Assembly: GCA_016192705.1 (NCBI GenBank)
Contig: JACPTQ010000050.1
Span: forward strand, 1 to 64,000
Length of the DNA stretch: 64,000 nt
Direction of reading: 5' to 3'
Source: Deltaproteobacteria bacterium
GTDB taxonomy: Bacteria > Myxococcota > JACPTQ01
Below the pieces are notes generated by a model. It had not been told where the DNA came from and ran no database searches. It saw nothing but the letters and a program-made list of their open reading frames with translations. Position 1 is the first letter of the stretch. Each line of letters opens with the position of its first letter. Both the position numbers and the translations under genes were made by a program. Positions 1 through 64,000 of the stretch are shown in pieces.

Positions 1-1459
1 TCTCGATAACGTCGATTCGCAAACCGCTCGCGACGACGGGAATGATCGCGGCGAAATCGGCGAGGGGATTCGCGAGGTCGCTGTCGCCGAGCCGGATGTG
101 GGTGGCGTCGACGGCCGGTGCCCAAAGCGTCGCGTCGAGTGGAATCCACTTTCCGTCGAGACGCGCTTCGGCCCACATGTGGTAGCCAAACTCGCCTCTG
201 GCGAGACCCGTCGTGTAGACGAGGCCAAAAACGCCGCGCGCCGGGACGCCCAGTGCGCGCAAGAGCGCGACGACGAGAACGCTGTGCTCCGTGCAGTCGC
301 CCTCGCGCGTTTCGAGGACTTCTTTCGCCGACGCGAACGTCACGCGATACGATTTCTTCGAGAGCGCATGATGAACCCACGCTTCGACGCGCTTGAGCCG
401 CTTCCACGCGTCCGCCTCGCCGCGCACGATGTGTTTCGCCACGCGCCGTATCGATGCGTCGTCGGATTGCGCGACGCTCGTTGGCGCCGTGTAGGCCTTT
501 TGCCCTTCCGGTGTGCCGGGATCCGGTTCACCGCGCGCGATTCGGGTGACACGAATGCGTCGCCAGCTCTCGCGCCGTTCGACGAGCTTTTGTCCCGGCC
601 CAGTCCATTTCGCGGCGTCGAGGCCTCCCTGTCGGCTCTCAATTCGATAAGTCGCGGACGCGACGGCGCGCGGTGTTTTGATTCGTCGGTTCGATCGAAC
701 GGCCGTCATTTCGAGAATATCGAGCGGCGCCCCGGTTTTCACGGATGCTGCCGATTCGCCAAGCACCCGATCCGCGACAACGCGAAAGCCGCCGACTTCG
801 GTCTCCAGGCGGAGCGTGTCGCCCGCGGTGTTGACCCATTCGCGCATTTTGATTGGAAGCTTCGTGAGCGACGCCTCAATCGGAATCGCGGAGACGGTGC
901 GCGAGTCGAGCGTGATGCTTTGCGCGGCGCCGACGCGAACGGTCGCGGCATCAACCGATTTCAGCTCGGGGAAAAACCAGACGGTTTCATAAACGGCGCC
1001 CGCCTTGAACCCCGTCTCGCGCGCGCGACGGCGTTGGCCGTACGGGAATCGCAGTCGCCGATCGGTTGCGATGCGCTGGGTGTCGCTTCGCCCTCCGACC
1101 GTCGAGACGAGTTCTATGCCGCTCGTTCCAGGAAGGACCGTTGCGACCGCGACTTCGCCCTGTTGATTCGACATTCGGCTGCGGCGCTCAAGGCGAATCG
1201 GCGCGCCGTCGGCCGTTTCTTCGTATCGGACCTCCTCCTGCATGTCGACGAGATCGCCGCCGCGCTGGAGGCGCACGACCTGAACCGTACGCGTGACGAT
1301 GTTTCCCGTCGCGCGTTTCTCTTCGACTTCGAACGCGCTTCCAACGTGCGTGCCGTTCATCGAGACACGAAACCACCGTCCGGCCCGATCGGCCGCACCC
1401 TTTCCGGCGATGGCCGATGACGCGATCCCCGTTGTGAGCAAGAGGACGAGAATTCTCAT
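1..1459 (-). CDS. transglutaminase-like secreted protein (partial, runs off left edge)
   Basis: Open on the minus strand from the ATG at 1459 to the window edge (486 codons), so the C-terminus is missing. A short hydrophobic leader (MRILVLLLTTGIASSAIAG) suggests export. The visible C-terminal part carries the transglutaminase/cysteine-protease triad context: Cys in GDCTEHSVLVVALLRALG, His in YHMWAEARLDGKW and Asp in PLDATLW. This fold is known for amide-bond chemistry or peptide cleavage; the substrate cannot be read here. The ATG overlaps the stop of the upstream receiver-DUF4388 gene as ATGA, so it is the last visible gene of the dapF operon. The first 300 residues look like a beta-rich domain often found before the transglutaminase core. 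Confidence 0.85.
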   Translation of the reverse strand, partial: MRILVLLLTTGIASSAIAGKGAADRAGRWFRVSMNGTHVGSAFEVEEKRATGNIVTRTVQVVRLQRGGDLVDMQEEVRYEETADGAPIRLERRSRMSNQQGEVAVATVLPGTSGIELVSTVGGRSDTQRIATDRRLRFPYGQRRRARETGFKAGAVYETVWFFPELKSVDAATVRVGAAQSITLDSRTVSAIPIEASLTKLPIKMREWVNTAGDTLRLETEVGGFRVVADRVLGESAASVKTGAPLDILEMTAVRSNRRIKTPRAVASATYRIESRQGGLDAAKWTGPGQKLVERRESWRRIRVTRIARGEPDPGTPEGQKAYTAPTSVAQSDDASIRRVAKHIVRGEADAWKRLKRVEAWVHHALSKKSYRVTFASAKEVLETREGDCTEHSVLVVALLRALGVPARGVFGLVYTTGLARGEFGYHMWAEARLDGKWIPLDATLWAPAVDATHIRLGDSDLANPLADFAAIIPVVASGLRIDVIE

Positions 1460-2991
1460 TGGCCCACCACGGGCTCGGACGTCGCACGCGCCAAAATCGC
1501 GCGGATAAACTCGCGCGCGCTGGAGCGGTCGTCCTCGCGGAGGTCGAGAGCGGCGTGAATGGGATTGGGCGCGACGTTTTGTGGTGCGTCCGCGGAAATC
1601 CAGCGGGCGTAGTAGATGGGAACAGACGCTGGAACGGCGCGGCGCGGGTTTGTCGTCGGGGCGCCGGCCCCCTCCCAAAAGACGACGAGCGCGAGGGCGC
1701 CGGTCGCGAAAAACCGCCAAATCGGGATGAACGCATCGGTTGACGGAACCGCGAACAGCGAGAGCCAAACAGAGTCGGAGAGGTGAAGGGTTGCGAGGCT
1801 GCCAAAACCGTGGCGGCGTGCGCCGCGGATGAACAGGTCGCGATGGAGCTCGAAACCGTCGAGCTCGGTGAGGTCGTGGATGAGCGATCGCAAGGGGTGA
1901 AACGAATCCGACATGAGGAGGAGCTTGCCTTGAATGACGTTGGGGGCGACGGCGAGCCCGCGCGACAATCGGCGAAACAGCCCGAAGACCTCTTCGGGTG
2001 CAAGGAGGGGGGCGCCGCGCCCGCGCTTTTCGAGCGACGCGGGAGAAACGAGCTCAACGAGACCGCGCGTGACGAGGCTCTCTAGGGCGTCGAGCGTGTC
2101 GAGGTCGGTCGCAAGGCTGTGTTCGAGGACTTCGCGAACGGAACCGTAGAATTCGAGGAGCGTCAGCACCTCACGCATGGCGGGCGAAAGGTCGCTCGGC
2201 CGTTCGAGCGGTCCGGCGGTCAGCGCGAGGGCCGTATCGGGCGGGAGCCTTGAGGAGAGGCGCCTGAACTCGTCGTTTTGGCGCAGCCCCTCGAGAATGA
2301 GCGATGCGAGCGACCCCGAGAGATTGGCTCCGAACCCCGCGGGAATCGGGACAGGCGCGAATTTGAACGGCGCTTCGGTCCAGGCGAGCATACGGAAAAG
2401 CGCCTTCTCGCGGCCATGTTCGCCGAGGCGCGCCGCGATGAGCTGCCCATCTTCGAGGGCGATGACGCCTTCGAGGGGTGTGGCTGAGATTGTGAGCACG
2501 CCCGACTTGCGGTTGGACGAGAGAAGTTGGAGGAGGTCGGGAAGTGGAACTTGCGTGAGGTTGCCCGCGACGGTTTCGACCGATGGCGACGAGACCGCTT
2601 GAACGCGCTGCGCTCGGCGCATGATTCCGTGCAGGTGCTCGAGGGCCATGGACGCGCCGCAGTTTCTCTTGAGCTCACTGTCGCGGAAACCGACTTGACT
2701 CATCGAAGACCCGTGGTCGTTGCTCACGAGGATGAACGGAGTCGCCGCGGTGCGTGGATTCGCGCGCAGAATCTGGAGGAACTGTGGTGCGGGGAGCGAA
2801 GCGTTTTCGCTGTCAAAGAGAATAACGTCCGGCGGCGAAAGGACGGCGCGCGTGAGGCCACGACCCGCATCGAGCGCGAGGGCCACGTCGAAGCCAGCCG
2901 CGCGCGCTTCAATGGCCCATGGCTTGAAGAAATCGCCGTCGCTCGTGACGATGAGAATGCGTGCGGGGGGAGCGTCGGTGGGTCGGCTCAT
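1456..2991 (-). CDS. response-regulator-like protein with DUF4388 (PATAN) domain
   Basis: 511 residues. Residues about 10-115 resemble a receiver domain (RILIVTSDGDFF, then PPDVILFDSENA where the phospho-acceptor Asp lies, then PFILVSND). Residues about 140-250 match the DUF4388/PATAN pattern (LTQVPLPDLLQLLSSNRKSG, then GVIALEDGQLIAARLGEHG). A helical region follows, then an isolated hydrophobic stretch near residues 425-445 (WRFFATGALALVVFW). In myxobacteria such proteins act in signalling, motility or secretion, but the partner is not visible. It overlaps the upstream GAF gene by one base (TAATG) and the downstream transglutaminase-like gene by four (ATGA), so all three are probably co-translated. 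Confidence 0.82.
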   Translation of the reverse strand: MSRPTDAPPARILIVTSDGDFFKPWAIEARAAGFDVALALDAGRGLTRAVLSPPDVILFDSENASLPAPQFLQILRANPRTAATPFILVSNDHGSSMSQVGFRDSELKRNCGASMALEHLHGIMRRAQRVQAVSSPSVETVAGNLTQVPLPDLLQLLSSNRKSGVLTISATPLEGVIALEDGQLIAARLGEHGREKALFRMLAWTEAPFKFAPVPIPAGFGANLSGSLASLILEGLRQNDEFRRLSSRLPPDTALALTAGPLERPSDLSPAMREVLTLLEFYGSVREVLEHSLATDLDTLDALESLVTRGLVELVSPASLEKRGRGAPLLAPEEVFGLFRRLSRGLAVAPNVIQGKLLLMSDSFHPLRSLIHDLTELDGFELHRDLFIRGARRHGFGSLATLHLSDSVWLSLFAVPSTDAFIPIWRFFATGALALVVFWEGAGAPTTNPRRAVPASVPIYYARWISADAPQNVAPNPIHAALDLREDDRSSAREFIRAILARATSEPVVGQ

Positions 2992-4463
2992 TAAGCCGCG
3001 CCTTTCGAAATGCGATAGGTTTCGTAGACGCGTGAGACGAGCAACTCGGCGAGAAGCGGGTCCGTTGAATGGAAGCCGAAGAGGCCGTGAGGGTCTTCGA
3101 CGCGCGAGGCCACCGAATACGATCCGCCTTCGCCGAAGTAAATGCAGAGACGCGTTTCCGGCAGGTTCGCGCGGTCAAGCGGAACGACCGAGACGTGCGG
3201 CAAATTTTGAAGGCCGACCGGGTACCCGACCAAATAGGTCACGCGCGTTTGACTTCCCACGAGCGACGCAAAGGCCTCGGTTGCGATGTCGACGCTCGGT
3301 TCGGTCTCGAGGAGGACGAAGTTGCCGCGCTGATGTGAACGGCGCGAGACTTCATGGGCGACCTCGCGGATGATTTCGTCGACGAGCGTTTTTGAGAAAA
3401 TATCGTGGCGCGTTATGCCGTCGGGATCGTCAAACGGACGCAGGGTCGGGTGAAGGTAGAGGCGACCGGAGCGCGAGTGGGCGTAATGATCGCCGTCTTT
3501 GAGGAGGACGCTGAGGATGTCCCAAATCGATTGGAACTCGAGCCCAAACCGACGAATAATCGACGACGCGTGTTGCTGGGCGCGTTGGCGGGCGCGCGAG
3601 ATGAGCTCTTCGCCGGATGTGGCGTCGTACGGGAATGACGCGACGCCGATGGACAGGTTGAGCGGTAGGACCTCGACGAGTCGCGTGATCACTTCGCCGC
3701 GGAGGTAAAGATTTCTGAGGCGACGCGCGAGGCTATAGCCGCCGAGTGAATCGGTTTCGGTCAGGAGCACGGCGAATTCGGCATCGCGCGGGCGCGTAAC
3801 GACGTCGGAATCGCGAACGACCGCCTGAATGGCGCGCATCAAACGGCGCGCGGCACCGCGGACGAGGCGTTGTTCGGCGGTCGCGAGGAGTTCGTCGAAG
3901 TTGTCGAGTGTGGCGTAGGCAAGCGCCAACATGCGGTGGTACCGGCGGGCGCGCGCGACTTCCTTTTCGACGTGCGGCATGAAGAAGGCGAGCGGATAGC
4001 AGCCCGACTCGGGCTCTTTCGCAAAGTCGGTGTGCGGCACGTCGTACGTTGAGATGAGCGCGCGCGCGGTGACGTCGGCAAGGGCGCAGGTCGCTTCGTA
4101 GGTTTCGGGGGTCGAGTCGACCGACTCGAGGCGCACAATGCCGACGATGACGTCGTCGACGCGAAGCGGGAGGATGAGCGCGTCACCGAACCATCGTGGT
4201 TCCCAGCCCTGAATCCCGGAGACGGGAACGCGGTCGGTCGTGCCGGGCGCGGTGGTTGGCGCCTGGAGGACAAATTCGTCGCCGATGCGCGACCAAAACG
4301 AACCGCTCGAGGCGTGTGCCGTTGATAGAAACGCGCGGAGAAGGCTATCGAATCGCGTCGCGGAGAGGGGAGGGGCGGACGGCGGCGAGGGGGCGAAGCC
4401 GTCGGCGTCTTCTGGCCCGCGTTCGGCGACTTCCGCTCCGCTTTCAAGGTCGATGGGGGCCAC
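2991..4463 (-). CDS. GAF domain plus degenerate GGDEF-like domain protein
   Basis: 490 residues, no signal peptide. Residues about 25-165 have GAF character (FWSRIGDEFVLQAP, WFGDALILPLRVDDVIVGIVRLES). Residues about 180-320 follow a diguanylate cyclase fold (ALAYATLDNFDELL, then LNLSIGVASFPYDATSGEEL), but the signature loop reads TRPRDAEFAV instead of GG(D/E)EF. It is therefore probably catalytically inactive and may serve as a sensor or c-di-GMP/GTP-binding module. The last 150 residues are unassigned. The gene overlaps the 3' end of dapF by 20 bases and abuts the receiver-DUF4388 gene, forming a regulatory pair with it. Confidence 0.75.
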   Translation of the reverse strand: MAPIDLESGAEVAERGPEDADGFAPSPPSAPPLSATRFDSLLRAFLSTAHASSGSFWSRIGDEFVLQAPTTAPGTTDRVPVSGIQGWEPRWFGDALILPLRVDDVIVGIVRLESVDSTPETYEATCALADVTARALISTYDVPHTDFAKEPESGCYPLAFFMPHVEKEVARARRYHRMLALAYATLDNFDELLATAEQRLVRGAARRLMRAIQAVVRDSDVVTRPRDAEFAVLLTETDSLGGYSLARRLRNLYLRGEVITRLVEVLPLNLSIGVASFPYDATSGEELISRARQRAQQHASSIIRRFGLEFQSIWDILSVLLKDGDHYAHSRSGRLYLHPTLRPFDDPDGITRHDIFSKTLVDEIIREVAHEVSRRSHQRGNFVLLETEPSVDIATEAFASLVGSQTRVTYLVGYPVGLQNLPHVSVVPLDRANLPETRLCIYFGEGGSYSVASRVEDPHGLFGFHSTDPLLAELLVSRVYETYRISKGAA

Positions 4464-5352
4464 CCTCTGTCTCGTGAAAGCGCTGGATCATCGACGGGTT
4501 CGCCTCGCCCTCATATACAACGACCGCGGCGCCTCGCATCCGGACGTTCGTCAAGTCCGGCAACACGGTGATCGATAAATCGCCGCCTGGCAGCGCGACG
4601 ACGAGCGTCTCACCCAACTTCGCGCGGCCTTCGAGGCAAAGCGCAACGCCTGTGGCCGAGGCACCCGTTCCGCACGCGCGCGTGATACCGGCGCCGCGTT
4701 CCCAAACGGCGGTCTCGAAGCGATTCGCCCCGACGGGTCTCACGAATTCGACGTTGATGCGCTTGGGAAAGAGCGGATGCGTTTCAACCCGGGACCCGAA
4801 AGTCTCGGCAAGTGGCATCGGCGGCTCGTCGACGACGATGACCGCGTGCGGGTTTCCCATCGAGACGCACGTCGCGCGAAAGCTGCGCGCGCCCACGTCG
4901 ATCGCGATGTCGCGATTTGACCCGCTTCCTGCGACGGGGATGCTCGCGCGATCGAGGACCGGCGCGCCCATGTCGACTTCCACCGCGGTGACGACGCCGC
5001 CCTCCCAAATGAGGCGGCACGACTTCGGACCCGCATCGGTTTCAATGATGACGAAGGCTGGCCGATCGCCGCGCATCTCGGCCACATGCTTCGCCACACA
5101 CCGGAGGCCATTTCCACACATCTCGGCCCGCGAGCCGTCCGGGTTGTACATAATCATGCGACCCCCGGCCCGGTCGCGCTCCACGATGAGAAGTCCATCG
5201 CCTCCAACCCCCGCGCGGCGATCGCAGATTTCGCGAACAAACCACGGCGCCACGTCGGTTCCCGTCCAGGTCGGGATATCGCCCGACGTCGCGGTGTCGA
5301 GGAGCGGGAAGTCGTTTTCAGTCCCGTGCACCTTCCAGAATCGAAAGCCCAT
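4444..5352 (-). CDS. dapF: diaminopimelate epimerase
   Basis: 302 residues from ATG 5352 (MGFRFWKVHGTENDFPLLD). DapF interconverts LL- and meso-diaminopimelate for lysine and peptidoglycan synthesis. Both catalytic cysteines are present: C79 in EMCGNGLRCVAKH and C227 in RACGTGASATG. The substrate motifs YNPDGSRAEMCGNG and MGNPHAV are also intact, and the length is normal. An upstream in-frame extension exists but would read through the opposite-strand lipase promoter and signal region, and it lacks family similarity. The gene heads a four-gene minus-strand operon; its 3' end overlaps the GAF/GGDEF-like gene. Confidence 0.96.
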   Translation of the reverse strand: MGFRFWKVHGTENDFPLLDTATSGDIPTWTGTDVAPWFVREICDRRAGVGGDGLLIVERDRAGGRMIMYNPDGSRAEMCGNGLRCVAKHVAEMRGDRPAFVIIETDAGPKSCRLIWEGGVVTAVEVDMGAPVLDRASIPVAGSGSNRDIAIDVGARSFRATCVSMGNPHAVIVVDEPPMPLAETFGSRVETHPLFPKRINVEFVRPVGANRFETAVWERGAGITRACGTGASATGVALCLEGRAKLGETLVVALPGGDLSITVLPDLTNVRMRGAAVVVYEGEANPSMIQRFHETEGGPHRP

Positions 5353-5482
5353 GCGGTCCAAACTAGTTTTGCGCCATGACCCTGTCAACGGGCGCACGGG
5401 GGTACGGAAAAACCAGTGAATAGAATCGCCCTGCTCGACGTCTAAAAAGCGAGTCGTTTGACTCTTGAAGGAGGAGCTTGTC

Positions 5483-6640
5483 ATGCACCGAGGTTTATTG
5501 GGCCGGAAGCGGCTGGTCAGCGTTGTCGCGTTGATGCTTGGCGTGGCGGTTTTGGTGGGGGTGCCTTCGCGCGTCGTGGAGGCCGATACGAAGAGCGTTT
5601 GGTCGAGGTTTACGGACGTGGTTAAGCACCTGAGGGACGACGCCAAAGACACCCTCGATTGGGTGCGCGATAAATGGGCGTCGACGGCCGACGAAATGAA
5701 ACAGTTCTGGGCAAAGAACACAGACGGCGAGTGGTGGAAGTCGTGTCGGGTTTGTGACCGCGTCCCCGCGATTGGCAAGCAGCCGTGTCGCAACGTCTGC
5801 GCGAAGATACGCCGTTCGTACGAGCGCGAAACGCCAACGAAATATCCGATTGTGATTCTGCATGGGCTCGTGCGCGCGCCGATAGGCCGGTACTTTTTTG
5901 GGGTGCCCGAATACCTCAATAAGCACGGTTTCGACGCGAGCGTGCCGACCATGAGCAGTTGGAACACGCCCGAGCAGCATGTGCGGTTTTTGCTTCCATA
6001 TATTAAGGGTGTGTTGCGGCGAACGGGAGCCGCGAAAGTGAATCTCATCGGACACAGCCAAGGCGGGCTCGATGCGCGTGCGGTTGCGGCGCTTGGTGGG
6101 GCGCCGTTTGTCGCGTCGGTGACCGCGCTGATGTCGCCGCACCGAGGTGCGATTCCGGCTGACGATTTCGTCGCAAAGATTGAGCGGCGCAGCGGGGGCG
6201 CGACCGTGGCGGATTTGTTGCTTCGTGCGGCATACCCGGGCGTCGAGGGCGGCGCCCGCGGGAACTTCGATTCGATTCGCGCGCTCACGACGTCGGCGCT
6301 CAAGAAGTTCAACCGGCGCATCAAGGACCAGCCGGGCGTCAAATATTTTTCGTACTCGGGGTCGTCACACCCGAAAGAGTGTCCGAACAAAGACAACGCG
6401 ACCTTCGCGAACGTTTTGCAGTCGGGCCTTGTCAGCACGTGGAAAGTCATCCACGACAAGCTGGGTGAAGTTCACAACGACGGCCAGGTCCATCACGACA
6501 GCGCGCGATGGGGTGAGTTCTTGGGCGACCTTCCATCGGATCATTGGGATCTGGGCGGATTGCCGTTCGGACTCAACGATTACGACTATCTCGATTTCTT
6601 TTTGCGACACGCGCGGCTCTTACGCGAGCGCGGCTTCTGA
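5483..6640 (+). CDS. secreted alpha/beta-hydrolase, triacylglycerol lipase type
   Basis: 385 residues from ATG 5483, chosen because a strong ribosome-binding site (AAGGAGGAG) ends about seven bases upstream; an in-frame TTG at 5465 lacks this. The N-terminus is a classic signal peptide (KRLVSVVALMLGVAVLVG). The family signatures are the oxyanion region PIVILHGLVRAP, the nucleophile elbow LIGHSQGGLDAR, and a late acidic/His region (HNDGQVHHDSARWGEFLG). These resemble bacterial LipA/LipC-type lipases that act on triacylglycerols outside the cell. About 100 residues between the signal and the hydrolase core are helical and contain a CRVCDRVPAIGKQPCRNVC cluster, possibly disulphide-bonded. It diverges from dapF and converges with the RCC1 lipoprotein gene. 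Confidence 0.88.
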   Translation: MHRGLLGRKRLVSVVALMLGVAVLVGVPSRVVEADTKSVWSRFTDVVKHLRDDAKDTLDWVRDKWASTADEMKQFWAKNTDGEWWKSCRVCDRVPAIGKQPCRNVCAKIRRSYERETPTKYPIVILHGLVRAPIGRYFFGVPEYLNKHGFDASVPTMSSWNTPEQHVRFLLPYIKGVLRRTGAAKVNLIGHSQGGLDARAVAALGGAPFVASVTALMSPHRGAIPADDFVAKIERRSGGATVADLLLRAAYPGVEGGARGNFDSIRALTTSALKKFNRRIKDQPGVKYFSYSGSSHPKECPNKDNATFANVLQSGLVSTWKVIHDKLGEVHNDGQVHHDSARWGEFLGDLPSDHWDLGGLPFGLNDYDYLDFFLRHARLLRERGF

Positions 6641-6647
6641 CGCGGGT

Positions 6648-8291
6648 TTATCGAACGATCAGCGAACCAGACCAGCGCCAATGCTCGAGAGCGCCGTCGG
6701 TTTTTTTAATGTTGGCCTCGGATGCCACGATTCGAACAACCAGGTAGCGCTGAACGGCGTCGTAAGGAACAAGAAATCCGGTGGCCCGCATCGGGGTGTG
6801 AAAGACTGAGCTGATTTGCCTGAACCAGTACAGCGTGCGGACGGGCTCGGTTTCGATACGGTCAAACGTTGTCGCCGTAATCGCGCCAATCGGAGGCACG
6901 GCGCGCTGGAGGTCGATCCCCCCATCTGTCGCGCGGGGCGCAATCTGCCGGTACGAACAGATTTCGAGAAGGTGTTTCCCAACGCTGGGAACGCGGAGCT
7001 GACACACCCCACGCCTTTCGGGTTCCTCGCGATTCTCGTCGTGCGAATAGCCTTCAGCCAAGAACGGGGCATGCAGCCAAACGTGTTTCGATGCAGCTTT
7101 GAGCTGAAAGGACGGGTGCGGACGATCATGTTGCGCGCGATACAAGTTCCACCAGTTCGCCCACCCCGTCGGCTCATTGTTATTGGTAAGGATTGTTGTG
7201 CCCCGTGAAGGCCCACCCACGATTCCTCGTATGTACGGCAATTCTGGCACGACGATTGGTGGATGCGGCGATCTCGTGGCGTTCGGGCTGAGTTCGCGAC
7301 CCGCATTCGCCCCCCAGCACCATACGGGAAAGCCCTTGAAGTCGCGGATGACACACGTGTGTTCGGGGCCCAAGGCGAACCCGCGCGCGCCTCCCGCGAT
7401 CTCGCGGACCCGAACGGGCGACGGCCGTGAGGTGACGGTTCCATCGCCGACCTGGCCGTGATCGTTGCGCCCCCAACATAATAAGACGTTGTCGCCATTT
7501 TCCCCCAAGACCGTTGCGCACGTGTGGTCGCTTTGCGGTCCCGAAGCGACATTGAGGACGTTTTTAACGTCCGTGACCCGCACAGGGGTTGTATTATTGG
7601 AGGTTGTTCCGTGACCGAGCTGGCCGAATTCGTTCGCTCCCCAACACCAAACTGTCCTCGCAAGCGTTTGCACGCACGTATGGTTCTTTCCGGCCGCCAA
7701 AGCTCGGAAGGCACGATTCCCGGGCAAGGCCGGAAGGCCCCTTACGCGCGTGGGCCGTCGCTCTGTCGCAGGGAAATCCCCCAGTTGGCCGCGGTCGTTC
7801 CGCCCCCAACAAAGGATCTCACCGTTCGATCTGTTCGCGCAGGTGTGAGCCGCACCGCTCACAATCTCAACCGCGTCGGTGACGCCCGGTACAGCCGTCG
7901 GTAGGTGCCCGCCGGCTGATGGCGCCACGCCAAGCTCACCGTTCTTGTTGCAACCCGCGCAATGAACCGTGCCGTTCGCGCGCAAGACGCAGGTGTGTTG
8001 GTTCCCCGTTGCAATCTGCACAGCGTCAACGATTCCAGTCATGGCGACCGGATCCCGCGCAAAAGTTCGATTCGCGACGCCGAGCTGTCCGCATGCGTTT
8101 TCACCCAAACAAAGCACCTGCGACGCGCGCGTTTGGGTATCCTCGGCGATCCAACATAGGTGCTCGGAACCTGCTGCCGGCTCGTCCATCAAGTAGAGGA
8201 ATCTCGAGTGGAGAGACATGTAAGTCGTTTTCTGAGGACAACCCGTAAGACCAAGAATCAACGCCGCCAGTCTGTATTTTGCGTGGGTCAT
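6648..8291 (-). CDS. RCC1-repeat lipoprotein
   Basis: 547 residues. The lipobox lies at LAALILGLTGC, giving a lipid-anchored protein. From about residue 45 to 340 there are successive RCC1-type blades with the recurring pattern CxGxNxxGQLG and HTCVxxxxGxVxCWG (for example VLCLGENACGQLG, VWCWGANEFGQLGHG, LLCWGRNDHGQVGDG). A beta-propeller facing the periplasm or cell surface is expected. The C-terminal 200 residues are not repeat-like and carry no motif I recognise. It ends eight bases after the convergent lipase gene. A second RCC1 lipoprotein lies at 47-48.6 kb, but this one lacks the shared promoter element seen there. Confidence 0.85.
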   Translation of the reverse strand: MTHAKYRLAALILGLTGCPQKTTYMSLHSRFLYLMDEPAAGSEHLCWIAEDTQTRASQVLCLGENACGQLGVANRTFARDPVAMTGIVDAVQIATGNQHTCVLRANGTVHCAGCNKNGELGVAPSAGGHLPTAVPGVTDAVEIVSGAAHTCANRSNGEILCWGRNDRGQLGDFPATERRPTRVRGLPALPGNRAFRALAAGKNHTCVQTLARTVWCWGANEFGQLGHGTTSNNTTPVRVTDVKNVLNVASGPQSDHTCATVLGENGDNVLLCWGRNDHGQVGDGTVTSRPSPVRVREIAGGARGFALGPEHTCVIRDFKGFPVWCWGANAGRELSPNATRSPHPPIVVPELPYIRGIVGGPSRGTTILTNNNEPTGWANWWNLYRAQHDRPHPSFQLKAASKHVWLHAPFLAEGYSHDENREEPERRGVCQLRVPSVGKHLLEICSYRQIAPRATDGGIDLQRAVPPIGAITATTFDRIETEPVRTLYWFRQISSVFHTPMRATGFLVPYDAVQRYLVVRIVASEANIKKTDGALEHWRWSGSLIVR

Positions 8292-8421
8292 GACCGCCCT
8301 CCAGAATAGCCCGGCGCCGCGGTCGGGTGTAAGATCATCGCCTTACATCTACTTACAAAACTTTCGACTTGGTTGCCACTCCCGGGCGTCGATCGGCCGA
8401 TGGTTCTCGTTTTCCTGCGAC

Positions 8422-10377
8422 TTAGGCGATCGCGGCGTGAATCGCCTGTAAGAGGAGAGGTCGCTCGATCGGCTTCATGACGAGCTTCGCGATCGCGTAA
8501 TCCGGGAGAATTCCGACGTCCGCATAGCCGCTGCAAAAAACAACTCTCGTCTCGGGGTGGCGCGCGGCAATCTGTTCGGCGAGCGCGACGCCATTCATGC
8601 CCGGCATCACGAGGTCCGTGATAACCACCGCCGGTGGTTTCGTGGCGCCGGCGATTCTCGCGAGCGCCTCGTCGCCACTTGCCGCGTCGAGAACCGCGTA
8701 CCCAGCCTCGCGGAGGATTCGAACGATGGCGGTGCGAACGGATGCGTCATCTTCAACAACCATCACGGTTTCGCCGTGTCCGCGAACGGATTCGGGGCCA
8801 GAGGCCGTCGCGCCTCGTTCAGACGATGTTTGGACCGCGCGCAAAAAAACCGTAAAGCTTGTTCCGGCGCCCACTTCGCTTAAAACCGAGATGTGGCCGC
8901 CGTTTTGTTTGACGGCGCCGTACACCATCGACAGCCCGAGGCCCGTCCCTTTTCCGCGTTCCTTTGTTGTAAAGAACGGCTCGAAGATTCTCGGGAGCAC
9001 GTCGCGTGGAATTCCCGTGCCGGTGTCTGAAAGCCGAACCGCGACGTAGCTTCCCGCCATGACGTCTGGAAACGAGCGTACGTCATCGTCGGTGAGAACA
9101 ACGTCGTTCGTTTCGATGACGAGCCGACCCCCGGATGGCATCGCGTCGCGCGCGTTAACCGCGAGGTTCGTAATGACCTGGTCGAACTGCACGGGGTCGA
9201 TCATCACGGCGCGGGCGTTCGGTGCGAGCTTGAGGTCGAGCGCAATGTTCTCGCCGATGAGGCGCCGCAGCATTTTCGCAAGGCTGTTGACCGCGTCGTT
9301 GGGATTCATTTCGCGCGGCTGAACCACCTGTTTGCGCGAGAAAGCGAGGAGTTGCTTTGTGAGCGAGGCGGCACGTTCGCCGGCCTGCTTGATTTCGAGG
9401 ACGTCCGCGCGGGCTGGGTTTTCGGGCGGAAGCGAATCGAGCGCAAATGAGCTGTTCGCGAGGATGACCGAGAGCAGATTGTTGAAGTCGTGCGCGACGC
9501 CGCCTGCGAGAAGTCCGATCGCCTCCATTTTCTGTGCTTGGTGAAATTGTGCTTCCATCCGTTTTCGCGTGGAGATATCACGTGCGACGCCCAAGAAACC
9601 GATGGCGCGGCGGCTTTCATCGAGCTTCGGGACGAACGTGTCTTCAAACCATTGGTAGTCGCCGTTTTGGCGCGTGTTGATCCGAAGCTCGCGCGTGACT
9701 GGTTTTCCCGATGCGAGGGCTGCGGTGATTTCGGCTTCGGCGCGCGCTTTGTCGTCGTCGTGAATGAGCGTCCACCAAAGATGGGGCGCGTCGGTAAGCT
9801 CGGACGGCGAAATGCCCAGCGTTGTTTCGGCCTGCGGGCAGGCATAGGTGATCAAAGGAAGCGCGGCTTCGCCGTCGACGACGCCCGAGTAGATGATGTC
9901 GTGGCTGTTTTCGACGAGTTCGCGATAGCGCGCTTCGGCCGTCGCAAGCGCCCGCTGGCCGTCTTTGTAAGCCGTGATGTCACGCGCGATGTGGACGACG
10001 CGCGTGATTTCGCCGTTCGCCCCGCGAAGCGGAGATACGCCGATCGAGACGGTGCGCCGCTCGCCGGTCGGCGTTGTATGAACGTGTTCGCAAACGGCCG
10101 GGCGCCGCGACGCTAAGAGTTCGCGCACGGGACAGATTTCGTTCGCGCCCTCGCACGGGTGGTCGAGCCCATGGGTGAGCGCGTGGCAAGTTTGCCCGAT
10201 GACCTTCTCGCGCGGAATTCCGCACGACGCGATGAAGGCCGGGTTGGCGTCGACGACGCGAAAATCGTTGACGTCGATCACGGCGATCGGATCGTTCACG
10301 GCGTCAAAGATGGCCTGGGAATAACCATCCGCGTCGCGCTTGGCGTCGTCACCCCCGCGGTTCGGCGCGGAACTCAT
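8422..10377 (-). CDS. PAS-PAS hybrid histidine kinase with C-terminal receiver
   Basis: 651 residues, cytoplasmic (no membrane segment). Order: PAS domain (about 20-140), PAS/PAC (about 150-275), HisKA with the phospho-His in GVAHDFNNLLSVILA, HATPase with N, G1 and G2 boxes (LAVNARDAMPSGG, LSDTGTGIPRDVLPRIFEPFFTTKE, GKGTGLGLSMVYG), then a receiver (VMVVEDDASVR, VVITDLVMPGMNG with the acceptor Asp). The first PAS carries a Cys/His-rich insert (GQTCHALTHGLDHPCEG then NEICPVRELL then AVCEHVH), a motif found in some PAS sensors that might bind metal or a redox centre. No cognate response regulator is adjacent, so its output is unknown. Confidence 0.93.
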   Translation of the reverse strand: MSSAPNRGGDDAKRDADGYSQAIFDAVNDPIAVIDVNDFRVVDANPAFIASCGIPREKVIGQTCHALTHGLDHPCEGANEICPVRELLASRRPAVCEHVHTTPTGERRTVSIGVSPLRGANGEITRVVHIARDITAYKDGQRALATAEARYRELVENSHDIIYSGVVDGEAALPLITYACPQAETTLGISPSELTDAPHLWWTLIHDDDKARAEAEITAALASGKPVTRELRINTRQNGDYQWFEDTFVPKLDESRRAIGFLGVARDISTRKRMEAQFHQAQKMEAIGLLAGGVAHDFNNLLSVILANSSFALDSLPPENPARADVLEIKQAGERAASLTKQLLAFSRKQVVQPREMNPNDAVNSLAKMLRRLIGENIALDLKLAPNARAVMIDPVQFDQVITNLAVNARDAMPSGGRLVIETNDVVLTDDDVRSFPDVMAGSYVAVRLSDTGTGIPRDVLPRIFEPFFTTKERGKGTGLGLSMVYGAVKQNGGHISVLSEVGAGTSFTVFLRAVQTSSERGATASGPESVRGHGETVMVVEDDASVRTAIVRILREAGYAVLDAASGDEALARIAGATKPPAVVITDLVMPGMNGVALAEQIAARHPETRVVFCSGYADVGILPDYAIAKLVMKPIERPLLLQAIHAAIA

Positions 10378-10456
10378 TCGGTTATCTTGTTTATACCATG
10401 TTCGCCGAGGACGATGCGACGCCCATTTCCGTCATGCCCGATTCCCGCTCGAACCG

Positions 10457-10939
10457 CTACCAAAGAATCGTCGCAACAATTGTGTCGGTGTACGCGCCCG
10501 CAAAAGCATCCTGCCCGGCCGGGATGCGCCCATAAACGGTTCGGCTGTAGTTCGTATTCCCGTTCACGGATCGCGTCCAAACAACCGTTCCGCCGGTCCC
10601 GTCGCCCCATATCTGCGTCCGCGCCGCATTGAAGTAAAGGTTGTAGGTGAGCGTGTTCACGCCAAAGACCATCGTCCGAGGATTGTACATCGGCGCCGCA
10701 CCCTTGCTGAGCGTGACCGTGACGGCCCCTATCGGGTTTGCGCCTGAACCGGTGCACCGAATCCTGATGTTCGACGTCGTGTTGAGTGGCGGTCCGCTAA
10801 AAACATTGTAGTTGCCAAACGCGTGCGCAGTTGTCGTGATGGTGCAGCTCGTGATGAGGGCCAGTGCTTCTCGCGGGAAGAAGAAGAATGCAACCACGGA
10901 GACACAGAGCAGTCGCGGTCTCAGGGAGAAAAATCTCAT
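10457..10939 (-). CDS. spore coat U (SCPU) domain pilus subunit, CsuE-position
   Basis: 160 residues from ATG 10939, which overlaps the usher stop as TGATG. A signal peptide (residues 1-27) is followed by an SCPU/Csu-type domain: CTITTTAHAFGNYNVFSG at the start, and TVYGRIPAGQDAFAGAYTD plus TIVATI at the end. The family forms subunits of archaic chaperone-usher pili. Being last in the locus, after the usher, it sits where the tip adhesin CsuE lies, but it has only one SCPU domain rather than two. The signal-peptide DNA contains a dispersed repeat (10892-10909), described in the findings. Confidence 0.85.
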   Translation of the reverse strand: MRFFSLRPRLLCVSVVAFFFFPREALALITSCTITTTAHAFGNYNVFSGPPLNTTSNIRIRCTGSGANPIGAVTVTLSKGAAPMYNPRTMVFGVNTLTYNLYFNAARTQIWGDGTGGTVVWTRSVNGNTNYSRTVYGRIPAGQDAFAGAYTDTIVATILW

Positions 10940-13278
10940 CACCGCGTCTTCCTCTTTTCGACTTCTTTGTCCATCCCCATTCGACATTCTACACCACCGA
11001 CGTCGATCGTGGCGGCCTCGCTCCGGGGAACACGCAGCACGAATGCACAAGTCCCTTCGTCGAATTCGACGCGCGCGCCATGGCTTCCCGCGGGCAACCT
11101 CTCAAAGTAAAACTCGCCGTTCGAGCCGATCGGCGAAGCGTGCGCCTTCTTTTCGACGGTCACGGTGAGTTCGCCGTGTTTGGGCACGACCTTTTTCCCG
11201 CGCACAACGACCGTCACGACGCCCGAAATTCGCTGGAGCCGGCTCACGTCGAACGTGACCACCGCCCCGCCGCGATGAGGAGGCGCGATCGTGTCGTCGT
11301 TTTTAACGACCTCGTGCGTAAACGGTATGTCGGAATCGTTGACGCGAACGCGGTTGCCGTAATACGGGATGAGGTTCGGGACAAGGAGGTCGCCCTGCGA
11401 ATCGGTCCGGCCGATTTCGAGGTTGCTCAAGTAACCGCGAACGCCACGCACGCCGGGCACGCGGAGGAGCGCGAAGCTCTCATCGACCGACCGCGTTGGG
11501 AAGACGCGACCGCCGATCCCGACGAGCCCGCCCGAGAGGCTCACGCGCGATCGGTTCTCGCCGCTTTGACGCTCATAGAAGAGCTCGGCGCGACCGACCT
11601 CACCGCTGTAGCTTCCGATTCCGCGAAAGAGCGGAACCCGGGCCGCCTCGCCGGTCAGGTTGACTTCGGCGCCCGTGACGCCGGAGTGCGACTGACTCAC
11701 GTTCGTCACGACGACATGTTCGTCCGCGCGGCGCTCGTACCCGACGGCCACCGCGGCGCCCCCGTCGAACACGAAATTGAACGTTCCAAACGCCGCGTAG
11801 GTCGTTGGGCCGCTTTCATCCGACGAACGCATTCCGAGGACCGCGAGGCTGGCCAGCTTTGAAAACCGCGTCGTCGCTTGAACGGTCAACGCGTCCGAGC
11901 GACCACGGTCGCGAAATGACGAGAGCGCGTAAGTTGAAGTGAGGCTGAGGTTTTTCGCAAGACCGAAGCTCGTGAGCAGCATCCCCTGAAGGATCGGACG
12001 ATCGGTCGCGGCACCCTGGCTCGTGTTCGCGTACCCATCCGACATGAAGCGGAGCTGCGCGCCGAACGACCCAATGAGCCCCGTGAAGAAATAGCCGACC
12101 GATCCCGCACCGCCGCTCACGCCGTCGTCGTGGCTTAACGCGGCCGCGAGCTCGATCTCGCCGATCGGCAATCGAAAGGTCGCCCACGGCCCGAAGCTCG
12201 CCATCCTGAGCGACGCCTCAAGCCGCAGCCCACCCGTGAACGCGTCGGTGAAGCCGTAGCGGTGTCGCCCCATGAAAACCGGTTCGCCGTACGCGAAGCT
12301 CGTCGTGCCGAACTCGTCGCGCCGAAACCCAAGCGCGTATCCATACTCAGAGAATCCGCGCGCGAGAACGCCGGACGAAATATAACTTGACGCCGTCAAC
12401 TCCGTCTCGCGCCCGAAAGCGTCGCGCACCACGATTCGCGTGGTGCCCGCGCCGACCGTGAATGGGAGGTCGCGAAACTCGTAGTGGCCCGGGAGCAGTG
12501 AGTCACGGCGCACGAGCCGGCCATTCAAGAAGACGTCGACGGTCGACGGTGTGAGCACCGAGGTGCGGCGCTCGGGGACGGGAAACGTGATGAGGTATGG
12601 GTCGAGTGAGAACTCCGTCGCCATGCTGACGCCACCGATGACGGCGGCTCCGCCGAGCGCGCTGGCGGCGGTCGGGGCTGAATCGCCGAACACCCAGCGC
12701 CGCAAAGCGCGACGCTGATCGACGGTGACGCTCGAGAGGCCGCGCAGGACGTTTCCTCCTTCCGCTTCAGAATAGGTTCCCGAAACGCTCGAGAAGAAGA
12801 GCGCGCCGCCCGCGAAGAGTCCAAGCTCGCCCTGTGTCCCCAAGCGCTCGACGTTTTCAAGCTGCAGCGCGTAATTCAAGAACGCGCTCGTGTTGCCTCG
12901 ATAGACGACTTCGGGGCGCTTCATGCGCAAGACGCGCGAACCGAGCCCGGCGACGCCCGTCGTCAGGCGAAGCACGAACGCCTTTTCATCAAGCTCATAC
13001 GTGAGTGGCAGCGTCGACAGCGCCACGTACGCCTCGCCGTCGATCCCCTGGTGCGCGGCCTTGAGTCCTTGGATGCCGGCGCGCGCGAGATCGCTTGTGC
13101 GTACGAACACTTCGTTGCCACGCAGAATTGCGACCGCGGTGTGCTTCGGCACCGCATTCACGACGAGGTCGACGATGATTCGCTGAATGGCCGTCGATGC
13201 AGCCCCGAAGGCGACTGAGGAAAAGAACGGGACCGCTAAAGCGCCGCCGCAAGCGAGAACGAAGCGACTACGGGGCAC
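10939..13278 (-). CDS. outer-membrane usher of an archaic chaperone-usher pilus
   Basis: 779 residues using GTG 13278; a TTG at 13308 is an alternative, but it would put extra polar residues before the signal peptide. FimD/CsuD-type ushers are beta-barrels that assemble and secrete pilus subunits. Visible signatures are an N-terminal periplasmic domain (VLRGNEVFVRTSDLARAG-like), a long region of alternating beta strands, and the plug-region hallmark VDVFLNGRLVRRDSLLPGHY with FRDLPFTVGAGTTRIVVRDAFGRE. C-terminal domains include LLVPNLIPYYGNRVRVND. It overlaps the chaperone gene upstream and the last subunit gene downstream. Confidence 0.92.
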   Translation of the reverse strand: MPRSRFVLACGGALAVPFFSSVAFGAASTAIQRIIVDLVVNAVPKHTAVAILRGNEVFVRTSDLARAGIQGLKAAHQGIDGEAYVALSTLPLTYELDEKAFVLRLTTGVAGLGSRVLRMKRPEVVYRGNTSAFLNYALQLENVERLGTQGELGLFAGGALFFSSVSGTYSEAEGGNVLRGLSSVTVDQRRALRRWVFGDSAPTAASALGGAAVIGGVSMATEFSLDPYLITFPVPERRTSVLTPSTVDVFLNGRLVRRDSLLPGHYEFRDLPFTVGAGTTRIVVRDAFGRETELTASSYISSGVLARGFSEYGYALGFRRDEFGTTSFAYGEPVFMGRHRYGFTDAFTGGLRLEASLRMASFGPWATFRLPIGEIELAAALSHDDGVSGGAGSVGYFFTGLIGSFGAQLRFMSDGYANTSQGAATDRPILQGMLLTSFGLAKNLSLTSTYALSSFRDRGRSDALTVQATTRFSKLASLAVLGMRSSDESGPTTYAAFGTFNFVFDGGAAVAVGYERRADEHVVVTNVSQSHSGVTGAEVNLTGEAARVPLFRGIGSYSGEVGRAELFYERQSGENRSRVSLSGGLVGIGGRVFPTRSVDESFALLRVPGVRGVRGYLSNLEIGRTDSQGDLLVPNLIPYYGNRVRVNDSDIPFTHEVVKNDDTIAPPHRGGAVVTFDVSRLQRISGVVTVVVRGKKVVPKHGELTVTVEKKAHASPIGSNGEFYFERLPAGSHGARVEFDEGTCAFVLRVPRSEAATIDVGGVECRMGMDKEVEKRKTR

Positions 13279-14038
13279 AGCCGCCGCTAACCGTAACCGC
13301 TGACTCAATGAATTTGCCCGGGCCAGTTTCGGCGCGAATCTTCACGGACGTTACAAGCGGGCACACATCCGCGGGAACCTCATTTTCGAATCGACGCACC
13401 ATGGCTGCGAGAAGATACCAACCGTTCCATTTGTGCGCGACCAGCTTAGTTCCCTTCGCATCAAAGGCCTCCACCTCGACGTCGCCAAGAACGACGTGCA
13501 CGTTCCCCGCGTTCCGAACCTCGAACGCCAACTTCCCGCCCCGGAGCGCCGCCGCCCCGACCTGAACCGATGAATTCGGTTTCGCGGGCGGCAAGAAAAT
13601 CGGGATCCCAAGCCGCATCAGCACTTTGACGCCGATCGTCTTCTCCTCTTTTTTTGCGACCGCCGGCAATTCCTCGACGAACAACCGGTACGTTTTCTCT
13701 TTTTCGCCAAATGTCGTCGCGCTTCCGAGTCGCACGCGACGCTTCTCGCCGACCTTGAGCGCAAAGAGCGGTGGGAAATAGATGATGTCTTTCGTCGGCG
13801 CGAGCAACATTTTTCCATCCGCGTCGTGCCCCCACTCGAACATCGTGACTTGCACGCGCATCGGCGCGTCGCTGTCGTTCGAGACCGTCAGGAACGAGTT
13901 CGGTGTATCGGGTGTCAACGCAATCTTGATCGGTTCGACGGAGAGTGTGCCGGCGCGTGCCGCGCCCGCGAAACCTACCGCGAAAACCACCCACGCCGCC
14001 GGTTGGACCACGATTCGCCATGGTCTAAAGAACGCCAT
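13268..14038 (-). CDS. periplasmic pilus chaperone (Csu/FimC-like)
   Basis: 256 residues with a signal peptide ending near ARAG. PapD-like fold: the N-terminal domain has ALTPDTPNSFLTVSNDSDAPMR and the G1/F1 region YFPPLFALKVGEKRRVRLG, where the basic pair binds subunit C-termini. The second domain follows (GGKLAFEVRNAGNVHVVLGD). Chaperones of this family hold subunits and deliver them to the usher. It lies between the two upstream subunits and the usher, matching the order of csu loci (subunits, chaperone, usher, last subunit). Confidence 0.9.
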   Translation of the reverse strand: MAFFRPWRIVVQPAAWVVFAVGFAGAARAGTLSVEPIKIALTPDTPNSFLTVSNDSDAPMRVQVTMFEWGHDADGKMLLAPTKDIIYFPPLFALKVGEKRRVRLGSATTFGEKEKTYRLFVEELPAVAKKEEKTIGVKVLMRLGIPIFLPPAKPNSSVQVGAAALRGGKLAFEVRNAGNVHVVLGDVEVEAFDAKGTKLVAHKWNGWYLLAAMVRRFENEVPADVCPLVTSVKIRAETGPGKFIESAVTVSGGCAP

Positions 14039-14062
14039 CTCGAGATGATGATACCAGTAAAA

Positions 14063-14584
14063 CTAGAAGTTAACAGTTGCTTGGATCGTGTCACTGTACG
14101 CGCCCGTTGTGTTGTCCTGACCCGATGGCACGCGGCCGTAGATGGGAACGGTGAACGGATTCTTGTTTGCCGCCGTGCCGGACGGGCGGTTCGTGGGGGT
14201 GCCCCAGTTCAGCGTTCGCGCGGGGTCGCTGTAGAAGCCGTAGTTCAAAAACTCGGTGCCCCCGCTCATTCGCCGAACCGGAACGGCTGGCGTTGACCCA
14301 GCGCCGGCGTTAAGGCCCTCGTTGAGATCGAGGCTCCAGGCGGTTCCTTTGGAGCAAGTGAGCGTCACGTTGTTCGTCGCGTCGAGGGCGGTTCCAGACA
14401 GCGGGTCGTAGTTCCCGAACGCGAAGGTCGTCGTCGAGATTGTACACGTCGCGATAACCGTGGCCGTCACCGAGAAGTTGCTTGACGCGGTTCCTGCGGT
14501 CGCCGTGTGTTCGCCGAGGCCCGCCACAACCGCGCCAAGCGCAATCGCCGCACCGAAAACCCGTTTCGCTCTCTTCGCCATCAT
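14063..14584 (-). CDS. SCPU-domain major pilus subunit
   Basis: 173 residues from ATG 14584, preceded by a clear GGAGGAAAG ribosome-binding site; an in-frame start farther upstream has none. Signal peptide, then SCPU domain: CTISTTTFAFGNYDPLSGT, VTLTCSKGTAWSLDLNEG, and the closing VPIYGRVPSGQDNTTGAYSD with TIQATVNF, which is the donor/last strand typical of archaic CU subunits. Probably the pilus rod protein (CsuA/B-like). It lies 24 bases upstream of the chaperone gene. Confidence 0.88.
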   Translation of the reverse strand: MMAKRAKRVFGAAIALGAVVAGLGEHTATAGTASSNFSVTATVIATCTISTTTFAFGNYDPLSGTALDATNNVTLTCSKGTAWSLDLNEGLNAGAGSTPAVPVRRMSGGTEFLNYGFYSDPARTLNWGTPTNRPSGTAANKNPFTVPIYGRVPSGQDNTTGAYSDTIQATVNF

Positions 14585-14755
14585 TCTTTCCTCCTCCCAT
14601 CCGTCGACTCGGAGTCCCGAGCCTGACCTGTCACAAAACACCCCACTCGATAATCAAAACGATACAGACCGGGATCGTGGAAAGCAATGTACGCATAAGG
14701 GGACGATTACACCGGCGGCAAAGGTACGATGGAGGGAGCGAGCGGTCCCGTCGAA

Positions 14756-15073
14756 CTAGAAGTTAATGGTCGCGATGATCGTGTTGCGCTGGGACGACGC
14801 GGCCGCGGCGGTCGGCTGCGCGACAAATGAGGTCGCGATTCTATAGGCGGCGCCCTTCGAGCAGCGAAGCGATACCCACCGTTTCGCGAGGTCGGTTCGC
14901 GTGGTGCGTGAATCCACGGGAACGCTGGTCGCGATGCACTTTGAAACCACGTTGGCCGAAACGCCGATTGCGCGCGAGGCGGAATCAGCGGCCGCATCGC
15001 TTCTCGCGAGCGCTAGGCCCAGCGCTGCCAAGAAGAGCCCGAGTTTTATTGCGCGACCCACACCCTGTGGCAT
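14756..15073 (-). CDS. short SCPU-like secreted protein (possibly internally deleted subunit)
   Basis: 105 residues with a signal peptide (LGLFLAALGLALARSDAAAD). The front (VSANVVSKCIATS) and a middle block (VSLRCSKGAAYRIA, compare VTLTCSKGTAWSLD in the neighbour) are SCPU-like. The end (TIIATINF) matches the terminal strand of its neighbour (TIQATVNF). The central part and the YGRxPxGQD motif of SCPU domains are missing, so the protein is about 60 residues shorter than normal. It is either a minimal subunit or a decayed copy. It is first in the pilus locus and would share its promoter. Confidence 0.65.
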   Translation of the reverse strand: MPQGVGRAIKLGLFLAALGLALARSDAAADSASRAIGVSANVVSKCIATSVPVDSRTTRTDLAKRWVSLRCSKGAAYRIATSFVAQPTAAAASSQRNTIIATINF

Positions 15074-15203
15074 CGCATGGACCGTGCCGCGCGTAAACCA
15101 CCGTGAATCTCACCGCCTAAGCAACCTACTGCCATATTATCGGCCAACGTGCGGGTTGTTTTGTTTCAGGCCGTTTTGTTTTGGCACGCGCCCGATTTTG
15201 GCC

Positions 15204-16712
15204 TTAACCGAGAATGCGGCGCGCGCAAAGGGCCGCAACGCCCATGATGGTGTGTTGCGGGTTGACCCCGAGGTTCTCGGGGAAGAGCGCCGAGTCGGCG
15301 ACGTAGAGTCCAGGGACGCCATGCAGTTGGAAGTCGGCGCCGACAGCGGACGACGCTGGGTCGGGCCCCATGCGTGCCGTGCCGAAGAGGTGCGTTGCGA
15401 TGAACGGGTAGCTGCGGGGATCGAGCGGCGCGTCGTCAAACACCTTCAGCTCGTCGGGCGAATTGAGGCGGTCGGGCAGTCCGTAAACCGCGAGCACGAC
15501 GCTCTCGGCGCCAACATCGAAGAATCGTTCCGCGAGGATTTTGAGGGCGCGCCTTGCGATCTGCATGTCGGCCGGCCCCGGCGTGTAGCGAATAGTCGCG
15601 GAGCCGTCGCGGCGCGGCGACACGGAGCCCTCGGCTTTCGCGCGGACGTGCATGGCCCAGAGCGCAAGGTGTTTGTACTCCATCATTTTTTCAATGAAGC
15701 GTGCGCCGATGCCGGTTGCGCGCACCGACGACATCTCGGGCGGCAGGTTGATCGTTTCAAATTTGAATCCTTCTTTGCGAAAGTGAAGGCTGTCGGCGGC
15801 TTGGTGAACGCCTTGCCACGGCCGGACCTCGTCCTTGAAGATGCCGCCGATGGCGGTGCCGGGGTGTACGCGAAAGTGTTGTCCGACGTGGGCGCGGTTC
15901 CCGAGGCCGCTCTTAAGAAGGATGCAGGGAGTTTGGATGGCGCTCGCGGCAACGACCACGGCGCGGCGTGCTTCGATGGTAACCGACGCGACACGCGCCA
16001 TCGATTCGGGGTTGATGACCGTCGCGTGAACAATCTTCGCGCGGCCGTCTTTGACTTCGATGCGGTCGACGCGCGTGCACGCAAAAACGCGCGCACCATC
16101 GGCGATTGCGCGTGGGATGAGGGCGACGTCGGTGCTCATTTTTTTTCCGCCGGGGCAGCCGAGAATGCAGTTGCTGCTCGCGATGCAGTCTTTCTCGTTG
16201 CGTTTGATCGCTTCGGCGGCGTACCCGGCTTTTTGAAACGCCTCAAGGAAGAGCTCGCCGTTTCGGCCAAGGCGCGGTCGATCGACGGTGTTCACGTTTA
16301 GCTCTTCTTCAATCCACGTCCATTCGCGTTCGAGCCCTTCGAGCGGAACGGCGTCGCCGAGGCCGTAGCCCTTGAAGACGCGCGCCCAAGCGTCTTCCGG
16401 GAGACGCCAAACGATCGCGGCGTTGATCGTGGTTGAGCCGCCGACGCAGCGGCCTTGCAGAACGGGGATGAAGCTGCGACCCATCGCAACCTGAAGGCCG
16501 CGGTCGCGACCAAGGAGAAACATCGCATCCTGGACCGAACGAGAGGTTCGCGTGCGGTCGGGCGGTGGGCCTTCTTCGACGACGATGACGTCGAGCTTTG
16601 CCTTTGCGAGGATGCGCGCGACAACGGCGCCGGCGGCACCCGAGCCGATAACGACGACATCGGCAGCCGCGCGTAAATCTTTCGTCAGCGTTTCGTGGGT
16701 TTCGATCGTCAT
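15204..16712 (-). CDS. GMC-family FAD oxidoreductase
   Basis: 502 residues. N-terminal Rossmann FAD motif VVVIGSGAAGAVVARIL followed by VIVVEEGPP. GMC signatures are GRCVGGSTTINAAIVWRLP and the C-terminal VNPQHTIMGVAALCARRI active-site region. A Cys cluster CIASSNCILGCPGGKK matches a GMC subgroup with C-x5-C-x3-C. These enzymes oxidise alcohols, sugars or sterols using FAD; the substrate is not predictable here. The start overlaps the stop of the upstream membrane-protein gene as ATGA, so it is the last gene of a three-gene operon with two membrane proteins. Confidence 0.9.
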   Translation of the reverse strand: MTIETHETLTKDLRAAADVVVIGSGAAGAVVARILAKAKLDVIVVEEGPPPDRTRTSRSVQDAMFLLGRDRGLQVAMGRSFIPVLQGRCVGGSTTINAAIVWRLPEDAWARVFKGYGLGDAVPLEGLEREWTWIEEELNVNTVDRPRLGRNGELFLEAFQKAGYAAEAIKRNEKDCIASSNCILGCPGGKKMSTDVALIPRAIADGARVFACTRVDRIEVKDGRAKIVHATVINPESMARVASVTIEARRAVVVAASAIQTPCILLKSGLGNRAHVGQHFRVHPGTAIGGIFKDEVRPWQGVHQAADSLHFRKEGFKFETINLPPEMSSVRATGIGARFIEKMMEYKHLALWAMHVRAKAEGSVSPRRDGSATIRYTPGPADMQIARRALKILAERFFDVGAESVVLAVYGLPDRLNSPDELKVFDDAPLDPRSYPFIATHLFGTARMGPDPASSAVGADFQLHGVPGLYVADSALFPENLGVNPQHTIMGVAALCARRILG

Positions 16713-17242
16713 CGGGCGTCCTTGAGCGCGGGTGCGGAAGCCGGAGCCGATGCGGGAGCGGGTGCGGGAGCGGGTGCGGTGCCGGGTGCGGGTGGGGACG
16801 CGGTCGCGACAACCGGCATCGGGTGGATACTCGGCAACCCGAGGACCTTCACCTGATCCGTAGAGTAGGGAATTTCTAGCACCGAACGGACGCGCGGATC
16901 GCGAAAGTAAACGAGACCGATGGTTGACTTAAGGAGGAGAATCCCTTGGCGCAGCAAGTAAACGCGCGACATCGCGACCTTTTCCAAGTAGCGCGCGCGG
17001 TTTTTCTCCGACAGCCAGGGAAGCGGCAGCGGCAAGCCGATGAAGAAAAGCGGAAACCAGGTGAGAACCCAAACGATGAGGCGGAGGTCTCGCTTCAAGC
17101 GGCGCGGGAGTCGCTCGACATATGAGTCGTAAAACGGCTCGAGGTCGAGGTCGCGGGCGCCGACGCGGAGCGCGGGGTGCGCGTTTTGCGGGAGGATGGT
17201 TTCGAAGATGGTCGTCATCCAGCGGCGTTCGAATCGCATCAT
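16709..17242 (-). CDS. uncharacterised membrane protein linked to GMC oxidoreductase
   Basis: 177 residues. I do not recognise a family. One or two hydrophobic segments near residues 55-75 (LIVWVLTWFPLFFIGLPLPLP) and a charged N-terminus suggest membrane attachment. The C-terminus is a low-complexity Pro-Ala tail encoded by a short GGTGCG/GGAGCG tandem repeat at 16731-16790, likely a flexible and length-variable linker. ATGA overlaps on both sides show translation coupled to the preceding membrane protein and the following GMC enzyme. By position it may be an accessory or anchoring subunit of the oxidoreductase; this is inference. Confidence 0.7.
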   Translation of the reverse strand: MMRFERRWMTTIFETILPQNAHPALRVGARDLDLEPFYDSYVERLPRRLKRDLRLIVWVLTWFPLFFIGLPLPLPWLSEKNRARYLEKVAMSRVYLLRQGILLLKSTIGLVYFRDPRVRSVLEIPYSTDQVKVLGLPSIHPMPVVATASPPAPGTAPAPAPAPASAPASAPALKDAR

Positions 17243-17820
17243 GGGCGTCCCCTTTCAGGCGGGGCGGAAGAGTTGAAGGCGAGTCTCGGGATGAGTGATG
17301 CGTCGTCGTGGGACGTCGCGAGGGTGCGCCGGGCGCGCGTCGCGAAGAAGATAAAGAGGAAGACCGCGAGGCCGTCCCAAAGGAAGATCGCCCAGAAGAG
17401 GGGATAGGCGAGGGCGACGAAATAGGTTGCGAGGTAGGCGATGGCGGTCGTCGCTTTCATGAAGACGAGCGGGTAGAGCGCGGCGAAGAAGCGGCGCACG
17501 TTGAGTTGGAGGAGGAAACACGTGAAGGCGAGCGTGAGGACGTTGGTGCCGGCGAGGACGCGCCAGACGAGCGATTCTTCGCTCACAGGGTAGTCGGGGG
17601 CGCCGAGGAGGCGGCCGAGCGAGACGATGCTGTCGCGGGCCATCGACGGGGCGACGAGGTAGGTGAGCGCGGGGAAGAGGAAGTTCAGCGTGAGGAGCGT
17701 GAAGACGATTTGGAAGTTGCGGTAAGACTTGTTGGGCTGCTTCCAAAAGCGCGCGATGAACACGGCGACATCGTAGCGCGTTTGTGGTGGAGTTGCGATG
17801 TTTGACGCGGTGCTCGTCAC
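17239..17820 (-). CDS. uncharacterised multi-pass membrane protein
   Basis: 193 residues with four probable membrane segments (IVFTLLTLNFLFPALTYLV, VLTLAFTCFLLQL, a third around YPLVFMKATTAIAYLATYF, and FWAIFLWDGLAVFLFIFF). No motif I can assign. First gene of the operon that continues into the second membrane protein and the GMC oxidoreductase. The promoter would lie in 17821-17925, where I see no clear consensus. The context suggests a membrane-bound oxidoreductase complex, but nothing in the sequence proves it. Confidence 0.7.
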   Translation of the reverse strand: MTSTASNIATPPQTRYDVAVFIARFWKQPNKSYRNFQIVFTLLTLNFLFPALTYLVAPSMARDSIVSLGRLLGAPDYPVSEESLVWRVLAGTNVLTLAFTCFLLQLNVRRFFAALYPLVFMKATTAIAYLATYFVALAYPLFWAIFLWDGLAVFLFIFFATRARRTLATSHDDASLIPRLAFNSSAPPERGRP

Positions 17821-17925
17821 GATGGTCCTGCCTCACTCGAGAGAAGATGATACGCGGGCATAAACCGACCGTCAAGTATTTTTTGCGGGGGCGGCGGGCC
17901 GGGAGCGGAGGCGGTAAAGAAAACC

Positions 17926-18666
17926 TTAGTGTTTCGTCATCTCGACGCTGAGGCTGCCAAGCAAGCGTTGCATCTTTTGTTCGGCGCGATTTACGCGCGG
18001 TATGTTTTCGAGAACGATGGGCGCCGTCCCGGGTGGTGTGAGGATGATTCGGCCCGAAAAGAGCAGCGCGAATTCGACAAGGTCGGGAATCTCCTTCGTC
18101 ATGCGCGTTCCTGGCGCCGGGAAGCGCTGCACGTCGCCCATGAAGCCGTGGTGATGGAGAATCTCGTTGTGCTTTATCTCCCAATAATTGAAGCGTGACG
18201 CGACGTATGCCCAGCCGTAAATGAAACCGAAGAACCCGGCCCAGAACCAGTAGAACGCGCCGTTCATTTGAATGTCGATTTTCGAGACCAAGTTGCGCAA
18301 CCATGCAAAGAGCTCAACCTTTGTGTTGACGAAGAGGCCGGCAAAAACGAGCACCAAGAGAAACAAAACAAGCGCAATCGTTTTCATTCGGGTGAATTCA
18401 AACGCAAAGACCGTGATGTTCGCGAAAAAAACGAAGAGGAAAAAAACGCCGACATCGCCCGCGGGCCGACCCGCAACGCTGACGAGGATGCCGCAGATGA
18501 TCGACAGCAACCAAGCGGGATAAAGGAATACGATTTTCGGAAGTGGCCGAATGATAACGTTTTCGCTCGTTTCAATCGAGCCACCGGGAACTTTTTTCGG
18601 CGGTGGCGCTGTCGCGATGTGTTGTCCTCCGGTGTCCCCGGGCGCTTCGTGTTCGTGCTCCATCAT
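17926..18666 (-). CDS. uncharacterised polytopic membrane protein
   Basis: 246 residues from ATG 18666, which overlaps the enolase stop as ATGA; a longer in-frame start would lie inside eno and is rejected. Four hydrophobic segments ([72 protein letters not shown]) precede a cytoplasmic tail with a His-rich patch ([17 protein letters not shown]). No family recognised. It is co-transcribed with eno and the ccm/acd genes upstream. Confidence 0.72.
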
Positions 18667-19979
18667 GCGCCCCGTCCGGTTGTGTCGAGCCACGCTGTTT
18701 TTCGAAGGACATCTTCGCCCGCAAACTGCGCGCTCGGGCCCAGCGCTTCCTCGATGCGCAGGAGCTGGTTCCACTTCGCCATCCGCTCGCTCCGGCACAG
18801 CGACCCCGACTTGATTTGTCCGGCGTTCGTCGCGACAACAAGGTCCGCAATCGCCGTGTCCTCAGTGTCGCCACTCCGGTGCGAAAAAACGCACGCGTAT
18901 CCGCCCGCCTTCGCCATTGCAACGGCGTCGAGTGTTTCGCTGAGCGTCCCGATTTGATTAACCTTGACGAGAAGCGCGTTCGCGACGTTGCCCTCGATGC
19001 CGCGCGCGAGTCGCGTGACATTCGTGCAAAAAATATCGTCGCCAACGAGCTGCACCTTCGCGCCGAGGCGTTCCGTGAGGAGCCGCCAGCCCGCCCAGTC
19101 GTCTTCCGCCATGCCGTCTTCGAGGCTTGCGATCGGGAACTTCTCCGCGAGTGCCGCCCAATAATCGACGAGCGCCTCACCCTCGTAGCTTCGCCCCTCC
19201 GTTTTCAATCGATAGACTTTTTCGTTCGCGTCGTAAAACTCGCTCGCCGCCGCATCGAGCGCGAGCACGACGTCTTCGCCCGCTTCGTAACCCGCGCGTC
19301 CACCCGCATCAACAAGCAGCGAGAGCGCGTGCTCGTGCCCCGTTAAGCGCGGCGCAAATCCGCCCTCGTCGCCAACCGCCGTCGAAAAACCTTTCTCAGT
19401 GAGGAGTTTCTTGAGCGCCCCAAAAACCTCAGCGCCGACGCGGAGCGCCTCCGCGAACGACTCCGCGCCCACCGGCATCAGCATGAACTCTTGAACGTCG
19501 AGTCCGCTGTCCGCGTGGCGGCCGCCGTTGAGGACGTTAAACTGTGGAACCGGCAACGTGCGCGCGACGACGCCCCCAACATACCGAAAGAGCGGAACCC
19601 CAAGCCCCGCAGCCGCCGCCTGCGCCGTCGCCATCGACACCCCAAGGATCGCGTTGGCGCCGAGGCGAGACTTTGTGTCGGTGCCGTCGAGGTCGCAAAG
19701 GCGCCGGTCGAGGTTAATCTGATCCGTGCCATCGAGCCCCACGACTGCCTTCGCGATAACACCATTCACGTTTTCGACGGCCTTCAAAACGCCCCGTCCC
19801 CCAAACCGTTTCCCATCTCCGTCTCGCAGCGCGACCGCCTCGTTCTCGCCGGTCGACGCGCCCGACGGCACCGTGAACCGCCCGCGCGCCCCCCCCGCGA
19901 GCGTCACGTCGACTTCGACCGTTGGCTCCCCACGCGAATCAAGGACTTCGCGCCCTTTAACCGATTCGATACGCAACAT
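18663..19979 (-). CDS. eno: enolase
   Basis: 438 residues. Enolase converts 2-phosphoglycerate to phosphoenolpyruvate. The start at ATG 19979 gives the standard N-terminus [20 protein letters not shown] with AAGGGAG six bases upstream. An ATG at 19985 would overlap the receiver gene as ATGA but sits directly on the ribosome-binding site. Signatures: [38 protein letters not shown], the Mg-binding [12 protein letters not shown] and VQLVGDDIF, the catalytic Lys in [10 protein letters not shown], and [15 protein letters not shown]. Its place in an operon with a receiver protein and acyl-CoA dehydrogenase is unusual. Confidence 0.96.
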
Positions 19980-19981
19980 CG

Positions 19982-20386
19982 TCATCTCCCTTCTCGGATT
20001 TCGTCCCACGTCGCACCGAACGCACTCTCGCAAATCTCTTCAAGCGGCTCTAGGCTCGCGAGCGGCTTCGCCAAACAACGTTCGACGCCCGCGTCCTCGG
20101 CCGCACCCATCGTCGTCGGCGTCGCCGCGCCCGTCAACACGACAAACATTGTCCCCGGGAAACTCCGCTTTGCTTCACCAGCGAAATCAATGCCGTTACC
20201 GTCGGGCAAATGCTTGTCGACAAAAACGACTTGAAAAACTTCTTTCTCCAAGGTGCGGTGTGCCTCGAGAATTGTCTCGGCAACGACGGCTCGGATATTC
20301 GCAAGCGCAAAGAACGACGCGAGAAACTCGCTCACGCCCACATCGTCATCGACGACGAGCACCTGTCGAGTGGCCGCGTCCGTCAA
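19982..20386 (-). CDS. single-domain receiver (CheY-like) protein
   Basis: 134 residues using a TTG start at 20386, just after the acyl-CoA dehydrogenase stop; longer in-frame starts would run into that gene. Receiver landmarks: acidic pocket [10 protein letters not shown], phospho-acceptor Asp in [13 protein letters not shown], Thr in [10 protein letters not shown], Lys in [13 protein letters not shown]. There is no output domain. It lies 2-3 bases before eno, whose SD overlaps its last codons. The partner kinase is not in the neighbourhood. Confidence 0.85.
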
Positions 20387-20393
20387 TGAGCCC

Positions 20394-21536
20394 TCAACCC
20401 TTGAGCAAGTTTCGTGCAATGACGACGCGCTGGATTTGGCTCGTCCCTTCATAGATTTGAAGGAGCTTCGCATCGCGCATGAGCTTCTCGACGGGGTAGT
20501 CGCGCATGTAGCCGTTGCCACCGAAGATTTGCACGGCGTCGAGAGCCGTCTGCATCGCGCGATCGGCGCCGAAAGCTTTTGCGTACGCGGAAAGAATCGA
20601 TTGCGGTTGCCCGCCGTCGACGAGCCAAGCCGCCTTGTAAGTCAGGAGGCGCGTCGCCTCGCACGAAATCGCCATGTCGGCGAGCATGAGCTGGATCGCC
20701 TGGTGCTCGGCGATGGGAACGCCGAATGTCGTGCGCTGCTTTGCGTAAGCGACCGACTCGTCGATCGCGCGCTGCATCAGGCCGATGGCAAGCGCCCCGA
20801 TGACCGGTCGCGTGCGGTCGAAGGTGCGCATCGCGATTTTGAATCCTTCGCCCTCGGCGCCGAGCAAGTTCGCTTTGGGCACGACGCAGTCTTCGAGGAC
20901 AATCGAAACCGTGTTCGACGCGCGTTGGCCCATCTTGTCTTCCTCGCGCCCCACGCGGAATCCCGACGCGTCGCTTGGCACGACGAACGCGGAAATCCCC
21001 TTGTGGCGCAGCTTTCGGTCGCTCGTGGCGAACACAACAACCCACTTCGCAAAACCGCCGTTCGTAATGAAGCACTTCGTGCCGTTCAAAACGTAGTCGT
21101 CGCCGACTTTTCGGTATGTCGTCTGAAGGCCGCCGACGTCCGAACCCGCGCCCGGCTCGGTTGTCGCGTAAGCGCAAAACGTGAGCTCGCGCGTGAGCGG
21201 CGCCAAAAACTTCTTACACTGCTCGGGCGTTCCCGCGATGAGAAGCGGCGTCGCGCCAAGCCCGTTCGCCGAAACAACTGTTGTGACGCCCGTGCAGCCG
21301 TACGCCAATTCCTCTTGAATAATGACTTGGTTGAAAACGCCGAATCCCAAGCCACCATACGCCTCGGGAACTTCGACGTTCATGAGGCCGACTTCGAACG
21401 CCTTTTTACAAATGTCCATCGCGAATTCGCCCTTGTGATCGAGCGCACCGGCCTTGGGAACGATCTCTTCGCGCGCGAATTTTCGCGCCGTTTCACGCAG
21501 CGCAATTTGGTCGTCGGTCAAATTTAGGTCAAACAT
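20394..21536 (-). CDS. acyl-CoA dehydrogenase
   Basis: 380 residues, the normal length. FAD-dependent alpha,beta-dehydrogenation of acyl-CoA in beta-oxidation or branched-chain catabolism. Signatures: [37 protein letters not shown], and the C-terminal block [20 protein letters not shown] with [13 protein letters not shown], where the Glu of YEGT is the usual catalytic base of short-chain members. The start overlaps the 3' end of a 38-codon membrane peptide gene. It belongs to the minus-strand operon running from ccmC to the membrane protein after eno. Confidence 0.94.
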
Positions 21537-21645
21537 CGTCTCCTCCTCCTGGCTTATTTGCGCCGAGCGCCCGGCAGAGCCAAAACCCGATCACCACGCC
21601 CGCGAGCACAACAAGCGGTATGTAAATGATGTGCCCGCCGCTCAT
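21529..21645 (-). CDS. 38-residue single-pass membrane peptide
   Basis: Small open frame starting [16 protein letters not shown] and ending KPGGGDDV. A single hydrophobic helix (about residues 6-26, [14 protein letters not shown]) is followed by a short polar tail. Its ATG overlaps the stop of the ccmD-like gene (ATGA at 21645-21642) and its stop lies inside the start region of the acyl-CoA dehydrogenase gene. This coupling on both sides, plus GGAGGAGGA within its 3' end acting as the next gene's ribosome-binding site, supports a real gene. It could be a second CcmD-like or heme-handling peptide; this is inference. Confidence 0.6.
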
Positions 21646-21884
21646 CCCTTGCCTTTGTCGGGTCGGTCGCTCGCGGGTGCCTTCTCAAGCGCGTCGAGCG
21701 CCGCTTCGGTTGCGCGTTGCTTTAGGGCGATGCGCGCCACGAAACCAACGACGACCGCGACGATAACGGCGTACGCGATCACGAGGAGCAGCCCACCCGG
21801 GACTTCTTCGTGAAGCCCCGTCGCGACTTCGGTCATCTTCATGTCGCGATCCTGCGTGACGAGGGCGAGCAAAAGTTCGATCAT
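21642..21884 (-). CDS. CcmD-like small membrane protein
   Basis: 80 residues: short N-terminus, one membrane helix (GGLLLVIAYAVIVAVVVGFVARI), then a charged helical tail (LKQRATEAALDALEKA). CcmD proteins are small single-pass partners of the CcmABC heme exporter. The assignment rests on size, topology and its place directly after ccmC (ATGA overlap at 21884), not on a conserved motif. Confidence 0.65.
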   Translation of the reverse strand: MIELLLALVTQDRDMKMTEVATGLHEEVPGGLLLVIAYAVIVAVVVGFVARIALKQRATEAALDALEKAPASDRPDKGKG

Positions 21885-22579
21885 GCGTTTGACCTCATGG
21901 CGCGCGTGACTTCGAGGGCGTGGACGCGGTTTTGCGTGCGCTCGGCGCCAACGCGGGCGAGTAAAAGGGTAACGAAAAGGAGCGCCTCAAAGGTGAGCGT
22001 CGCCCATAGCGCGTCCTCCATTTCGGGGTGAAGGTTCGAGCCAAAGCCGTCCTTCTGCATGACGATTGGGTGCTGCCCGCCCCACAGCTCAACGGAGAAA
22101 TGGATGATCGGAACGTCGATCGCGGCGAGGATGGCGAGCCCGGCGCCGATGCGACGGCCGGTGTCGCGCCCCTCGGAGAAACGGCGCATCGCGTGATAGG
22201 CGACGAAGGTGAGCCAAAGGATGAAGGTCGACGTGAGACGCGGGTCCCAAACCCAAAAGACGCCCCACGCCTTTCGGCCCCAGAGCGGGCCCGTGATGAG
22301 GACAATCGTACAAAAAACGAGAACGAGCTCCGCGGCTGAAACGGCCCATTCATCAAAGACAACTTTTCGTTTGATGAGATAGAGGAGGCTTGCCGCGAAC
22401 GTGACGCCGACCGCGACGAACATCATGAAGGCGGCTGGAACGTGAAAATAAAAAATCTTTTGGACGACGCCCATGCGTGCTTCGATGGGTGCGTCGGCGA
22501 CAAAGTAGGCCGCGACGCCGAGAGCGATAATCGTCAGGGCCGCGAAGCTTATGGTCGCTGTCGCAAGTTTCGATCGCAT
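21881..22579 (-). CDS. ccmC: heme exporter / cytochrome c biogenesis protein CcmC
   Basis: 232 residues with six probable membrane helices. The tryptophan-rich heme-binding (WWD) segment is present as WGVFWVWDPRLTS, flanked by histidines (YFHVPAAFMMF early, and IIHFSVELWGGQHP late), as expected for CcmC/CcsA proteins that handle heme for cytochrome c maturation. No ccmA, ccmB or ccmF is visible in the window. The first eight codons and 58 bases upstream are part of the 83-bp direct repeat (22555-22637), whose other copy lies at 27226-27308, so an insertion has separated this gene from its former upstream neighbour, the esterase. Confidence 0.92.
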   Translation of the reverse strand: MRSKLATATISFAALTIIALGVAAYFVADAPIEARMGVVQKIFYFHVPAAFMMFVAVGVTFAASLLYLIKRKVVFDEWAVSAAELVLVFCTIVLITGPLWGRKAWGVFWVWDPRLTSTFILWLTFVAYHAMRRFSEGRDTGRRIGAGLAILAAIDVPIIHFSVELWGGQHPIVMQKDGFGSNLHPEMEDALWATLTFEALLFVTLLLARVGAERTQNRVHALEVTRAMRSNA

Positions 22580-22637
22580 CGTGGAGTTTCTAACTGATTT
22601 GGTGCGCTGTCACAACTGAGGCTTCGGGTGCGCGAGC
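22555..22637. repeat. 83-bp perfect direct repeat, copy 1
   Basis: Identical over 83 bases to 27226-27308. It spans the first codons of ccmC, the spacer, and the last codons plus stop of the esterase gene (here only as a fragment). The two copies bound a 4.67-kb acquired unit and mark the original esterase-ccmC junction. Confidence 0.97.
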
Positions 22638-23047
22638 GAAATGGGGAGCGCCTGTTTACAGAGCGCGAACCCCACCACTTCGTCCGCTTCCACGGCGTCC
22701 TCGCTCCGAACTCGAAATGGCGAAGCTGCGTCGTCCGTGCGCTAAGAGTCCGGAAGCCGATCGAGAAAGCACTCGCGCCGTGCACCGCCCCAGCGACTTC
22801 TCCCGTCCCACTCTCCGCGCCCACACAGGCGAACGTACCCACCCCCGTCTCGTCTACCGTTTCTGGGACCGGCGCCATCACTCCAACCTCCCTCAGCGCC
22901 CAGCGCCACGCGCTTGACCACGACACCCCCTTGCGTTTCCTATCCTTCGCATCGAAGTCGCAAGCCCGCTCCCCGACGACATGCAAAGCACGTGGGCACG
23001 CGACATATAGCTTAATTCATCCTCGGAACTCGACGAAATCCGTGTGA
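22638..23047 (+). pseudogene. transposase remnant (IS91-like C-terminal fragment)
   Basis: A plus-strand frame reads HFVRFHGVLAPNSKWRS, which resembles the conserved RYHGVLAPxxxxR block of IS91-type (Y2, rolling-circle) transposases. The surrounding sequence loses the pattern, and no full-length gene exists. It lies directly inside the left 83-bp repeat. Bases 22892-22949 recur at 26162-26219 with one mismatch. Family assignment is from memory of the motif, not a search. Confidence 0.55.
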
Positions 23048-23069
23048 ACCACTCGCGGTGTCTTGCCCA

Positions 23070-25268
23070 TCATGGCAAGCGATTGTGCGCGGTGTTGGTC
23101 GCCGTTAACCTTTTCGAGGCTGGACAGCCGCCCGTTCGCGGAAACGCAAAATACTCAAAGACCGGCCCCTGGTTCTCCCCGAACGCGTTTCGCGCGGCGA
23201 CGCGCACGTAGTTCGTGCGGCACGGCTGGAGCCAAACAGTCTGCCTCGTCGTCGCATCCCAGTTTGTCAGTTGAGGCGCTGGATCGTTCGGCGCCGTGGA
23301 ATAACGTACCTGATAATCGTTCGCCCTCAGCACGGCTCCGTACTCCACATAAAACTCCTCGGGCGCGTACTGTCCCGGCGCACCAGCGCTCGAGTCACGG
23401 CTGCCCTGGCTTGCGCCGCCGCCCGCGCTCTCGACATAATTCACCGCGGTCATCATCGGCCCCGTGTAGACCTGAACAAACGTCGTGAAGATTGTCGTGA
23501 CGGACGGCAATCCAGGAAGACAATTTCCGGCGTCATCGACCGGCACATACCGATACTCGGGTCCCGTCGTGGTTCCATACTCGTTCGTCGTCTTGACGTG
23601 GAGGTAATACGCTTTGCATGGTTCAAGACCAATTCCTCCGAAGGACGTGTATTGGCTTGTTGGAGCAAAGCGCGTGAAGGGCGCAGCGCTCCCATCTTCC
23701 GGTCGAATCCAAAGCTGGTACGAATCGACGTTGGCGACCTCCGAAAAACTAACCCGGCTCAGACTCCAATCGCTGGTCGCGGATTCGGTTTTCGCGTTCA
23801 AGATCCGTGAAGCTCCAGCGCCGCAATCGAGCGAGGCCAAGTCAAAAGGCACCTCCCCGGATCGTGCGAGCCGAGCCTTCACATAGCACTGGAAACGCCG
23901 CGTCCCGCAGAACATCGGGTAGCCTTTAACATTCTTCGCGCACTCTTTCTCCCAGAAACTCGCCCACACCGACTTAACGTCGTGCGCGCTCGATCCTGCC
24001 CGCGTCACCATCTCGAGCATCGCATCGAGCGGCGGGAGGTTCGCCCATTCGGCGCCGAAATGAGCGAGATAATCGTCCGTGAGTGAGCTTGCGGGCCGCC
24101 ACGTGTCTCGTCCAGCGATGATCGTCGCGTAAAAGTCGGCGACGTTCCCCTCGTCGTCGAGGCCAAAATTCCGATTCGCGTCTTTGCAGTTGAGCGCCGG
24201 CACCTTGTACTTGAGCGAATAGTTCTGGTTCGAATAGATTCCCCAAAGGACACTCGAGAACGCCTCAGCGTACCCTTCATACTGGGCGAACGCGTAACCG
24301 AGGTTTGTCGAGCACGGCGTATGGTTGTGCAGGTAGTTCGGGATATCGCCCCAATAGTGGTTCTCATCCGAGTGACGAACGTTGTACTGAACATGCCCGA
24401 GTTCGTGCGCAAGGTTCCACATGTTTTGCACCCACGAGGCGTCCTGGATTTGCGCGTCGGTCATTCCAGCGGAGGCGACAACGTTCTGCTTCATATGGAC
24501 CGTGGTCCAGGCCGTCGACGGCGATCCGAACATCGGGTTGTTGATGATCCACGACGAAAAATACGGGAACTGCGCGCGAATCCCGTCGCGCAGAGTGCGA
24601 TACGCCAAACTCACGCCCTCCATGGTCGCGGCTGCCCAATCGTCGTTCGTCGCGCCCGCGCCGGCCACTCCACGACCGAGTTGAAACGATCCAAAATCGA
24701 CGACCGATTGACCCGGCGTCAGATTAATCCAGGGGGAGCCCCAGCGATAAATCTTCGGTCCCATCTTCATGAGCTGGGCGACGACGACGATGCCGCTCCC
24801 GAAACTTGCCGCGAGCGTAACGAAGTCTCCCGTCAGCAAGGCCGCGAGGAGTTGCGGGCCGACGGACGCAATGGCCGACCACCAAAATCCCGCCTCATCA
24901 AAGGTCCCGACCGAAAAGCCGAGCTCGCTCACGCCCTCAGCTTCGAAGTAGAGCGTGGGGGGCTGGTTGGGCCCGCAGTTGACGTCACCGTTGATTTCGC
25001 CGCGCGTGTTGGTGAAAAACGTTCCGCAATAGATGGGGCCGAAGGTGCCCGGTTGATAGACGACGACCCTCTGGTGCGAAGCGGGTGTCCAGCCCTGCTC
25101 GCTCGCGGGCGACATGGAGCGGTCCCGCACCTTTGTTCCGGAGTCGTCCGTGACGTACCAGACGGGTCGATACAGCCGCGCTTTAACCTGGACCTGACCT
25201 GCATCGGCTATCCCCAAATGGAAAAGTATGCCTCCCGAGAGCGCCAACCAACCCGCAAAACGGTTCAT
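23070..25268 (-). CDS. secreted gluzincin-like metalloprotease with C-terminal beta repeats
   Basis: 732 residues with a signal peptide (LALSGGILFHLGIADAG). A zinc motif HELGH lies at residues 288-292 (WNLAHELGHVQYN), followed about 40 residues later by EGYAEAF, which supplies the typical third ligand of gluzincins. A hydrophobic stretch (about 125-170) precedes it. The C-terminal 250 residues contain two or three fibronectin-III-like repeats (ANVDSYQLWIRPEDG, PCKAYYLHVKTTNEYG, PCRTNYVRVAARNAFGENQGP). Likely an extracellular protease. It lies inside the unit bounded by the 83-bp repeats, so it is probably acquired. Its start overlaps the stop of the next upstream gene (ATGA). Confidence 0.75.
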   Translation of the reverse strand: MNRFAGWLALSGGILFHLGIADAGQVQVKARLYRPVWYVTDDSGTKVRDRSMSPASEQGWTPASHQRVVVYQPGTFGPIYCGTFFTNTRGEINGDVNCGPNQPPTLYFEAEGVSELGFSVGTFDEAGFWWSAIASVGPQLLAALLTGDFVTLAASFGSGIVVVAQLMKMGPKIYRWGSPWINLTPGQSVVDFGSFQLGRGVAGAGATNDDWAAATMEGVSLAYRTLRDGIRAQFPYFSSWIINNPMFGSPSTAWTTVHMKQNVVASAGMTDAQIQDASWVQNMWNLAHELGHVQYNVRHSDENHYWGDIPNYLHNHTPCSTNLGYAFAQYEGYAEAFSSVLWGIYSNQNYSLKYKVPALNCKDANRNFGLDDEGNVADFYATIIAGRDTWRPASSLTDDYLAHFGAEWANLPPLDAMLEMVTRAGSSAHDVKSVWASFWEKECAKNVKGYPMFCGTRRFQCYVKARLARSGEVPFDLASLDCGAGASRILNAKTESATSDWSLSRVSFSEVANVDSYQLWIRPEDGSAAPFTRFAPTSQYTSFGGIGLEPCKAYYLHVKTTNEYGTTTGPEYRYVPVDDAGNCLPGLPSVTTIFTTFVQVYTGPMMTAVNYVESAGGGASQGSRDSSAGAPGQYAPEEFYVEYGAVLRANDYQVRYSTAPNDPAPQLTNWDATTRQTVWLQPCRTNYVRVAARNAFGENQGPVFEYFAFPRTGGCPASKRLTATNTAHNRLP

Positions 25269-25666
25269 CGATTCTTATTCTCCTCTCTCTGATTGTCCAC
25301 ACGTCGTTCGATTCGTTCGTCGTTCAATTGCTCGTTCAGCCGGGCGATCCGGACATCCTCGGCCCTGAGATACCGAACGACTTCAACATCGGAAGGCCTA
25401 GCGTTCAGCGGGGTTGCGAGGAGCGCCCTGTACTCCTCGAAGACCGGCTGTGGTAACCCTGAGATCGGTTCGACGTCGCCCGCGATGGCCGTGTTGGCTG
25501 CGACCGGCCTTGCGATTCCGATTTCTGATCGTGCGGGTTCTCCGCCTGTGGCGGACCTGCCCGTTTCGCTCAGGAGAACGAATGCAACGGCGACAGCCAG
25601 TGCCAACAGGGCGAACGCGACCACGAGCACCATCGGGCGCGTTATTCTTTGCAAGGTTAGTCTCAA
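25265..25666 (-). CDS. small single-pass membrane protein upstream of the metalloprotease
   Basis: 133 residues from TTG 25666 (GGAG six bases upstream); ATG at 25633 is an alternative. One membrane helix (MVLVVAFALLALAVAVAFVLL) is followed by a polar, mostly helical tail rich in Arg, Asn and Glu. No family recognised. Its stop overlaps the metalloprotease start as ATGA, so the two are co-translated; it might be an anchor, inhibitor or chaperone for the protease (inference). Confidence 0.6.
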   Translation of the reverse strand: MRLTLQRITRPMVLVVAFALLALAVAVAFVLLSETGRSATGGEPARSEIGIARPVAANTAIAGDVEPISGLPQPVFEEYRALLATPLNARPSDVEVVRYLRAEDVRIARLNEQLNDERIERRVDNQREENKNR

Positions 25667-25796
25667 GGAGGACTCCGAGTACGCACGTTCCGAGCCATCG
25701 GGCTGCGATGAGAACTCAAGGGGAAAGGCGCCTCACGATCGTTCAGGTTTTGGCCGGCCGTTCTGTTTCTAGACGGCTGCTCCACATGTCCGAGAG

Positions 25797-25880
25797 GGAC
25801 AGGAAACTGACCGTCTATTTCGCTAGCGGTGTCATAGGTCAGGGAAAGTGACCGCCTAACTGCTCAGGGAAAGTGTCCGC
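25797..25880. repeat. insertion-sequence end with short tandem repeats
   Basis: Three imperfect copies of a CAGGGAAAGTGACCGCCT-like unit (near 25802, 25838 and 25862) follow a small palindrome TGTCCGAGAGGGACA. The block sits directly upstream of the truncated transposase gene and looks like the terminal region of an IS element. No matching right end is visible. Confidence 0.5.
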
Positions 25881-25897
25881 CTGTATAGAAGGAGGAC

Positions 25898-26125
25898 ATG
25901 GAAACAATGAGCGAGAACCAATGGAAGCGAATCGAGGCGTCGAAAAGGGTGACAAGAGGCGAGTGGACGGCCCGAGAAGGGGCTGCCGCGGTGGGGTTTT
26001 CGGAGCGCCAGTTTCGACGTGTTCGGAAGAAGGTGAAGGAGCGTGGAGCTTCTCGCAACCCCTCCACGCGCAGCCCTGAAGTTTCGGGCACGGCACTCGT
26101 GTCTCAAGAACTCGCGACCTCATGA
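25898..26125 (+). pseudogene. truncated transposase (N-terminal helix-turn-helix only)
   Basis: 75 codons from ATG 25898 with a strong AAGGAGG ribosome-binding site. MSENQWKRIEASKRVTRGEW followed by AAAVGFSERQFRRVRKKVK is the N-terminal HTH typical of IS481/ISNCY-type transposases (normally 400 residues or more). The DDE catalytic part is absent: the frame stops at 26125 and the following DNA has no transposase similarity. A dead IS fragment. Confidence 0.7.
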
Positions 26126-26501
26126 AGGTCCGCCGTGACTCCCCCGCCTCGACTGCCGATTCTCAGCGCCCAGCGCCACGCGCTTGACCACGACACCCCC
26201 TTGGGTTTCCTATCCTTCGACTCCGGAGAAGGAGCCGACGCCGACGACGTCGGGCATCTGCTCCAGGCGCAGGCGGAACGAATCGGTCGACGCGGGGCTG
26301 AGTGGCGCGTTCACTTCGGTGCTGCGGTGAGCCCGGCAAGGTCTGTGCCCTGCTGAGGCGTCGAGCGTTCGGTTGGTTAGCGTGGTGTGCCTGTAGGCTC
26401 GACCGGTGATCTGTATGCTCCAGCAAACACCAGCGCTCGGTTCATCCAATGGCCGGTCAGCGCCGTTTTGATCACGAAGTCGGCCCGCGATCGCACCGAT
26501 G
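26126..26501. other. gene-free stretch with internal repeat
   Basis: 376 bases without a credible gene. It holds the second copy (26162-26219) of a 58-bp sequence also found at 22892-22949 (one mismatch), linking the two ends of the acquired unit. The remainder shows no recognisable signal. Base composition resembles the kinase gene that follows. Confidence 0.6.
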
Positions 26502-27191
26502 TCATGCGTGGCGGATGGTGCACGAGGGCGCACGCGGATCGTCGTTGTGAACGATCGCGTCGGCGAGCGATTGCGGTTGTACCTCGGCGAAGTACAGCCG
26601 TTGGCCGGGAACGTACTTCTCTTGGTAGCGCCGGCGTACTTGCTCCGCGGAGCCGAACAGCTTCTGATCACGAGCGACCGCTCGGCGAATCGTGACTTCG
26701 AAGTCGACACTGACGAAGATGCGGTAGTCCCAACAGTCGGTCAGCTCGGGGCGCAGGAGGAAGATGCCGTCGAACAGCAGGATGTCATCGGCTCGAGCCG
26801 TTTGCTCGGGCGCGTGTACACGCGCGTCGCGTCGATGATCGAAGACTGCCACGCGATATCGCCTGCTGCCCGCCTCGCCGAGCGGTTCGAGCAATTGCGA
26901 TCGAAGCTGCGGATAATCGAACGAGTCGCGGTAGAACGCTTCCGCGGTGTCGCCGTAGCGGGCATGCCGCTGCTCGCGCGAGCGGTGGAAGCCGTCGATA
27001 CCTGCGCGGATCACCCGGAGGCCCGGTGCATCGATCCGCGCTGCCAAATCGTCGGCCAACGTGGTCTTGCCGGCAGCGTCGGGTCCGTCGATGGCCACGC
27101 GCGTCGGGTGATCGATCCGCAGCGCAACGATCGGATCCGAGAGTTGGTCGAGGACCCGCGCCCGCGCCGCGGACTCGTGCGCCACGGTCAC
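26502..27191 (-). CDS. uridine kinase-like P-loop phosphotransferase
   Basis: 229 residues from GTG 27191. Walker A is VAIDGPDAAGKTTLADDLA; DGFHRSREQRHARYG is the uridine-kinase/phosphoribulokinase lid region, and DDILLFDGIFLLRPEL is a Walker B-like strand. The family phosphorylates nucleosides or similar hydroxyl substrates; the true substrate is unknown. The style resembles actinobacterial homologues, and it lies inside the 83-bp-repeat-bounded unit, so transfer is likely. Its GTG overlaps the TGA of a 20-codon chimeric frame that starts at the duplicated ccmC ATG (27250), so it could be translated by coupling. Confidence 0.8.
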   Translation of the reverse strand: MTVAHESAARARVLDQLSDPIVALRIDHPTRVAIDGPDAAGKTTLADDLAARIDAPGLRVIRAGIDGFHRSREQRHARYGDTAEAFYRDSFDYPQLRSQLLEPLGEAGSRRYRVAVFDHRRDARVHAPEQTARADDILLFDGIFLLRPELTDCWDYRIFVSVDFEVTIRRAVARDQKLFGSAEQVRRRYQEKYVPGQRLYFAEVQPQSLADAIVHNDDPRAPSCTIRHA

Positions 27192-27225
27192 GGCCCCGCG
27201 GCCTTGGCTCGTCGAGCGCCGGAGC

Positions 27226-27308
27226 TCGCTGTCGCAAGTTTCGATCGCATCGTGGAGTTTCTAACTGATTTGGTGCGCTGTCACAACTGAGGCTTCGGGT
27301 GCGCGAGC
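27226..27308. repeat. 83-bp perfect direct repeat, copy 2
   Basis: Identical to 22555-22637. This copy contains the true 3' end of the esterase gene (stop at 27281-27283) and a duplicate of the ccmC start (ATG at 27250 plus seven more codons) before the sequence diverges into the kinase region. Confidence 0.97.
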
Positions 27309-28249
27309 AAGAAGTCGATGAGGCCGCGGCGAAACGCGTCGCCGATGAGCGGGATGTGGCCAGCCCCTTGGAGCGACCAAAGTTCCGCAACGGAGGACGC
27401 ACGACAACCGCGGGCGTATCGCGCGATACGCGTTTCATCGCCGGGGAGGGCTGTTTCGTAATCGCGTGGGGGGTCGCTTTGGTCGAGCGCGGACTCGTCG
27501 CAGCCATTGAGCGTCGCCCAGCGTCGGGTGGTCTCTTCGGCTCCCGGAAAGCCGCTCGGGAGTCCGCCGTACGGGACGACCGTGTCGCGCGTGCCGTGGA
27601 TCTGAAGGACGCTGACCGGTGCCGAGGGGTGACAGCGTGTCGGGTCGAGCCACGTTTCGCCCGCAAGCGAGGCGATGCCCGCGATGAGGTCGGCGTGGTC
27701 GCAAGCGGCTCGGTGCGCCATGAAGCCACCGTTCGAATGGCCAACAAGATAGATGCGCTTCGGATCGACGCTCCAGCGGGACATGACGTCGGTGATGACG
27801 CGACGAAGATAAGCCGAGTCGTCGACGCCGGTCTGGGTTCCGTCGCAGCAAAAATCGGTCGCGTTCCAAAATCGAACACCGAAGCGGTCGACGGTGCCGT
27901 CAACGAGGACGTAGAGCGCGCCGCGCTCTGCTGCGACGGGTCGCAGTTGGAGATAAAGCTCTTGAAGCTGGCCGCTCGCGGTAAGTCCGTGGAGAAGGAT
28001 TATGAGGGGTGCGGGCACTCTGGACGAATAGCCGGGTGGCTCGAAGACGAGCGCGGGGCGGTCGATGCCACCGATCGGGCCGAGCGGAAGGGCCGCGTCG
28101 GGAATGGTTGCGGGCGGGGGTGTGGGCGCGGATTCGGCAGCAGGAGCGGGCGCGGAAGTTAGATCTGGACCAGCGCACCCGAGCATGGCGAGCGGCGATA
28201 AGATCGTTACGCCAAACGCAACCAAGAACTTGTTGAGGTGCCCTCTCAT
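27281..28249 (-). CDS. lipoprotein esterase, PHB-depolymerase/LpqC type
   Basis: 322 residues from ATG 28249, chosen because it places a lipobox (LSPLAMLGC) at a normal distance. A Pro/Ala-rich linker leads to an alpha/beta-hydrolase: oxyanion strand PLIILLHGLTASG, nucleophile elbow YLVGHSNGGFMAHR, acid region IHGTRDTVVPYGG, and the catalytic His in LQGAGHIPLIGD. Such proteins cleave polyester or acyl esters outside the membrane. The last eight codons lie in the 83-bp repeat; before the insertion this gene was followed 30 bases later by ccmC. It diverges from alr. Confidence 0.87.
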   Translation of the reverse strand: MRGHLNKFLVAFGVTILSPLAMLGCAGPDLTSAPAPAAESAPTPPPATIPDAALPLGPIGGIDRPALVFEPPGYSSRVPAPLIILLHGLTASGQLQELYLQLRPVAAERGALYVLVDGTVDRFGVRFWNATDFCCDGTQTGVDDSAYLRRVITDVMSRWSVDPKRIYLVGHSNGGFMAHRAACDHADLIAGIASLAGETWLDPTRCHPSAPVSVLQIHGTRDTVVPYGGLPSGFPGAEETTRRWATLNGCDESALDQSDPPRDYETALPGDETRIARYARGCRASSVAELWSLQGAGHIPLIGDAFRRGLIDFLLAHPKPQL

Positions 28250-28287
28250 GATCGGTACGACTTTCGAACTTCCTTCGCGTGGAGTCA

Positions 28288-29427
28288 ATGGCCCATGCTA
28301 TAGAAAAATGCGTGTCGATTCGCCCAACCCTTGCTGAAATCGATCTGGATGCGCTGGTCCACAACTTGGCGACGGTGCGCTCCGTGCTCCGCCCCGGCGT
28401 TGGTGTTTGCGCGATGGTCAAGGCGGACGCGTACGGCCATGGCGCGGTCGAGGTCGCGCGGGCGCTCGAGTGGGCGGGTGCCGAGTTTATGGGCGTTAAC
28501 CTTGTTGAGGAGGGGCTCACGTTGCGCGAGGCGGGGCTCAAATCGCGCATTCTGGTGCTCGGCGCCTGGTATGCGCACGCGCACGCCGACGTCGTTGCGC
28601 GGGATCTCACGCCCGTCATCTCAGATCTCGCGGATCTCGCCGAGTTTTCGCGCATCGCAGCGCCCGGTCGTGCTCGCGTGCATCTCAAGTTCGACACAGG
28701 GATGGGTCGGCTTGGTTTTCCGAGCGCCGCGGTGCCGTCGATTCTGCGCGCGCTGGGCCCGTTAACAAACGTTGAGGTCGAAGGCGTTCTGTCGCATCTG
28801 GCGGGCGGTCGCGAGGAAACGGAGGCGCAAGCGAAGAGTTTCGACGCCGTTGCGCGCGAACTCGCCGGGGGCGGGGTACGACCGGCCTTTTTGCACCTCG
28901 CCAACAGTGAGGCAATTTTTTCGCGCTCAGACCTCCACCACAGCTTGGTGCGCCCCGGGATTGCGCTGTACGGATACGCGCCCTGGAGCGATGCGCCGCG
29001 TGATGCCGCGGCCGCGCTGCGACCGGTCATGCGCGTCACCACCGAGATCGCCCACGTCAAGCTCGTGCCGACCGGCGCGCGCGTGTCTTACGGTGGGCAG
29101 TTCGTTGCGTCGCGACCGACGCGCGTTGCTGTTTTGCCGGTTGGGTACGCCGACGGATTTGCCCGGGCGCTCTCGGAGCGCGGTGGATTTGTCGTCATTC
29201 ACGGTCTGCGCGCGCCGATTGTGGGCGCCGTCTGCATGGACATGATGATGGTCGATGTGACCGACATCGCGGCTGCGCAGGTTGGCGATCGCGTGACGCT
29301 CATCGGCGACGGGCTGTCGGCGGCGGACCATGCGCGCTTACTCGCGACCATCCCGTATGAGATCGTCACGCGCGTGTCGGTGCGGGTGCCGCGCGTCATC
29401 GTTCGCCCTGGCGGTGGCGCGCCGTGA
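28288..29427 (+). CDS. alr: alanine racemase
   Basis: 379 residues from ATG 28288 (GGAG three bases upstream). The family core begins at RPTLAEIDLDALVHNLATVR, so a GTG at 28312 is an equally plausible start; a TATAGA at 28299 could be a -10 box for that shorter form. PLP enzyme making D-alanine for peptidoglycan: the PLP lysine is in CAMVKADAYGHGAVE and the second catalytic Tyr in GARVSYGGQFVASRP. The stop overlaps the mlaE start as GTGA. Confidence 0.95.
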   Translation: MAHAIEKCVSIRPTLAEIDLDALVHNLATVRSVLRPGVGVCAMVKADAYGHGAVEVARALEWAGAEFMGVNLVEEGLTLREAGLKSRILVLGAWYAHAHADVVARDLTPVISDLADLAEFSRIAAPGRARVHLKFDTGMGRLGFPSAAVPSILRALGPLTNVEVEGVLSHLAGGREETEAQAKSFDAVARELAGGGVRPAFLHLANSEAIFSRSDLHHSLVRPGIALYGYAPWSDAPRDAAAALRPVMRVTTEIAHVKLVPTGARVSYGGQFVASRPTRVAVLPVGYADGFARALSERGGFVVIHGLRAPIVGAVCMDMMMVDVTDIAAAQVGDRVTLIGDGLSAADHARLLATIPYEIVTRVSVRVPRVIVRPGGGAP

Positions 29428-30218
29428 TACGCCTCGTCGAAGCGGTGGGACGGGCGGTGACGAACGTCGTTGAGGGGTTTGGTCACTTCGCCATCCTTGC
29501 AGGTGAAACGTTGCGCTCCGCGGTACGCCCCCCGTTTCGGTTTCGCCTCCTTCTGCATGCGCTCGAATTCGCCGGCGTCGGCTCCCTCTTCATCATCTTG
29601 CTTTGTGGCACGTTCATCGGAATGGTTTTCGCGCTTCAGGCGTACCACGGGTTCGGGCTTTTTGGCGCCGAGGAACTCGTCGGCGGAACGGTCGGCGTTT
29701 CGCTGGCGCGCGAAATCGGGCCCGTCTTCACGGCGGTCGTTTTCACGGCGCGCGGCGTTTCGGCGATGGCGACGGAGATCGGCACGATGCGCGTGACCGA
29801 GCAGATCGACGCGCTCCAAGCGATGGCGGTGAACCCCGTGCAGTACCTGATCGTGCCGCGCGTTGTGGCGTCGGTCATCATGGTGCCGGTGCTCGCCATG
29901 GTTTTTATGAGCATCGGAATGGTCGGTGCGTATTTTGTCGGCGTCATTCTTATGGGGCTTGACGAAGGGGCGTTTATCGCGCAGGCGAAATGGTGGGTCG
30001 ATGCGTACGACATTACGAACGGCATCACGAAGGCGGCGGTCTTCGGCCTCATCACGTCGTTCATCGGTTGCTACCAAGGGTTTCGTGCGCAGGGGGGCGC
30101 CCGCGGTGTTGGGATTGCGACCACGCGGGCCGTGGTTTCGAGCGTCGTCGCAATTATTTTGTCGGACTACTTCTTGACGGTGATTTTGTTCGCGGCGAGT
30201 CGCAAGGACCTCGGCTGA
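29424..30218 (+). CDS. mlaE: MlaE-type ABC transporter permease
   Basis: 264 residues, five or six membrane helices. MlaE/YrbE signatures: LEFAGVGSLFIILLCGTFIG, GVSLAREIGPVFTAVVFTAR, EIGTMRVTEQIDALQAMAVN, and the C-terminal GARGVGIATTRAVVSSVVAI. Permease of the Mla phospholipid (or Mce-type lipid) transport system of the envelope. GTG start overlapping the alr stop (GTGA) shows coupling. The usual ATPase (mlaF) and MCE protein (mlaD) do not follow here, so they must be elsewhere. Confidence 0.92.
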   Translation: MIRLVEAVGRAVTNVVEGFGHFAILAGETLRSAVRPPFRFRLLLHALEFAGVGSLFIILLCGTFIGMVFALQAYHGFGLFGAEELVGGTVGVSLAREIGPVFTAVVFTARGVSAMATEIGTMRVTEQIDALQAMAVNPVQYLIVPRVVASVIMVPVLAMVFMSIGMVGAYFVGVILMGLDEGAFIAQAKWWVDAYDITNGITKAAVFGLITSFIGCYQGFRAQGGARGVGIATTRAVVSSVVAIILSDYFLTVILFAASRKDLG

Positions 30219-30307
30219 TTTTTTTTGGCGAAAGAGTTTGAAATTCGAGGGATAGAGCGGCTAGAATCCTCCCCATCGTGGCGCGGGGCCGCGTGGGAGG
30301 TTCATGA

Positions 30308-30721
30308 GTGGACGCATTGGCTGGTAAGTTCAAGTTCGGAATCCTCGGCGCGGGGATTCTTGGTGTCATAGCGACCGTCGCGCTGCCGGCGGTGAAGATC
30401 GTTCCGATGACCATGATGAGCGCGGGGGGACACGGAATTCTCGTGTTGGTCGGGTTCCTTGTGCCGGCGGTCTTGGGTGGGCTTGGCGCCTTCATGTGGA
30501 AGAGTCTGCCACGCTGGGCGGCCGGGCTCTGCGTTCCGGCGTTCGGGCTCACGGTGCTGAAGTGCCGCGAAGGGTTCAGCGCGATCGCGGGGTCGGGCAT
30601 GATGCTGGCTCTCGTCGCGGGCGCTCTGGGTGTCGCGCTTTCGATCGCGGCAATCGCGAAACCGGAAGCGCCGGCCGCGGCCAAGTCAGATGCGCCAGCG
30701 CCAACGCCACCGACCGCATAA
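30308..30721 (+). CDS. small four-helix membrane protein, Pro/Ala tail
   Basis: 137 residues from GTG 30308 with GGGAGG seven bases upstream. Four hydrophobic helices (FGILGAGILGVIATVALP, GILVLVGFLVPAVLGGLGAF, AAGLCVPAFGLTVL, GMMLALVAGALGVALSIAAIA) and a short Pro/Ala/Lys C-terminus. No family recognised. A TAGAAT hexamer at 30262 could be the -10 of its own promoter. Confidence 0.68.
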   Translation: MDALAGKFKFGILGAGILGVIATVALPAVKIVPMTMMSAGGHGILVLVGFLVPAVLGGLGAFMWKSLPRWAAGLCVPAFGLTVLKCREGFSAIAGSGMMLALVAGALGVALSIAAIAKPEAPAAAKSDAPAPTPPTA

Positions 30722-30830
30722 TCTCGGTTCCAATCCCCCCCTTGTATTCATGCTAAATTGAGGGCAGATGAGAGCTTCGCTCGAAACCGGCTTTGAACTG
30801 GATCGCCGACGGCATTGGCTGAGGGGAGAA

Positions 30831-31337
30831 ATGGTCGCGTCGAAAAAACCCGATCTCCATAAAATCGCCCGCGTGCTGTCTGAAGCGCAAGTCCCGTACG
30901 CGGTGATAGGTGGCGTGGCGTTGCAGGTTCATCAGGAGGAACCGCGCACCACGTTGGACGTTGACATTGCGGTTATTGATTGCGATCTCCTGCCACGCGC
31001 CGCACTCGCGGCGATCGGGTTTTCAGAGACGGGGCGCTTCGCTCACTCCGAGAACTGGATTGGGCCAGGGGGGACGCCCGTGCAGTTTACAGACGACTCG
31101 GAATTTGCGGCGGCGATTCATGCGGCCCAGTCGGTGCTGGTTGACGACGTTAACCTCATGGTTGTCAGGGCCGTCGATTTACTGCACGCTAAAATTCGTG
31201 CCGCCGGAGACGCAGCCTGTCGGGCGTCGAAACGGGTTCAGGATTTAGCCGATGCGTTGTCGCTAATCGAGAAGAGCCCTACGCTCAAGGAAGACCTTGA
31301 TGCGGGCGAAGTGGCGCTTTTGGGGCGCGTTTCGTAG
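30831..31337 (+). CDS. nucleotidyltransferase-fold protein
   Basis: 168 residues from ATG 30831, preceded by GAGGGGAG; a longer start at 30768 also has an AGGG and cannot be excluded. The region PYAVIGGVALQVHQEEPRTT followed by LDVDIAVID is the GG-x9-D-x-D signature of the pol-beta/MNT/AbiEii nucleotidyltransferase superfamily. Members include antitoxin-type or toxin-type enzymes and aminoglycoside-resistance relatives. No HEPN or other toxin-antitoxin partner is adjacent, so its role is open. Confidence 0.7.
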   Translation: MVASKKPDLHKIARVLSEAQVPYAVIGGVALQVHQEEPRTTLDVDIAVIDCDLLPRAALAAIGFSETGRFAHSENWIGPGGTPVQFTDDSEFAAAIHAAQSVLVDDVNLMVVRAVDLLHAKIRAAGDAACRASKRVQDLADALSLIEKSPTLKEDLDAGEVALLGRVS

Positions 31338-31345
31338 AGAGGCGC

Positions 31346-32215
31346 CTACGGCGTAATTTCGGTTCCGATCCCTTCGTCGGTGTAGATTTCGAGAAGCGTG
31401 GCGTGGGCAACACGGCCATCGATGATGTGCGCTTTGAGGACGCCTGCGTTGAGCGCGGTCAAACAGCACTCGAGTTTTGGAATCATTCCGCCTTTGACGT
31501 GGCCACTCGCGATCGCCGAGCGCGTTTTTTTCGCCGTGAGTGACGAGACGAGCTCGCCCTTGGCGCCGAAAAGCCCCTCGACGTTGGTCATGATGATGAG
31601 CTTGTCGGCCTGCATCGCGGCCGCGACAGCGCCCGCGACGTGGTCGGCGTTCAAGTTGTAACAGAGGCCGTCGTCGCCAATCCCGGTCGGAGCGATAACG
31701 GGGATGTAGCCGGCCGCCAAGATTTGCGCGAGGAAGTCGGTGTTGACCGACGCGACTTCGCCGACGCGACCGAGGTCGACGCCGTCGACGGGCGACATGC
31801 GGCGCACGCGGATGAGGCCCGCGTCTTTGCCGGAGATGCCAACGGCGCGCGCGGTGCCGCGGTTCATGAGGCCGACGATTTCCTGATTCACGGAACCAAC
31901 GAGCGCCATTTCGACGACGTTCATCGCGGTGTCATCCGTGACCCGCAACCCGCGCACAAAACGCGAGGTGACGCCGAGCGATTCGAGGAGGTGCGTGATT
32001 TGCGGGCCGCCGCCGTGAACGACGATCGGGTTGACGCCGAGGTGCCAGAGCATTTGCACGTCGGTTGCGAGGCCGCTTTTTATTTCGGGTGTTTCGAGAC
32101 CGTGGCCGCCGGCCTTGATGACGATGACGCGACCGCGGAATTTCTCGATGTACGGAATCGCCTCAACGAGGGTTTCGGCTTTTGAAATGAGGGAAGCGAT
32201 GTCGGTCGGGCTCAT
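31346..32215 (-). CDS. argB: acetylglutamate kinase
   Basis: 289 residues. Second step of arginine synthesis: ATP-dependent phosphorylation of N-acetylglutamate. Signatures: VIVIKAGGHGLETPEIK, NPIVVHGGGPQITHLLESLG, YNLNADHVAGAVAAAMQADK, GGMIPKLECCLTALNAGV and HIIDGRVAHATLLEIYTDEG. Last gene of the xerC-hslV-hslU-argB run, 45 bases after hslU. The conserved neighbour set hslV-hslU-argB is known from other deltaproteobacteria. Confidence 0.96.
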   Translation of the reverse strand: MSPTDIASLISKAETLVEAIPYIEKFRGRVIVIKAGGHGLETPEIKSGLATDVQMLWHLGVNPIVVHGGGPQITHLLESLGVTSRFVRGLRVTDDTAMNVVEMALVGSVNQEIVGLMNRGTARAVGISGKDAGLIRVRRMSPVDGVDLGRVGEVASVNTDFLAQILAAGYIPVIAPTGIGDDGLCYNLNADHVAGAVAAAMQADKLIIMTNVEGLFGAKGELVSSLTAKKTRSAIASGHVKGGMIPKLECCLTALNAGVLKAHIIDGRVAHATLLEIYTDEGIGTEITP

Positions 32216-32260
32216 GGGCGGGCCGTTGTAGACGAGCGCTCGGCCGATGGCAAGGCGAAT

Positions 32261-33676
32261 TTATAAAATGTAGCGCGACAGGTCTTCGTCTTTGACGATT
32301 TCGGCGAGGCGTTCGTTCACGTACTTCGCATCGACGACGACCTCCTGGCCAGCCATTTCGGGAGCATGGAACGACACCTCTTCGAGCAGTTTTTCGACAA
32401 CGGTGTGGAGACGCCGCGCGCCGATGTTTTGGGTGCGGTCGTTGACGAGCGCGGCGATGCGCGCGATTTCGGCGATGGCGTCGTCCGCAAAGCGCAGTTT
32501 GACCGACTCGGTTGCGAGGAGCGCGGTGTATTGGCGCGTGAGAGAGTTTTGCGGCTCGGTCAAGATACGCACGAAGTCGTCTTTCGTGAGCGGCTCGAGC
32601 TCGACGCGAATCGGGAAGCGCCCCTGCAACTCGGGGATGAGGTCGCTCACTTTCGCGACGTGGAAAGCGCCGGCCGCGACGAACAGCACGTGGTCGGTTC
32701 TCACGGGGCCGTGTTTCGTCGTGACCGTCGATCCTTCAATGATGGGGAGAAGGTCCCGCTGCACGCCTTCGCGCGACACGTCGGGTCCGTGCGCCGACTC
32801 GCGCCCCGCGATCTTGTCGATCTCGTCGATGAAAATAATCCCCGAGTTTTCGGCGCGCCGGATCGCCTCCTTCGTGACCTTGTCCATGTCGATGAGCTTC
32901 GCGGACTCTTCCGCCGCGAGGATTTCGAACGCCTCGGGCACTTTGAGGCGGCGCTGCTTCGTCTTTTTTGGGAACATCCCGCCCATGGTGTCGCGCAGAT
33001 TGACGCCCATCTCCTCGAGGCCCTGATTCGAAAAAATCTCGATCATCGGAAATCGATTTTCGGTCGTTTCAAGTTCGATCACGCGATCGTCGAGCTTCCC
33101 GTCGCGAAACAGCTTGCGCAAGCGCTCGCGTGTCTGGTTTCCGCGGGCTGGCTCGAATCCAACCGTCGTTGTTGTCGTTTCGCCCTCGGTCGTCGTCGTG
33201 GGCCCACCTTCGCGCGGCAAAAGTAAATCCAAGAGCCGCTCCTCGGCCGCCTCCTCCGCCCGCGCACGGATCTTCTGCGACTCCTCCGTCTTGACGAGCG
33301 CAATCGCAATCTCCGTCAAATCGCGCACCATCGAATCAACGTCGCGCCCAACGTACCCAACCTCGGTGAATTTCGACGCCTCGATCTTCAGAAACGGCGC
33401 CTGCGCGAGTTTTGCGAGTCGCCGCGCGATCTCCGTCTTCCCGACGCCGGTTGGCCCGATCATGATGATGTTCTTCGGGGCGATCTCGTCGCGCAGCTCC
33501 ACGGGAACCGCTTGTCGGCGCATCCGATTGCGCAGCGCAATCGCGACCATACGCTTCGCGGCACGCTGCCCGACGATGTAACGGTCGAGCTCGCCGACGA
33601 TTTCGCGCGGCGTGAACGACGCAATCGGTCGGTCGCGCACCGGCGTTTCATCCGATTTTTTTAAAGCCTCTTCCAT
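32261..33676 (-). CDS. hslU: HslU, ATPase of the HslUV protease
   Basis: 471 residues. AAA+ unfoldase that feeds substrates to HslV. Walker [21 protein letters not shown], Walker [17 protein letters not shown]-domain insert with acidic/Thr-rich linker ([14 protein letters not shown] region), sensor and C-terminal [20 protein letters not shown], and the C-terminal DLSRYIL that docks into HslV. It starts immediately after the hslV stop, with a GAGGAG ribosome-binding site inside the last hslV codons. Confidence 0.97.
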
Positions 33677-34213
33677 CTAGAGCTCCTCGTAAACCACATG
33701 GTCATTTGTGTATATGCAAATCTCCGCGGCGATCTTCATCGCCGATTCAGCGATGGCGCGGGCCGGCAGGTTCGTGTGTTGAACCAGCGCCTTCGACGCC
33801 GCAAGCGCGTAAGGTCCACCGCTCCCGATCGCGCACACCCCCGCATCGGGCTCGATCACGTCGCCGGTGCCTGAGATGATAAACGTCTTTTCCTTGTCCG
33901 CGACAATGAGAAGCGCTTCGAGGCGCCGCAACAACCGGTCGGTTCGCCAGTCTTTCGCGAGCTCGACCGCCGCCCGTGTCAAATTGCCGCCAAACTCCTT
34001 GAGCTTCGCTTCGAACCTCTCAAACAGCGTAAACGCGTCGGCCGTCGCTCCCGCAAACCCAGCGAGGACACGGTCTTCGTGCAATCGCCGCACCTTGCGC
34101 GCCCCGTGCTTCCACACGGTCTGCCCCAGGCTCACTTGGCCGTCCCCCGCAAGCACAACCGTCCCCTCGCGCCGCACACACACGATCGTCGTCCCATGAA
34201 AACTTTCTTTCAT
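33677..34213 (-). CDS. hslV: HslV, peptidase of the HslUV protease
   Basis: 178 residues. Threonine peptidase: after MKESFHG the nucleophile Thr begins [40 protein letters not shown] and the Ser/Gly-rich [16 protein letters not shown] are typical. Works with HslU as a heat-shock protease. It starts three bases after xerC ends and is followed without gap by hslU. Confidence 0.97.
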
Positions 34214-34216
34214 TTC

Positions 34217-35218
34217 CTATTTCTTCCCTTTTCTCATCCTGGCCCGCGGGTGCGCCTCATCGTACACCTTCATCAATCCCGCGAGGCTAACGTGCGTGTA
34301 CCGCTCGGTCGTCGCGAGGCTCGAGTGCCCAAGCAGCTCCTGAATGTCACGCAGATTGGCGCCGCCCTCAAGCAGATGAGTCGCAAACGAGTGACGAAAC
34401 GTGTGCGGCGACGCAGCGCCGGGCCGTCCAACCTCCATCATCACGTCCGCGACGAGTCGCTGCACCGCGCGCGAATTCCACCGTTCGCCGCGATTGCCAA
34501 CGAACAGCGCCGTCTCGCCCGGCCGGGCCAGCGTGTCGCGTCGTGAAAGCCATGCCGCCAACGCGTCTCGCGCCTTGCTGGGCACTGGAACGATCCGCTC
34601 CTTGCTGCCTTTTCCAACGACACGCACGAGACCCTCAGCCGCATCAAACCGCGCCACATCGAGCCCAACAACCTCGCTCACGCGCAACCCCGCGCCGTAC
34701 ATCAGCTCGAGCACCGCCCGGTCCCGCAGTTCTTTCGCGGCCTCCGCGTTCGGATTCAACGCAAAGTCGCCAAAGCGCAAAGAGGCAAGGGAAGATGCTT
34801 CCGCCCTTGGCGTCTCTGCGTCTTTGCGTTGATCTCCTCTCTTCTCCACCGCCATGACCGCATCATCCACCGTCAAGACGCGCGGCAACGACCGCCGATG
34901 CTTCGGACCTCGTACGCCAAGCGTGGGATCTTTCGCGACGACGCCCGACTTTACGAGGTGCCCAAAAAAACCGCGTATCGCCGCGAGTTTACGCGCGACC
35001 GACGCTGCGCTTTCAACCGCTATCATTCGGGCAAGGTAGCCACGCAGATCGCGCGTGTCAAGGATTTGCGGGGCGATTTCCAAGGCCTCGATCCCACGGA
35101 TTTCAGCAACCACACGCGTAAACTGATCGAGGTCGCGCTGATACGCAAGCACCGTATGCCGCGACCGCGTTCGTTCACGCGCCAAGTAGTCGGAGTATTC
35201 GCGAATCGCCGTTTTCAT
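34217..35218 (-). CDS. xerC: tyrosine recombinase XerC, with in-frame repeat insertion
   Basis: 333 residues from ATG 35218 (MKTAIREYSDYLARERTRS); ATG 35236 is an alternative, while longer frames run into a mobile element. Resolves chromosome dimers at dif with XerD. The catalytic residues are in GAGLRVSEVVGLD (Arg), GKGSKERIVPVP (Lys), SPHTFRHSFATHLLEGG (His, Arg), LGHSSLATTERYTHVS (His, Tyr). Between VLTVDDAVMAVEK and LRDRAVLELMYG, where family members have a short linker, there are about 30 extra residues (QRKDAETPRAEASSLAS then LRFGDFALN) encoded by a palindromic repeat (34756-34832). The gene remains open, so it is probably functional. Confidence 0.93.
   Translation of the reverse strand: MKTAIREYSDYLARERTRSRHTVLAYQRDLDQFTRVVAEIRGIEALEIAPQILDTRDLRGYLARMIAVESAASVARKLAAIRGFFGHLVKSGVVAKDPTLGVRGPKHRRSLPRVLTVDDAVMAVEKRGDQRKDAETPRAEASSLASLRFGDFALNPNAEAAKELRDRAVLELMYGAGLRVSEVVGLDVARFDAAEGLVRVVGKGSKERIVPVPSKARDALAAWLSRRDTLARPGETALFVGNRGERWNSRAVQRLVADVMMEVGRPGAASPHTFRHSFATHLLEGGANLRDIQELLGHSSLATTERYTHVSLAGLMKVYDEAHPRARMRKGKK
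34756..34832. repeat. 77-bp imperfect palindromic repeat inside xerC
   Basis: The outer arms TCAACGCAAAG and CTTTGCGTTGA are perfect inverse complements, and the centre GGAAG-ATG-CTTCC forms a second perfect stem. The arms consist of the GCAAAGACGC/GCCAAGG type of short repeat. It is translated in frame within the inter-domain linker of XerC. Confidence 0.85.
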
Positions 35219-35255
35219 GGCAGCCGATGCTAACATGCCCACGCCTATTTCTCGA

Positions 35256-35563
35256 TTTTCGCGAGAACAGAGAAATCCCGCTCGCGGTTTTTTTGGTGCG
35301 TCAACACCACAAGACCACAACGAGCGTTCCCGGATTTGCGGACAGCTACCGCCAACGCGAGGCTCAGAGGGAGTCACGCGAAGTCGCGCATCCGCAGGGG
35401 ATGAGGTGTCATTCGTGCGAAGGTTCGAGCGACTTCGACACGTCCCGGTTAGGCGTACAGGCGATGCGCACCTGGGCAGACCCGAGGACTTTTGCGCGAT
35501 GAAGCGGACTCCCGACGAGTCTCGCGTGACGAACAGCAAAGCGCGCGTTTCCGGGAATCCGAG
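35256..35563. mobile_element. non-autonomous inverted-repeat element, copy A (decayed)
   Basis: The right end (about 35477-35558, ending CCGGGAAT) aligns with the right ends of copies B and C, including CAGACCCGAGGAC. A central GCACCTCATCCCCTGCG-like segment occurs here in inverted orientation. The left end is poorly conserved. TTTCTCGA flanks it at 35248-35255 and 35564-35571, which fits an eight-base target duplication. It fills the 380-base gap between xerC and the receiver gene; no gene is present. Confidence 0.55.
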
Positions 35564-35616
35564 TTTCTCGATTTCCGTTGCGACGCCTGGGGCGATCGTG
35601 CTAATTTATCGGGCTT

Positions 35617-36018
35617 ATGCCGTACCGGGTATTGGTGGTTGACGACAACGAAGATTACGCGCGCGTGATTCGCCGCATCTTGATGGGGGCGTCGTTCGAA
35701 GTCGTAACGGTTGAGAACCCTAAGCTCGCACGGGCTGAACTCAAAAAAGGCCTTCCCGACGTGATTGTGCTCGACAACGCGATGCCCGAAGAGAATGGCA
35801 TCGAGTTTTGTGAATGGCTGAAGCGCGCCAAGCGAACGCGCGCGGTGCCGGTGTGCATCGTTTCAGCCCACCCAGAGATGACGGTTTTTTTGCGCGAGTC
35901 GCCGTATGGCCCGGACGCGGTTTTGGCGAAGCCGTTCGACGTGACCGATTTTGTTGGGACGGTGAAGCGATTGGCGATGGTTTCGGATGGAAGCCGAAGT
36001 GAGGAGGTTCGACGATGA
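35617..36018 (+). CDS. single-domain response regulator (CheY-like)
   Basis: 133 residues. Receiver landmarks: VLVVDDNEDYARV (acidic pocket), DVIVLDNAMPEENG (phospho-acceptor Asp), CIVSAHPEM (Ser/Thr position), AVLAKPFDVTDFV (Lys). No output domain. Its stop overlaps the ATG of the next gene as ATGA, pairing it with a small secreted protein. A TAATTT at 35602 may be its -10 box, just downstream of mobile element copy A. Confidence 0.9.
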   Translation: MPYRVLVVDDNEDYARVIRRILMGASFEVVTVENPKLARAELKKGLPDVIVLDNAMPEENGIEFCEWLKRAKRTRAVPVCIVSAHPEMTVFLRESPYGPDAVLAKPFDVTDFVGTVKRLAMVSDGSRSEEVRR

Positions 36019-36491
36019 AGGGGAAAGCGGTTTTGGGGTTTGCCGTGGTCGCGTTCATGTTTGCGGGCGCGGGGAGCGTCGATGCGGCGGCGAAAAAGAA
36101 AAAGAAAAAGGGGGCGTCGGCGGCGGTGGCCGCACCCGTTAAGCGCCCTCAAGTGACGACCGTGCCCACATACCCGAAGGCGGAGCGCGGGTCGGCGCGG
36201 CTCGTTGCGGCGATGGGGCTCGATAGTTTCCCAGAGCACAAAGTGACGTTGCAGCTCACGAACGACGATTTGAAGAAGGTCGCCGAGTTTTTCGTGAAGG
36301 GGCTCGGGCGTGTGCCACGTAAAGATTCGTCCGAAGCGGGAACGTCGTTCACCTTCTATATGGAGGAGCCGAGCGACGCGAACCCGATCGGGAACAAAGT
36401 TGTCGTTGAGGAGAAAGCGGGCGGAACCGACGATGTCTCAGGCAAGAAGTGGAAGGTCGCCATCACCGGCTACTGGAAACTCAAAAAGTAA
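36015..36491 (+). CDS. small secreted protein, unknown function
   Basis: 158 residues with a signal peptide (VLGFAVVAFMFAGAGSVDAAA) followed by a Lys-rich run (KKKKKKG). The body is mixed alpha/beta (LTNDDLKKVAEFFVKGLGR, SFTFYMEEPSD, GKKWKVAITGYWKLKK). No family recognised. ATGA-coupled to the CheY-like gene upstream; the functional link is unknown. Confidence 0.7.
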   Translation: MKGKAVLGFAVVAFMFAGAGSVDAAAKKKKKKGASAAVAAPVKRPQVTTVPTYPKAERGSARLVAAMGLDSFPEHKVTLQLTNDDLKKVAEFFVKGLGRVPRKDSSEAGTSFTFYMEEPSDANPIGNKVVVEEKAGGTDDVSGKKWKVAITGYWKLKK

Positions 36492-36562
36492 CGTTTTTTC
36501 TCTTCCGAACTCTTTAACTCTGTGCCTCTGTGGTTTCTCTGATCTTTTTCTACGTCTTCTCG

Positions 36563-39106
36563 TCACACCCGAAACCGTGCGATTTCGCTCCGAAGCTGCT
36601 CTGACGCGCTCTCGACCGTTGAAATCGCCGACCGAATCTGATCCATGTTCTTCGCGTGCTGCTCCGTGATGCGCCGCACCTCCTCGACCGCATAAGAAAC
36701 CGCCGCGCTGTCTTTCGATTGCGCCGACTGCGCCGACGACAACTTCTGAACCATCTCCGCGATTCGCTCAAGCGACCGCGACACCTCGGCCGACCCGTCG
36801 GCCTGTTCGCGCGTCGACCGGTCAACGCTTTGCGTCGCCTCGCGCATCTTCTCCGCCGATCGCGCTATGAGCTCACTCCCTTTCGCTTGCTCATTCATCG
36901 CATGCGAAATCTGCTGCACCGTCGTCGCAATCCGCTCCATCGCCCGCGTCACCTCTTCGCTCCCCTTCGCCTGTTCTTGCGTCGCGCGCGCGATCATCTT
37001 CATCATCGAGTTCGACCGGTCCGAGCTGTCGAGAATCTTTTTGAGCGCCGATTCAGCCGCGCTCGAGAGCCGCACGCCCTCCGTCACCGTTTTCGCGCTC
37101 TGATTGACCGACTTGTTCGTCACGCCCGCCTCTTCTTCCGTCGACGCAATGAGGTCACGAATTTCCCGCGTCGAAACGCCAACCTTATCGGCGAGCTGTT
37201 TTATTTCATCCGCGACCACCGCGAACCCGCGCCCGTGCGGCCCCGCTTGCGCCGCGATGATGGCGGCATTCAGAGCGAGGAGGTTCGTCTGTTCGGCGAT
37301 GTCGTCGATGACGCTCACAATGCGACCGACCGCGCCCAGCCGCTCCGACAGCGCAACCATTGACCGCGTGACGTCTTTGTTCGCATCGGCAATTCGCCGC
37401 ATTCCTTCGAGCACGTGCGAGACCGATTCACTCCCCTGCACGGCATCGCGCGAAGTTTGCTCCGAGAGTTCCGCCGTCGCGTGCGCGTTCCCCTCGACCT
37501 CGCGAATCGCCGCGTCCATCTCGGTCATCGCGGTGCTCGTCCGTTCGACCTCTTGGTGAAGCCCATCGACCGACTCCGCGACCTCATGAATCGATCGCGA
37601 CATCTCTTCGATCGACGCCGTCGTCTCATCAACGCTCGCGTTCATGACGGTGAGGTTTTCGACAACGGCGCGGTTGTTCGCGACGATTTCCAAAATGGAC
37701 GACGAGCTGCGTTGCGTCGATTCGTTCAAAACATCGACGTTCTCGGCGATTTCACGCGTCTTGTGCGCGATCCCTTCCATCGCGACGCTCGTTCGTTCAA
37801 CCGACTCAAACTGCGCGCGCGCGCCCGCGGCGACTTCGTTTGCAAGCTCGCCCATGATGCGGACGGCGCTCTGGAGGCGCTCGGTTGCGTCGACGGTTTG
37901 TCCCATCATCTGAGACAAGCTCGATCCGATGCCGTTCAGCGCTTGCCCGAGAACGCCGATTTCGTCGGCCTCGGTCTGATCGACGCGCTGTGAAAGGTCG
38001 CCGCGCGCGATGCCGCCCGCGATGTCCATCATGGCGGTGAGTCGCCGAAAAACGCCCTTCGACGCAAGCTGAACAACGAGCGTGAACAGGAGAACCGCTG
38101 ACACCGCGAGAATGAGCGTCACGAGGAGAATGCTCCGTGCCTCGGCTTCAATGGCGCCGGCCGACAGGCCGAGAACGACGGTGCCGAGTGGGCGCGGCGA
38201 GGCGATCAGCGGGTCGGCCGAAGTGTCGACGCGTGGGCGGCGAGTTTCGGGAAGCCGCACGGACTCGGTTAGGGCCGCGAGCCGGGACGGGGATGTCGAC
38301 GCGGACGCAGCGGTGGCGGGCGGCGTTGGAGGCGGCGATTCACCTCGCGGTGCAGCTCCAGGAATCGTCTCTTCCGCAAGAAGGCGTTGCTCATCGTCGA
38401 CGGCCGCGCGCCGAACTTTGGCGCCAAGTCGAAGCCGCCGAACGCGAATCGGGTGGATGGGTTGCGGGCCCACGCGAGCGCCACTGTCGTCGACGGTTCG
38501 CGGGCCCTGGGGACGAAGCGGTTCTGGCCCGTTTCTCGGTTGCGGACCCGCGGGTGCCGTTGGCAATCCGGCATCAGGCGGTGCGGCGACCCCCGCGTCG
38601 AGGTCATCGTCGTCGAGCTTCTCTTCGGGCGGTGGCCCCTTATCGACGGGAGTTGCGGATTCGTAAAGGGTTTCAGAAAACGAATAGAGCGTCCCAGTTT
38701 TTCGGCCGCCGATGTCCTTGAGCCGAAGCGGCGATCCCCCGGCGCGATGGGCGTCGGTCAGCTCGCGCACGGCGATTTTGTTCCAGGGGTCGCGCGCAAC
38801 CGATGCGAGGACCGCTTCGTCCGGCCCGAGGAGGTAAATGTAGGTGAGATCGGCGTCGGAATCGAAGAGCGGTTTCAAAACGTCGAGTGCACGGGCGCGG
38901 TCGCGGGTCCAGAAGGCGAGGCGCGACGACAGGAGCGTTGCGTGCGAAAGGGCGGCGCCGCGTTTTTCAAGTTGCGCTTGGAGGTTCTTGCGAACAACGA
39001 CGACCGCGAGGATCGAAAGGCCACCAACAAGAAACGTCGTGCTCGCGAGCATGAATGCGAGCACGCGTCGTCGGAGTTGCTTGCGACCGAGTCGAAACGC
39101 GACCAT
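36563..39106 (-). CDS. methyl-accepting chemotaxis protein
   Basis: 847 residues. TM1 at about 14-36 ([23 protein letters not shown]), a large periplasmic part, TM2 at about 325-347 ([20 protein letters not shown]), a HAMP domain, and a long coiled-coil signalling domain with the hairpin tip [20 protein letters not shown] then [20 protein letters not shown]. At the tip the usual Glu of NAAIEAARAGE is replaced ([11 protein letters not shown]). The periplasmic region (about 150-310) is an unusual Pro/Arg/Ala-rich low-complexity stretch. Expected to control CheA, but no che genes are near. It ends 70 bases from the convergent secreted-protein gene. Confidence 0.93.
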
Positions 39107-39152
39107 CGTGCGGCTGAATCCTACGCGATCGCGGCCGCGTTGTCGAAAGTCG

Positions 39153-39578
39153 CTAATCGAGCTTCACGAGCTCAACGCCGAGACGCGTCGCGACGTCGAA
39201 GATTCGCTCGTCGCGGTAAAACTCGCCGAACACGATTCGCTTGAGCCCGCTGTTTGCAATGAGTTTGAAGCACGGCCAGCACGGGCTCGCGGTCGTGTAA
39301 ATCATGCCGCCGTCGATCGCGGTGCCGTTTTTCGCGGCCTGGATGATCGCGTTCGCTTCGGCGTGAATCGTCGCGACGCAGTGCCCGTCCTCCATCATGT
39401 GCCCAGCATCGTCGCAATGCGGAAGCCCGCGCACCGACCCGTTGTACCCCGTCGACAAGATCGTTTTGTCGCGCACAACGACGGCGCCCACATGTTTGCG
39501 GTCACACGTCGCGCGCGTCGCGACCTCGCGCGCAATGTTCATGAAGTAGCCATCCCACGACGCTCGTTCTTTTGACAT
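39153..39578 (-). CDS. deoxycytidylate (dCMP) deaminase
   Basis: 141 residues from ATG 39578, preceded by AGAGGTGA, a near-perfect ribosome-binding site. Zinc deaminase of the ComEB/dCMP deaminase family, making dUMP for thymidylate synthesis. Motifs: [13 protein letters not shown] (zinc His and catalytic Glu) and [17 protein letters not shown] (two zinc Cys). Also an extra Cys/His set ([32 protein letters not shown]) usual in this family. The length is normal. Confidence 0.93.
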
Positions 39579-39607
39579 GATCACCTCTCGAAACGTACCA
39601 TCCCCCC

Positions 39608-40114
39608 ATGCGAGCGCGTGAGCTTAACGAAACGAACCGCAGAGGTGCAACCGTCGCGATCGATGGGCTGAAGGTGCGTGATGTCGACGCGTTGGCGGCG
39701 GCGCTGGCCCCGCTCCCATTGCTCCAGAAATATGGAACAACCGCGACGTCGCTCGCGGGCGCGCTCGTTCGCGCGGTCGAAGGCGGCGACATGGTTCTTT
39801 CGGCGCGGCTCGCGGGCGAACCGGTCGGCGTTGCGTGGGTGGTCGGGGACGGCGCTTTTGCGCGCGCGGCGTATTTGCGGCTCATGGCCGTCGTGCCGGC
39901 CGTTCATGGCCAGGGCGTTGGTGCTGAACTTTTGCGCGAGGTCGAAGTGCGGCTCGCCGATTCGTCGTCGCACCTTTTGCTTCTCGCGTCGGACTTCAAC
40001 ACGGCGGCGCACGCGTTTTACCGGCGGCTTGGGTACGAACAGGTCGGTATCATTCCGGGGTTTGTGCTCCCGACGGTCGACGAATGGATTTTTGCCAAGC
40101 GGCTCGTCGGGTGA
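39608..40114 (+). CDS. GNAT-family N-acetyltransferase
   Basis: 168 residues. Motif A for acetyl-CoA binding: LRLMAVVPAVHGQGVGAELLREVE (Q/R-x2-G-x-G/A pattern). Motif B: ASDFNTAAHAFYRRLGYEQVG. Substrate unknown. The stop overlaps the GTG of the following outer-membrane-like protein (GTGA). Confidence 0.88.
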   Translation: MRARELNETNRRGATVAIDGLKVRDVDALAAALAPLPLLQKYGTTATSLAGALVRAVEGGDMVLSARLAGEPVGVAWVVGDGAFARAAYLRLMAVVPAVHGQGVGAELLREVEVRLADSSSHLLLLASDFNTAAHAFYRRLGYEQVGIIPGFVLPTVDEWIFAKRLVG

Positions 40115-40827
40115 CTGTTTCCGCGCGCGTCATTCCGATCCGCTTTCTCATCATCGTTTTGTGTCTCTGGGGCGATGTTTCGGTTGCGCCGGCGGCAAAA
40201 CGCACACGCGAAAGCGACACGTACCGAGGCCCCGGCGTTTATGGAAAGCTCGACAGCGCGATTCTACTCGGCGTCGCGGCCGGGGGCGGCTTTGCGGCCG
40301 GGGGCAGCCTGCCCGTTGTGCCCGCGGCATCTGTTGAGTCGACGTTTCTTTTTCTTGGCACGGCGGCACTCACCGTCGGTTACGATTTTGGCGCACGCGA
40401 AATCGCTTCGGGCGTCCGCTTCACGCGGCACTCGCTTCGATTCGCGATCGACCTCCGCCCGCTTTTCTTGCCGATGACGTTCCAGGACCTTTACACGGGC
40501 GTCGAATTCCTCGACCTTCTCCTCTATAGCCTCAGCTTTGAAATCGGCGGCGCCTTTGAGCGCGGCTCGCTGTCATCGTCGTCGCAGAGCGTGGCCGAAA
40601 ACGGCGGCGGATTTTTTGTCGGCACCGGCTTCGACGTTCCGCTCACCTCGCGCGGCGGCCGCGGCTTCACGCTTCGCGTTGCCTTCCGCGTTCGCTATCC
40701 GTCCAACGCGCCGCTCGAGCGCGCACAGGCGGTGGGCCTCTGGAGCGGCACCGAGCTGCGCCACGTCGAAGTCCTTTTTCTCGTGCGCCACGATTTCGCG
40801 ATCGGCGGCTGCTTCCCGCTTTGCTAA
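40111..40827 (+). CDS. secreted, probable outer-membrane beta-barrel protein
   Basis: 238 residues from GTG 40111, coupled to the GNAT gene by GTGA. Signal peptide (RFLIIVLCLWGDVSVAPAAK). The body has alternating hydrophobic and glycine-rich strands (LLGVAAGGGFAAGGSLPVV, ALTVGYDFGAREI, FEIGGAFERGSL, RGFTLRVAFRVRYPSN) and ends RHVEVLFLVRHDFAIGGCFPLC, consistent with a small beta-barrel. No specific family recognised. Confidence 0.7.
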   Translation: MTVSARVIPIRFLIIVLCLWGDVSVAPAAKRTRESDTYRGPGVYGKLDSAILLGVAAGGGFAAGGSLPVVPAASVESTFLFLGTAALTVGYDFGAREIASGVRFTRHSLRFAIDLRPLFLPMTFQDLYTGVEFLDLLLYSLSFEIGGAFERGSLSSSSQSVAENGGGFFVGTGFDVPLTSRGGRGFTLRVAFRVRYPSNAPLERAQAVGLWSGTELRHVEVLFLVRHDFAIGGCFPLC

Positions 40828-40847
40828 TCGCGAAGCGCCTTTCGTTA

Positions 40848-41609
40848 TCAAAATCGCGCGAAAAGAACCGCCTCTGTCTGCTGGTACGAGCCAGCCGAAT
40901 CGACCCGGTCGATCCGTTCGTAACCGACGAGCCGAATGCAACTCTTCGCGAGCGTTCCCGATAACCTGAGCGCGCTCCCCCTCGATTCCCGCGCGCCAAG
41001 CTCGCCAAAGTGCAAGAAATCTCGCCTCGAGCACTGCCCTGGCCCAACGAAAGTTCCACCGTTCCAGTTGTTTGCGCTGTTTGTCTCGGCGTAGTTTCTC
41101 GGCACCGCGTAAAAGAGTTTCCCGATCCCGACTGGCCTTCCATCCAAATTCCCCGATGAATTGTCGGTCAGTGACTCCTGGCATTGCGAAACCCCTCGCG
41201 CCATGATGTGCAACCGGACTTTATTGTTGGCTGTCGTCTTGAGTCGAACAATCCCTCGGAAGTTCGTCGATGAAGGCGACCGACCGACACTCCACGGGCT
41301 GCAGCCCGTCGCACGATGGCATCGACGCTGCCGGTACGAGACCTGGTACGCGCCGAGATCAACCTCCGTCGACCCAGGTCGAAATCGCGCCCGCGCCTCG
41401 GCCTCCGTCATCGCGGGAGCGGCGCAACTTCTCGGATTAAACGGGTTCCTCTCCGGTTGACCGACCGGTGTGTCGGCTTTGGTCTCATCGCCGACATCGA
41501 GCGCGTCGCTCTCTCCCGTCGCCTCATCACCGGTCGGCTCTCCTCCGCAGGCCGTCGCCCCCAGGATCGCTGTAACCATTCCAAACACTAAGACCTTCTG
41601 CTCTTTCAT
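40848..41609 (-). CDS. lipoprotein of the shared-promoter cluster, unknown function
   Basis: 253 residues; AAGGAGATGAAATG gives a strong start. Lipobox in VTAILGATACGG, then an acidic linker (DALDVGDETKADTP). The mature part is Cys-containing (RSCAAPAM, RRCHRATGCSPW, VSQCQESL, PGQCSRRDFLHFG, KSCIRLVGYERID), suggesting disulphides in an exported domain. No family recognised. A decayed second copy of its middle part lies at 42700-42890. The transcript should start at promoter element P1 with an untranslated leader of about 90 bases. Confidence 0.72.
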   Translation of the reverse strand: MKEQKVLVFGMVTAILGATACGGEPTGDEATGESDALDVGDETKADTPVGQPERNPFNPRSCAAPAMTEAEARARFRPGSTEVDLGAYQVSYRQRRCHRATGCSPWSVGRSPSSTNFRGIVRLKTTANNKVRLHIMARGVSQCQESLTDNSSGNLDGRPVGIGKLFYAVPRNYAETNSANNWNGGTFVGPGQCSRRDFLHFGELGARESRGSALRLSGTLAKSCIRLVGYERIDRVDSAGSYQQTEAVLFARF

Positions 41610-41707
41610 TTCATCTCCTTCGCGCCGCGCGGCGCATACCCTGGTCCACCTATTCTCATTATTCTTAGTTTCTCGACTTCGCTGGTGATCTCCCCTTCTT
41701 CATCTAA

Positions 41708-41734
41708 GAGACGGATGGGGTGGTTGTTTGTTGC
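41708..41734 (-). promoter_or_regulatory. ECF-like promoter element P1
   Basis: Minus strand: GCAAC (41734-41730), 16 nt, CGTCTC (41713-41708), then TTAG. Upstream of the lipoprotein gene ending at 40848. The leader (41610-41707) is also conserved with elements P2 and P3 (CCAGCGAAGTCGAG-type segment). Bases 41735-41964 upstream of P1 hold no convincing gene; a 47-codon frame (41805-41948, minus) has only a weak start. Confidence 0.75.
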
Positions 41735-41964
41735 ATTGAAAATGAAGAGCCGTGACCGTGGCGCACGCCGAGATGTTTGCCCAAGGCGCGATGGCAGGCG
41801 GCTGTCAGCGCGCCAGCGCGCTTTGGCGAACGAGGATCGTGTTTAGCTGTCGACCACAGGACGGGGCGGTTTTGGAGCCCTCGAGGAGGAGCATCATCAG
41901 CTTCTTTTCCTTCACCGCGTCTTCCTCATGACACATGAATTCGTACATCACCGAAAGGGCAGCA

Positions 41965-42699
41965 TTAGTTGGAAACGCGAGTCGAGATGTGCTTGGCCTC
42001 AGAGAGCATCGACCCGTCGAGCAAGACGAGCTGCATCGGGACCGAGCCGTCGCCCGGTAGTCGCGGCGTGAGGTTGAACGTCCCCGCCGGACTTTCGATG
42101 TAGGTCGCCTCGAATGTCGGCCAGCGATCCGTCGTAACGGTCGCGGTGCCATCAGCCAGAATCGAAATACGGATCACTCGACTCGCGCCGTCTTGAACGG
42201 TTCCATTCGCGTTATAAACCGCGTAATCATAATTTCGTACCCAATGACCTACGGCGCCGTGATTGTGGTCAGCCCGGCTATAGTTGCTGTCCCGGCGATA
42301 GGCACTCGTCGTCAGAAAGCGATCGTCGACGTAAAACGTTCCGGTTGAGCGAAACCACGCGCCGGTATATAAGCGCCCTGTCGTCGTGAAGGTGTCTCCC
42401 GTGACCGTCATCGTTCCCGTGGCCGATTCTTCGGCTGTGCCGGCGCTCGTGTAGCGGGCGCACGTGAAGGCTCCGTTCGCGTCAATGGAACACGACTCGA
42501 CTCGTCTGTCCGACGTGTCCCGCACCTCCCACGTGCCGACGAGTGCCGCGCGCCCCTCACTGACGCGTCCCGGAAAAGACCCACTGACGTGCCTCGGCCC
42601 ACTGGGCGGCAACGACCACTCCTCGCCCGGGTTCTGCCCGCACGCCGCCGCCGCGAGCAGCGCGATTAAAAGACTCATCGGTCCAGTTTCTCGTTTCAT
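41965..42699 (-). CDS. lipoprotein of the shared-promoter cluster, unknown function
   Basis: 244 residues from ATG 42699 with AAGGGGAGCC upstream. Lipobox in IALLAAAACGQ. The mature part is beta-rich (LVGTWEVRDTSDRRVES, TGTMTVTGDTFTTTGRLYTG, STGTFYVDDRFLTT, GTATVTTDRWPTFEATYIES), reminiscent of lipocalin-like or calycin folds that begin with a GTWE motif, but this is only a resemblance. The ribosome-binding site and first dozen codons are repeated exactly at 44780-44826. An upstream in-frame extension to 42777 is leftover coding sequence of a decayed gene and is not used. Confidence 0.72.
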   Translation of the reverse strand: MKRETGPMSLLIALLAAAACGQNPGEEWSLPPSGPRHVSGSFPGRVSEGRAALVGTWEVRDTSDRRVESCSIDANGAFTCARYTSAGTAEESATGTMTVTGDTFTTTGRLYTGAWFRSTGTFYVDDRFLTTSAYRRDSNYSRADHNHGAVGHWVRNYDYAVYNANGTVQDGASRVIRISILADGTATVTTDRWPTFEATYIESPAGTFNLTPRLPGDGSVPMQLVLLDGSMLSEAKHISTRVSN

Positions 42700-42890
42700 T
42701 GGCTCCCCTTTCTTAAATCCACTTCTAAGTTCATTGTCGTGGAGTTTTTCCTCGCATTTTCCGATCCCTCGGGTCATGGCATGCAGTTGGACCTTGTTCT
42801 CTCCCGGCCTCGTGCTCGGGTTGCGTCGGACGACCGGTTTGAGTCGAACAACGCCACGGAAAACTGACGACGATGCCCTGGTCCACCTAT
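42700..42890 (-). pseudogene. decayed copy of the 40848-41609 lipoprotein gene
   Basis: The minus-strand DNA still reads FRGVVRLK, then ENKVQLHAMTRGIGKCEEKL, matching FRGIVRLK, NNKVRLHIMARGVSQCQESL in the intact gene. Frames are broken and both ends are lost. It lies between promoter element P2 and the next lipoprotein gene, showing that promoter, leader and gene were duplicated together and the copy then deleted. Confidence 0.7.
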
Positions 42891-42945
42891 TCTCACGATT
42901 CTTAGTTTCTCGACTTCGCTGGTTATCTCCCCTGATTCATCTAAA

Positions 42946-42972
42946 GAGACGGATGGGGTGGTTGTTTGTTGC
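42946..42972 (-). promoter_or_regulatory. ECF-like promoter element P2
   Basis: Minus strand: GCAAC (42972-42968), 16 nt, CGTCTC (42951-42946). The element and its leader are nearly identical to P1. It drives the decayed copy at 42700-42890 and, downstream, the lipoprotein gene starting at 42699. Confidence 0.75.
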
Positions 42973-43008
42973 ATTGAAAATCACCTGCCGCGATGCGGCG
43001 ATTGACAA

Positions 43009-43814
43009 CCCTGATTCCCGGATAACGGGCAACATTTGCGTGGGGCGGGCGGGGTCTGGGCTCGCTTCGGCTCGCAAAAGTTCTCGGGTCTGACATAAAG
43101 TGTGAGTCTGCACGAAATGAATCAAACATCATGAGAACGGCAATTCCACGCCCCATCGGCACCTCATCCCCTGCACAGAGGTGCGTTGCGGGCTGCGCGG
43201 CACCGCCGCGACACCAAGTTCGGTCTAGCACATCCTGCATTTGCAACTCCGAGCACACAAAGGTCTCGGGTGTTCCGTCGCCCTCGCGATTCTGTTCGCG
43301 TTGGCCCGGTGTAGACTTCGGGCTCCCATTCGGTCGCCCTCGCCATTCCCGCCACGCGCTCATGCCGCTGGCATTCGCGCAGATTGTGGCGAGAATAGCC
43401 ACTGGCTTGCCAACGATTGCTCACAGAATATGCGAGCCTCTGATTGCCCAATCCCCGACCGCCCAACCAGGACCCGGCCGTTTTCCTGGAACGACGGTTA
43501 GGAGACTTGGGGGTCGATCGATCGTCAGCCGGCACCCAGCGGGTGAACTCTTCGTACCGCCCTAAAGCCCCAAAACACGTCCCCGGAAAGCGGTCCGCCC
43601 GGATTAGCGTGGGGTCGGCAGGGGCGCCGCAGAGGCGCGCATCCGCAGGGTCTGCAGCGCGATATCCGATGGGAATCTCCGAGATTTCGCACGCCACAAA
43701 ACAGTGGTTCGAGCGCTCGTTCGCGTTCAGACCCGAGGACGTCGGCGCGCCGAAGCGGGCTCCTGTCGACCCTCACGCTCACGAGCAAACGAACCGCTTA
43801 ACCGGGAATCACGG
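43009..43814. mobile_element. non-autonomous inverted-repeat element, copy B
   Basis: Ends CCCTGATTCCCGG (left) and CCGGGAATCACGG (right) are inverse complements with one mismatch. Exact eight-base direct repeats ATTGACAA lie outside at 43001-43008 and 43815-43822, as expected of a target duplication. The interior shares long blocks with copy C (ATGAATCAAACATCATGAGA, the GCACCTCATCCCCTG region, and CAGACCCGAGGACGTCGGCG). No transposase frame is present. It occupies most of the gene-free stretch 42973-43870. Confidence 0.8.
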
Positions 43815-43815
43815 A

Positions 43816-43845
43816 TTGACAACGCCGGCCGCTTTCCCGTATTCT
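43816..43845 (+). promoter_or_regulatory. sigma-70-type promoter for the Hcp-like gene
   Basis: TTGACA (43816-43821), 18 nt, TATTCT (43840-43845), about 25 bases before the ATG at 43871. The -35 box lies within the direct repeat created at the right edge of mobile element B. Confidence 0.6.
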
Positions 43846-43870
43846 GTCTAACTTTCTCGATCGAACAAGA

Positions 43871-44782
43871 ATGGAGATTAACTTGAAAACAACGAAAATT
43901 CTGGCCTTTTCGCTTCTTCTGTCGTTTCCCGTGCCGGGTTTCGCAGAGCTCCAAGCTGCGGCCCAGGAGGTGACGGTCGCCGTTACGGCCGAAACTTCCG
44001 ATGGAAACGGTGTCACAGCCGTGAACTTAGGCGCGCACCAGGATCTCGGGCCCGCGTACGTGTTGACGCGCGTGCAGCTCCTCAAACGTTCGGATGCGCG
44101 CGGCTTGACCGTGGCGGCCGTCGCGCTCGAGCGTCTCGCGTCGACGGATACTTCGTGGCAGGAATGGGCGTCGCGTACGGACAAAGGCCAACGAAGCACC
44201 ATCACCGTCACTGAGCAGACTCGCGACCAGAGGATGGCGCGCACGTTCACGATCGCGGGTTTCGTGCCGCTCGGCGTGACCGAATCGATCGAGACGGACG
44301 CGTCGGGGCAAGAGCAACTGATAGAGCGGATGGATCTCGTCGAAGGTAGCGACAGTCTCGGGGACGACCTCGAGAGCCCGTGGCATGGCGCGGGAATCTC
44401 CACCCTAGGAAGCACCGATCCACGACAGAGCACCGCTCCCGCCGCTCCACGGTCCGAGGTGTTCTTCATGTGGCACACGAAGATCGACAACGTTGGACGG
44501 GATTGGGAGCACATCACCGTCTCCGGGGCGCGCGCCGACTGCGAGGACGAGGTGACCGACACCAACCACAACATCAGCGCGCCGCGCGATTCGGCGAGCG
44601 GCCGACCCACCGGCAAGCGCATGCACAAGCCGATAACGATCACCAAGTCGGTCGATAAGGCGATGCCGATCCTCGTTTACACGCTCACTGACAACGAGAA
44701 CGTGAAGACTTGGAAGCTTGAATGCTGGCGCCCCTCGGCGGAGGAGCAGTACTATTCAATCGAGATGGTAAACGCCAACTAA
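43871..44782 (+). CDS. secreted protein with C-terminal Hcp-like domain, probably 3'-truncated
   Basis: 303 residues with a signal peptide (TKILAFSLLLSFPVPGFAEL). Residues about 25-185 are unassigned beta-rich sequence. The C-terminal 110 residues resemble Hcp-family (type VI tube/effector) proteins: HNISAPRDSASGRPTGKRMH, then KPITITKSVDKAMPIL, then WKLECWRP and EQYYSIEMVNAN. Family members continue for some 40 more residues after this last strand. Here the stop falls exactly where the sequence becomes the start of a lipoprotein gene copy (44780-44826), so the 3' end was probably lost at a junction. No other type VI genes are visible. Confidence 0.7.
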   Translation: MEINLKTTKILAFSLLLSFPVPGFAELQAAAQEVTVAVTAETSDGNGVTAVNLGAHQDLGPAYVLTRVQLLKRSDARGLTVAAVALERLASTDTSWQEWASRTDKGQRSTITVTEQTRDQRMARTFTIAGFVPLGVTESIETDASGQEQLIERMDLVEGSDSLGDDLESPWHGAGISTLGSTDPRQSTAPAAPRSEVFFMWHTKIDNVGRDWEHITVSGARADCEDEVTDTNHNISAPRDSASGRPTGKRMHKPITITKSVDKAMPILVYTLTDNENVKTWKLECWRPSAEEQYYSIEMVNAN

Positions 44783-44826
44783 AAGACTCATCGGTCCAGT
44801 TTCTCGTTTCATTGGCTCCCCTTTCT
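44780..44826 (-). repeat. 47-bp duplicate of a lipoprotein gene start (truncated)
   Basis: Identical over 47 bases to 42667-42713, i.e. the ribosome-binding site and first 11 codons of the lipoprotein gene ending at 41965. After codon 11 the match ends abruptly inside the stop of the Hcp-like gene. With promoter P3 and its leader upstream, it is the stump of a destroyed lipoprotein gene. Confidence 0.9.
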
Positions 44827-44888
44827 CAAACTTTTCTCACGACTCTTCGTTCCTCGCCTTCGCTGGTTATCTCCCCTTATTCACCTAA

Positions 44889-44915
44889 GAGACGGACGGG
44901 GTGGGTGTTTGTTGC
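44889..44915 (-). promoter_or_regulatory. ECF-like promoter element P3 (orphan)
   Basis: Minus strand: GCAAC (44915-44911), 16 nt, CGTCTC (44894-44889). The leader resembles those of P1 and P2. It now reads into the 11-codon stump at 44780-44826 and then antisense to the Hcp-like gene. Confidence 0.7.
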
Positions 44916-44939
44916 GCAGAAAAGAACGGGCCGCCGCGA

Positions 44940-46988
44940 TTATGGCGACACGCAGCCGCGGAGGATTCGCGTCTGACACGGGAGACTCGCGGTTTCGTCG
45001 CAGCCCCGTATCGGCGCGTAGACGATGTTGTATTTTCCTGGCGCTATTCGCGTGTCGTATGAGGAAGTTGCACGCGTGTCGAGCGTCGCGAGCGTGCCGG
45101 TCGCACCCCCGCCTCCACGAAGACTCAAGAGACCGGGACTCGCATGCTGGGCTGTGAGCGCCGCACCGTTCAGCGTGATCCGCCCCGTGAGGCGAATGGT
45201 CGGGATGTCGATGTCGAGGGCGCCGTCCGAAGTAAGCGCGACAGATGAACGCACGAGCGCGCGTTCCATGCAGGGATAAACCGACCCCGCGCATCCCGAG
45301 TAGACCGCCGAATGGCGAAACCAAGATTCGTACAAACCGGCGAAGAGTCGAACATCAAACGTCGCCGTGCGGCTGACATCGTCGACGAACGGCGCAATCG
45401 AGAAGTCGGCGCCGTCCGCGTCTATCCACGCGCGGATGTCCAGCTCTTCCGGAGCCGGTGCGCCGTTTAGCGTCACACGCCCGATCACCCGAATGGTTCG
45501 AAGGTCGATGTCGTACGAGCCGTCGCGCATGAAGGTCACGCCGCTTCGAACGACAGCGCCACTTCCGCAAGGTAAAAGGCTCCCCTCGCACGACTCAAGA
45601 TTGTGGAACATGATGTCGTAGGTGCCCGGGATGAAGCGGCGGTCGAATCGATCGGTGCCATCGGAGAACTGGAAAACCGTAGGCGTCGAACCGCGCGCGT
45701 CGCGAAGCGACAGTTTTACCGAACCAGCCGGAGGCGCGGCGCCGTTCAGTGTGACGCGTCCTGTGATTCGAACCGTCGGGATGTTGATGTCGAGAGCGCC
45801 GCTCGCGGTGACGACGACGGGGCCACCGATTCGCGCGCTTTTCTGACAGGGGTAAGGGCTGCTCGCACACGTCGCCGAGCCGCGACCATAAAAGATGTCG
45901 TAGGTCCCCTTGAACACCTGAACGTCAAACGTTCCGGGGGTGTCCGCGAGGGCGGTCAATTTCGCTTTCGCGCCGTTTTGCGAGGTGAGCCCGATCTCGC
46001 TTTCGGGTGAGGCCGCGGGAAGCGCCGCGCCGTTTAGCGTGACCCGCCCCGTGAGACGAACCGTCTCGATATTGATGTCGAGCGAGCCGTCGGCCGTTAC
46101 GGGGATCGCCGCGCGAACCACCCCGGATGTTTGACACGGAATGCTCTTCCCGCGGCAGGCGCTTGCGGCGATGTTCGAGGCATACCAAATGTCGAAGGTG
46201 TCGCGAAAAAGGCGAATGTCGTACGCGCTACTCGGGAGCGCTCTGAGGTTGAGATTTAGGTAAGAGCCGGAAGTTGCCACGAAGCCGAGATTTGCATCGG
46301 CGGACGCTGGCCATGCGGTGCCGTTCAGCGTGACGCGCCCCGTAAGGCGGACCGTCGAGAGATCGATGTTCACCGCGCCGTTCGTGGTGAGGCGAAGCGC
46401 GGACCGGATGCGCGCTCCCTGCTGGCACGGGTACGCCCCACCGTGCGTGCAAGCGGAGCTGGTGTCATAGATGACATCGTACGTTCCAGGGATCACGCGG
46501 ACATCAAATGCGCCGCCCGCCCGTTGAACTTTTGCGAGGTCGAGGAAATGCCCAGCGATCGGCGTTTCGGTGTGGCGAAGGAAAAGTGTTGGCAATCCCG
46601 TTGTGACGGCGGGGAGCGCGGCGCCGTTCAGCGTGACGCGCCCCGTGATTCGTACCGTGGGAATATCGATGTCGAGCACGCCGCTTGCCGTGAGCGCGAT
46701 GCCGCAGCGTGCTGGGTCGAGCGGGTCGGTGCCCGCGTCTATACGTGCGCCCGCGTCCCCAAGCACCCCAGCACCCGCGTCCGCAACCGTGCCCGCATCT
46801 GCAACCGCTCCCGCGTCCGTGACCGTTCCGGGAAACCTGATGCCCGAGCCCGCATCCGCACCCGCAGCCGCGCCCGCGTCGACGATTTGCTCGGGCGGCT
46901 CCTCGTACAGAACGTACTCCATCGGTGCTCCGCCGCTTCCGCACGCCGAAACCACAAACAGCCCAAGAATTGGATTTATGCGCCGCAT
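44940..46988 (-). CDS. lipoprotein with six tandem carboxypeptidase-like repeats
   Basis: 682 residues from ATG 46988 (GTGGAG six bases upstream). Lipobox in LGLFVVSACGSG. A linker of Asp-Ala-Gly repeats is followed by six repeats of about 95 residues, each with a (I/L)DI(D/N)xxTVR(I/L)TGRVTLNGA segment and a (V/F)xPGTYDIxY segment, then a Cys and YPCQ. The GRVTLNG-A pattern resembles carboxypeptidase regulatory-like (CarboxypepD_reg) beta sandwiches. Conserved Cys pairs suggest a disulphide per repeat. Probably a surface-exposed structural or binding protein. It lies 15 bases after the RCC1 lipoprotein gene and shares the motif GIRFPGT plus DAG linker with it, so both are one transcript from P4. 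Confidence 0.85.
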   Translation of the reverse strand: MRRINPILGLFVVSACGSGGAPMEYVLYEEPPEQIVDAGAAAGADAGSGIRFPGTVTDAGAVADAGTVADAGAGVLGDAGARIDAGTDPLDPARCGIALTASGVLDIDIPTVRITGRVTLNGAALPAVTTGLPTLFLRHTETPIAGHFLDLAKVQRAGGAFDVRVIPGTYDVIYDTSSACTHGGAYPCQQGARIRSALRLTTNGAVNIDLSTVRLTGRVTLNGTAWPASADANLGFVATSGSYLNLNLRALPSSAYDIRLFRDTFDIWYASNIAASACRGKSIPCQTSGVVRAAIPVTADGSLDINIETVRLTGRVTLNGAALPAASPESEIGLTSQNGAKAKLTALADTPGTFDVQVFKGTYDIFYGRGSATCASSPYPCQKSARIGGPVVVTASGALDINIPTVRITGRVTLNGAAPPAGSVKLSLRDARGSTPTVFQFSDGTDRFDRRFIPGTYDIMFHNLESCEGSLLPCGSGAVVRSGVTFMRDGSYDIDLRTIRVIGRVTLNGAPAPEELDIRAWIDADGADFSIAPFVDDVSRTATFDVRLFAGLYESWFRHSAVYSGCAGSVYPCMERALVRSSVALTSDGALDIDIPTIRLTGRITLNGAALTAQHASPGLLSLRGGGGATGTLATLDTRATSSYDTRIAPGKYNIVYAPIRGCDETASLPCQTRILRGCVSP

Positions 46989-47003
46989 CGCCAACTCCAC
47001 CCC

Positions 47004-48614
47004 TTACGGGTTCTCGATGAAAATGGGTTCATCGGCCGACCAATCTCTCAATCGTCCGCCCTGGCCGTAAACGTTGGAGCCCCAGCACGCGACGAGCCCG
47101 CCATCGGCGACGGCACAAGCGTGGTTACTCCCCACCGAGACTTCGCGCACGCCTGACACGAGTCCTGTGACATCAACTGGGACAAGTGATCTTGTGGAAA
47201 CACCGGCGTTCCCAAGCTGGCCGTAAGAGTCGGAGCCCCAACAGAGAAGGCCCCCTGAAACAGTGAGGGCGCACGAAGAACTCCCTCCGGCCGCTCCGCG
47301 AAGGACGCCGGACGCGAGGCCCTCCACATTAACAACCCCCGAAACGCTGCTTGTGGTGGTACCATCTCCAAGCTGGCCCGAGTCGTTGTCGCCCCAACAG
47401 CGAACGGCGCCGCCGTCGACCACCGCACAAGAGTGCCAGTCGCCGACGGCAACATCGATAACGTCTCCTGCGATTCGGTTCTCCTCGGTGGGGTTGGGGT
47501 CGGAAAATACCCCCCAAGTCCAAAGTCGTCCCGAAGAGACCATATAAACCCTGCCGTAATCCGCCGTGATTCGCGCCACCACGCTCGTGACCTGGGGAAC
47601 CGGGATAGGAGTTGCGCCAGCGTCAACGGTGATGCTGGAACCCCCCCCGAGCGTTTTTCCCCAACACCGAACACCGCCCGCTGACATCGCGGCACACGAA
47701 AACTGTGTCCCCACGGCGATCTCCTTGACGCCCGCCGCAAGCCCCACGACGTCACGCGGCGTTAGGGAGTCGTTGAAGGTCCCATCTCCAAGCTCGCCCA
47801 TGCGGTTTGACCCCCAGCACTTAGCGCCGCCCGAAGTTGTGACGGCACACGTGTGGCTGCAAGGACCACTTTGAGATCCGAAACGATAACAATAAGAATC
47901 GTTTGGTGCGGTCGAAACTTGGCGGATGCCTGTTGACAGGCCGACAACGTCTTGAGGGGTCGCCCTATCCAACGTTTTCCCGTCGCCGAGCTGCCCAGAC
48001 TTGTTTTTCCCCCAACACTTGACGCCGCCTTGCGACGTTACCGCACACGAATAATTCGCCCCTGCGGAAATAGCCGTTGCGGTACAGCAGCCGGCGTCGC
48101 AGCGCAAATAGCCGGGCCAACAGCTTGTGGCGCAAGTTCTAGTCGCGAGATCGCACCTCGTGTTGACCCCGCACCACGTGTCGTCGCGGCATCCCGGATG
48201 GCAGCGATGCGTGTCGAGCTCGCAGATTTCACCACGCGAACATTGGTCGTCGTTCGCGCAGCCGCTCTTGCATTCGCCGGTCGCGAGATCGCAAAACGTC
48301 GCCGCAGGGCAAGGCGCGGTGCGGCAGTCGACGTCGGGCGGTGGCGATCCCGCGTCGGGCAATTCCCATCCTGCGTCAGTCCGCGTCGCGCCACCGTCGC
48401 GCACGATTCCAGCGTCGGTCCGCGCGCCCGCATCCGCGAGCGTGCCGGGAAACCGGATCCCGGCATCTGTGTCGACGAATCGATCGGGTGGTCCGCCGCC
48501 GTCCGTTTCAAAACCCCCCGGTGAACCCTGTCCGCAGGCCGCCGCGCCGGAGCCGCCCGCCGCGACGAACCAAGCCGCGAACAATCGCCGAAGCGGGTCG
48601 TTTGTTCTCGCCAT
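47004..48614 (-). CDS. RCC1-repeat lipoprotein with Cys-rich N-terminal region
   Basis: 536 residues. Lipobox in VAAGGSGAAACGQ, then an Asp-Ala-Gly linker with the GIRFPGTLADAGA motif. A Cys-rich segment (about 95-180; CDLATGECKSGC, CELDTHRCHPGC, CDLATRTCATSC) is followed by RCC1 blades with HTCAVTTSGGAKCWGSNRMG, CWGDNDSGQLGDGTTTS, and similar, forming an exposed beta-propeller. First gene after promoter P4, 46 bases from the -10 to the ATG. The C-terminus ends ADEPIFIENP. Confidence 0.86.
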   Translation of the reverse strand: MARTNDPLRRLFAAWFVAAGGSGAAACGQGSPGGFETDGGGPPDRFVDTDAGIRFPGTLADAGARTDAGIVRDGGATRTDAGWELPDAGSPPPDVDCRTAPCPAATFCDLATGECKSGCANDDQCSRGEICELDTHRCHPGCRDDTWCGVNTRCDLATRTCATSCWPGYLRCDAGCCTATAISAGANYSCAVTSQGGVKCWGKNKSGQLGDGKTLDRATPQDVVGLSTGIRQVSTAPNDSYCYRFGSQSGPCSHTCAVTTSGGAKCWGSNRMGELGDGTFNDSLTPRDVVGLAAGVKEIAVGTQFSCAAMSAGGVRCWGKTLGGGSSITVDAGATPIPVPQVTSVVARITADYGRVYMVSSGRLWTWGVFSDPNPTEENRIAGDVIDVAVGDWHSCAVVDGGAVRCWGDNDSGQLGDGTTTSSVSGVVNVEGLASGVLRGAAGGSSSCALTVSGGLLCWGSDSYGQLGNAGVSTRSLVPVDVTGLVSGVREVSVGSNHACAVADGGLVACWGSNVYGQGGRLRDWSADEPIFIENP

Positions 48615-48659
48615 TTTACATTCCCTCCCGTACCGTCGGTGCCTTGGTCATCTACCTAA

Positions 48660-48686
48660 GAGACGGAGCCAAGGGCGACTTGTTGC
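48660..48686 (-). promoter_or_regulatory. ECF-like promoter element P4
   Basis: Minus strand: GCAAC (48686-48682), 16 nt, CGTCTC (48665-48660), then TTAG. It lies 46 bases upstream of the RCC1 lipoprotein ATG; GGGAGGGA serves as ribosome-binding site. Confidence 0.78.
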
Positions 48687-48708
48687 GTAAGGAATCGTAA
48701 GACCTTGC

Positions 48709-49842
48709 CTACTGCCCGCTCGCAACTTTCTGCGCGGCGATCCGCTCGATGAGCTTCGCCTTGTTGCGCTCGAACGCTGTACGTCGGGCCAGGGTGCGGT
48801 CAGCGATGGCGGCTTTCCACGCCGCTTTCGCCTTCTTCTTCCACGCGGTACAACGGGTGTCCCACTGCTTCTCGGCCTTTGCGTTTAGCGCCGCAAAGCG
48901 GTTATCCCGCGTGCGCTCTGAAATGTTTGCCACGCGAATCGCGGCGAACTTCGGCTCCCAGGCATCCCAATACTTATTCGAGCACGCCCGGGCGCCCTTG
49001 TTTACCGCGTTCCATTCGTTTCTTCGCTCCTTTGAAAGTTGCCCCGCGTTGGCGAGCACCGTGATGTCGCGGGGGTCAAGATTCGTAAAGGCGAAAGGCG
49101 ACGGCCACGCGTCGGGCTTGCCGATTCCGTTCACGACGCCGACGATGCGGCCCCGGTAGCGCCCACCATCGATGGTCACGACCACGATGTCTTGGTCCCT
49201 TAGGGAAGTCCAAACGAGTCCCACCATTCCGGCCGCGAGTTCGGGAGGTGAACCAACACCATACTGTTTGTAAGCGTCGATAATCCATTTCAGGACCGGA
49301 TCGTCCGCGGGGCCCACCGCCGTATATCTGTTGTAATTGTGCACCACCGGCCAGTAACGATGTCGGTCGAATTCATTCGTTGGCTGTGTCGTCACGACGA
49401 AGTCTTTGAGGTCCGACTCGGCGAAGGCGGCGCTGACCTTGTCGAGGTTTATGGAGTCTTCGAGCGTGTACTTGCCTGGAAAGCGCGTCATCACGGCGCG
49501 CGAACGGATTCGGTCGTGCTGCTTTTGCATTTCGAGCTGCGACCGATGTCTGGTGATCACAGCGAACTGATCGGCCAGCATTTTGAACTGGTCCGCCATC
49601 TCCGCAGTCGCACCCGCGGCTTTCGCCTTCCGCTCGAGCGCGGCGACCTGTTCCCGGTGGGCCTCGAGGTCTGAACCGTTATTGCTTTGGAACTTCCAGT
49701 GTATCGCGTGGGCCTCGTGCTTAAGCTCCGAAAAACGCTTCCAGCTCGGCTCCGGCGCCTCAGCCAGGGCATCGGCACCGCCGACCATCGATCCCATCGT
49801 CAACACGGCCATGAAATTCCAAACAAACATCGAACGACTCAT
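48709..49842 (-). CDS. secreted coiled-coil-rich protein, unknown function
   Basis: 377 residues with a signal peptide (FMAVLTMGSMVGGADALAEA) and the start set by AGAGGAG. Helical N-terminal third (LEAHREQVAALERKAKAAGA). The middle globular part includes VVVTIDGGRYRGRIVGVVNG, an SH3-like strand pattern. The C-terminal Lys/Arg/Ala helix is KKKAKAAWKAAIADRTLARR. No family recognised. Single gene behind promoter P5. Confidence 0.72.
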   Translation of the reverse strand: MSRSMFVWNFMAVLTMGSMVGGADALAEAPEPSWKRFSELKHEAHAIHWKFQSNNGSDLEAHREQVAALERKAKAAGATAEMADQFKMLADQFAVITRHRSQLEMQKQHDRIRSRAVMTRFPGKYTLEDSINLDKVSAAFAESDLKDFVVTTQPTNEFDRHRYWPVVHNYNRYTAVGPADDPVLKWIIDAYKQYGVGSPPELAAGMVGLVWTSLRDQDIVVVTIDGGRYRGRIVGVVNGIGKPDAWPSPFAFTNLDPRDITVLANAGQLSKERRNEWNAVNKGARACSNKYWDAWEPKFAAIRVANISERTRDNRFAALNAKAEKQWDTRCTAWKKKAKAAWKAAIADRTLARRTAFERNKAKLIERIAAQKVASGQ

Positions 49843-49867
49843 GTTTCTCCTCTTTCTCTTTCATCTA

Positions 49868-49894
49868 AGAGACGGGTCGTCGAACGATTTGTTG
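49868..49894 (-). promoter_or_regulatory. ECF-like promoter element P5
   Basis: Minus strand: GCAAC (49894-49890), 16 nt, CGTCTC (49873-49868), then TTAG. The -10 ends 25 bases before the ATG at 49842. Confidence 0.8.
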
Positions 49895-49959
49895 CGCAAG
49901 GAAATGTCGGGGAATTGGAGTCGCGGTGGGAATGCGATTGGGGCGGTCTTCAAATCATA

Positions 49960-50235
49960 TCAACGGCTCCGCGCGACCGACGACTGGAACCCCTTGACCC
50001 ATGCGTCCAAATCTTTGTCGGCCGTCATCATTTTGCAGAACGCCTTAATCTCGTCCTTGGCCAGCGGTTTATTGTCTGGTCCCGTTTGACTCCAGAGCCG
50101 CTGCTTCGCCTTTTGACAAAATGCGTCGTCCTTTCCTTCGCAAACCTTCTTCTCGATTTTCGGGCAGTCGTCGCCGCTGCAACCGGCCACAAACGCCAGT
50201 GCCAGTAGGCTCAGTCCAATTCGAATACCTTTCAT
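49960..50235 (-). CDS. small lipoprotein with conserved cysteines
   Basis: 91 residues. Lipobox in LALAFVAGCSG. The mature part (CPKIEKKVCEGKDDAFCQKA, then IKAFCKMMTAD) has evenly spaced Cys typical of a small disulphide-bonded helical domain; the other small lipoprotein at 52177 has a similar Cys pattern. It lies 64 bases after the 50300 gene on the same strand without its own promoter element, so P6 should serve both. Confidence 0.7.
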   Translation of the reverse strand: MKGIRIGLSLLALAFVAGCSGDDCPKIEKKVCEGKDDAFCQKAKQRLWSQTGPDNKPLAKDEIKAFCKMMTADKDLDAWVKGFQSSVARSR

Positions 50236-50299
50236 CTACTGTACCTCCATTTCATGTTGATACCCATATTCTACGGAAACCCGAGAAACGCATTCAGCC

Positions 50300-51427
50300 T
50301 TACTTGCAGGAGCAGACCTGGTATTCCGGCCGGAATAGGTCCACGTGGACAACGCCGTACTTTCCGCCCTTGTAAACCTGCACCGCAAGAAAACGCTTGA
50401 GGCGGCAGAAAGACTCTCCCGGGTGTTGCAGAAGCGCCGCTCCGGCCGTGTCGCGCTTAACCGGTATCCTGAAGTCATTGACCGCGACGTTCCAGCTCTT
50501 CCTGATGACGACCCTTTTCACATTGGCGTCGCGAAACGTCGCCTTCACGTCGGCGACCACCGTCTTAGGGGCCGCAGCAAATCCCTTGGGAAGCCGTGAC
50601 ACCCGCTCGGCCTTTGGAAACTCGGCCGCGAATGCTTTGGCGGCCTCTAGGATCGGGGCAAATCTTTCGATGGGAACCGGGGAGTCCGCGAAGGCGCCGA
50701 GCTCGGTGTAGCGTGCGCTCAGCTTATCACTGAGCGTCGCCGTATCGAACAGCGCGCTGCTCTCCGAGGTAATCGTCCCGTCGGTCGCGAGTGCTTCCTG
50801 AAAACCCTTGATCGCTTTGACTCTCTCAGCGACGAAGAGTTCGAGATCGTGGTCGAGCACGGCCTTGGCGATCGTCTTCCGCTTCGCTGCGAGCTCGCAG
50901 GCCGGGTGGTTAAGCGCGTCATCTTTGCAAAGACGCTCGACGTCCCCGAGGTCGTGAAGCGCCCTCACGATTTTCTTGATCTCACGTTCCTGGCGCGGAG
51001 TGCCGTAACGATTCTCAGTACCAGTGTTGAGGTCCTCGACGAGGCTGATGGCCACGCGGTGTTTGCGCTTCATCGCGCGAGCTTGTTTGTCGTGAGCGGC
51101 GCCGCGCTGCACCTTGGCACGGTGCGCGGCAAGCTGTCTCTTCGCGTCATCGAAGCGCTTAGCCAGCTTCGAGACGTCATAGTCAGGGTCGAGTTTCTGG
51201 ATCTTCTTGATCGCCGCGTCCATGTTGTCGACGTTGTATTTGGCTTGGTCCCAATCGGCGTCACCGACCCTTTTGTCGAATGCCTTGGCGTTGAAATCGA
51301 AGACGTTTTCCTTAATGGCGACAATTTGGTCATCGCGCTCGCCAGCGACTGCGTCGGTCAGGCCGAGTGGTCCCTCGGCCGCCATCGCCAACAACACGAC
51401 ACCAAACGTCATTCTTAATCCCTTCAT
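50300..51427 (-). CDS. secreted helical protein, unknown function
   Basis: 375 residues. Start set by AAGGAGG eight bases upstream; signal peptide MTFGVVLLAMAAEGPLGLTDAVAG. Mostly charged helices (VSKLAKRFDDAKRQLAAHRA, EIKKIVRALHDLGDVERLCK), with a smaller C-terminal alpha/beta part ending FRPEYQVCSCK. It resembles the 48709 gene in size and style but I see no clear common motif. First gene behind promoter P6. Confidence 0.72.
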   Translation of the reverse strand: MKGLRMTFGVVLLAMAAEGPLGLTDAVAGERDDQIVAIKENVFDFNAKAFDKRVGDADWDQAKYNVDNMDAAIKKIQKLDPDYDVSKLAKRFDDAKRQLAAHRAKVQRGAAHDKQARAMKRKHRVAISLVEDLNTGTENRYGTPRQEREIKKIVRALHDLGDVERLCKDDALNHPACELAAKRKTIAKAVLDHDLELFVAERVKAIKGFQEALATDGTITSESSALFDTATLSDKLSARYTELGAFADSPVPIERFAPILEAAKAFAAEFPKAERVSRLPKGFAAAPKTVVADVKATFRDANVKRVVIRKSWNVAVNDFRIPVKRDTAGAALLQHPGESFCRLKRFLAVQVYKGGKYGVVHVDLFRPEYQVCSCK

Positions 51428-51450
51428 TTCTTAATCCTCCTTCTACCCAT

Positions 51451-51477
51451 GAGACGGAGCCGCGAGCGGTTTGTTGC
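51451..51477 (-). promoter_or_regulatory. ECF-like promoter element P6
   Basis: Minus strand: GCAAC (51477-51473), 16 nt, CGTCTC (51456-51451). Its whole spacer is identical to that of P7. The -10 ends 23 bases before the ATG at 51427. Confidence 0.8.
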
Positions 51478-51496
51478 GCGGACGAGAATGTCCCGA

Positions 51497-52084
51497 TTAG
51501 TTGCAGCCGGTGGGCGGAGCCAGGCTATTTGGATTACAAACCGACGTGCTCACGTTCCCAAGCGGGCAGCACTTGTGAAAAGATAGGCTTGCCCGAGAAC
51601 ACGTCGACCAGCTCTCGCATGGGAGCCGGCACGTGCCCGCGGTGTCGCCGGAGCGGGATACGCAGATGAGTTTGTCGCCCGTGCAGTAGGTTGTGTCGCG
51701 ACAAACGTCTCCGGGCGCTGCCGAGGGAGTGCCGCCCCCGCCGACCCCCGCATCGACAGTTCCCGTTCCGCCACCGGTGCCGCCACCCGTCGTACACAGG
51801 CCGTTGCTGGTCGGTTTCGCCGTGCATTCGCCGGGTGCAATCGGTCCGCAAGTCTCGTACGCCGCCTGATCCGCACACGCGTAATAGGAACCGTCGATGC
51901 AGCAAAACAGAGTCCCCGATGTCGATCCGCCCCCGCCCGTTCTCGTTCCGCCCCCGCCCTGCGGTGGCTGTCCTGTCCCGGACCCTTTGACACCCGTGTC
52001 AGCCCCGGTGCCGGGATTATCGTTATTCGAACCACCGCATGCGAGAACGCCAGCGCACAACAACATAGCAATTCTGTATAGCAA
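51497..52084 (-). CDS. Cys-rich lipoprotein with a duplicated, frame-shifted start region
   Basis: 195 residues if translation starts at TTG 52084. Lipobox in LLCAGVLACGG, a Gly/Thr-rich linker, then a Cys-rich domain (FCCIDGSYYACADQAAYETC, DVCRDTTYCTGDKLICV, CRLPCESWSTCSR, HKCCPLGN). The natural start, ATG 52097 behind GAGGAT, is out of frame because ACAGAATTGCTAT is duplicated in tandem (52065-52090). With one copy the gene would begin MKHRIAMLLCAGVLACGG, an ideal lipoprotein signal. The gene may therefore be poorly translated or phase-variable. It lies 92 bases after the 52177 gene and should be read from P7. Confidence 0.75.
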   Translation of the reverse strand: MLYRIAMLLCAGVLACGGSNNDNPGTGADTGVKGSGTGQPPQGGGGTRTGGGGSTSGTLFCCIDGSYYACADQAAYETCGPIAPGECTAKPTSNGLCTTGGGTGGGTGTVDAGVGGGGTPSAAPGDVCRDTTYCTGDKLICVSRSGDTAGTCRLPCESWSTCSRASLSFHKCCPLGNVSTSVCNPNSLAPPTGCN

Positions 52085-52090
52085 TTCTGT
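52065..52090. repeat. 13-bp tandem duplication in a lipoprotein start
   Basis: ATAGCAATTCTGT occurs twice back to back (52065-52077 and 52078-52090). One unit is not a multiple of three and shifts the ATG at 52097 out of frame with the lipoprotein gene. Confidence 0.95.
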
Positions 52091-52176
52091 GTTTCATCGT
52101 TCTTATCCTCATTTGTCTTTTTCCTTTTCTAGAAACCCTCAGACCATCTTTCCTCTCCGAACTTCAGAGATTCATT

Positions 52177-52509
52177 TCACCGCGCCGCGATCGCCTGCTC
52201 GAACTTCTTTTGAACGTCGGCGCATTTCTGCAAATTCGCCTGCGAATACACCTCGGACAGGCAGTCGACCTGCTCGACCGGAAGCGTCTTGCAAAGCGAC
52301 ATCGTTGGTCCCTTTATCGTCTCGAGGAGCCCGCGCATCTCTTTCGGGGCACTCGCCAACTCCTTCTCCCAAACGTCGTTACACTTCTTTTCCGTCGGGC
52401 TCTTGCTGCAACCGATGGTGGCCACGAGCCCCATCGCGAGCACCGCTGAAGAAATCATGCGACCCATCTTCGTCCCACTCTTGTTTCGCCTGCGTTTCTC
52501 GTTACACAT
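52177..52509 (-). CDS. small lipoprotein with conserved cysteines
   Basis: 110 residues from ATG 52509 (AGGAGG seven bases upstream). Basic N-region, then lipobox VLAMGLVATIGCSKSP. The mature part is helical with Cys (KKCNDVWEKEL, MSLCKTLP, VDCLSEVY, LQKCADVQKKF), similar in style to the small lipoprotein at 49960. First gene behind promoter P7, and divergent from the kinase-sigma module. Confidence 0.75.
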   Translation of the reverse strand: MCNEKRRRNKSGTKMGRMISSAVLAMGLVATIGCSKSPTEKKCNDVWEKELASAPKEMRGLLETIKGPTMSLCKTLPVEQVDCLSEVYSQANLQKCADVQKKFEQAIAAR

Positions 52510-52530
52510 CGTTATCCTCCTTTTGCCCAT

Positions 52531-52557
52531 GAGACGGAGCCGCGAGCGGTTTGTTGC
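52531..52557 (-). promoter_or_regulatory. ECF-like promoter element P7
   Basis: Minus strand: GCAAC (52557-52553), 16 nt, CGTCTC (52536-52531). The -10 ends 21 bases before the ATG at 52509. It is in the divergent region shared with the kinase gene. Confidence 0.8.
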
Positions 52558-52604
52558 GCAAAACAAAGTTCGCCCCCAGAATCGACAGGGGAGGGTGCGC
52601 GCGC

Positions 52605-55600
52605 GTGTCGGATTGTCTTTCGGACGAAGTCGTCGCTTTGATGCTCGACGGGCGATTGTCCGACGCGGCACGTGCGGACGCCGAGCGCCATCTCACGCAT
52701 TGTGCGAGCTGCCGTGGCCTCATCGCGGGCGCGGCGCGCGTTACAGAGGACGACGTTTCACAAAACGATGCGGCCGCGGGCGCCGACCCTTCGCTGCCAC
52801 TTCCGCGTGGGGCGATTGTCGGGCGATACGTCTGCCTCAACCCCATCGCTGCGGGCGGGATGGGCGTCCTTTACGCAGCGTACGACCCCGAGCTCGATCG
52901 CAAGGTTGCCGTCAAACTGCTTCGAACCGATTTTAATCGCTCCGATACGGCGCCGCTCATGACGCGCATGCTTCGCGAAGCAAAGGCGATGGCGCGCCTT
53001 TCGCACCCTAACGTTGTCGCGGTGCACGATGTCGGGACCGTTCGGGACGAGGTTTTCATCGCGATGGAGTTCGTCGCGGGATCGACGCTGTCGGATTGGC
53101 TTTCGGCGAAACCACGCCCGTGGCGCGAGATTCTCGACGCTTTCATCGACGCCGGACGGGGACTCGCCGCAGCGCACGAGGTCGGCATCGTCCACCGTGA
53201 TTTCAAGCCCGACAACGTGCTCGTGGGGTACGACGGCCGTGTTCGCGTCACCGACTTTGGGCTTGCGCATTCGCTCGACGCGAACGCTTCGCGCGTGGAA
53301 ACGACTGTTGTATCAGGCGCTCCGAGCACCCTGGCGACCGACGTTTCTGGAACAGGTCTTCTCATCGGTACGCCAAAGTTCATGGCGCCCGAGCAGATGG
53401 AACAAGGCTCCGTCGATGCGCGAACCGATGTTTTTAGTTTTTGTGTTTCGCTCTTCGAGGCGCTTTATGGCGAACCGCCGTATGGTGGCGAATCGCTCGA
53501 AGCGATTCAATCGGCGATTCGAATGGGCCAAATTCGCGAGGGAGCGCCGGGGCGCGCTGTACCGACATGGCTTCGGCGCGCACTCGTGCGCGGGCTATCT
53601 GCCGATCCGGCGCGGCGCTTCTCATCGATGACGGCGCTTCTCGACGCGTTCGACTGGCAAGGCCGAATGGAGCGCCGACGTATCGGGATTGGAGTTGGTG
53701 CCCTCGCGTTGGCGATTTCTGGCCTCATCGCGTTTTGGCCGAAAATGTCGGAAACGAAAATCTGTCAGGGCGCGGCTGAAAAAATTGAGAGCGTTTGGGG
53801 CGCCAAGCGGGCCGAGGCGGCGCGGCATGCGTTTGTCGCGACGGCGCTTCCGTTTGCGGAGGATTTTTGGCGGCGAACGGAAAGCGCGCTCGACGCCTAT
53901 ACCAAAGCCTGGGCCGACATGCGCACCGAAGCCTGCGTGGCGACGCGCGTTCGGCGTGAACAGTCGGAGTCGCTCCTCGACCTTCGCATCGCTTGCCTCG
54001 ACGCGCGCCTTCGCGACTTCGACGCTCTTGTCGAAATCTTTTCGCGCGCCGACGCCAAGGTCGTCGAGAAGTCGATCGAAGTGGCGCGTTCGATCGCCGA
54101 TTTGCGCGTGTGCGCCGATACCGAAACCTTGAAGCGCGGCCGCCCCATTCTGTTACCGGGTCTGCGCGCAAAGATTGATGCGTTCGACACGACGATGGCA
54201 CCGATTCGCGCGCTCCTGAAGCTTGGGAAATTCCGGGAGGCACTTCCCCGCGCCACAGCTGCAATTCCGGAGGCGACGGCCCTTCGACATGCGCCGACAT
54301 TGGCGAAGGCGTATCAGTTGCTCGGCGAGGCTCATTATGCGGGAGACGCGGCGAAGGAAGCCGTGCGCGCTTTTCAGGAGGCACTCTGGGCGGCCGAATC
54401 CGCTGGCGACGAACGACAGAAGATCAGCGCGGCCATCTTCCTCGTTTACGTGACGGGATATGGGCAACGAAACCCTGATCGCGCTGAGGAATGGGCGCGG
54501 TTCGCGTCGGCGGTCCTCGCGCGCATCGGACGAAACGACGAGGTCGAGGCGTGGCTCGTCGGTGCGCGGGCGGCGGTCCACGATTTGAGGGGACGCTATG
54601 CGGAGCTTTTGCGAGATCGGGAACGCGCGGTTGCGCTCTTCGAGCGCGCGGTGTCGCGAAACGACCTGCGAACGGCCGAAGCGATCGACGCGCTCGGGTA
54701 CGCGCTCCGAAGAGCGGGGCGATCTGCCGAGGCAGCGCGTCACCACGAAGAGGCCGCCGGTATCTATGAGCGGCTGTTGCACCCCGATCACCCGGCCGTT
54801 GGTCGCGCCCTCTACAATTTGGGATTTGCGCTCGCGAAGAATGGTTACGCGCGCCAGGCGCTCGCAAGTTTCGAGCGCGCGCTCGAGATATCGAGGAAGA
54901 TTCAGGGGTCTGACCGGGGCGAGGGTGCGTGGCGAATTGCGGGGACTGCGCACGCTCGGACGCTTCTTGGCGAGTTCGAAAAAGCGGAGGCGCTGTCCAC
55001 GCGGGCGCTCGCACTCGCGGAAGAGTCGTACGGGCGCGATCATGCGCGCGTCGCGTGGTTTCACATGGTTCATGCGGCGGCGCTTCGTGAGCGAGGCGCA
55101 TTCGCGCGGGCGCTTGGGCATCTCGATCACGCGCTGCGCATGCAGGAGCCGGTCTTTGGCCGAGACCACCCGGGTATCGCCTGGACGCTGACTGAAATCG
55201 CAATTCTTCATCGCGAAATGGGCGATCCGCGAAAGGCGCTCGTGACCTTAGAGCGGGCGCTCGCGATTGCGGAGAAGCGTGTTGGCGCTGAGTCGCTCAC
55301 GGCCGCCGACGTACTCGCGGAAATGAGCGCGACGCATGTTTCAATGCGACGCCTCGACGAGGCTGAGGCGAACGCCCAAAGGGCGATCACGATTCGCGCG
55401 CGCCTGCTCGACGCCGATCACCCCGATCTCAGCCGCGCCTTCGTTCATCTCGCGCGCGCACGGCTTGCGAAAGGCGATCGGCGTGGTGCGCTCACACATC
55501 TTTCGCGAGCGCTCGCCTCCGAGGAGAAGCGGCTCGGGCGCAGCCACCCTGTTGCCGTGGCGACGCGAAACGAAATTCAGCGCGTGGAGGTGGCTCTTCG

Positions 55601-55619
55601 AGGAGCGGGGGCGCGATAA
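52605..55619 (+). CDS. Ser/Thr protein kinase with N-terminal anti-sigma zinc finger and TPR sensor domain
   Basis: 1004 residues from GTG 52605 (GGGGAGGG eight bases upstream); a longer in-frame frame exists but crosses promoter P7. Residues 1-40 form an anti-sigma-type zinc finger: C4, H29, C33, C36 in DAERHLTHCASCRGLIAG. Residues about 70-330 are a Hanks kinase (IAAGGMGVLYAAYDPELDRK, VAVKLLRTDF, IVHRDFKPDNVLVG, VTDFGLAHS, GTPKFMAPEQMEQG). One membrane helix follows near 365-385 (IGIGVGALALAISGLIAFW), then about 600 residues, many of them TPRs (GRALYNLGFALAKNGYARQA, AWTLTEIAILHREMGDPRKA). It could hold the downstream sigma factor at the membrane until a signal arrives (inference from architecture). 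Confidence 0.92.
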   Translation: MSDCLSDEVVALMLDGRLSDAARADAERHLTHCASCRGLIAGAARVTEDDVSQNDAAAGADPSLPLPRGAIVGRYVCLNPIAAGGMGVLYAAYDPELDRKVAVKLLRTDFNRSDTAPLMTRMLREAKAMARLSHPNVVAVHDVGTVRDEVFIAMEFVAGSTLSDWLSAKPRPWREILDAFIDAGRGLAAAHEVGIVHRDFKPDNVLVGYDGRVRVTDFGLAHSLDANASRVETTVVSGAPSTLATDVSGTGLLIGTPKFMAPEQMEQGSVDARTDVFSFCVSLFEALYGEPPYGGESLEAIQSAIRMGQIREGAPGRAVPTWLRRALVRGLSADPARRFSSMTALLDAFDWQGRMERRRIGIGVGALALAISGLIAFWPKMSETKICQGAAEKIESVWGAKRAEAARHAFVATALPFAEDFWRRTESALDAYTKAWADMRTEACVATRVRREQSESLLDLRIACLDARLRDFDALVEIFSRADAKVVEKSIEVARSIADLRVCADTETLKRGRPILLPGLRAKIDAFDTTMAPIRALLKLGKFREALPRATAAIPEATALRHAPTLAKAYQLLGEAHYAGDAAKEAVRAFQEALWAAESAGDERQKISAAIFLVYVTGYGQRNPDRAEEWARFASAVLARIGRNDEVEAWLVGARAAVHDLRGRYAELLRDRERAVALFERAVSRNDLRTAEAIDALGYALRRAGRSAEAARHHEEAAGIYERLLHPDHPAVGRALYNLGFALAKNGYARQALASFERALEISRKIQGSDRGEGAWRIAGTAHARTLLGEFEKAEALSTRALALAEESYGRDHARVAWFHMVHAAALRERGAFARALGHLDHALRMQEPVFGRDHPGIAWTLTEIAILHREMGDPRKALVTLERALAIAEKRVGAESLTAADVLAEMSATHVSMRRLDEAEANAQRAITIRARLLDADHPDLSRAFVHLARARLAKGDRRGALTHLSRALASEEKRLGRSHPVAVATRNEIQRVEVALRGAGAR

Positions 55620-55659
55620 TGGGCCGGTTTTCAATTACAATCACTCCGGGGATTTCGAC

Positions 55660-56544
55660 TTGGGCAAACCGCTGACCACCCTATTCCTTTCGCACATTCC
55701 GAATGCGTGCGACGCGACCGGTTTCACGCGCCTAGAACCTGTCCTTGCGCGGATTGTTGCCGAGGCGCGACGCGCGTGGCCTGACGTCTCGCTTGACGCC
55801 GCTGTGTTTGTCGCGCACCTGGCGTCGCAGTGCCCGCGTGACGCGGAAATCCCCGCGCACCTTCAGAGCATCGCTGCAGCCGACCTCTACCTCGCGTGTG
55901 CGTGCGCCAATGGTGACGTCGCCGCGCACCGTGCGTTCGATCGCGCGTACCTTTCGCGGTTGCCGACTCTCGTCAGACGACTCAACCTGTCCAAAACGTT
56001 GCTCGACGACGTCACCCAAACGCTTCGTGAAAAGCTCCTTCTTGCGCGCGATGGGACGCCGCCAAAGATCGCTGGGTTTTCGGGGCGAGGCTCGCTCCTC
56101 GCGTGGCTGCGCGTTGCTGCGGTTCGTGCCGCCATCGACGAATGCCGCGCGCGTCCCGGCCTTGACCCGGCGCTGGTCGAGTCGGTCGACGAGACGGCGA
56201 TCGCGGGAACAGACCCGGAGTTGGGCTTTGTGCGGAAACGATACGGAGCGGAATTTCAGGCCGCGTTTCGTGACGCGATTAACGCCTTGACGAGTCGTCA
56301 ACAAACGATCCTGCGGCTCTATTTTCTCGAGAGCCTCACGGTTGAGAACCTTGGCCGAATGTACAATGTCGACAAGTCAACGGTCTCGCGCTGGTTACAC
56401 AGCACACGCGAAGAGCTGCTGGCGACGACCAAGGTGCGATTGCAAGAGCGGCTCCGGCTCTCGAATGCAGAAGTGGGCAGTCTCGTTCGCGTGTTGAAAA
56501 GCCGGCTCGATCTCAGCATCGCGTCGGCGTTGAAGCCGTCATAG
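55660..56544 (+). CDS. sigma-70-family (ECF-like, myxobacterial type) RNA polymerase sigma factor
   Basis: 294 residues using TTG 55660, 40 bases after the kinase stop; no ATG fits, and longer frames lie inside the kinase gene. The central part (IAAADLYLACACANGDVAAH, then RFSxxx-like LRVAAVRAAIDECRAR) corresponds to region 2. The C-terminal region-4 HTH is LTSRQQTILRLYFLESLTVE with NLGRMYNVDKSTVSRWLHST. The overall pattern matches a sigma family I recall from Myxococcales and Gemmata, often beside Ser/Thr kinases. Co-oriented with the zinc-finger kinase, its likely regulator. Candidate user of the seven GCAAC-N16-CGTCTC elements. Confidence 0.88.
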   Translation: MGKPLTTLFLSHIPNACDATGFTRLEPVLARIVAEARRAWPDVSLDAAVFVAHLASQCPRDAEIPAHLQSIAAADLYLACACANGDVAAHRAFDRAYLSRLPTLVRRLNLSKTLLDDVTQTLREKLLLARDGTPPKIAGFSGRGSLLAWLRVAAVRAAIDECRARPGLDPALVESVDETAIAGTDPELGFVRKRYGAEFQAAFRDAINALTSRQQTILRLYFLESLTVENLGRMYNVDKSTVSRWLHSTREELLATTKVRLQERLRLSNAEVGSLVRVLKSRLDLSIASALKPS

Positions 56545-56548
56545 GTCG

Positions 56549-56932
56549 CCCTCATCCCCGGTTAACGCAGTGGCGCCCAACCAACATGAGGGTCGGGACG
56601 GGAGGCGCTTCGGCTTGCGAACGTCCTCGCGTCTGACTCGAAACGATTTCTTCGCAAGAACAAGAACGGCCAATCCATCGGGAATCCTATGCCCAACGCG
56701 CACCTCAGACGCTGCGGACGCAAGCCTTCGCGCTCCTCCCATCCCGCCCTTTAATTGCCTCCACGAAGCGTTTCCCGGAATTTCGCACATCGGTTGGGTG
56801 CCCCGATTCAGTTTGGCATGTTCACCCGCTCGCTCGCGCGCCTCACATGGCCGTGCTGCGCTAGATTTCGCACCCGGACGAGTTCTCCTTTCTGTCGTGA
56901 TTCTTGCTGGACTCGTTAACTGGGGATTGGTG
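56549..56932. mobile_element. non-autonomous inverted-repeat element, copy D
   Basis: Left end ATCCCCGGTTAACG (56554-56567) and right end CGTTAACTGGGGAT (56914-56927) are inverted. ATAGGTCGC flanks it at 56541-56549 and 56933-56941, the left one covering the sigma-factor stop codon. The left 85 bases align with the inverse of the right ends of B and C (CGCTTCGGC, ACGTCCTCG, GTCTGA). It fills the 447-base gap between the sigma gene and the next gene; no transposase. Confidence 0.75.
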
Positions 56933-56991
56933 ATAGGTCGCGACGCGCTTCCCCCTATGCGAATCGCCCATTCGCGCTAGAATGCTTGCGC

Positions 56992-58308
56992 ATGACTTCC
57001 TCCTCTCTCCGGTCTCCGTTTCTCCGTGCCTCTGTGGTTTCTCTTTTCTTCGCCCTTCTCCTCTCCTCGTGCGCCGACAAACCCACCGCCGAAAACGTTC
57101 GTCGCTGGGCGTCGCGCAAGGAGCGCGCAAAACTCGTCGCCGCGCTCAAACACGCCGAGGCCCCCGCGGACGTGCGGTGCGACGCCGCCCTTGCACTTGT
57201 TGTGGGTGGCGATACGGCGCAGGTGATCGGCGCCGCAGCCGACGCGCGGGTGTCCAAAGATTTGCTCATTTGCCTGCCTCTGGTTTTGAAGGGAGCAGAA
57301 GTCGATAAACACACGCACGCCGTGGCCGTGTTGTCTGGAATTGTCGAGAAGGTCGATCCGGCGGCGCGTGAAGCGCTCGCGGGGACCGTCGGGAAATGGA
57401 TGATGGACGACTTCCTCCGGCGGTTTCAAAAGGATCTGGTGCTGAAATTGGGCGTTGGCGCGATTGAGCCGATGGTTGCCGCGCAGAAGTCGGGGGCCTT
57501 TAAGGCGCTCACGCGACGGGAACGTGACGCGGAAAAGGGGCGCGCGATGCGGAACCTCGCGCTCGTCGTTGGACCTCTCGCGAAGGCGGCGACGCGTGCG
57601 AAAGTCGCCGCCGGCATTGTCGCCGACTTCCCGAAGAATGCGCCGCTCCCGCAACCGGCCATCGATGGGCTCGCGGAACTCAAGGCCGAGGGGGCCGCGG
57701 AGCTCGCAAAGCTCCTCGTCGACGCGAAGGCCGACCTTGCGATGCGCCGCGAGATCCCGAGCGCCCTCGCGTTCAAAGGCGATTCGACGGCGATTCCGAA
57801 AATCATGCCGGTCTTACGCGACTCAAACGAAGACATTTACGTCCGTGGCAACATCCTTCTCTATATGAACGAAGTTTGCTCCAAGGCGACGTGTGGCGCG
57901 CTCGCGGATTCGATCTATCCATTCCTCAAAGATGAATATCCATCGATGGCGTCCGCGAATCTTCTCCTCAAGATCGTTGGCGTCCCGGCGCTCGAGCGCG
58001 TCCTCAAAAACATTGCCCCCGCGCAGGCGCTCTCGGGTGGCGAAGTGAACAAACTTGTCGACGAAAGGATCGTTCCACTCGGCGAGAAGGCGCTGCCCGC
58101 ATTGACGAAGGCGCTCCGCGGACGCAACTGGATCGGTAAGGTGTTCGCCATTCGCGCCTTGGCGAAGATGGGTGGCACGGGTGAAGTGGGCGTGCTCATG
58201 AAGCTGCGCGGCGACAAGTTTCGCGCGGAGCATTGGAAAGACGAAACGACCCTCGGTGCTGAAGCGACGCGCGCGGTTAAAGCGATCCAGGAGCGACGCG
58301 CGCGGTGA
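56992..58308 (+). CDS. lipoprotein with HEAT-like repeats
   Basis: 438 residues from ATG 56992. Lipobox in LFFALLLSSCADKP. The mature part is a series of helical pairs (AALKHAEAPADVRCDAALAL, LPALTKALRGRNWIGKVFAI, RALAKMGGTGEVGVLMKL) typical of HEAT/ARM solenoids, which bind partner proteins. TAGAAT at 56979 is close enough to the ATG that the transcript could be nearly leaderless. The signal-peptide DNA consists of a dispersed repeat (57022-57040, CTCCGTGCCTCTGTGGTTT). Its stop overlaps the NtrC-type gene (GTGA). Confidence 0.82.
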   Translation: MTSSSLRSPFLRASVVSLFFALLLSSCADKPTAENVRRWASRKERAKLVAALKHAEAPADVRCDAALALVVGGDTAQVIGAAADARVSKDLLICLPLVLKGAEVDKHTHAVAVLSGIVEKVDPAAREALAGTVGKWMMDDFLRRFQKDLVLKLGVGAIEPMVAAQKSGAFKALTRRERDAEKGRAMRNLALVVGPLAKAATRAKVAAGIVADFPKNAPLPQPAIDGLAELKAEGAAELAKLLVDAKADLAMRREIPSALAFKGDSTAIPKIMPVLRDSNEDIYVRGNILLYMNEVCSKATCGALADSIYPFLKDEYPSMASANLLLKIVGVPALERVLKNIAPAQALSGGEVNKLVDERIVPLGEKALPALTKALRGRNWIGKVFAIRALAKMGGTGEVGVLMKLRGDKFRAEHWKDETTLGAEATRAVKAIQERRAR

Positions 58309-59708
58309 CGGGGGCGCGGCCGCGTATCTTGGTCGTCGACGACGAGCCCCATATGGGGCGCTCGCTTCAGCTCTTGCTGAGCGAAGAGCGTGGGTACGAA
58401 GTCGAAGTCGCGGGGAGCGGCGACGAGGCGGTCGCGCGCTTGTCGCGCGGATACGACGTAGTTGTGAGCGACATCACGATGCCGGGAATGGATGGGCTCG
58501 CGCTCCTTCGCGGGGTGAAAGACGTATCGCCAGAAACCGAAGTCGTGTTGATGACAGCGTACTCAACCGTCAAATCGGCGATCGACGCGATTCGCGCGGG
58601 CGCTTTTGAATATCTGATCAAGCCGTTTGACAACGATCAGTTCGTCGTCGTCGTTGAGAACGCGCTCAAGGTGGCACGGCTCGCCCGCGAGAACCGCGAC
58701 CTCAAGTCGCGTCTGGGCGAGCGTCCGCGTGGCGAATCGCTGATCGGCGGGAGCGCGGCGATGGCGCGTGTGCGTTATTTGGTTGATCGCGCGGCCGAGA
58801 GCGATGCGACGGTTCTTATCACGGGCGAGAGCGGCACCGGGAAGGAGATCATCGCGCGCGCGATTCACGGGCATGGGCCGCGGCGAAAGGGGCCGTTCGT
58901 CGCTCTCAATTGCACGGCGCTTCCAGAAACGCTGCTCGAAACGGAGCTGTTTGGGTACGAGCGCGGAGCGTTTACGGGCGCGGCGAAAACGAAGCCGGGA
59001 AAGTTCGAGCTTGCGTCGGACGGAACGCTGTTTTTCGACGAAGTCGGCGATATGGAGCCAGCGCTGCAAACGAAGCTCCTGCGCGTGCTCGAAACGCGAT
59101 CGTTTGAAAGAGTGGGCGGCGTCGAGGTGGTTAAAGTCGATGTGCGCTTCATCGCCGCGACAAATCGTCCGCTCGAAAAGGCGATCGCGGACGGCGCGTT
59201 TCGCGAAGACCTTTACTATCGACTGAACGTTATCTCGATCCATGCGCCGACGCTTCGCGAGCGGCGTGAGGACATTCCGATGCTCATCGATCACATCGTC
59301 GCGAAGCGGAACCTCGAAGCCGGAGACCGAGAGCCGGTGTCGCTCAGTGACGGCGCGCGGGCGCGTCTTCTTGCGTACGATTATCCAGGGAACGTGCGCG
59401 AGCTCGAGAATCTGATTGAGCGGGCGACGGTTCTTGCGAAGGGACCGAGGGTCGAGGCGGATGACTTGCCGGCGCTGGGTGGCCGCGGCGCCGGTGTGGC
59501 GATCGAGCAGGTCGTGACGGTGCTCGATGGCGCGTGGGGTGTGCTTCAGGGCGCGACGAAAGATCTGGAGCGGCAGTTGATTGCGCGTGCGCTACGCGAG
59601 TGGGCTGGGGCGCCAAACGAGGTCATCGCGGAGCGACTTGGGACGAGTCGGCGGATTCTCGAGCTTCGGATGCAGGAGTTCGGCTTTCGGAAAGATGAGC
59701 GGAAGTGA
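58305..59708 (+). CDS. NtrC-family sigma-54-dependent response regulator
   Basis: 467 residues: receiver (ILVVDDEPHMGRSLQLLL, VVVSDITMPGMDGLALL with acceptor Asp, YLIKPFDND), AAA+ domain (Walker A ITGESGTGKEIIARAIHG, sigma-54 contact loop ERGAFTGAAKTKPGKFE, Walker B LFFDEVGDME, arginine region ATNRPLEKAIADGAFREDL), and a Fis-type HTH at the end (NEVIAERLGTSRRILELRM). Activates sigma-54 promoters when phosphorylated. Coupled to the HEAT-like lipoprotein gene by GTGA; the cognate kinase is not adjacent. Confidence 0.95.
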   Translation: MTGARPRILVVDDEPHMGRSLQLLLSEERGYEVEVAGSGDEAVARLSRGYDVVVSDITMPGMDGLALLRGVKDVSPETEVVLMTAYSTVKSAIDAIRAGAFEYLIKPFDNDQFVVVVENALKVARLARENRDLKSRLGERPRGESLIGGSAAMARVRYLVDRAAESDATVLITGESGTGKEIIARAIHGHGPRRKGPFVALNCTALPETLLETELFGYERGAFTGAAKTKPGKFELASDGTLFFDEVGDMEPALQTKLLRVLETRSFERVGGVEVVKVDVRFIAATNRPLEKAIADGAFREDLYYRLNVISIHAPTLRERREDIPMLIDHIVAKRNLEAGDREPVSLSDGARARLLAYDYPGNVRELENLIERATVLAKGPRVEADDLPALGGRGAGVAIEQVVTVLDGAWGVLQGATKDLERQLIARALREWAGAPNEVIAERLGTSRRILELRMQEFGFRKDERK

Positions 59709-59714
59709 CCCGCG

Positions 59715-60617
59715 TTACGGCAGGATGCGGGCGCGGGCGCGCAGATCGGGCGGGAGGCCGAGCCCGAGGCGCGTTGCGGTTACCGAGTTGACAAAAAGTT
59801 CACCGGGCGGCGGAACTTCGCGCGCCGTGACGGTGCCCTGCGCAACGATGTCGTTCGCGAGCCCCGCGACGGCGACACCGATTCCGACGTAGTCGGGCGA
59901 AAGCGCAACGAGCGCCCCGCCTTTTACGAAGGCCTTCGAGTACGCGAGAATGGGGAGCTTCGCCTCGAAGCTTTTGGTGAGAAGGTATTCGAACGACTCC
60001 TGCGTCACGACAACCAGATCGGCGATAAGCCAGACGGCGTCGACCTTTGCGAGCAGGGCGGAAAGCGCCTGCGGGACGTCTTCACGCTTTTTGACCTCGC
60101 GTGCGACGAGCGCGAGCCCATGCGCGAGTGCGCCCTTTTGACCCTCGCGAATGGTTGCGTTGCTCGAGCGATGGTGGACGACGCCGATTCGCTTCACGCG
60201 TGGCGCGAGCTTCTTGAGGTGGGCAAACTGATCGCCGGGTGAGATGACGTGCGCGACGCCAGCGACGTTAGGCCCTTGGATGCCGATGCGTTTCGGATTT
60301 ACGACGAGCGAATAGACCATCGCCACTTCGGGCATCGTTTGGCGCGCCGCGATGGCAGCCTTGGCGCCAATCGCCACGATGACGTCGGGCGGCGAGTCCT
60401 TCATTGACTCGAGGATGCGACGCCCCTTGCCTTCGTCGCCACCCAAGTCGTGTTCCTCAACAGCTCCGCGAAACCCCTTGCGAAACCCAGACAGCGCCTG
60501 ACTGTAAAGTGAAATCGCGCTCGACTTTAAGACGACAACGCGCCCCGCGCCGCGTGCAGCCGTCGGCACCGCGAGAAACACGGCCATCGCCCAGAATGAG
60601 ATGGCAAAGCCGCGCAT
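59715..60617 (-). CDS. ABC-type substrate-binding protein (ABC_sub_bind/DUF534-like)
   Basis: 300 residues from ATG 60617 (TTG 60635 is possible). Signal peptide FAISFWAMAVFLAVPTAARGA. Two-lobed periplasmic-binding pattern: VVVLKSSAISLYSQALSGFR, PDVIVAIGAKAAIAARQTMP, VYSLVVNPKRIG, KRIGVVHHRSSNATI, DAVWLIADLVVVTQESFEYL, LPILAYSKAFVKGGALVALS. Proteins of this family bind small solutes such as aromatic amino acids, but no permease or ATPase gene is adjacent. Convergent with the NtrC-type gene. Confidence 0.85.
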   Translation of the reverse strand: MRGFAISFWAMAVFLAVPTAARGAGRVVVLKSSAISLYSQALSGFRKGFRGAVEEHDLGGDEGKGRRILESMKDSPPDVIVAIGAKAAIAARQTMPEVAMVYSLVVNPKRIGIQGPNVAGVAHVISPGDQFAHLKKLAPRVKRIGVVHHRSSNATIREGQKGALAHGLALVAREVKKREDVPQALSALLAKVDAVWLIADLVVVTQESFEYLLTKSFEAKLPILAYSKAFVKGGALVALSPDYVGIGVAVAGLANDIVAQGTVTAREVPPPGELFVNSVTATRLGLGLPPDLRARARILP

Positions 60618-60697
60618 CGAATACGCTTTCAACACCTACATTGTAGCTGGGAAGGCGCTCGTGCGGCAATGATTGGCCGCTTGACGCGACGACGCCG

Positions 60698-61133
60698 ATC
60701 CCCGGTTAAGCGGCCAAGACCAGCGTGGGGCGGTCGGGCTTGGGCTCGCTCCGGCTCGCAGAAGTCCTCGGGGCTGACATGAAATGTTAGTCTGCACAGA
60801 ATGAATCAAACATCATGAGAACGGCAATCCCGCGCCCCATCGGCACCTCATCCCCTGCGCAAAGGTGCGCTGCGGGCTCCGTTCCGTCGCCCTCGCGATT
60901 CTGTTCGCGTCGGCACGCCACAGGCCTGCCGACCATCGCTCACAGAATATGCGAGCCTCCGCTTGCCCAATCCCCGCCCGCCCATTCAGAACCCGGCCGT
61001 TTTCCTGGAAGGGCGGTTCAAAGACTTGGGGGTCAATCGCACGTCTTAAATCAGACCCGAGGACGTCGGCGCGCCGAAGCGGGCTACTGTCGACCCTCAC
61101 GCTCGAGAGCGAACGAACCGCTTAACCGGGGAT
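60698..61133. mobile_element. non-autonomous inverted-repeat element, copy C
   Basis: Perfect 16-bp terminal inverted repeats ATCCCCGGTTAAGCGG (60698-60713 and, inverted, 61118-61133), extending imperfectly to about 80 bp. A 17-bp direct repeat GACGCGACGACGCCGAT flanks it (60683-60699 and 61138-61154). The interior shares blocks with copy B. No coding capacity. It fills most of the gap 60618-61207, which has no gene. Confidence 0.82.
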
Positions 61134-61207
61134 GAAGGACGCGACGACGCCGATTTGCCTCGACCTGCTCGTTCCCTTAACCTGTTGACGAGGCGAAAAA
61201 AAACCGC

Positions 61208-62293
61208 GTGAGACCGTTCCGTCACTGCCGCACGGCCGCTACATTGGCCTGCTTGTTTTCTGCACCGATTGTTGAAGTTGCGTGCGACAAAGCCGCCGAG
61301 TCGGGTCGCATCGATCTCGAGCTCAGTCTTCCGCTCGGAATGTGGACGGATCTCAGGGGCCGACTCGGACGGGTCGAAGTCTGGCTCGACGAGGCGGGGC
61401 TCGTGAGCCCATTTGCCGACACGACGGCGGAAGTTGTGGGCGTCATCAACGGCGTATCGGTTAGAGCCCAAATCGAGGATATCGACGGTGACGGGAAAAA
61501 CGAAATTCGGATTGCGTTTCAGTCGAGCCCCTTCGTCGACGATGTGAAGGCGATCTTGCCAATAACGGCGAATCGATCGTATGCGGCTGGAACGTTTTTG
61601 TTTCGAGCGGCGCTCTACGAAAAAGACACGGGCGTCTTGCTGATGACCGCTAAGGCGACTTTTGATGAGAACGGTTATGCGATTCAGTTCTTAGGGCAAC
61701 GGTTGGTCAGATTGATTTTCGTGTGCGAGCCGCTGCTCAACTGTCCGGAGACGTCAGCCGGCGTCGGGGATGCCGGACCCTCGTTGTCGTATGTTGAGCT
61801 AACCCTCGCGCTTCCTGTTGCACCCGACACAACGATCTCACCGTCGGTGCAAGCGAAACTTGGCCCGATCGAACTGTCGATCGACGGCGTCGATGGCGGA
61901 AAGATATCTGGGGTGATGCCCTGGGGGTCAGACGGCGAGACATCCGGTACGCATACGCCCGATGCGGTTTCGTTTCGACGCGTGGTGACGAACATCGATG
62001 GCGATCCCGAAAACGAAGTTTTTTATAAGGTCGACGGTAATCCATTCGCCACGTCGAATCAGTGGAGGTTCGATCTCCCGGGAACCGTGGTCGCCGCGCC
62101 GCTAACCATTCGCGCATCTCTCTACTCCAACGACGGCGGTGTTTTGGTCTCGTCGGCATCGGTGTCGACCGATACGCTCGGGCGGCCGATTCAATTTGGC
62201 ACCGCCGATGCGGCGGTCAACATCACGTTCACCTGCGCTTCGACGGAGGTTTGCACCGGCGCTGACGGAGGCGTAAGCGACGCGGGGCAATAA
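61208..62293 (+). CDS. secreted or lipid-anchored protein with two related halves
   Basis: 361 residues from GTG 61208. N-terminal hydrophobic segment ATLACLFSAPIVEVACDKA could act as a lipoprotein signal (Cys before DK). The two halves repeat a pattern: IDLELSLPLGMW, then QIEDIDGDGKNEIRIAF, then FLFRAALYEKDTGVLL in the first; VELTLALPVAPD, NIDGDPENEVFYKV, LTIRASLYSNDGGVLV in the second. The IDGDGKNE motif resembles calcium-binding EF-hand/FG-GAP-like loops. No family name can be given. It lies downstream of mobile element C. Confidence 0.7.
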   Translation: MRPFRHCRTAATLACLFSAPIVEVACDKAAESGRIDLELSLPLGMWTDLRGRLGRVEVWLDEAGLVSPFADTTAEVVGVINGVSVRAQIEDIDGDGKNEIRIAFQSSPFVDDVKAILPITANRSYAAGTFLFRAALYEKDTGVLLMTAKATFDENGYAIQFLGQRLVRLIFVCEPLLNCPETSAGVGDAGPSLSYVELTLALPVAPDTTISPSVQAKLGPIELSIDGVDGGKISGVMPWGSDGETSGTHTPDAVSFRRVVTNIDGDPENEVFYKVDGNPFATSNQWRFDLPGTVVAAPLTIRASLYSNDGGVLVSSASVSTDTLGRPIQFGTADAAVNITFTCASTEVCTGADGGVSDAGQ

Positions 62294-62342
62294 AGGTGTC
62301 GACGGGGTTCGTCTCCGCAAGTTGGCTAATCGCTCGGAAAAT

Positions 62343-62441
62343 TGGCGGAGGCGCATGGGAATCGAACCCACCAAGCGCGGCTGTTACACCTGCCTCACCG
62401 GTTTTGAAGACCGGGCGGGCCACCAGGCCCAACGCACCTCC
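62343..62441 (-). tRNA. selC: tRNA-Sec (selenocysteine), anticodon TCA
   Basis: 99 bases including an encoded CCA. Eight-base-pair acceptor stem GGAGGTGC/GCGCCTCC, extended D stem (GGGCC...GGCCC), anticodon loop CTTCAAA with TCA at 62407-62405, long variable arm, and T arm GTGGGTTCGATTCCCAT. The long acceptor, long D stem and large extra arm are diagnostic of tRNA-Sec and exclude a suppressor-type tRNA. It reads UGA as selenocysteine and needs SelA, SelB and SelD, none of which is in the window. Confidence 0.93.
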
Positions 62442-62532
62442 GAGAGCTGTCGTATCATCACGCGCCGTTGGCGTCACGGCCGGCGTCGGCGACGTTCATT
62501 GAACCCGCGGGGCACCGCTCTTTCCGCGCGCC

Positions 62533-64000
62533 CTATTTTGTTTTCTTCTTTACAGCGGGCTGCTTCACTTTGGGCCACTTCAGTTTGGGCTGGTTCACTT
62601 TTTCTTTCGGCGTCTTCTGGTCTTTCGGCCAAACAAAACCCCAAAGAGGCATGATGTCGAGATGGACATGGTCCTTGTATGGCCCCGGACCGTGAATCCA
62701 CTGGAAGTGGATCTTTCGCGCGCCAGCTTCGGCGTTGATCGTTTTCGCCACCTCAAAGTCGTTGTAAAGCGCTCGCCACCGCACCCGCGGGTTGGATACC
62801 GCTTCCGCGGCCAGCATCGCCCGGAAAAAACTGAGCAACCGGTCCCGCGCGAAGAAGCAAAATTTATTCTCATCGGGGCATTTCGATTGGATCCAGATGT
62901 CCGTTGAATATTCACTCCACGAGTGTGACTTGTACTGCGTCATCGAGAATCCCCAGGACTCTCCCGCGAGCTTCTGTTTCACGATTTTAAAAAACGGGAT
63001 GAGTTCAAACCCGAATTGTCCGCTCCCTTTCCATTCTTTTGGAAGCTTGACGGATAGCGCTTTTCTCAACTCGCTGGGCTCAGCCATGCTCTGAGCCCCG
63101 TATTTCGTGTACTCCTTGTCGGTGTCGAACTTCACCTTTGCCTCGGCGCTAATTCGAAACCACTCCTTGTAATCGGCGACGTACGGCGCGATCGACCGCT
63201 GGAGTGCCTCCCAGTACGGCTTCACCTTCGGACAAAATGCGGCGATGAGATCAACCGGCTTCTCTTCAAGGGCCTTCAGTTTTTTTTCGGCCGCGGCAAG
63301 GTCCCGCTCCGCGCGTGGGAGCGCCGCTTCGGCAATTTCGAGGTTCTTTTGAGCCCGCTTCTTAAGCTTTTCGTCGGGGGCCTCGGCGAGCTTTGCTTTA
63401 GCAAGTGCCGCTTCGGCTTTGGCAAGCGCCGCTTCGGCACGCTCGAGGTTCTTTTGAGCGAGCTTCTGCAGCTCGTCGGTTGGCGCGGCGGCAAGCGTCG
63501 CCTTGGCATCTTCGATCTCCGCCTTCAGTTTAGGGTCGAGCACTCCGGCGAGCTTCGCCTTGGCCGTTTCGATCGCCGCCTTGGCCTTTTCGACTCGCTT
63601 TCGCTGTTGGTCGCGCCATCGCTGTTTGCTTTCGATCGGATCTTCTATCTCGTCAGCCCACCGCTCCTTGCTGATCGGCGCGCGGAGGCCCCTGAGCGCC
63701 TCTTTGGTGACGAGGCTCAAGCTGTGCGAATGGCGCCCAGCGATATCGGCGAACTGGGCTTTCAGCTCGGCAAGTTCAGTCTCAGCCTTCGCACCTTCAA
63801 TGCCGGCCGCACGACTGTCCGCGATCGGCTGAAGCACGGTCGCGACGTACGACGGATCGGCCGCGAGCACGCCTTCCCATCCCCATTGCCTAAAACCTTG
63901 GATGGTCGGGACCTTTGGGCAGCCGGCCGGCATTTCGGGCACCGTCCATCCCTCAGGAATCTTCGGTGGTGCCTTTACGGGTTTCTCCTCTTTCCCACGC
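62533..64000 (-). CDS. coiled-coil protein with possible LAS-type peptidase C-terminus (partial, runs off right edge)
   Basis: At least 489 codons; the frame stays open to the window edge, so the N-terminus is missing. Residues in the middle are long Ala/Lys/Glu coiled coils with internal duplication (AQKNLERAEAALAKAE and AQKNLEIAEAALPRAE). The C-terminal domain has SHSWSEYSTDIWI and, later, HFQWIHGPGPYKDHVHLDIM. A His...Asp pair followed by HxH is reminiscent of zinc LAS/M15 peptidoglycan peptidases, although the spacing differs by one residue from the classic motif. The extreme C-terminus is Lys/Pro-rich. Export cannot be judged without the start. Confidence 0.65.
   Translation of the reverse strand, partial: RGKEEKPVKAPPKIPEGWTVPEMPAGCPKVPTIQGFRQWGWEGVLAADPSYVATVLQPIADSRAAGIEGAKAETELAELKAQFADIAGRHSHSLSLVTKEALRGLRAPISKERWADEIEDPIESKQRWRDQQRKRVEKAKAAIETAKAKLAGVLDPKLKAEIEDAKATLAAAPTDELQKLAQKNLERAEAALAKAEAALAKAKLAEAPDEKLKKRAQKNLEIAEAALPRAERDLAAAEKKLKALEEKPVDLIAAFCPKVKPYWEALQRSIAPYVADYKEWFRISAEAKVKFDTDKEYTKYGAQSMAEPSELRKALSVKLPKEWKGSGQFGFELIPFFKIVKQKLAGESWGFSMTQYKSHSWSEYSTDIWIQSKCPDENKFCFFARDRLLSFFRAMLAAEAVSNPRVRWRALYNDFEVAKTINAEAGARKIHFQWIHGPGPYKDHVHLDIMPLWGFVWPKDQKTPKEKVNQPKLKWPKVKQPAVKKKTK

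What the first reader, a model, noticed from the sequence alone, without database searches (positions are those of the whole stretch)
22555..27308. 4.67-kb acquired unit bounded by perfect 83-bp direct repeats splitting an esterase-ccmC gene pair
The two 83-bp copies are identical and each spans the esterase 3' end, spacer and ccmC start. Removing one copy plus the interior restores esterase-(30 bp)-ccmC. The interior holds two kinds of transposase debris, a secreted gluzincin-like gene pair and a uridine-kinase-like gene. An 83-bp duplication is far too long for an ordinary IS target site, so recombination of a circular or tandem intermediate is more likely; identity implies a recent event.
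Basis: partly seen in the sequence, partly recalled or inferred. Interest (0 to 1): 0.72.

Follow-up and report, generated by a model that had tools for sequence, protein, structure and literature searches.

The report
Gene insert flanked by 83-bp repeats
A 4.6-kb block of acquired genes, bordered by worn-out pieces of an IS91/ISCR-type mobile element, sits between two bacterial genes and duplicated 83 bp of the landing site; a second block built the same way lies elsewhere in this genome, so the arrangement recurs, though probably by ordinary DNA recombination rather than by a new kind of mobile element.

Summary
Copies 22555-22637 and 27226-27308 are identical over 83 bp, and removing one copy plus the interior restores esterase-30 bp-ccmC. 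No integrase was found in the insert.

The interior is a mosaic: half of a lineage-specific dispersed palindromic repeat; a Y2 (IS91/ISCR) transposase fragment ending in an oriIS-like end; a secreted HExxH protein pair; a second oriIS-like end in the same orientation; and a P-loop kinase. Two direct oriIS ends around cargo is the published ISCR 'sandwich'.

New here: a second locus (contig C10) has the same order, with oriIS end - NmrA gene - oriIS end - sister kinase between about 318-353-bp, 94% direct repeats copying another gene's 3' end. These are the only two copies of this kinase in the genome, and none was found in 192 other phylum genomes.

The left junction lies in a 10-bp microhomology (background 3.5e-4), and the genome lacks Ku. 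Best reading: an ISCR-sandwich segment inserted by host recombination that duplicates the target, either a microhomology-circularised fragment integrating by single crossover (E. coli precedent) or replication template switching. Without sister strains or reads, the empty site, the circle and the absence of an artefact are unproven.

The parts
22555..22637 (.). left copy of the 83-bp direct repeat; flows into complete ccmC on its left
   Evidence: 100% identical to 27226-27308
22628..22637 (.). 10-bp microhomology GTGCGCGAGC shared by esterase 3' end and the dispersed palindromic element
   Evidence: same 10-mer precedes AAATGG in element copy L032; such 10-mers occur at 3.5e-4 per position outside the element
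22638..22676 (+). 3' half (second hairpin) of a dispersed palindromic element; its first hairpin is cut off by the junction
   Evidence: up to 46/46 identical to other genomic copies; covariance model hit 56 bits
22676..22735 (+). fragment of Y2 (IS91/ISCR-type) transposase, HFVRFHGVLAPNSKWRSCVV
   Evidence: 70% identity to residues 369-388 of the intact G051 transposase; NF052416 hit
22892..22949 (+). oriIS-like 3' end a of an IS91/ISCR-like element, ..TTGCGTTTCCTATCCTTCG
   Evidence: shared end with C31, C47, C10 a/b and 26162-26219
23070..25268 (-). 732-aa secreted protein with HELGH...EGYAEAF (gluzincin-like by motif only); no relatives found
   Evidence: ORF; no match in 195 phylum genomes, Pfam, NCBIfam or PDB
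25265..25666 (-). 133-aa protein with N-terminal hydrophobic segment; overlaps the start of the 732-aa gene
   Evidence: ORF
25898..26125 (+). N-terminal HTH fragment of an ISNCY/IS481-like transposase, preceded by two AGGGAAAGTG(A/T)CCGCCT copies
   Evidence: NF033594 8e-4, HTH_28 1e-4; similar to G026 C261
26084..26219 (+). second IS91/ISCR-like 3' remnant with oriIS-like end b (26162-26219)
   Evidence: 79% over 138 bp to C31:198-334, which follows a Y2 transposase C-terminus; 98% to end a
26502..27191 (-). 229-aa P-loop (uridine-kinase-like) kinase, sister to the C10 copy
   Evidence: PF00485 5.8e-8; sister relation 100/99
27226..27308 (.). right copy of the 83-bp direct repeat; flows into complete esterase on its right
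21881..22579 (-). ccmC, left flank, intact
   Evidence: TIGR01191 1.5e-37
27281..28288 (-). esterase, right flank, intact
   Evidence: NF050058 1.7e-35

Best explanation
A segment carrying an IS91/ISCR-style sandwich (oriIS-like end - cargo - oriIS-like end) plus a kinase was inserted between esterase and ccmC by host recombination, with duplication of 83 bp of target, not by a transposase acting on the unit's ends. Most likely route: a linear piece of DNA carrying the unit joined to the esterase-ccmC junction was closed into a circle through the 10-bp microhomology between the esterase end and a hairpin-forming dispersed repeat, and then entered by one crossover in the 83-bp homology. Replication template switching at that hairpin is the near-equal variant. 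All inserted genes lie in the direction esterase to ccmC, and both host genes stay whole because each copy of the repeat restores one of them. Shown: anatomy, target duplication, oriIS-like ends, microhomology, a second unit of the same build. Inferred: circle or template switch, recency, order of events.
For: Perfect 83-bp repeat spanning two gene ends. Oriented oriIS-like ends at 22949 and 26219 that end at the same base pattern as C31, C47 and C10 copies, C31/C77 and C47 lying behind Y2 transposase C-termini. Literature: ISCR27 oriIS GCGGTTGAACTTCCTATACC (PMC8894482) and ISCR sandwich of cargo between two oriIS (PMC12772301). Left junction within 10-bp microhomology, background 3.5e-4. Experimental precedent in E. 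coli: linearised, re-closed plasmids integrating by single crossover left duplications of 109-950 bp beside the insert (PMC3240628). No Ku gene. No recombinase domain in the insert's longer ORFs. Second unit at C10 with about 318-353-bp, 94% repeats.
Against: No donor, circle or empty site was seen. The right junction cannot be tested for microhomology because the donor sequence is unknown. 83 bp is short for RecA-dependent crossover. Both known units carry the sister kinase at the same end, 9-35 bp from the right repeat, which random host recombination does not predict. The transposase behind the oriIS-like ends is only fragmentary, and terIS was not found.
Confidence: 0.55

Rival explanations
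1. Replication template switching (MMBIR/FoSTeS-like): the fork stalls at the palindromic repeat, copies the unit from elsewhere in the same genome or a sister chromosome, then switches back 83 bp behind the start, leaving the overlap as a direct repeat.
For: 10-bp microhomology at a hairpin-forming repeat found dozens of times in this genome; no Ku; insert GC 0.613 equals flanks 0.613 and 0.619, so a local donor is plausible.
Against: No second copy of the interior remains in the genome as template; the right junction cannot be checked.
Confidence: 0.3
2. Site-specific island without its own integrase: the 83-bp repeats are attL/attR of an element that enters at gene 3' ends and is moved by an integrase encoded elsewhere.
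For: Repeats restore a gene 3' end, as attachment sites often do; two units share build and right-end gene.
Against: No integrase in the insert; the repeat runs 25 bp into ccmC; the C45 and C10 repeats share no sequence (296 of 500 shuffles as good).
Confidence: 0.08
3. A kinase-bearing mobile unit with fixed right end (kinase start) that integrates with long target duplications; oriIS ends and kinase are its parts.
For: Both copies of the kinase family in the genome sit after a second oriIS-like end and 9-35 bp from the right repeat; they are sisters, 100/99.
Against: Only two cases, with unrelated left ends and unrelated sequence between oriIS and kinase; kinase relatives elsewhere have no IS91 transposase or long repeats beside them.
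Confidence: 0.12
4. Assembly artefact: junctions are chimeric or a strain mixture in a metagenome bin.
For: Draft genome of 88 contigs; reads not available; some contigs end in the dispersed repeat.
Against: Two contigs overlap by exactly 141 bp, pointing to a k=141 assembly that would span an 83-bp repeat; the left junction shares only 10 bp with the repeat, too short for a graph misjoin; the interior carries half of this genome's own dispersed repeat and oriIS-like ends.
Confidence: 0.08

Closest known systems
ISCR/IS91 rolling-circle elements and ISCR sandwich structures (e.g. ISCR28-sul4, ISCR27-blaNDM)
   Same: Y2 transposase remnants, 3' ends resembling oriIS (TTGnnyTTCCTATnCC), cargo between two direct oriIS ends
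   Different: No intact transposase found in this genome, terIS not found, and long outer direct repeats that rolling-circle transposition does not make
Duplication by re-circularised DNA and single crossover (E. coli, PMC3240628)
   Same: Foreign DNA flanked by direct repeats of variable length (109-950 bp there; 83 and about 353 bp here) of target sequence
   Different: Natural loci, no circle observed, homology shorter than in the experiment
Integrase-driven genomic islands with attL/attR at gene 3' ends
   Same: Direct repeats that restore a gene 3' end
   Different: No integrase found, and the repeats of the two units are unrelated in sequence and length

Membership tests
IS91/ISCR element | Y2 HUH transposase | tested here: inconclusive
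   Only fragments in G000 (C77, C47, C45, C31); PF04986 search empty with silent control
IS91/ISCR element | conserved oriIS 3' end downstream of the transposase | tested here: met
   Shared end TTGCGYKTCYTATCCTTYG in C31, C47 and C45 a/b, related in C10; resembles ISCR27 oriIS
IS91/ISCR element | terIS at the other end | not tested
   5' parts are missing from the remnants; no search for terIS was made
IS91/ISCR element | insertion without target duplication | tested here: not met
   The outer unit has an 83-bp duplication, so the outer insertion is not filed as ISCR transposition; applies to the unit, not to the inner ends
ISCR sandwich | two oriIS in the same orientation around cargo | tested here: met
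   22892-22949 and 26162-26219; C10 134638-134763 and 135951-136076
Integrase-driven genomic island | tyrosine or serine integrase in the unit | tested here: not met
   No such domain in the insert's longer ORFs
Composite or IS-made transposon | intact flanking IS and short target duplication | tested here: not met
   IS pieces are internal and broken; duplication is 83 bp
Recircularised fragment plus single crossover | target duplication of variable length with one illegitimate joint | tested here: met
   83 bp and about 318-353 bp; 10-bp microhomology at one joint of C45
Recircularised fragment plus single crossover | circular molecule | not testable with these tools
   needs PCR or reads

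The most novel reading that the evidence does not exclude
The C45 and C10 units belong to one recurrent kind of mobile unit, [oriIS end - exchangeable cargo - oriIS end - kinase], that lands at ends of operon genes with long duplications of the target, so that both neighbouring genes stay whole.
Probability: 0.13. Interest if true: 0.65.

Novelty: new variant of a known kind. Interest (0 to 1): 0.36.

Why it matters
It shows how cargo caught between ISCR-type ends can end up fixed in a chromosome, in an operon and without breaking either neighbour, in a lineage with no intact copy of the transposase found. If the two-locus pattern is a rule, it would be a new way of capturing and landing genes; if not, it is a clear natural example of duplicative insertion by host recombination.

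Tried and rejected
Searching for gluzincin relatives: none in genome contigs, 195 phylum genomes or PDB; the single-sequence fold of its catalytic part was useless (pLDDT 33). A shared attachment sequence in the two outer repeats: rejected. Homology between the stretches separating oriIS and kinase in the two units: rejected. The kinase as a general IS91 partner: rejected, no transposase or long repeats near relatives L171-L213. A RAYT (Y1) transposase for the palindromic repeat: none. Ku-dependent end joining: no Ku. Known RNA family for the palindromic repeat: none. Esterase-ccmC order in relatives by DNA: no match covers the junction, as all relatives are only of the same phylum.

Full report
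OBSERVATION. The two 83-bp copies at 22555-22637 and 27226-27308 are identical and 4671 bp apart. Each contains the first 25 bp of ccmC, the 30-bp spacer and the last 28 bp of the esterase. The left copy runs on into complete ccmC and the right copy into the complete esterase, so the ancestral order esterase-30 bp-ccmC follows directly. Gene identities are supported by family models. The 83-mer occurs nowhere else in the genome.

WHAT THE INSERT IS MADE OF. Immediately after the left copy (22638) stands the second half of a dispersed element that forms two hairpins. Copies up to 46/46 identical lie at more than 30 other places in the genome. Next comes a 20-residue piece of a Y2 transposase, 70% identical to an intact relative in genome G051 that is itself ISCR clade Ia (NF052416 3.6e-94, PF04986 3e-25). 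Then a 58-bp stretch ends ..TTGCGTTTCCTATCCTTCG at 22949, and a 98% identical copy stands in the same orientation at 26162-26219. The same end occurs at C31 and C47, where it follows Y2 transposase C-termini, and in related form twice at C10. It resembles the oriIS of ISCR27, GCGGTTGAACTTCCTATACC, which lies 236 bp behind the transposase stop (PMC8894482). I therefore read both stretches as oriIS-like ends of IS91/ISCR-like elements. Between them lie, on the minus strand, the 133-aa and 732-aa genes. The latter has HELGH and EGYAEAF but no family, structure or genome match. An ISNCY/IS481-like HTH fragment precedes the second end. Right of it lies the kinase (PF00485), whose start codon is 35 bp from the right copy. 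Two direct oriIS ends around cargo is the sandwich described for ISCR28 and sul4 (PMC12772301).

A SECOND UNIT. A scan of 1.95 Mb of stitched contigs found one comparable locus. At C10 134188-141093, direct repeats of about 318-353 bp (94.7% over 318 bp) copy the 3' end and downstream spacer of an 858-aa secreted-protein gene. The left copy flows into the next co-directional gene and the right copy into the 858-aa gene. An IS1-like transposon with TSD AAGCCCTT later split the right copy. Inside lie the last residues of a Y2 transposase (17-bp exact match with C31 at the equivalent place), an oriIS-like end, an NmrA-family gene, a second end (126 bp, 100% identical) and a kinase whose start is about 9 bp from the right repeat. 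The C45 and C10 kinases are the only two in the genome, are sisters with 100/99 support, and are nested among Chloroflexota sequences. No relative at E below 1e-30 was found in 192 other genomes of the phylum. The order repeat - oriIS - cargo - oriIS - kinase - repeat thus occurs twice with different cargo. The two outer repeats share no sequence.

HOW IT PROBABLY GOT THERE. No recombinase domain was found in the insert's longer ORFs, and 83 bp is not a transposase-type duplication. The left junction falls in a 10-bp identity, GTGCGCGAGC, between the esterase end and the dispersed repeat. Such 10-mers occur at 3.5e-4 per position outside the repeat. The genome has no Ku (the control rang in Bacillus subtilis), so classical end joining is unlikely. 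Two routes remain. In E. coli, linearised DNA that was trimmed and re-closed integrated by a single crossover and left duplications of 109-950 bp of the target next to the foreign DNA (PMC3240628). Alternatively, a replication fork stalled at the palindrome could have copied the unit and returned 83 bp upstream. Both yield this product and neither was observed. I give the first a slight edge because it is experimentally documented in a bacterium and accounts for repeats of different length.

ARTEFACT. Reads are not available. Two contigs (C77 and C31) overlap by exactly 141 bp, which points to a final k of 141, longer than the repeat. The left junction shares only 10 bp with the dispersed repeat, too little for a graph misjoin. 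The insert carries this genome's own repeat and ends, and its GC (0.613) equals that of the flanks. An artefact is unlikely but not excluded.

THE DISPERSED REPEAT. A model of 30 copies predicts 25 base pairs, 13 of which show changes on both sides that keep the pair. It finds about 59 separate copies in 1.7 Mb and none in 145 other genomes of the phylum. No Y1 (RAYT) transposase and no Rfam family accompany it. It also sits inside the Y2 transposase remnants at C77/C31 and C47.

NOVELTY. Each ingredient is known: ISCR ends and sandwiches, and duplicative insertion through circles or template switches. The combination, and its recurrence with a sister kinase in one genome, is unusual. With two cases it is a lead, not a rule.

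Noticed in passing
L068:1189-8094 (contig C10 134188-141093): Second unit of the same build: about 318-353-bp direct repeats around oriIS end - NmrA gene - oriIS end - kinase; the right repeat is interrupted by an IS1-like transposon (136889-140747) with TSD AAGCCCTT.
   Followed up: yes
window 22638-22676, 43308-43398, 60862-60950; L027, L029-L058 and others: Lineage-specific dispersed two-hairpin element of about 85 bp, about 59 copies in 1.7 Mb, with compensatory changes in 13 of 25 pairs; absent from 145 other phylum genomes; no RAYT in the genome and no Rfam match. Some copies contain tandem GA mismatches in the outer stem (CGCGAGC/GCGAGCG).
   Followed up: partly
L214 (C77 34662-35090), L048:1-332 (C31), L215 (C47): Y2 transposase remnants of this genome each carry one or two of the dispersed two-hairpin elements inside the gene; several contigs end in such an element.
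   Followed up: partly
window 43004-43827 and 60688-61152; C44, C46, C64: Another dispersed repeat family with about 28-57 BLAST matches in the 1.95-Mb sample (GTGGGGCGGTCGGGGTTGGGCTCGCTCCGGCTCGC..).
   Followed up: no
window 41636-41743/42873-42981, 42667-42717/44780-44830, 51434-51479/52514-52559: Three further direct-repeat pairs (109, 51 and 46 bp, 94-98% identical) spaced 1-2 kb; the 51-bp pair lies near gene ends of two putative secreted-protein genes.
   Followed up: no
window 62347-62441: Selenocysteine tRNA (RF01852, 76 bits), so the organism probably makes selenoproteins.
   Followed up: no
window 25840-25884: Two copies of AGGGAAAGTG(A/T)CCGCCT 25 bp apart, apparently an IS terminus copied next to itself, found nowhere else in the sampled 1.95 Mb.
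   Followed up: no
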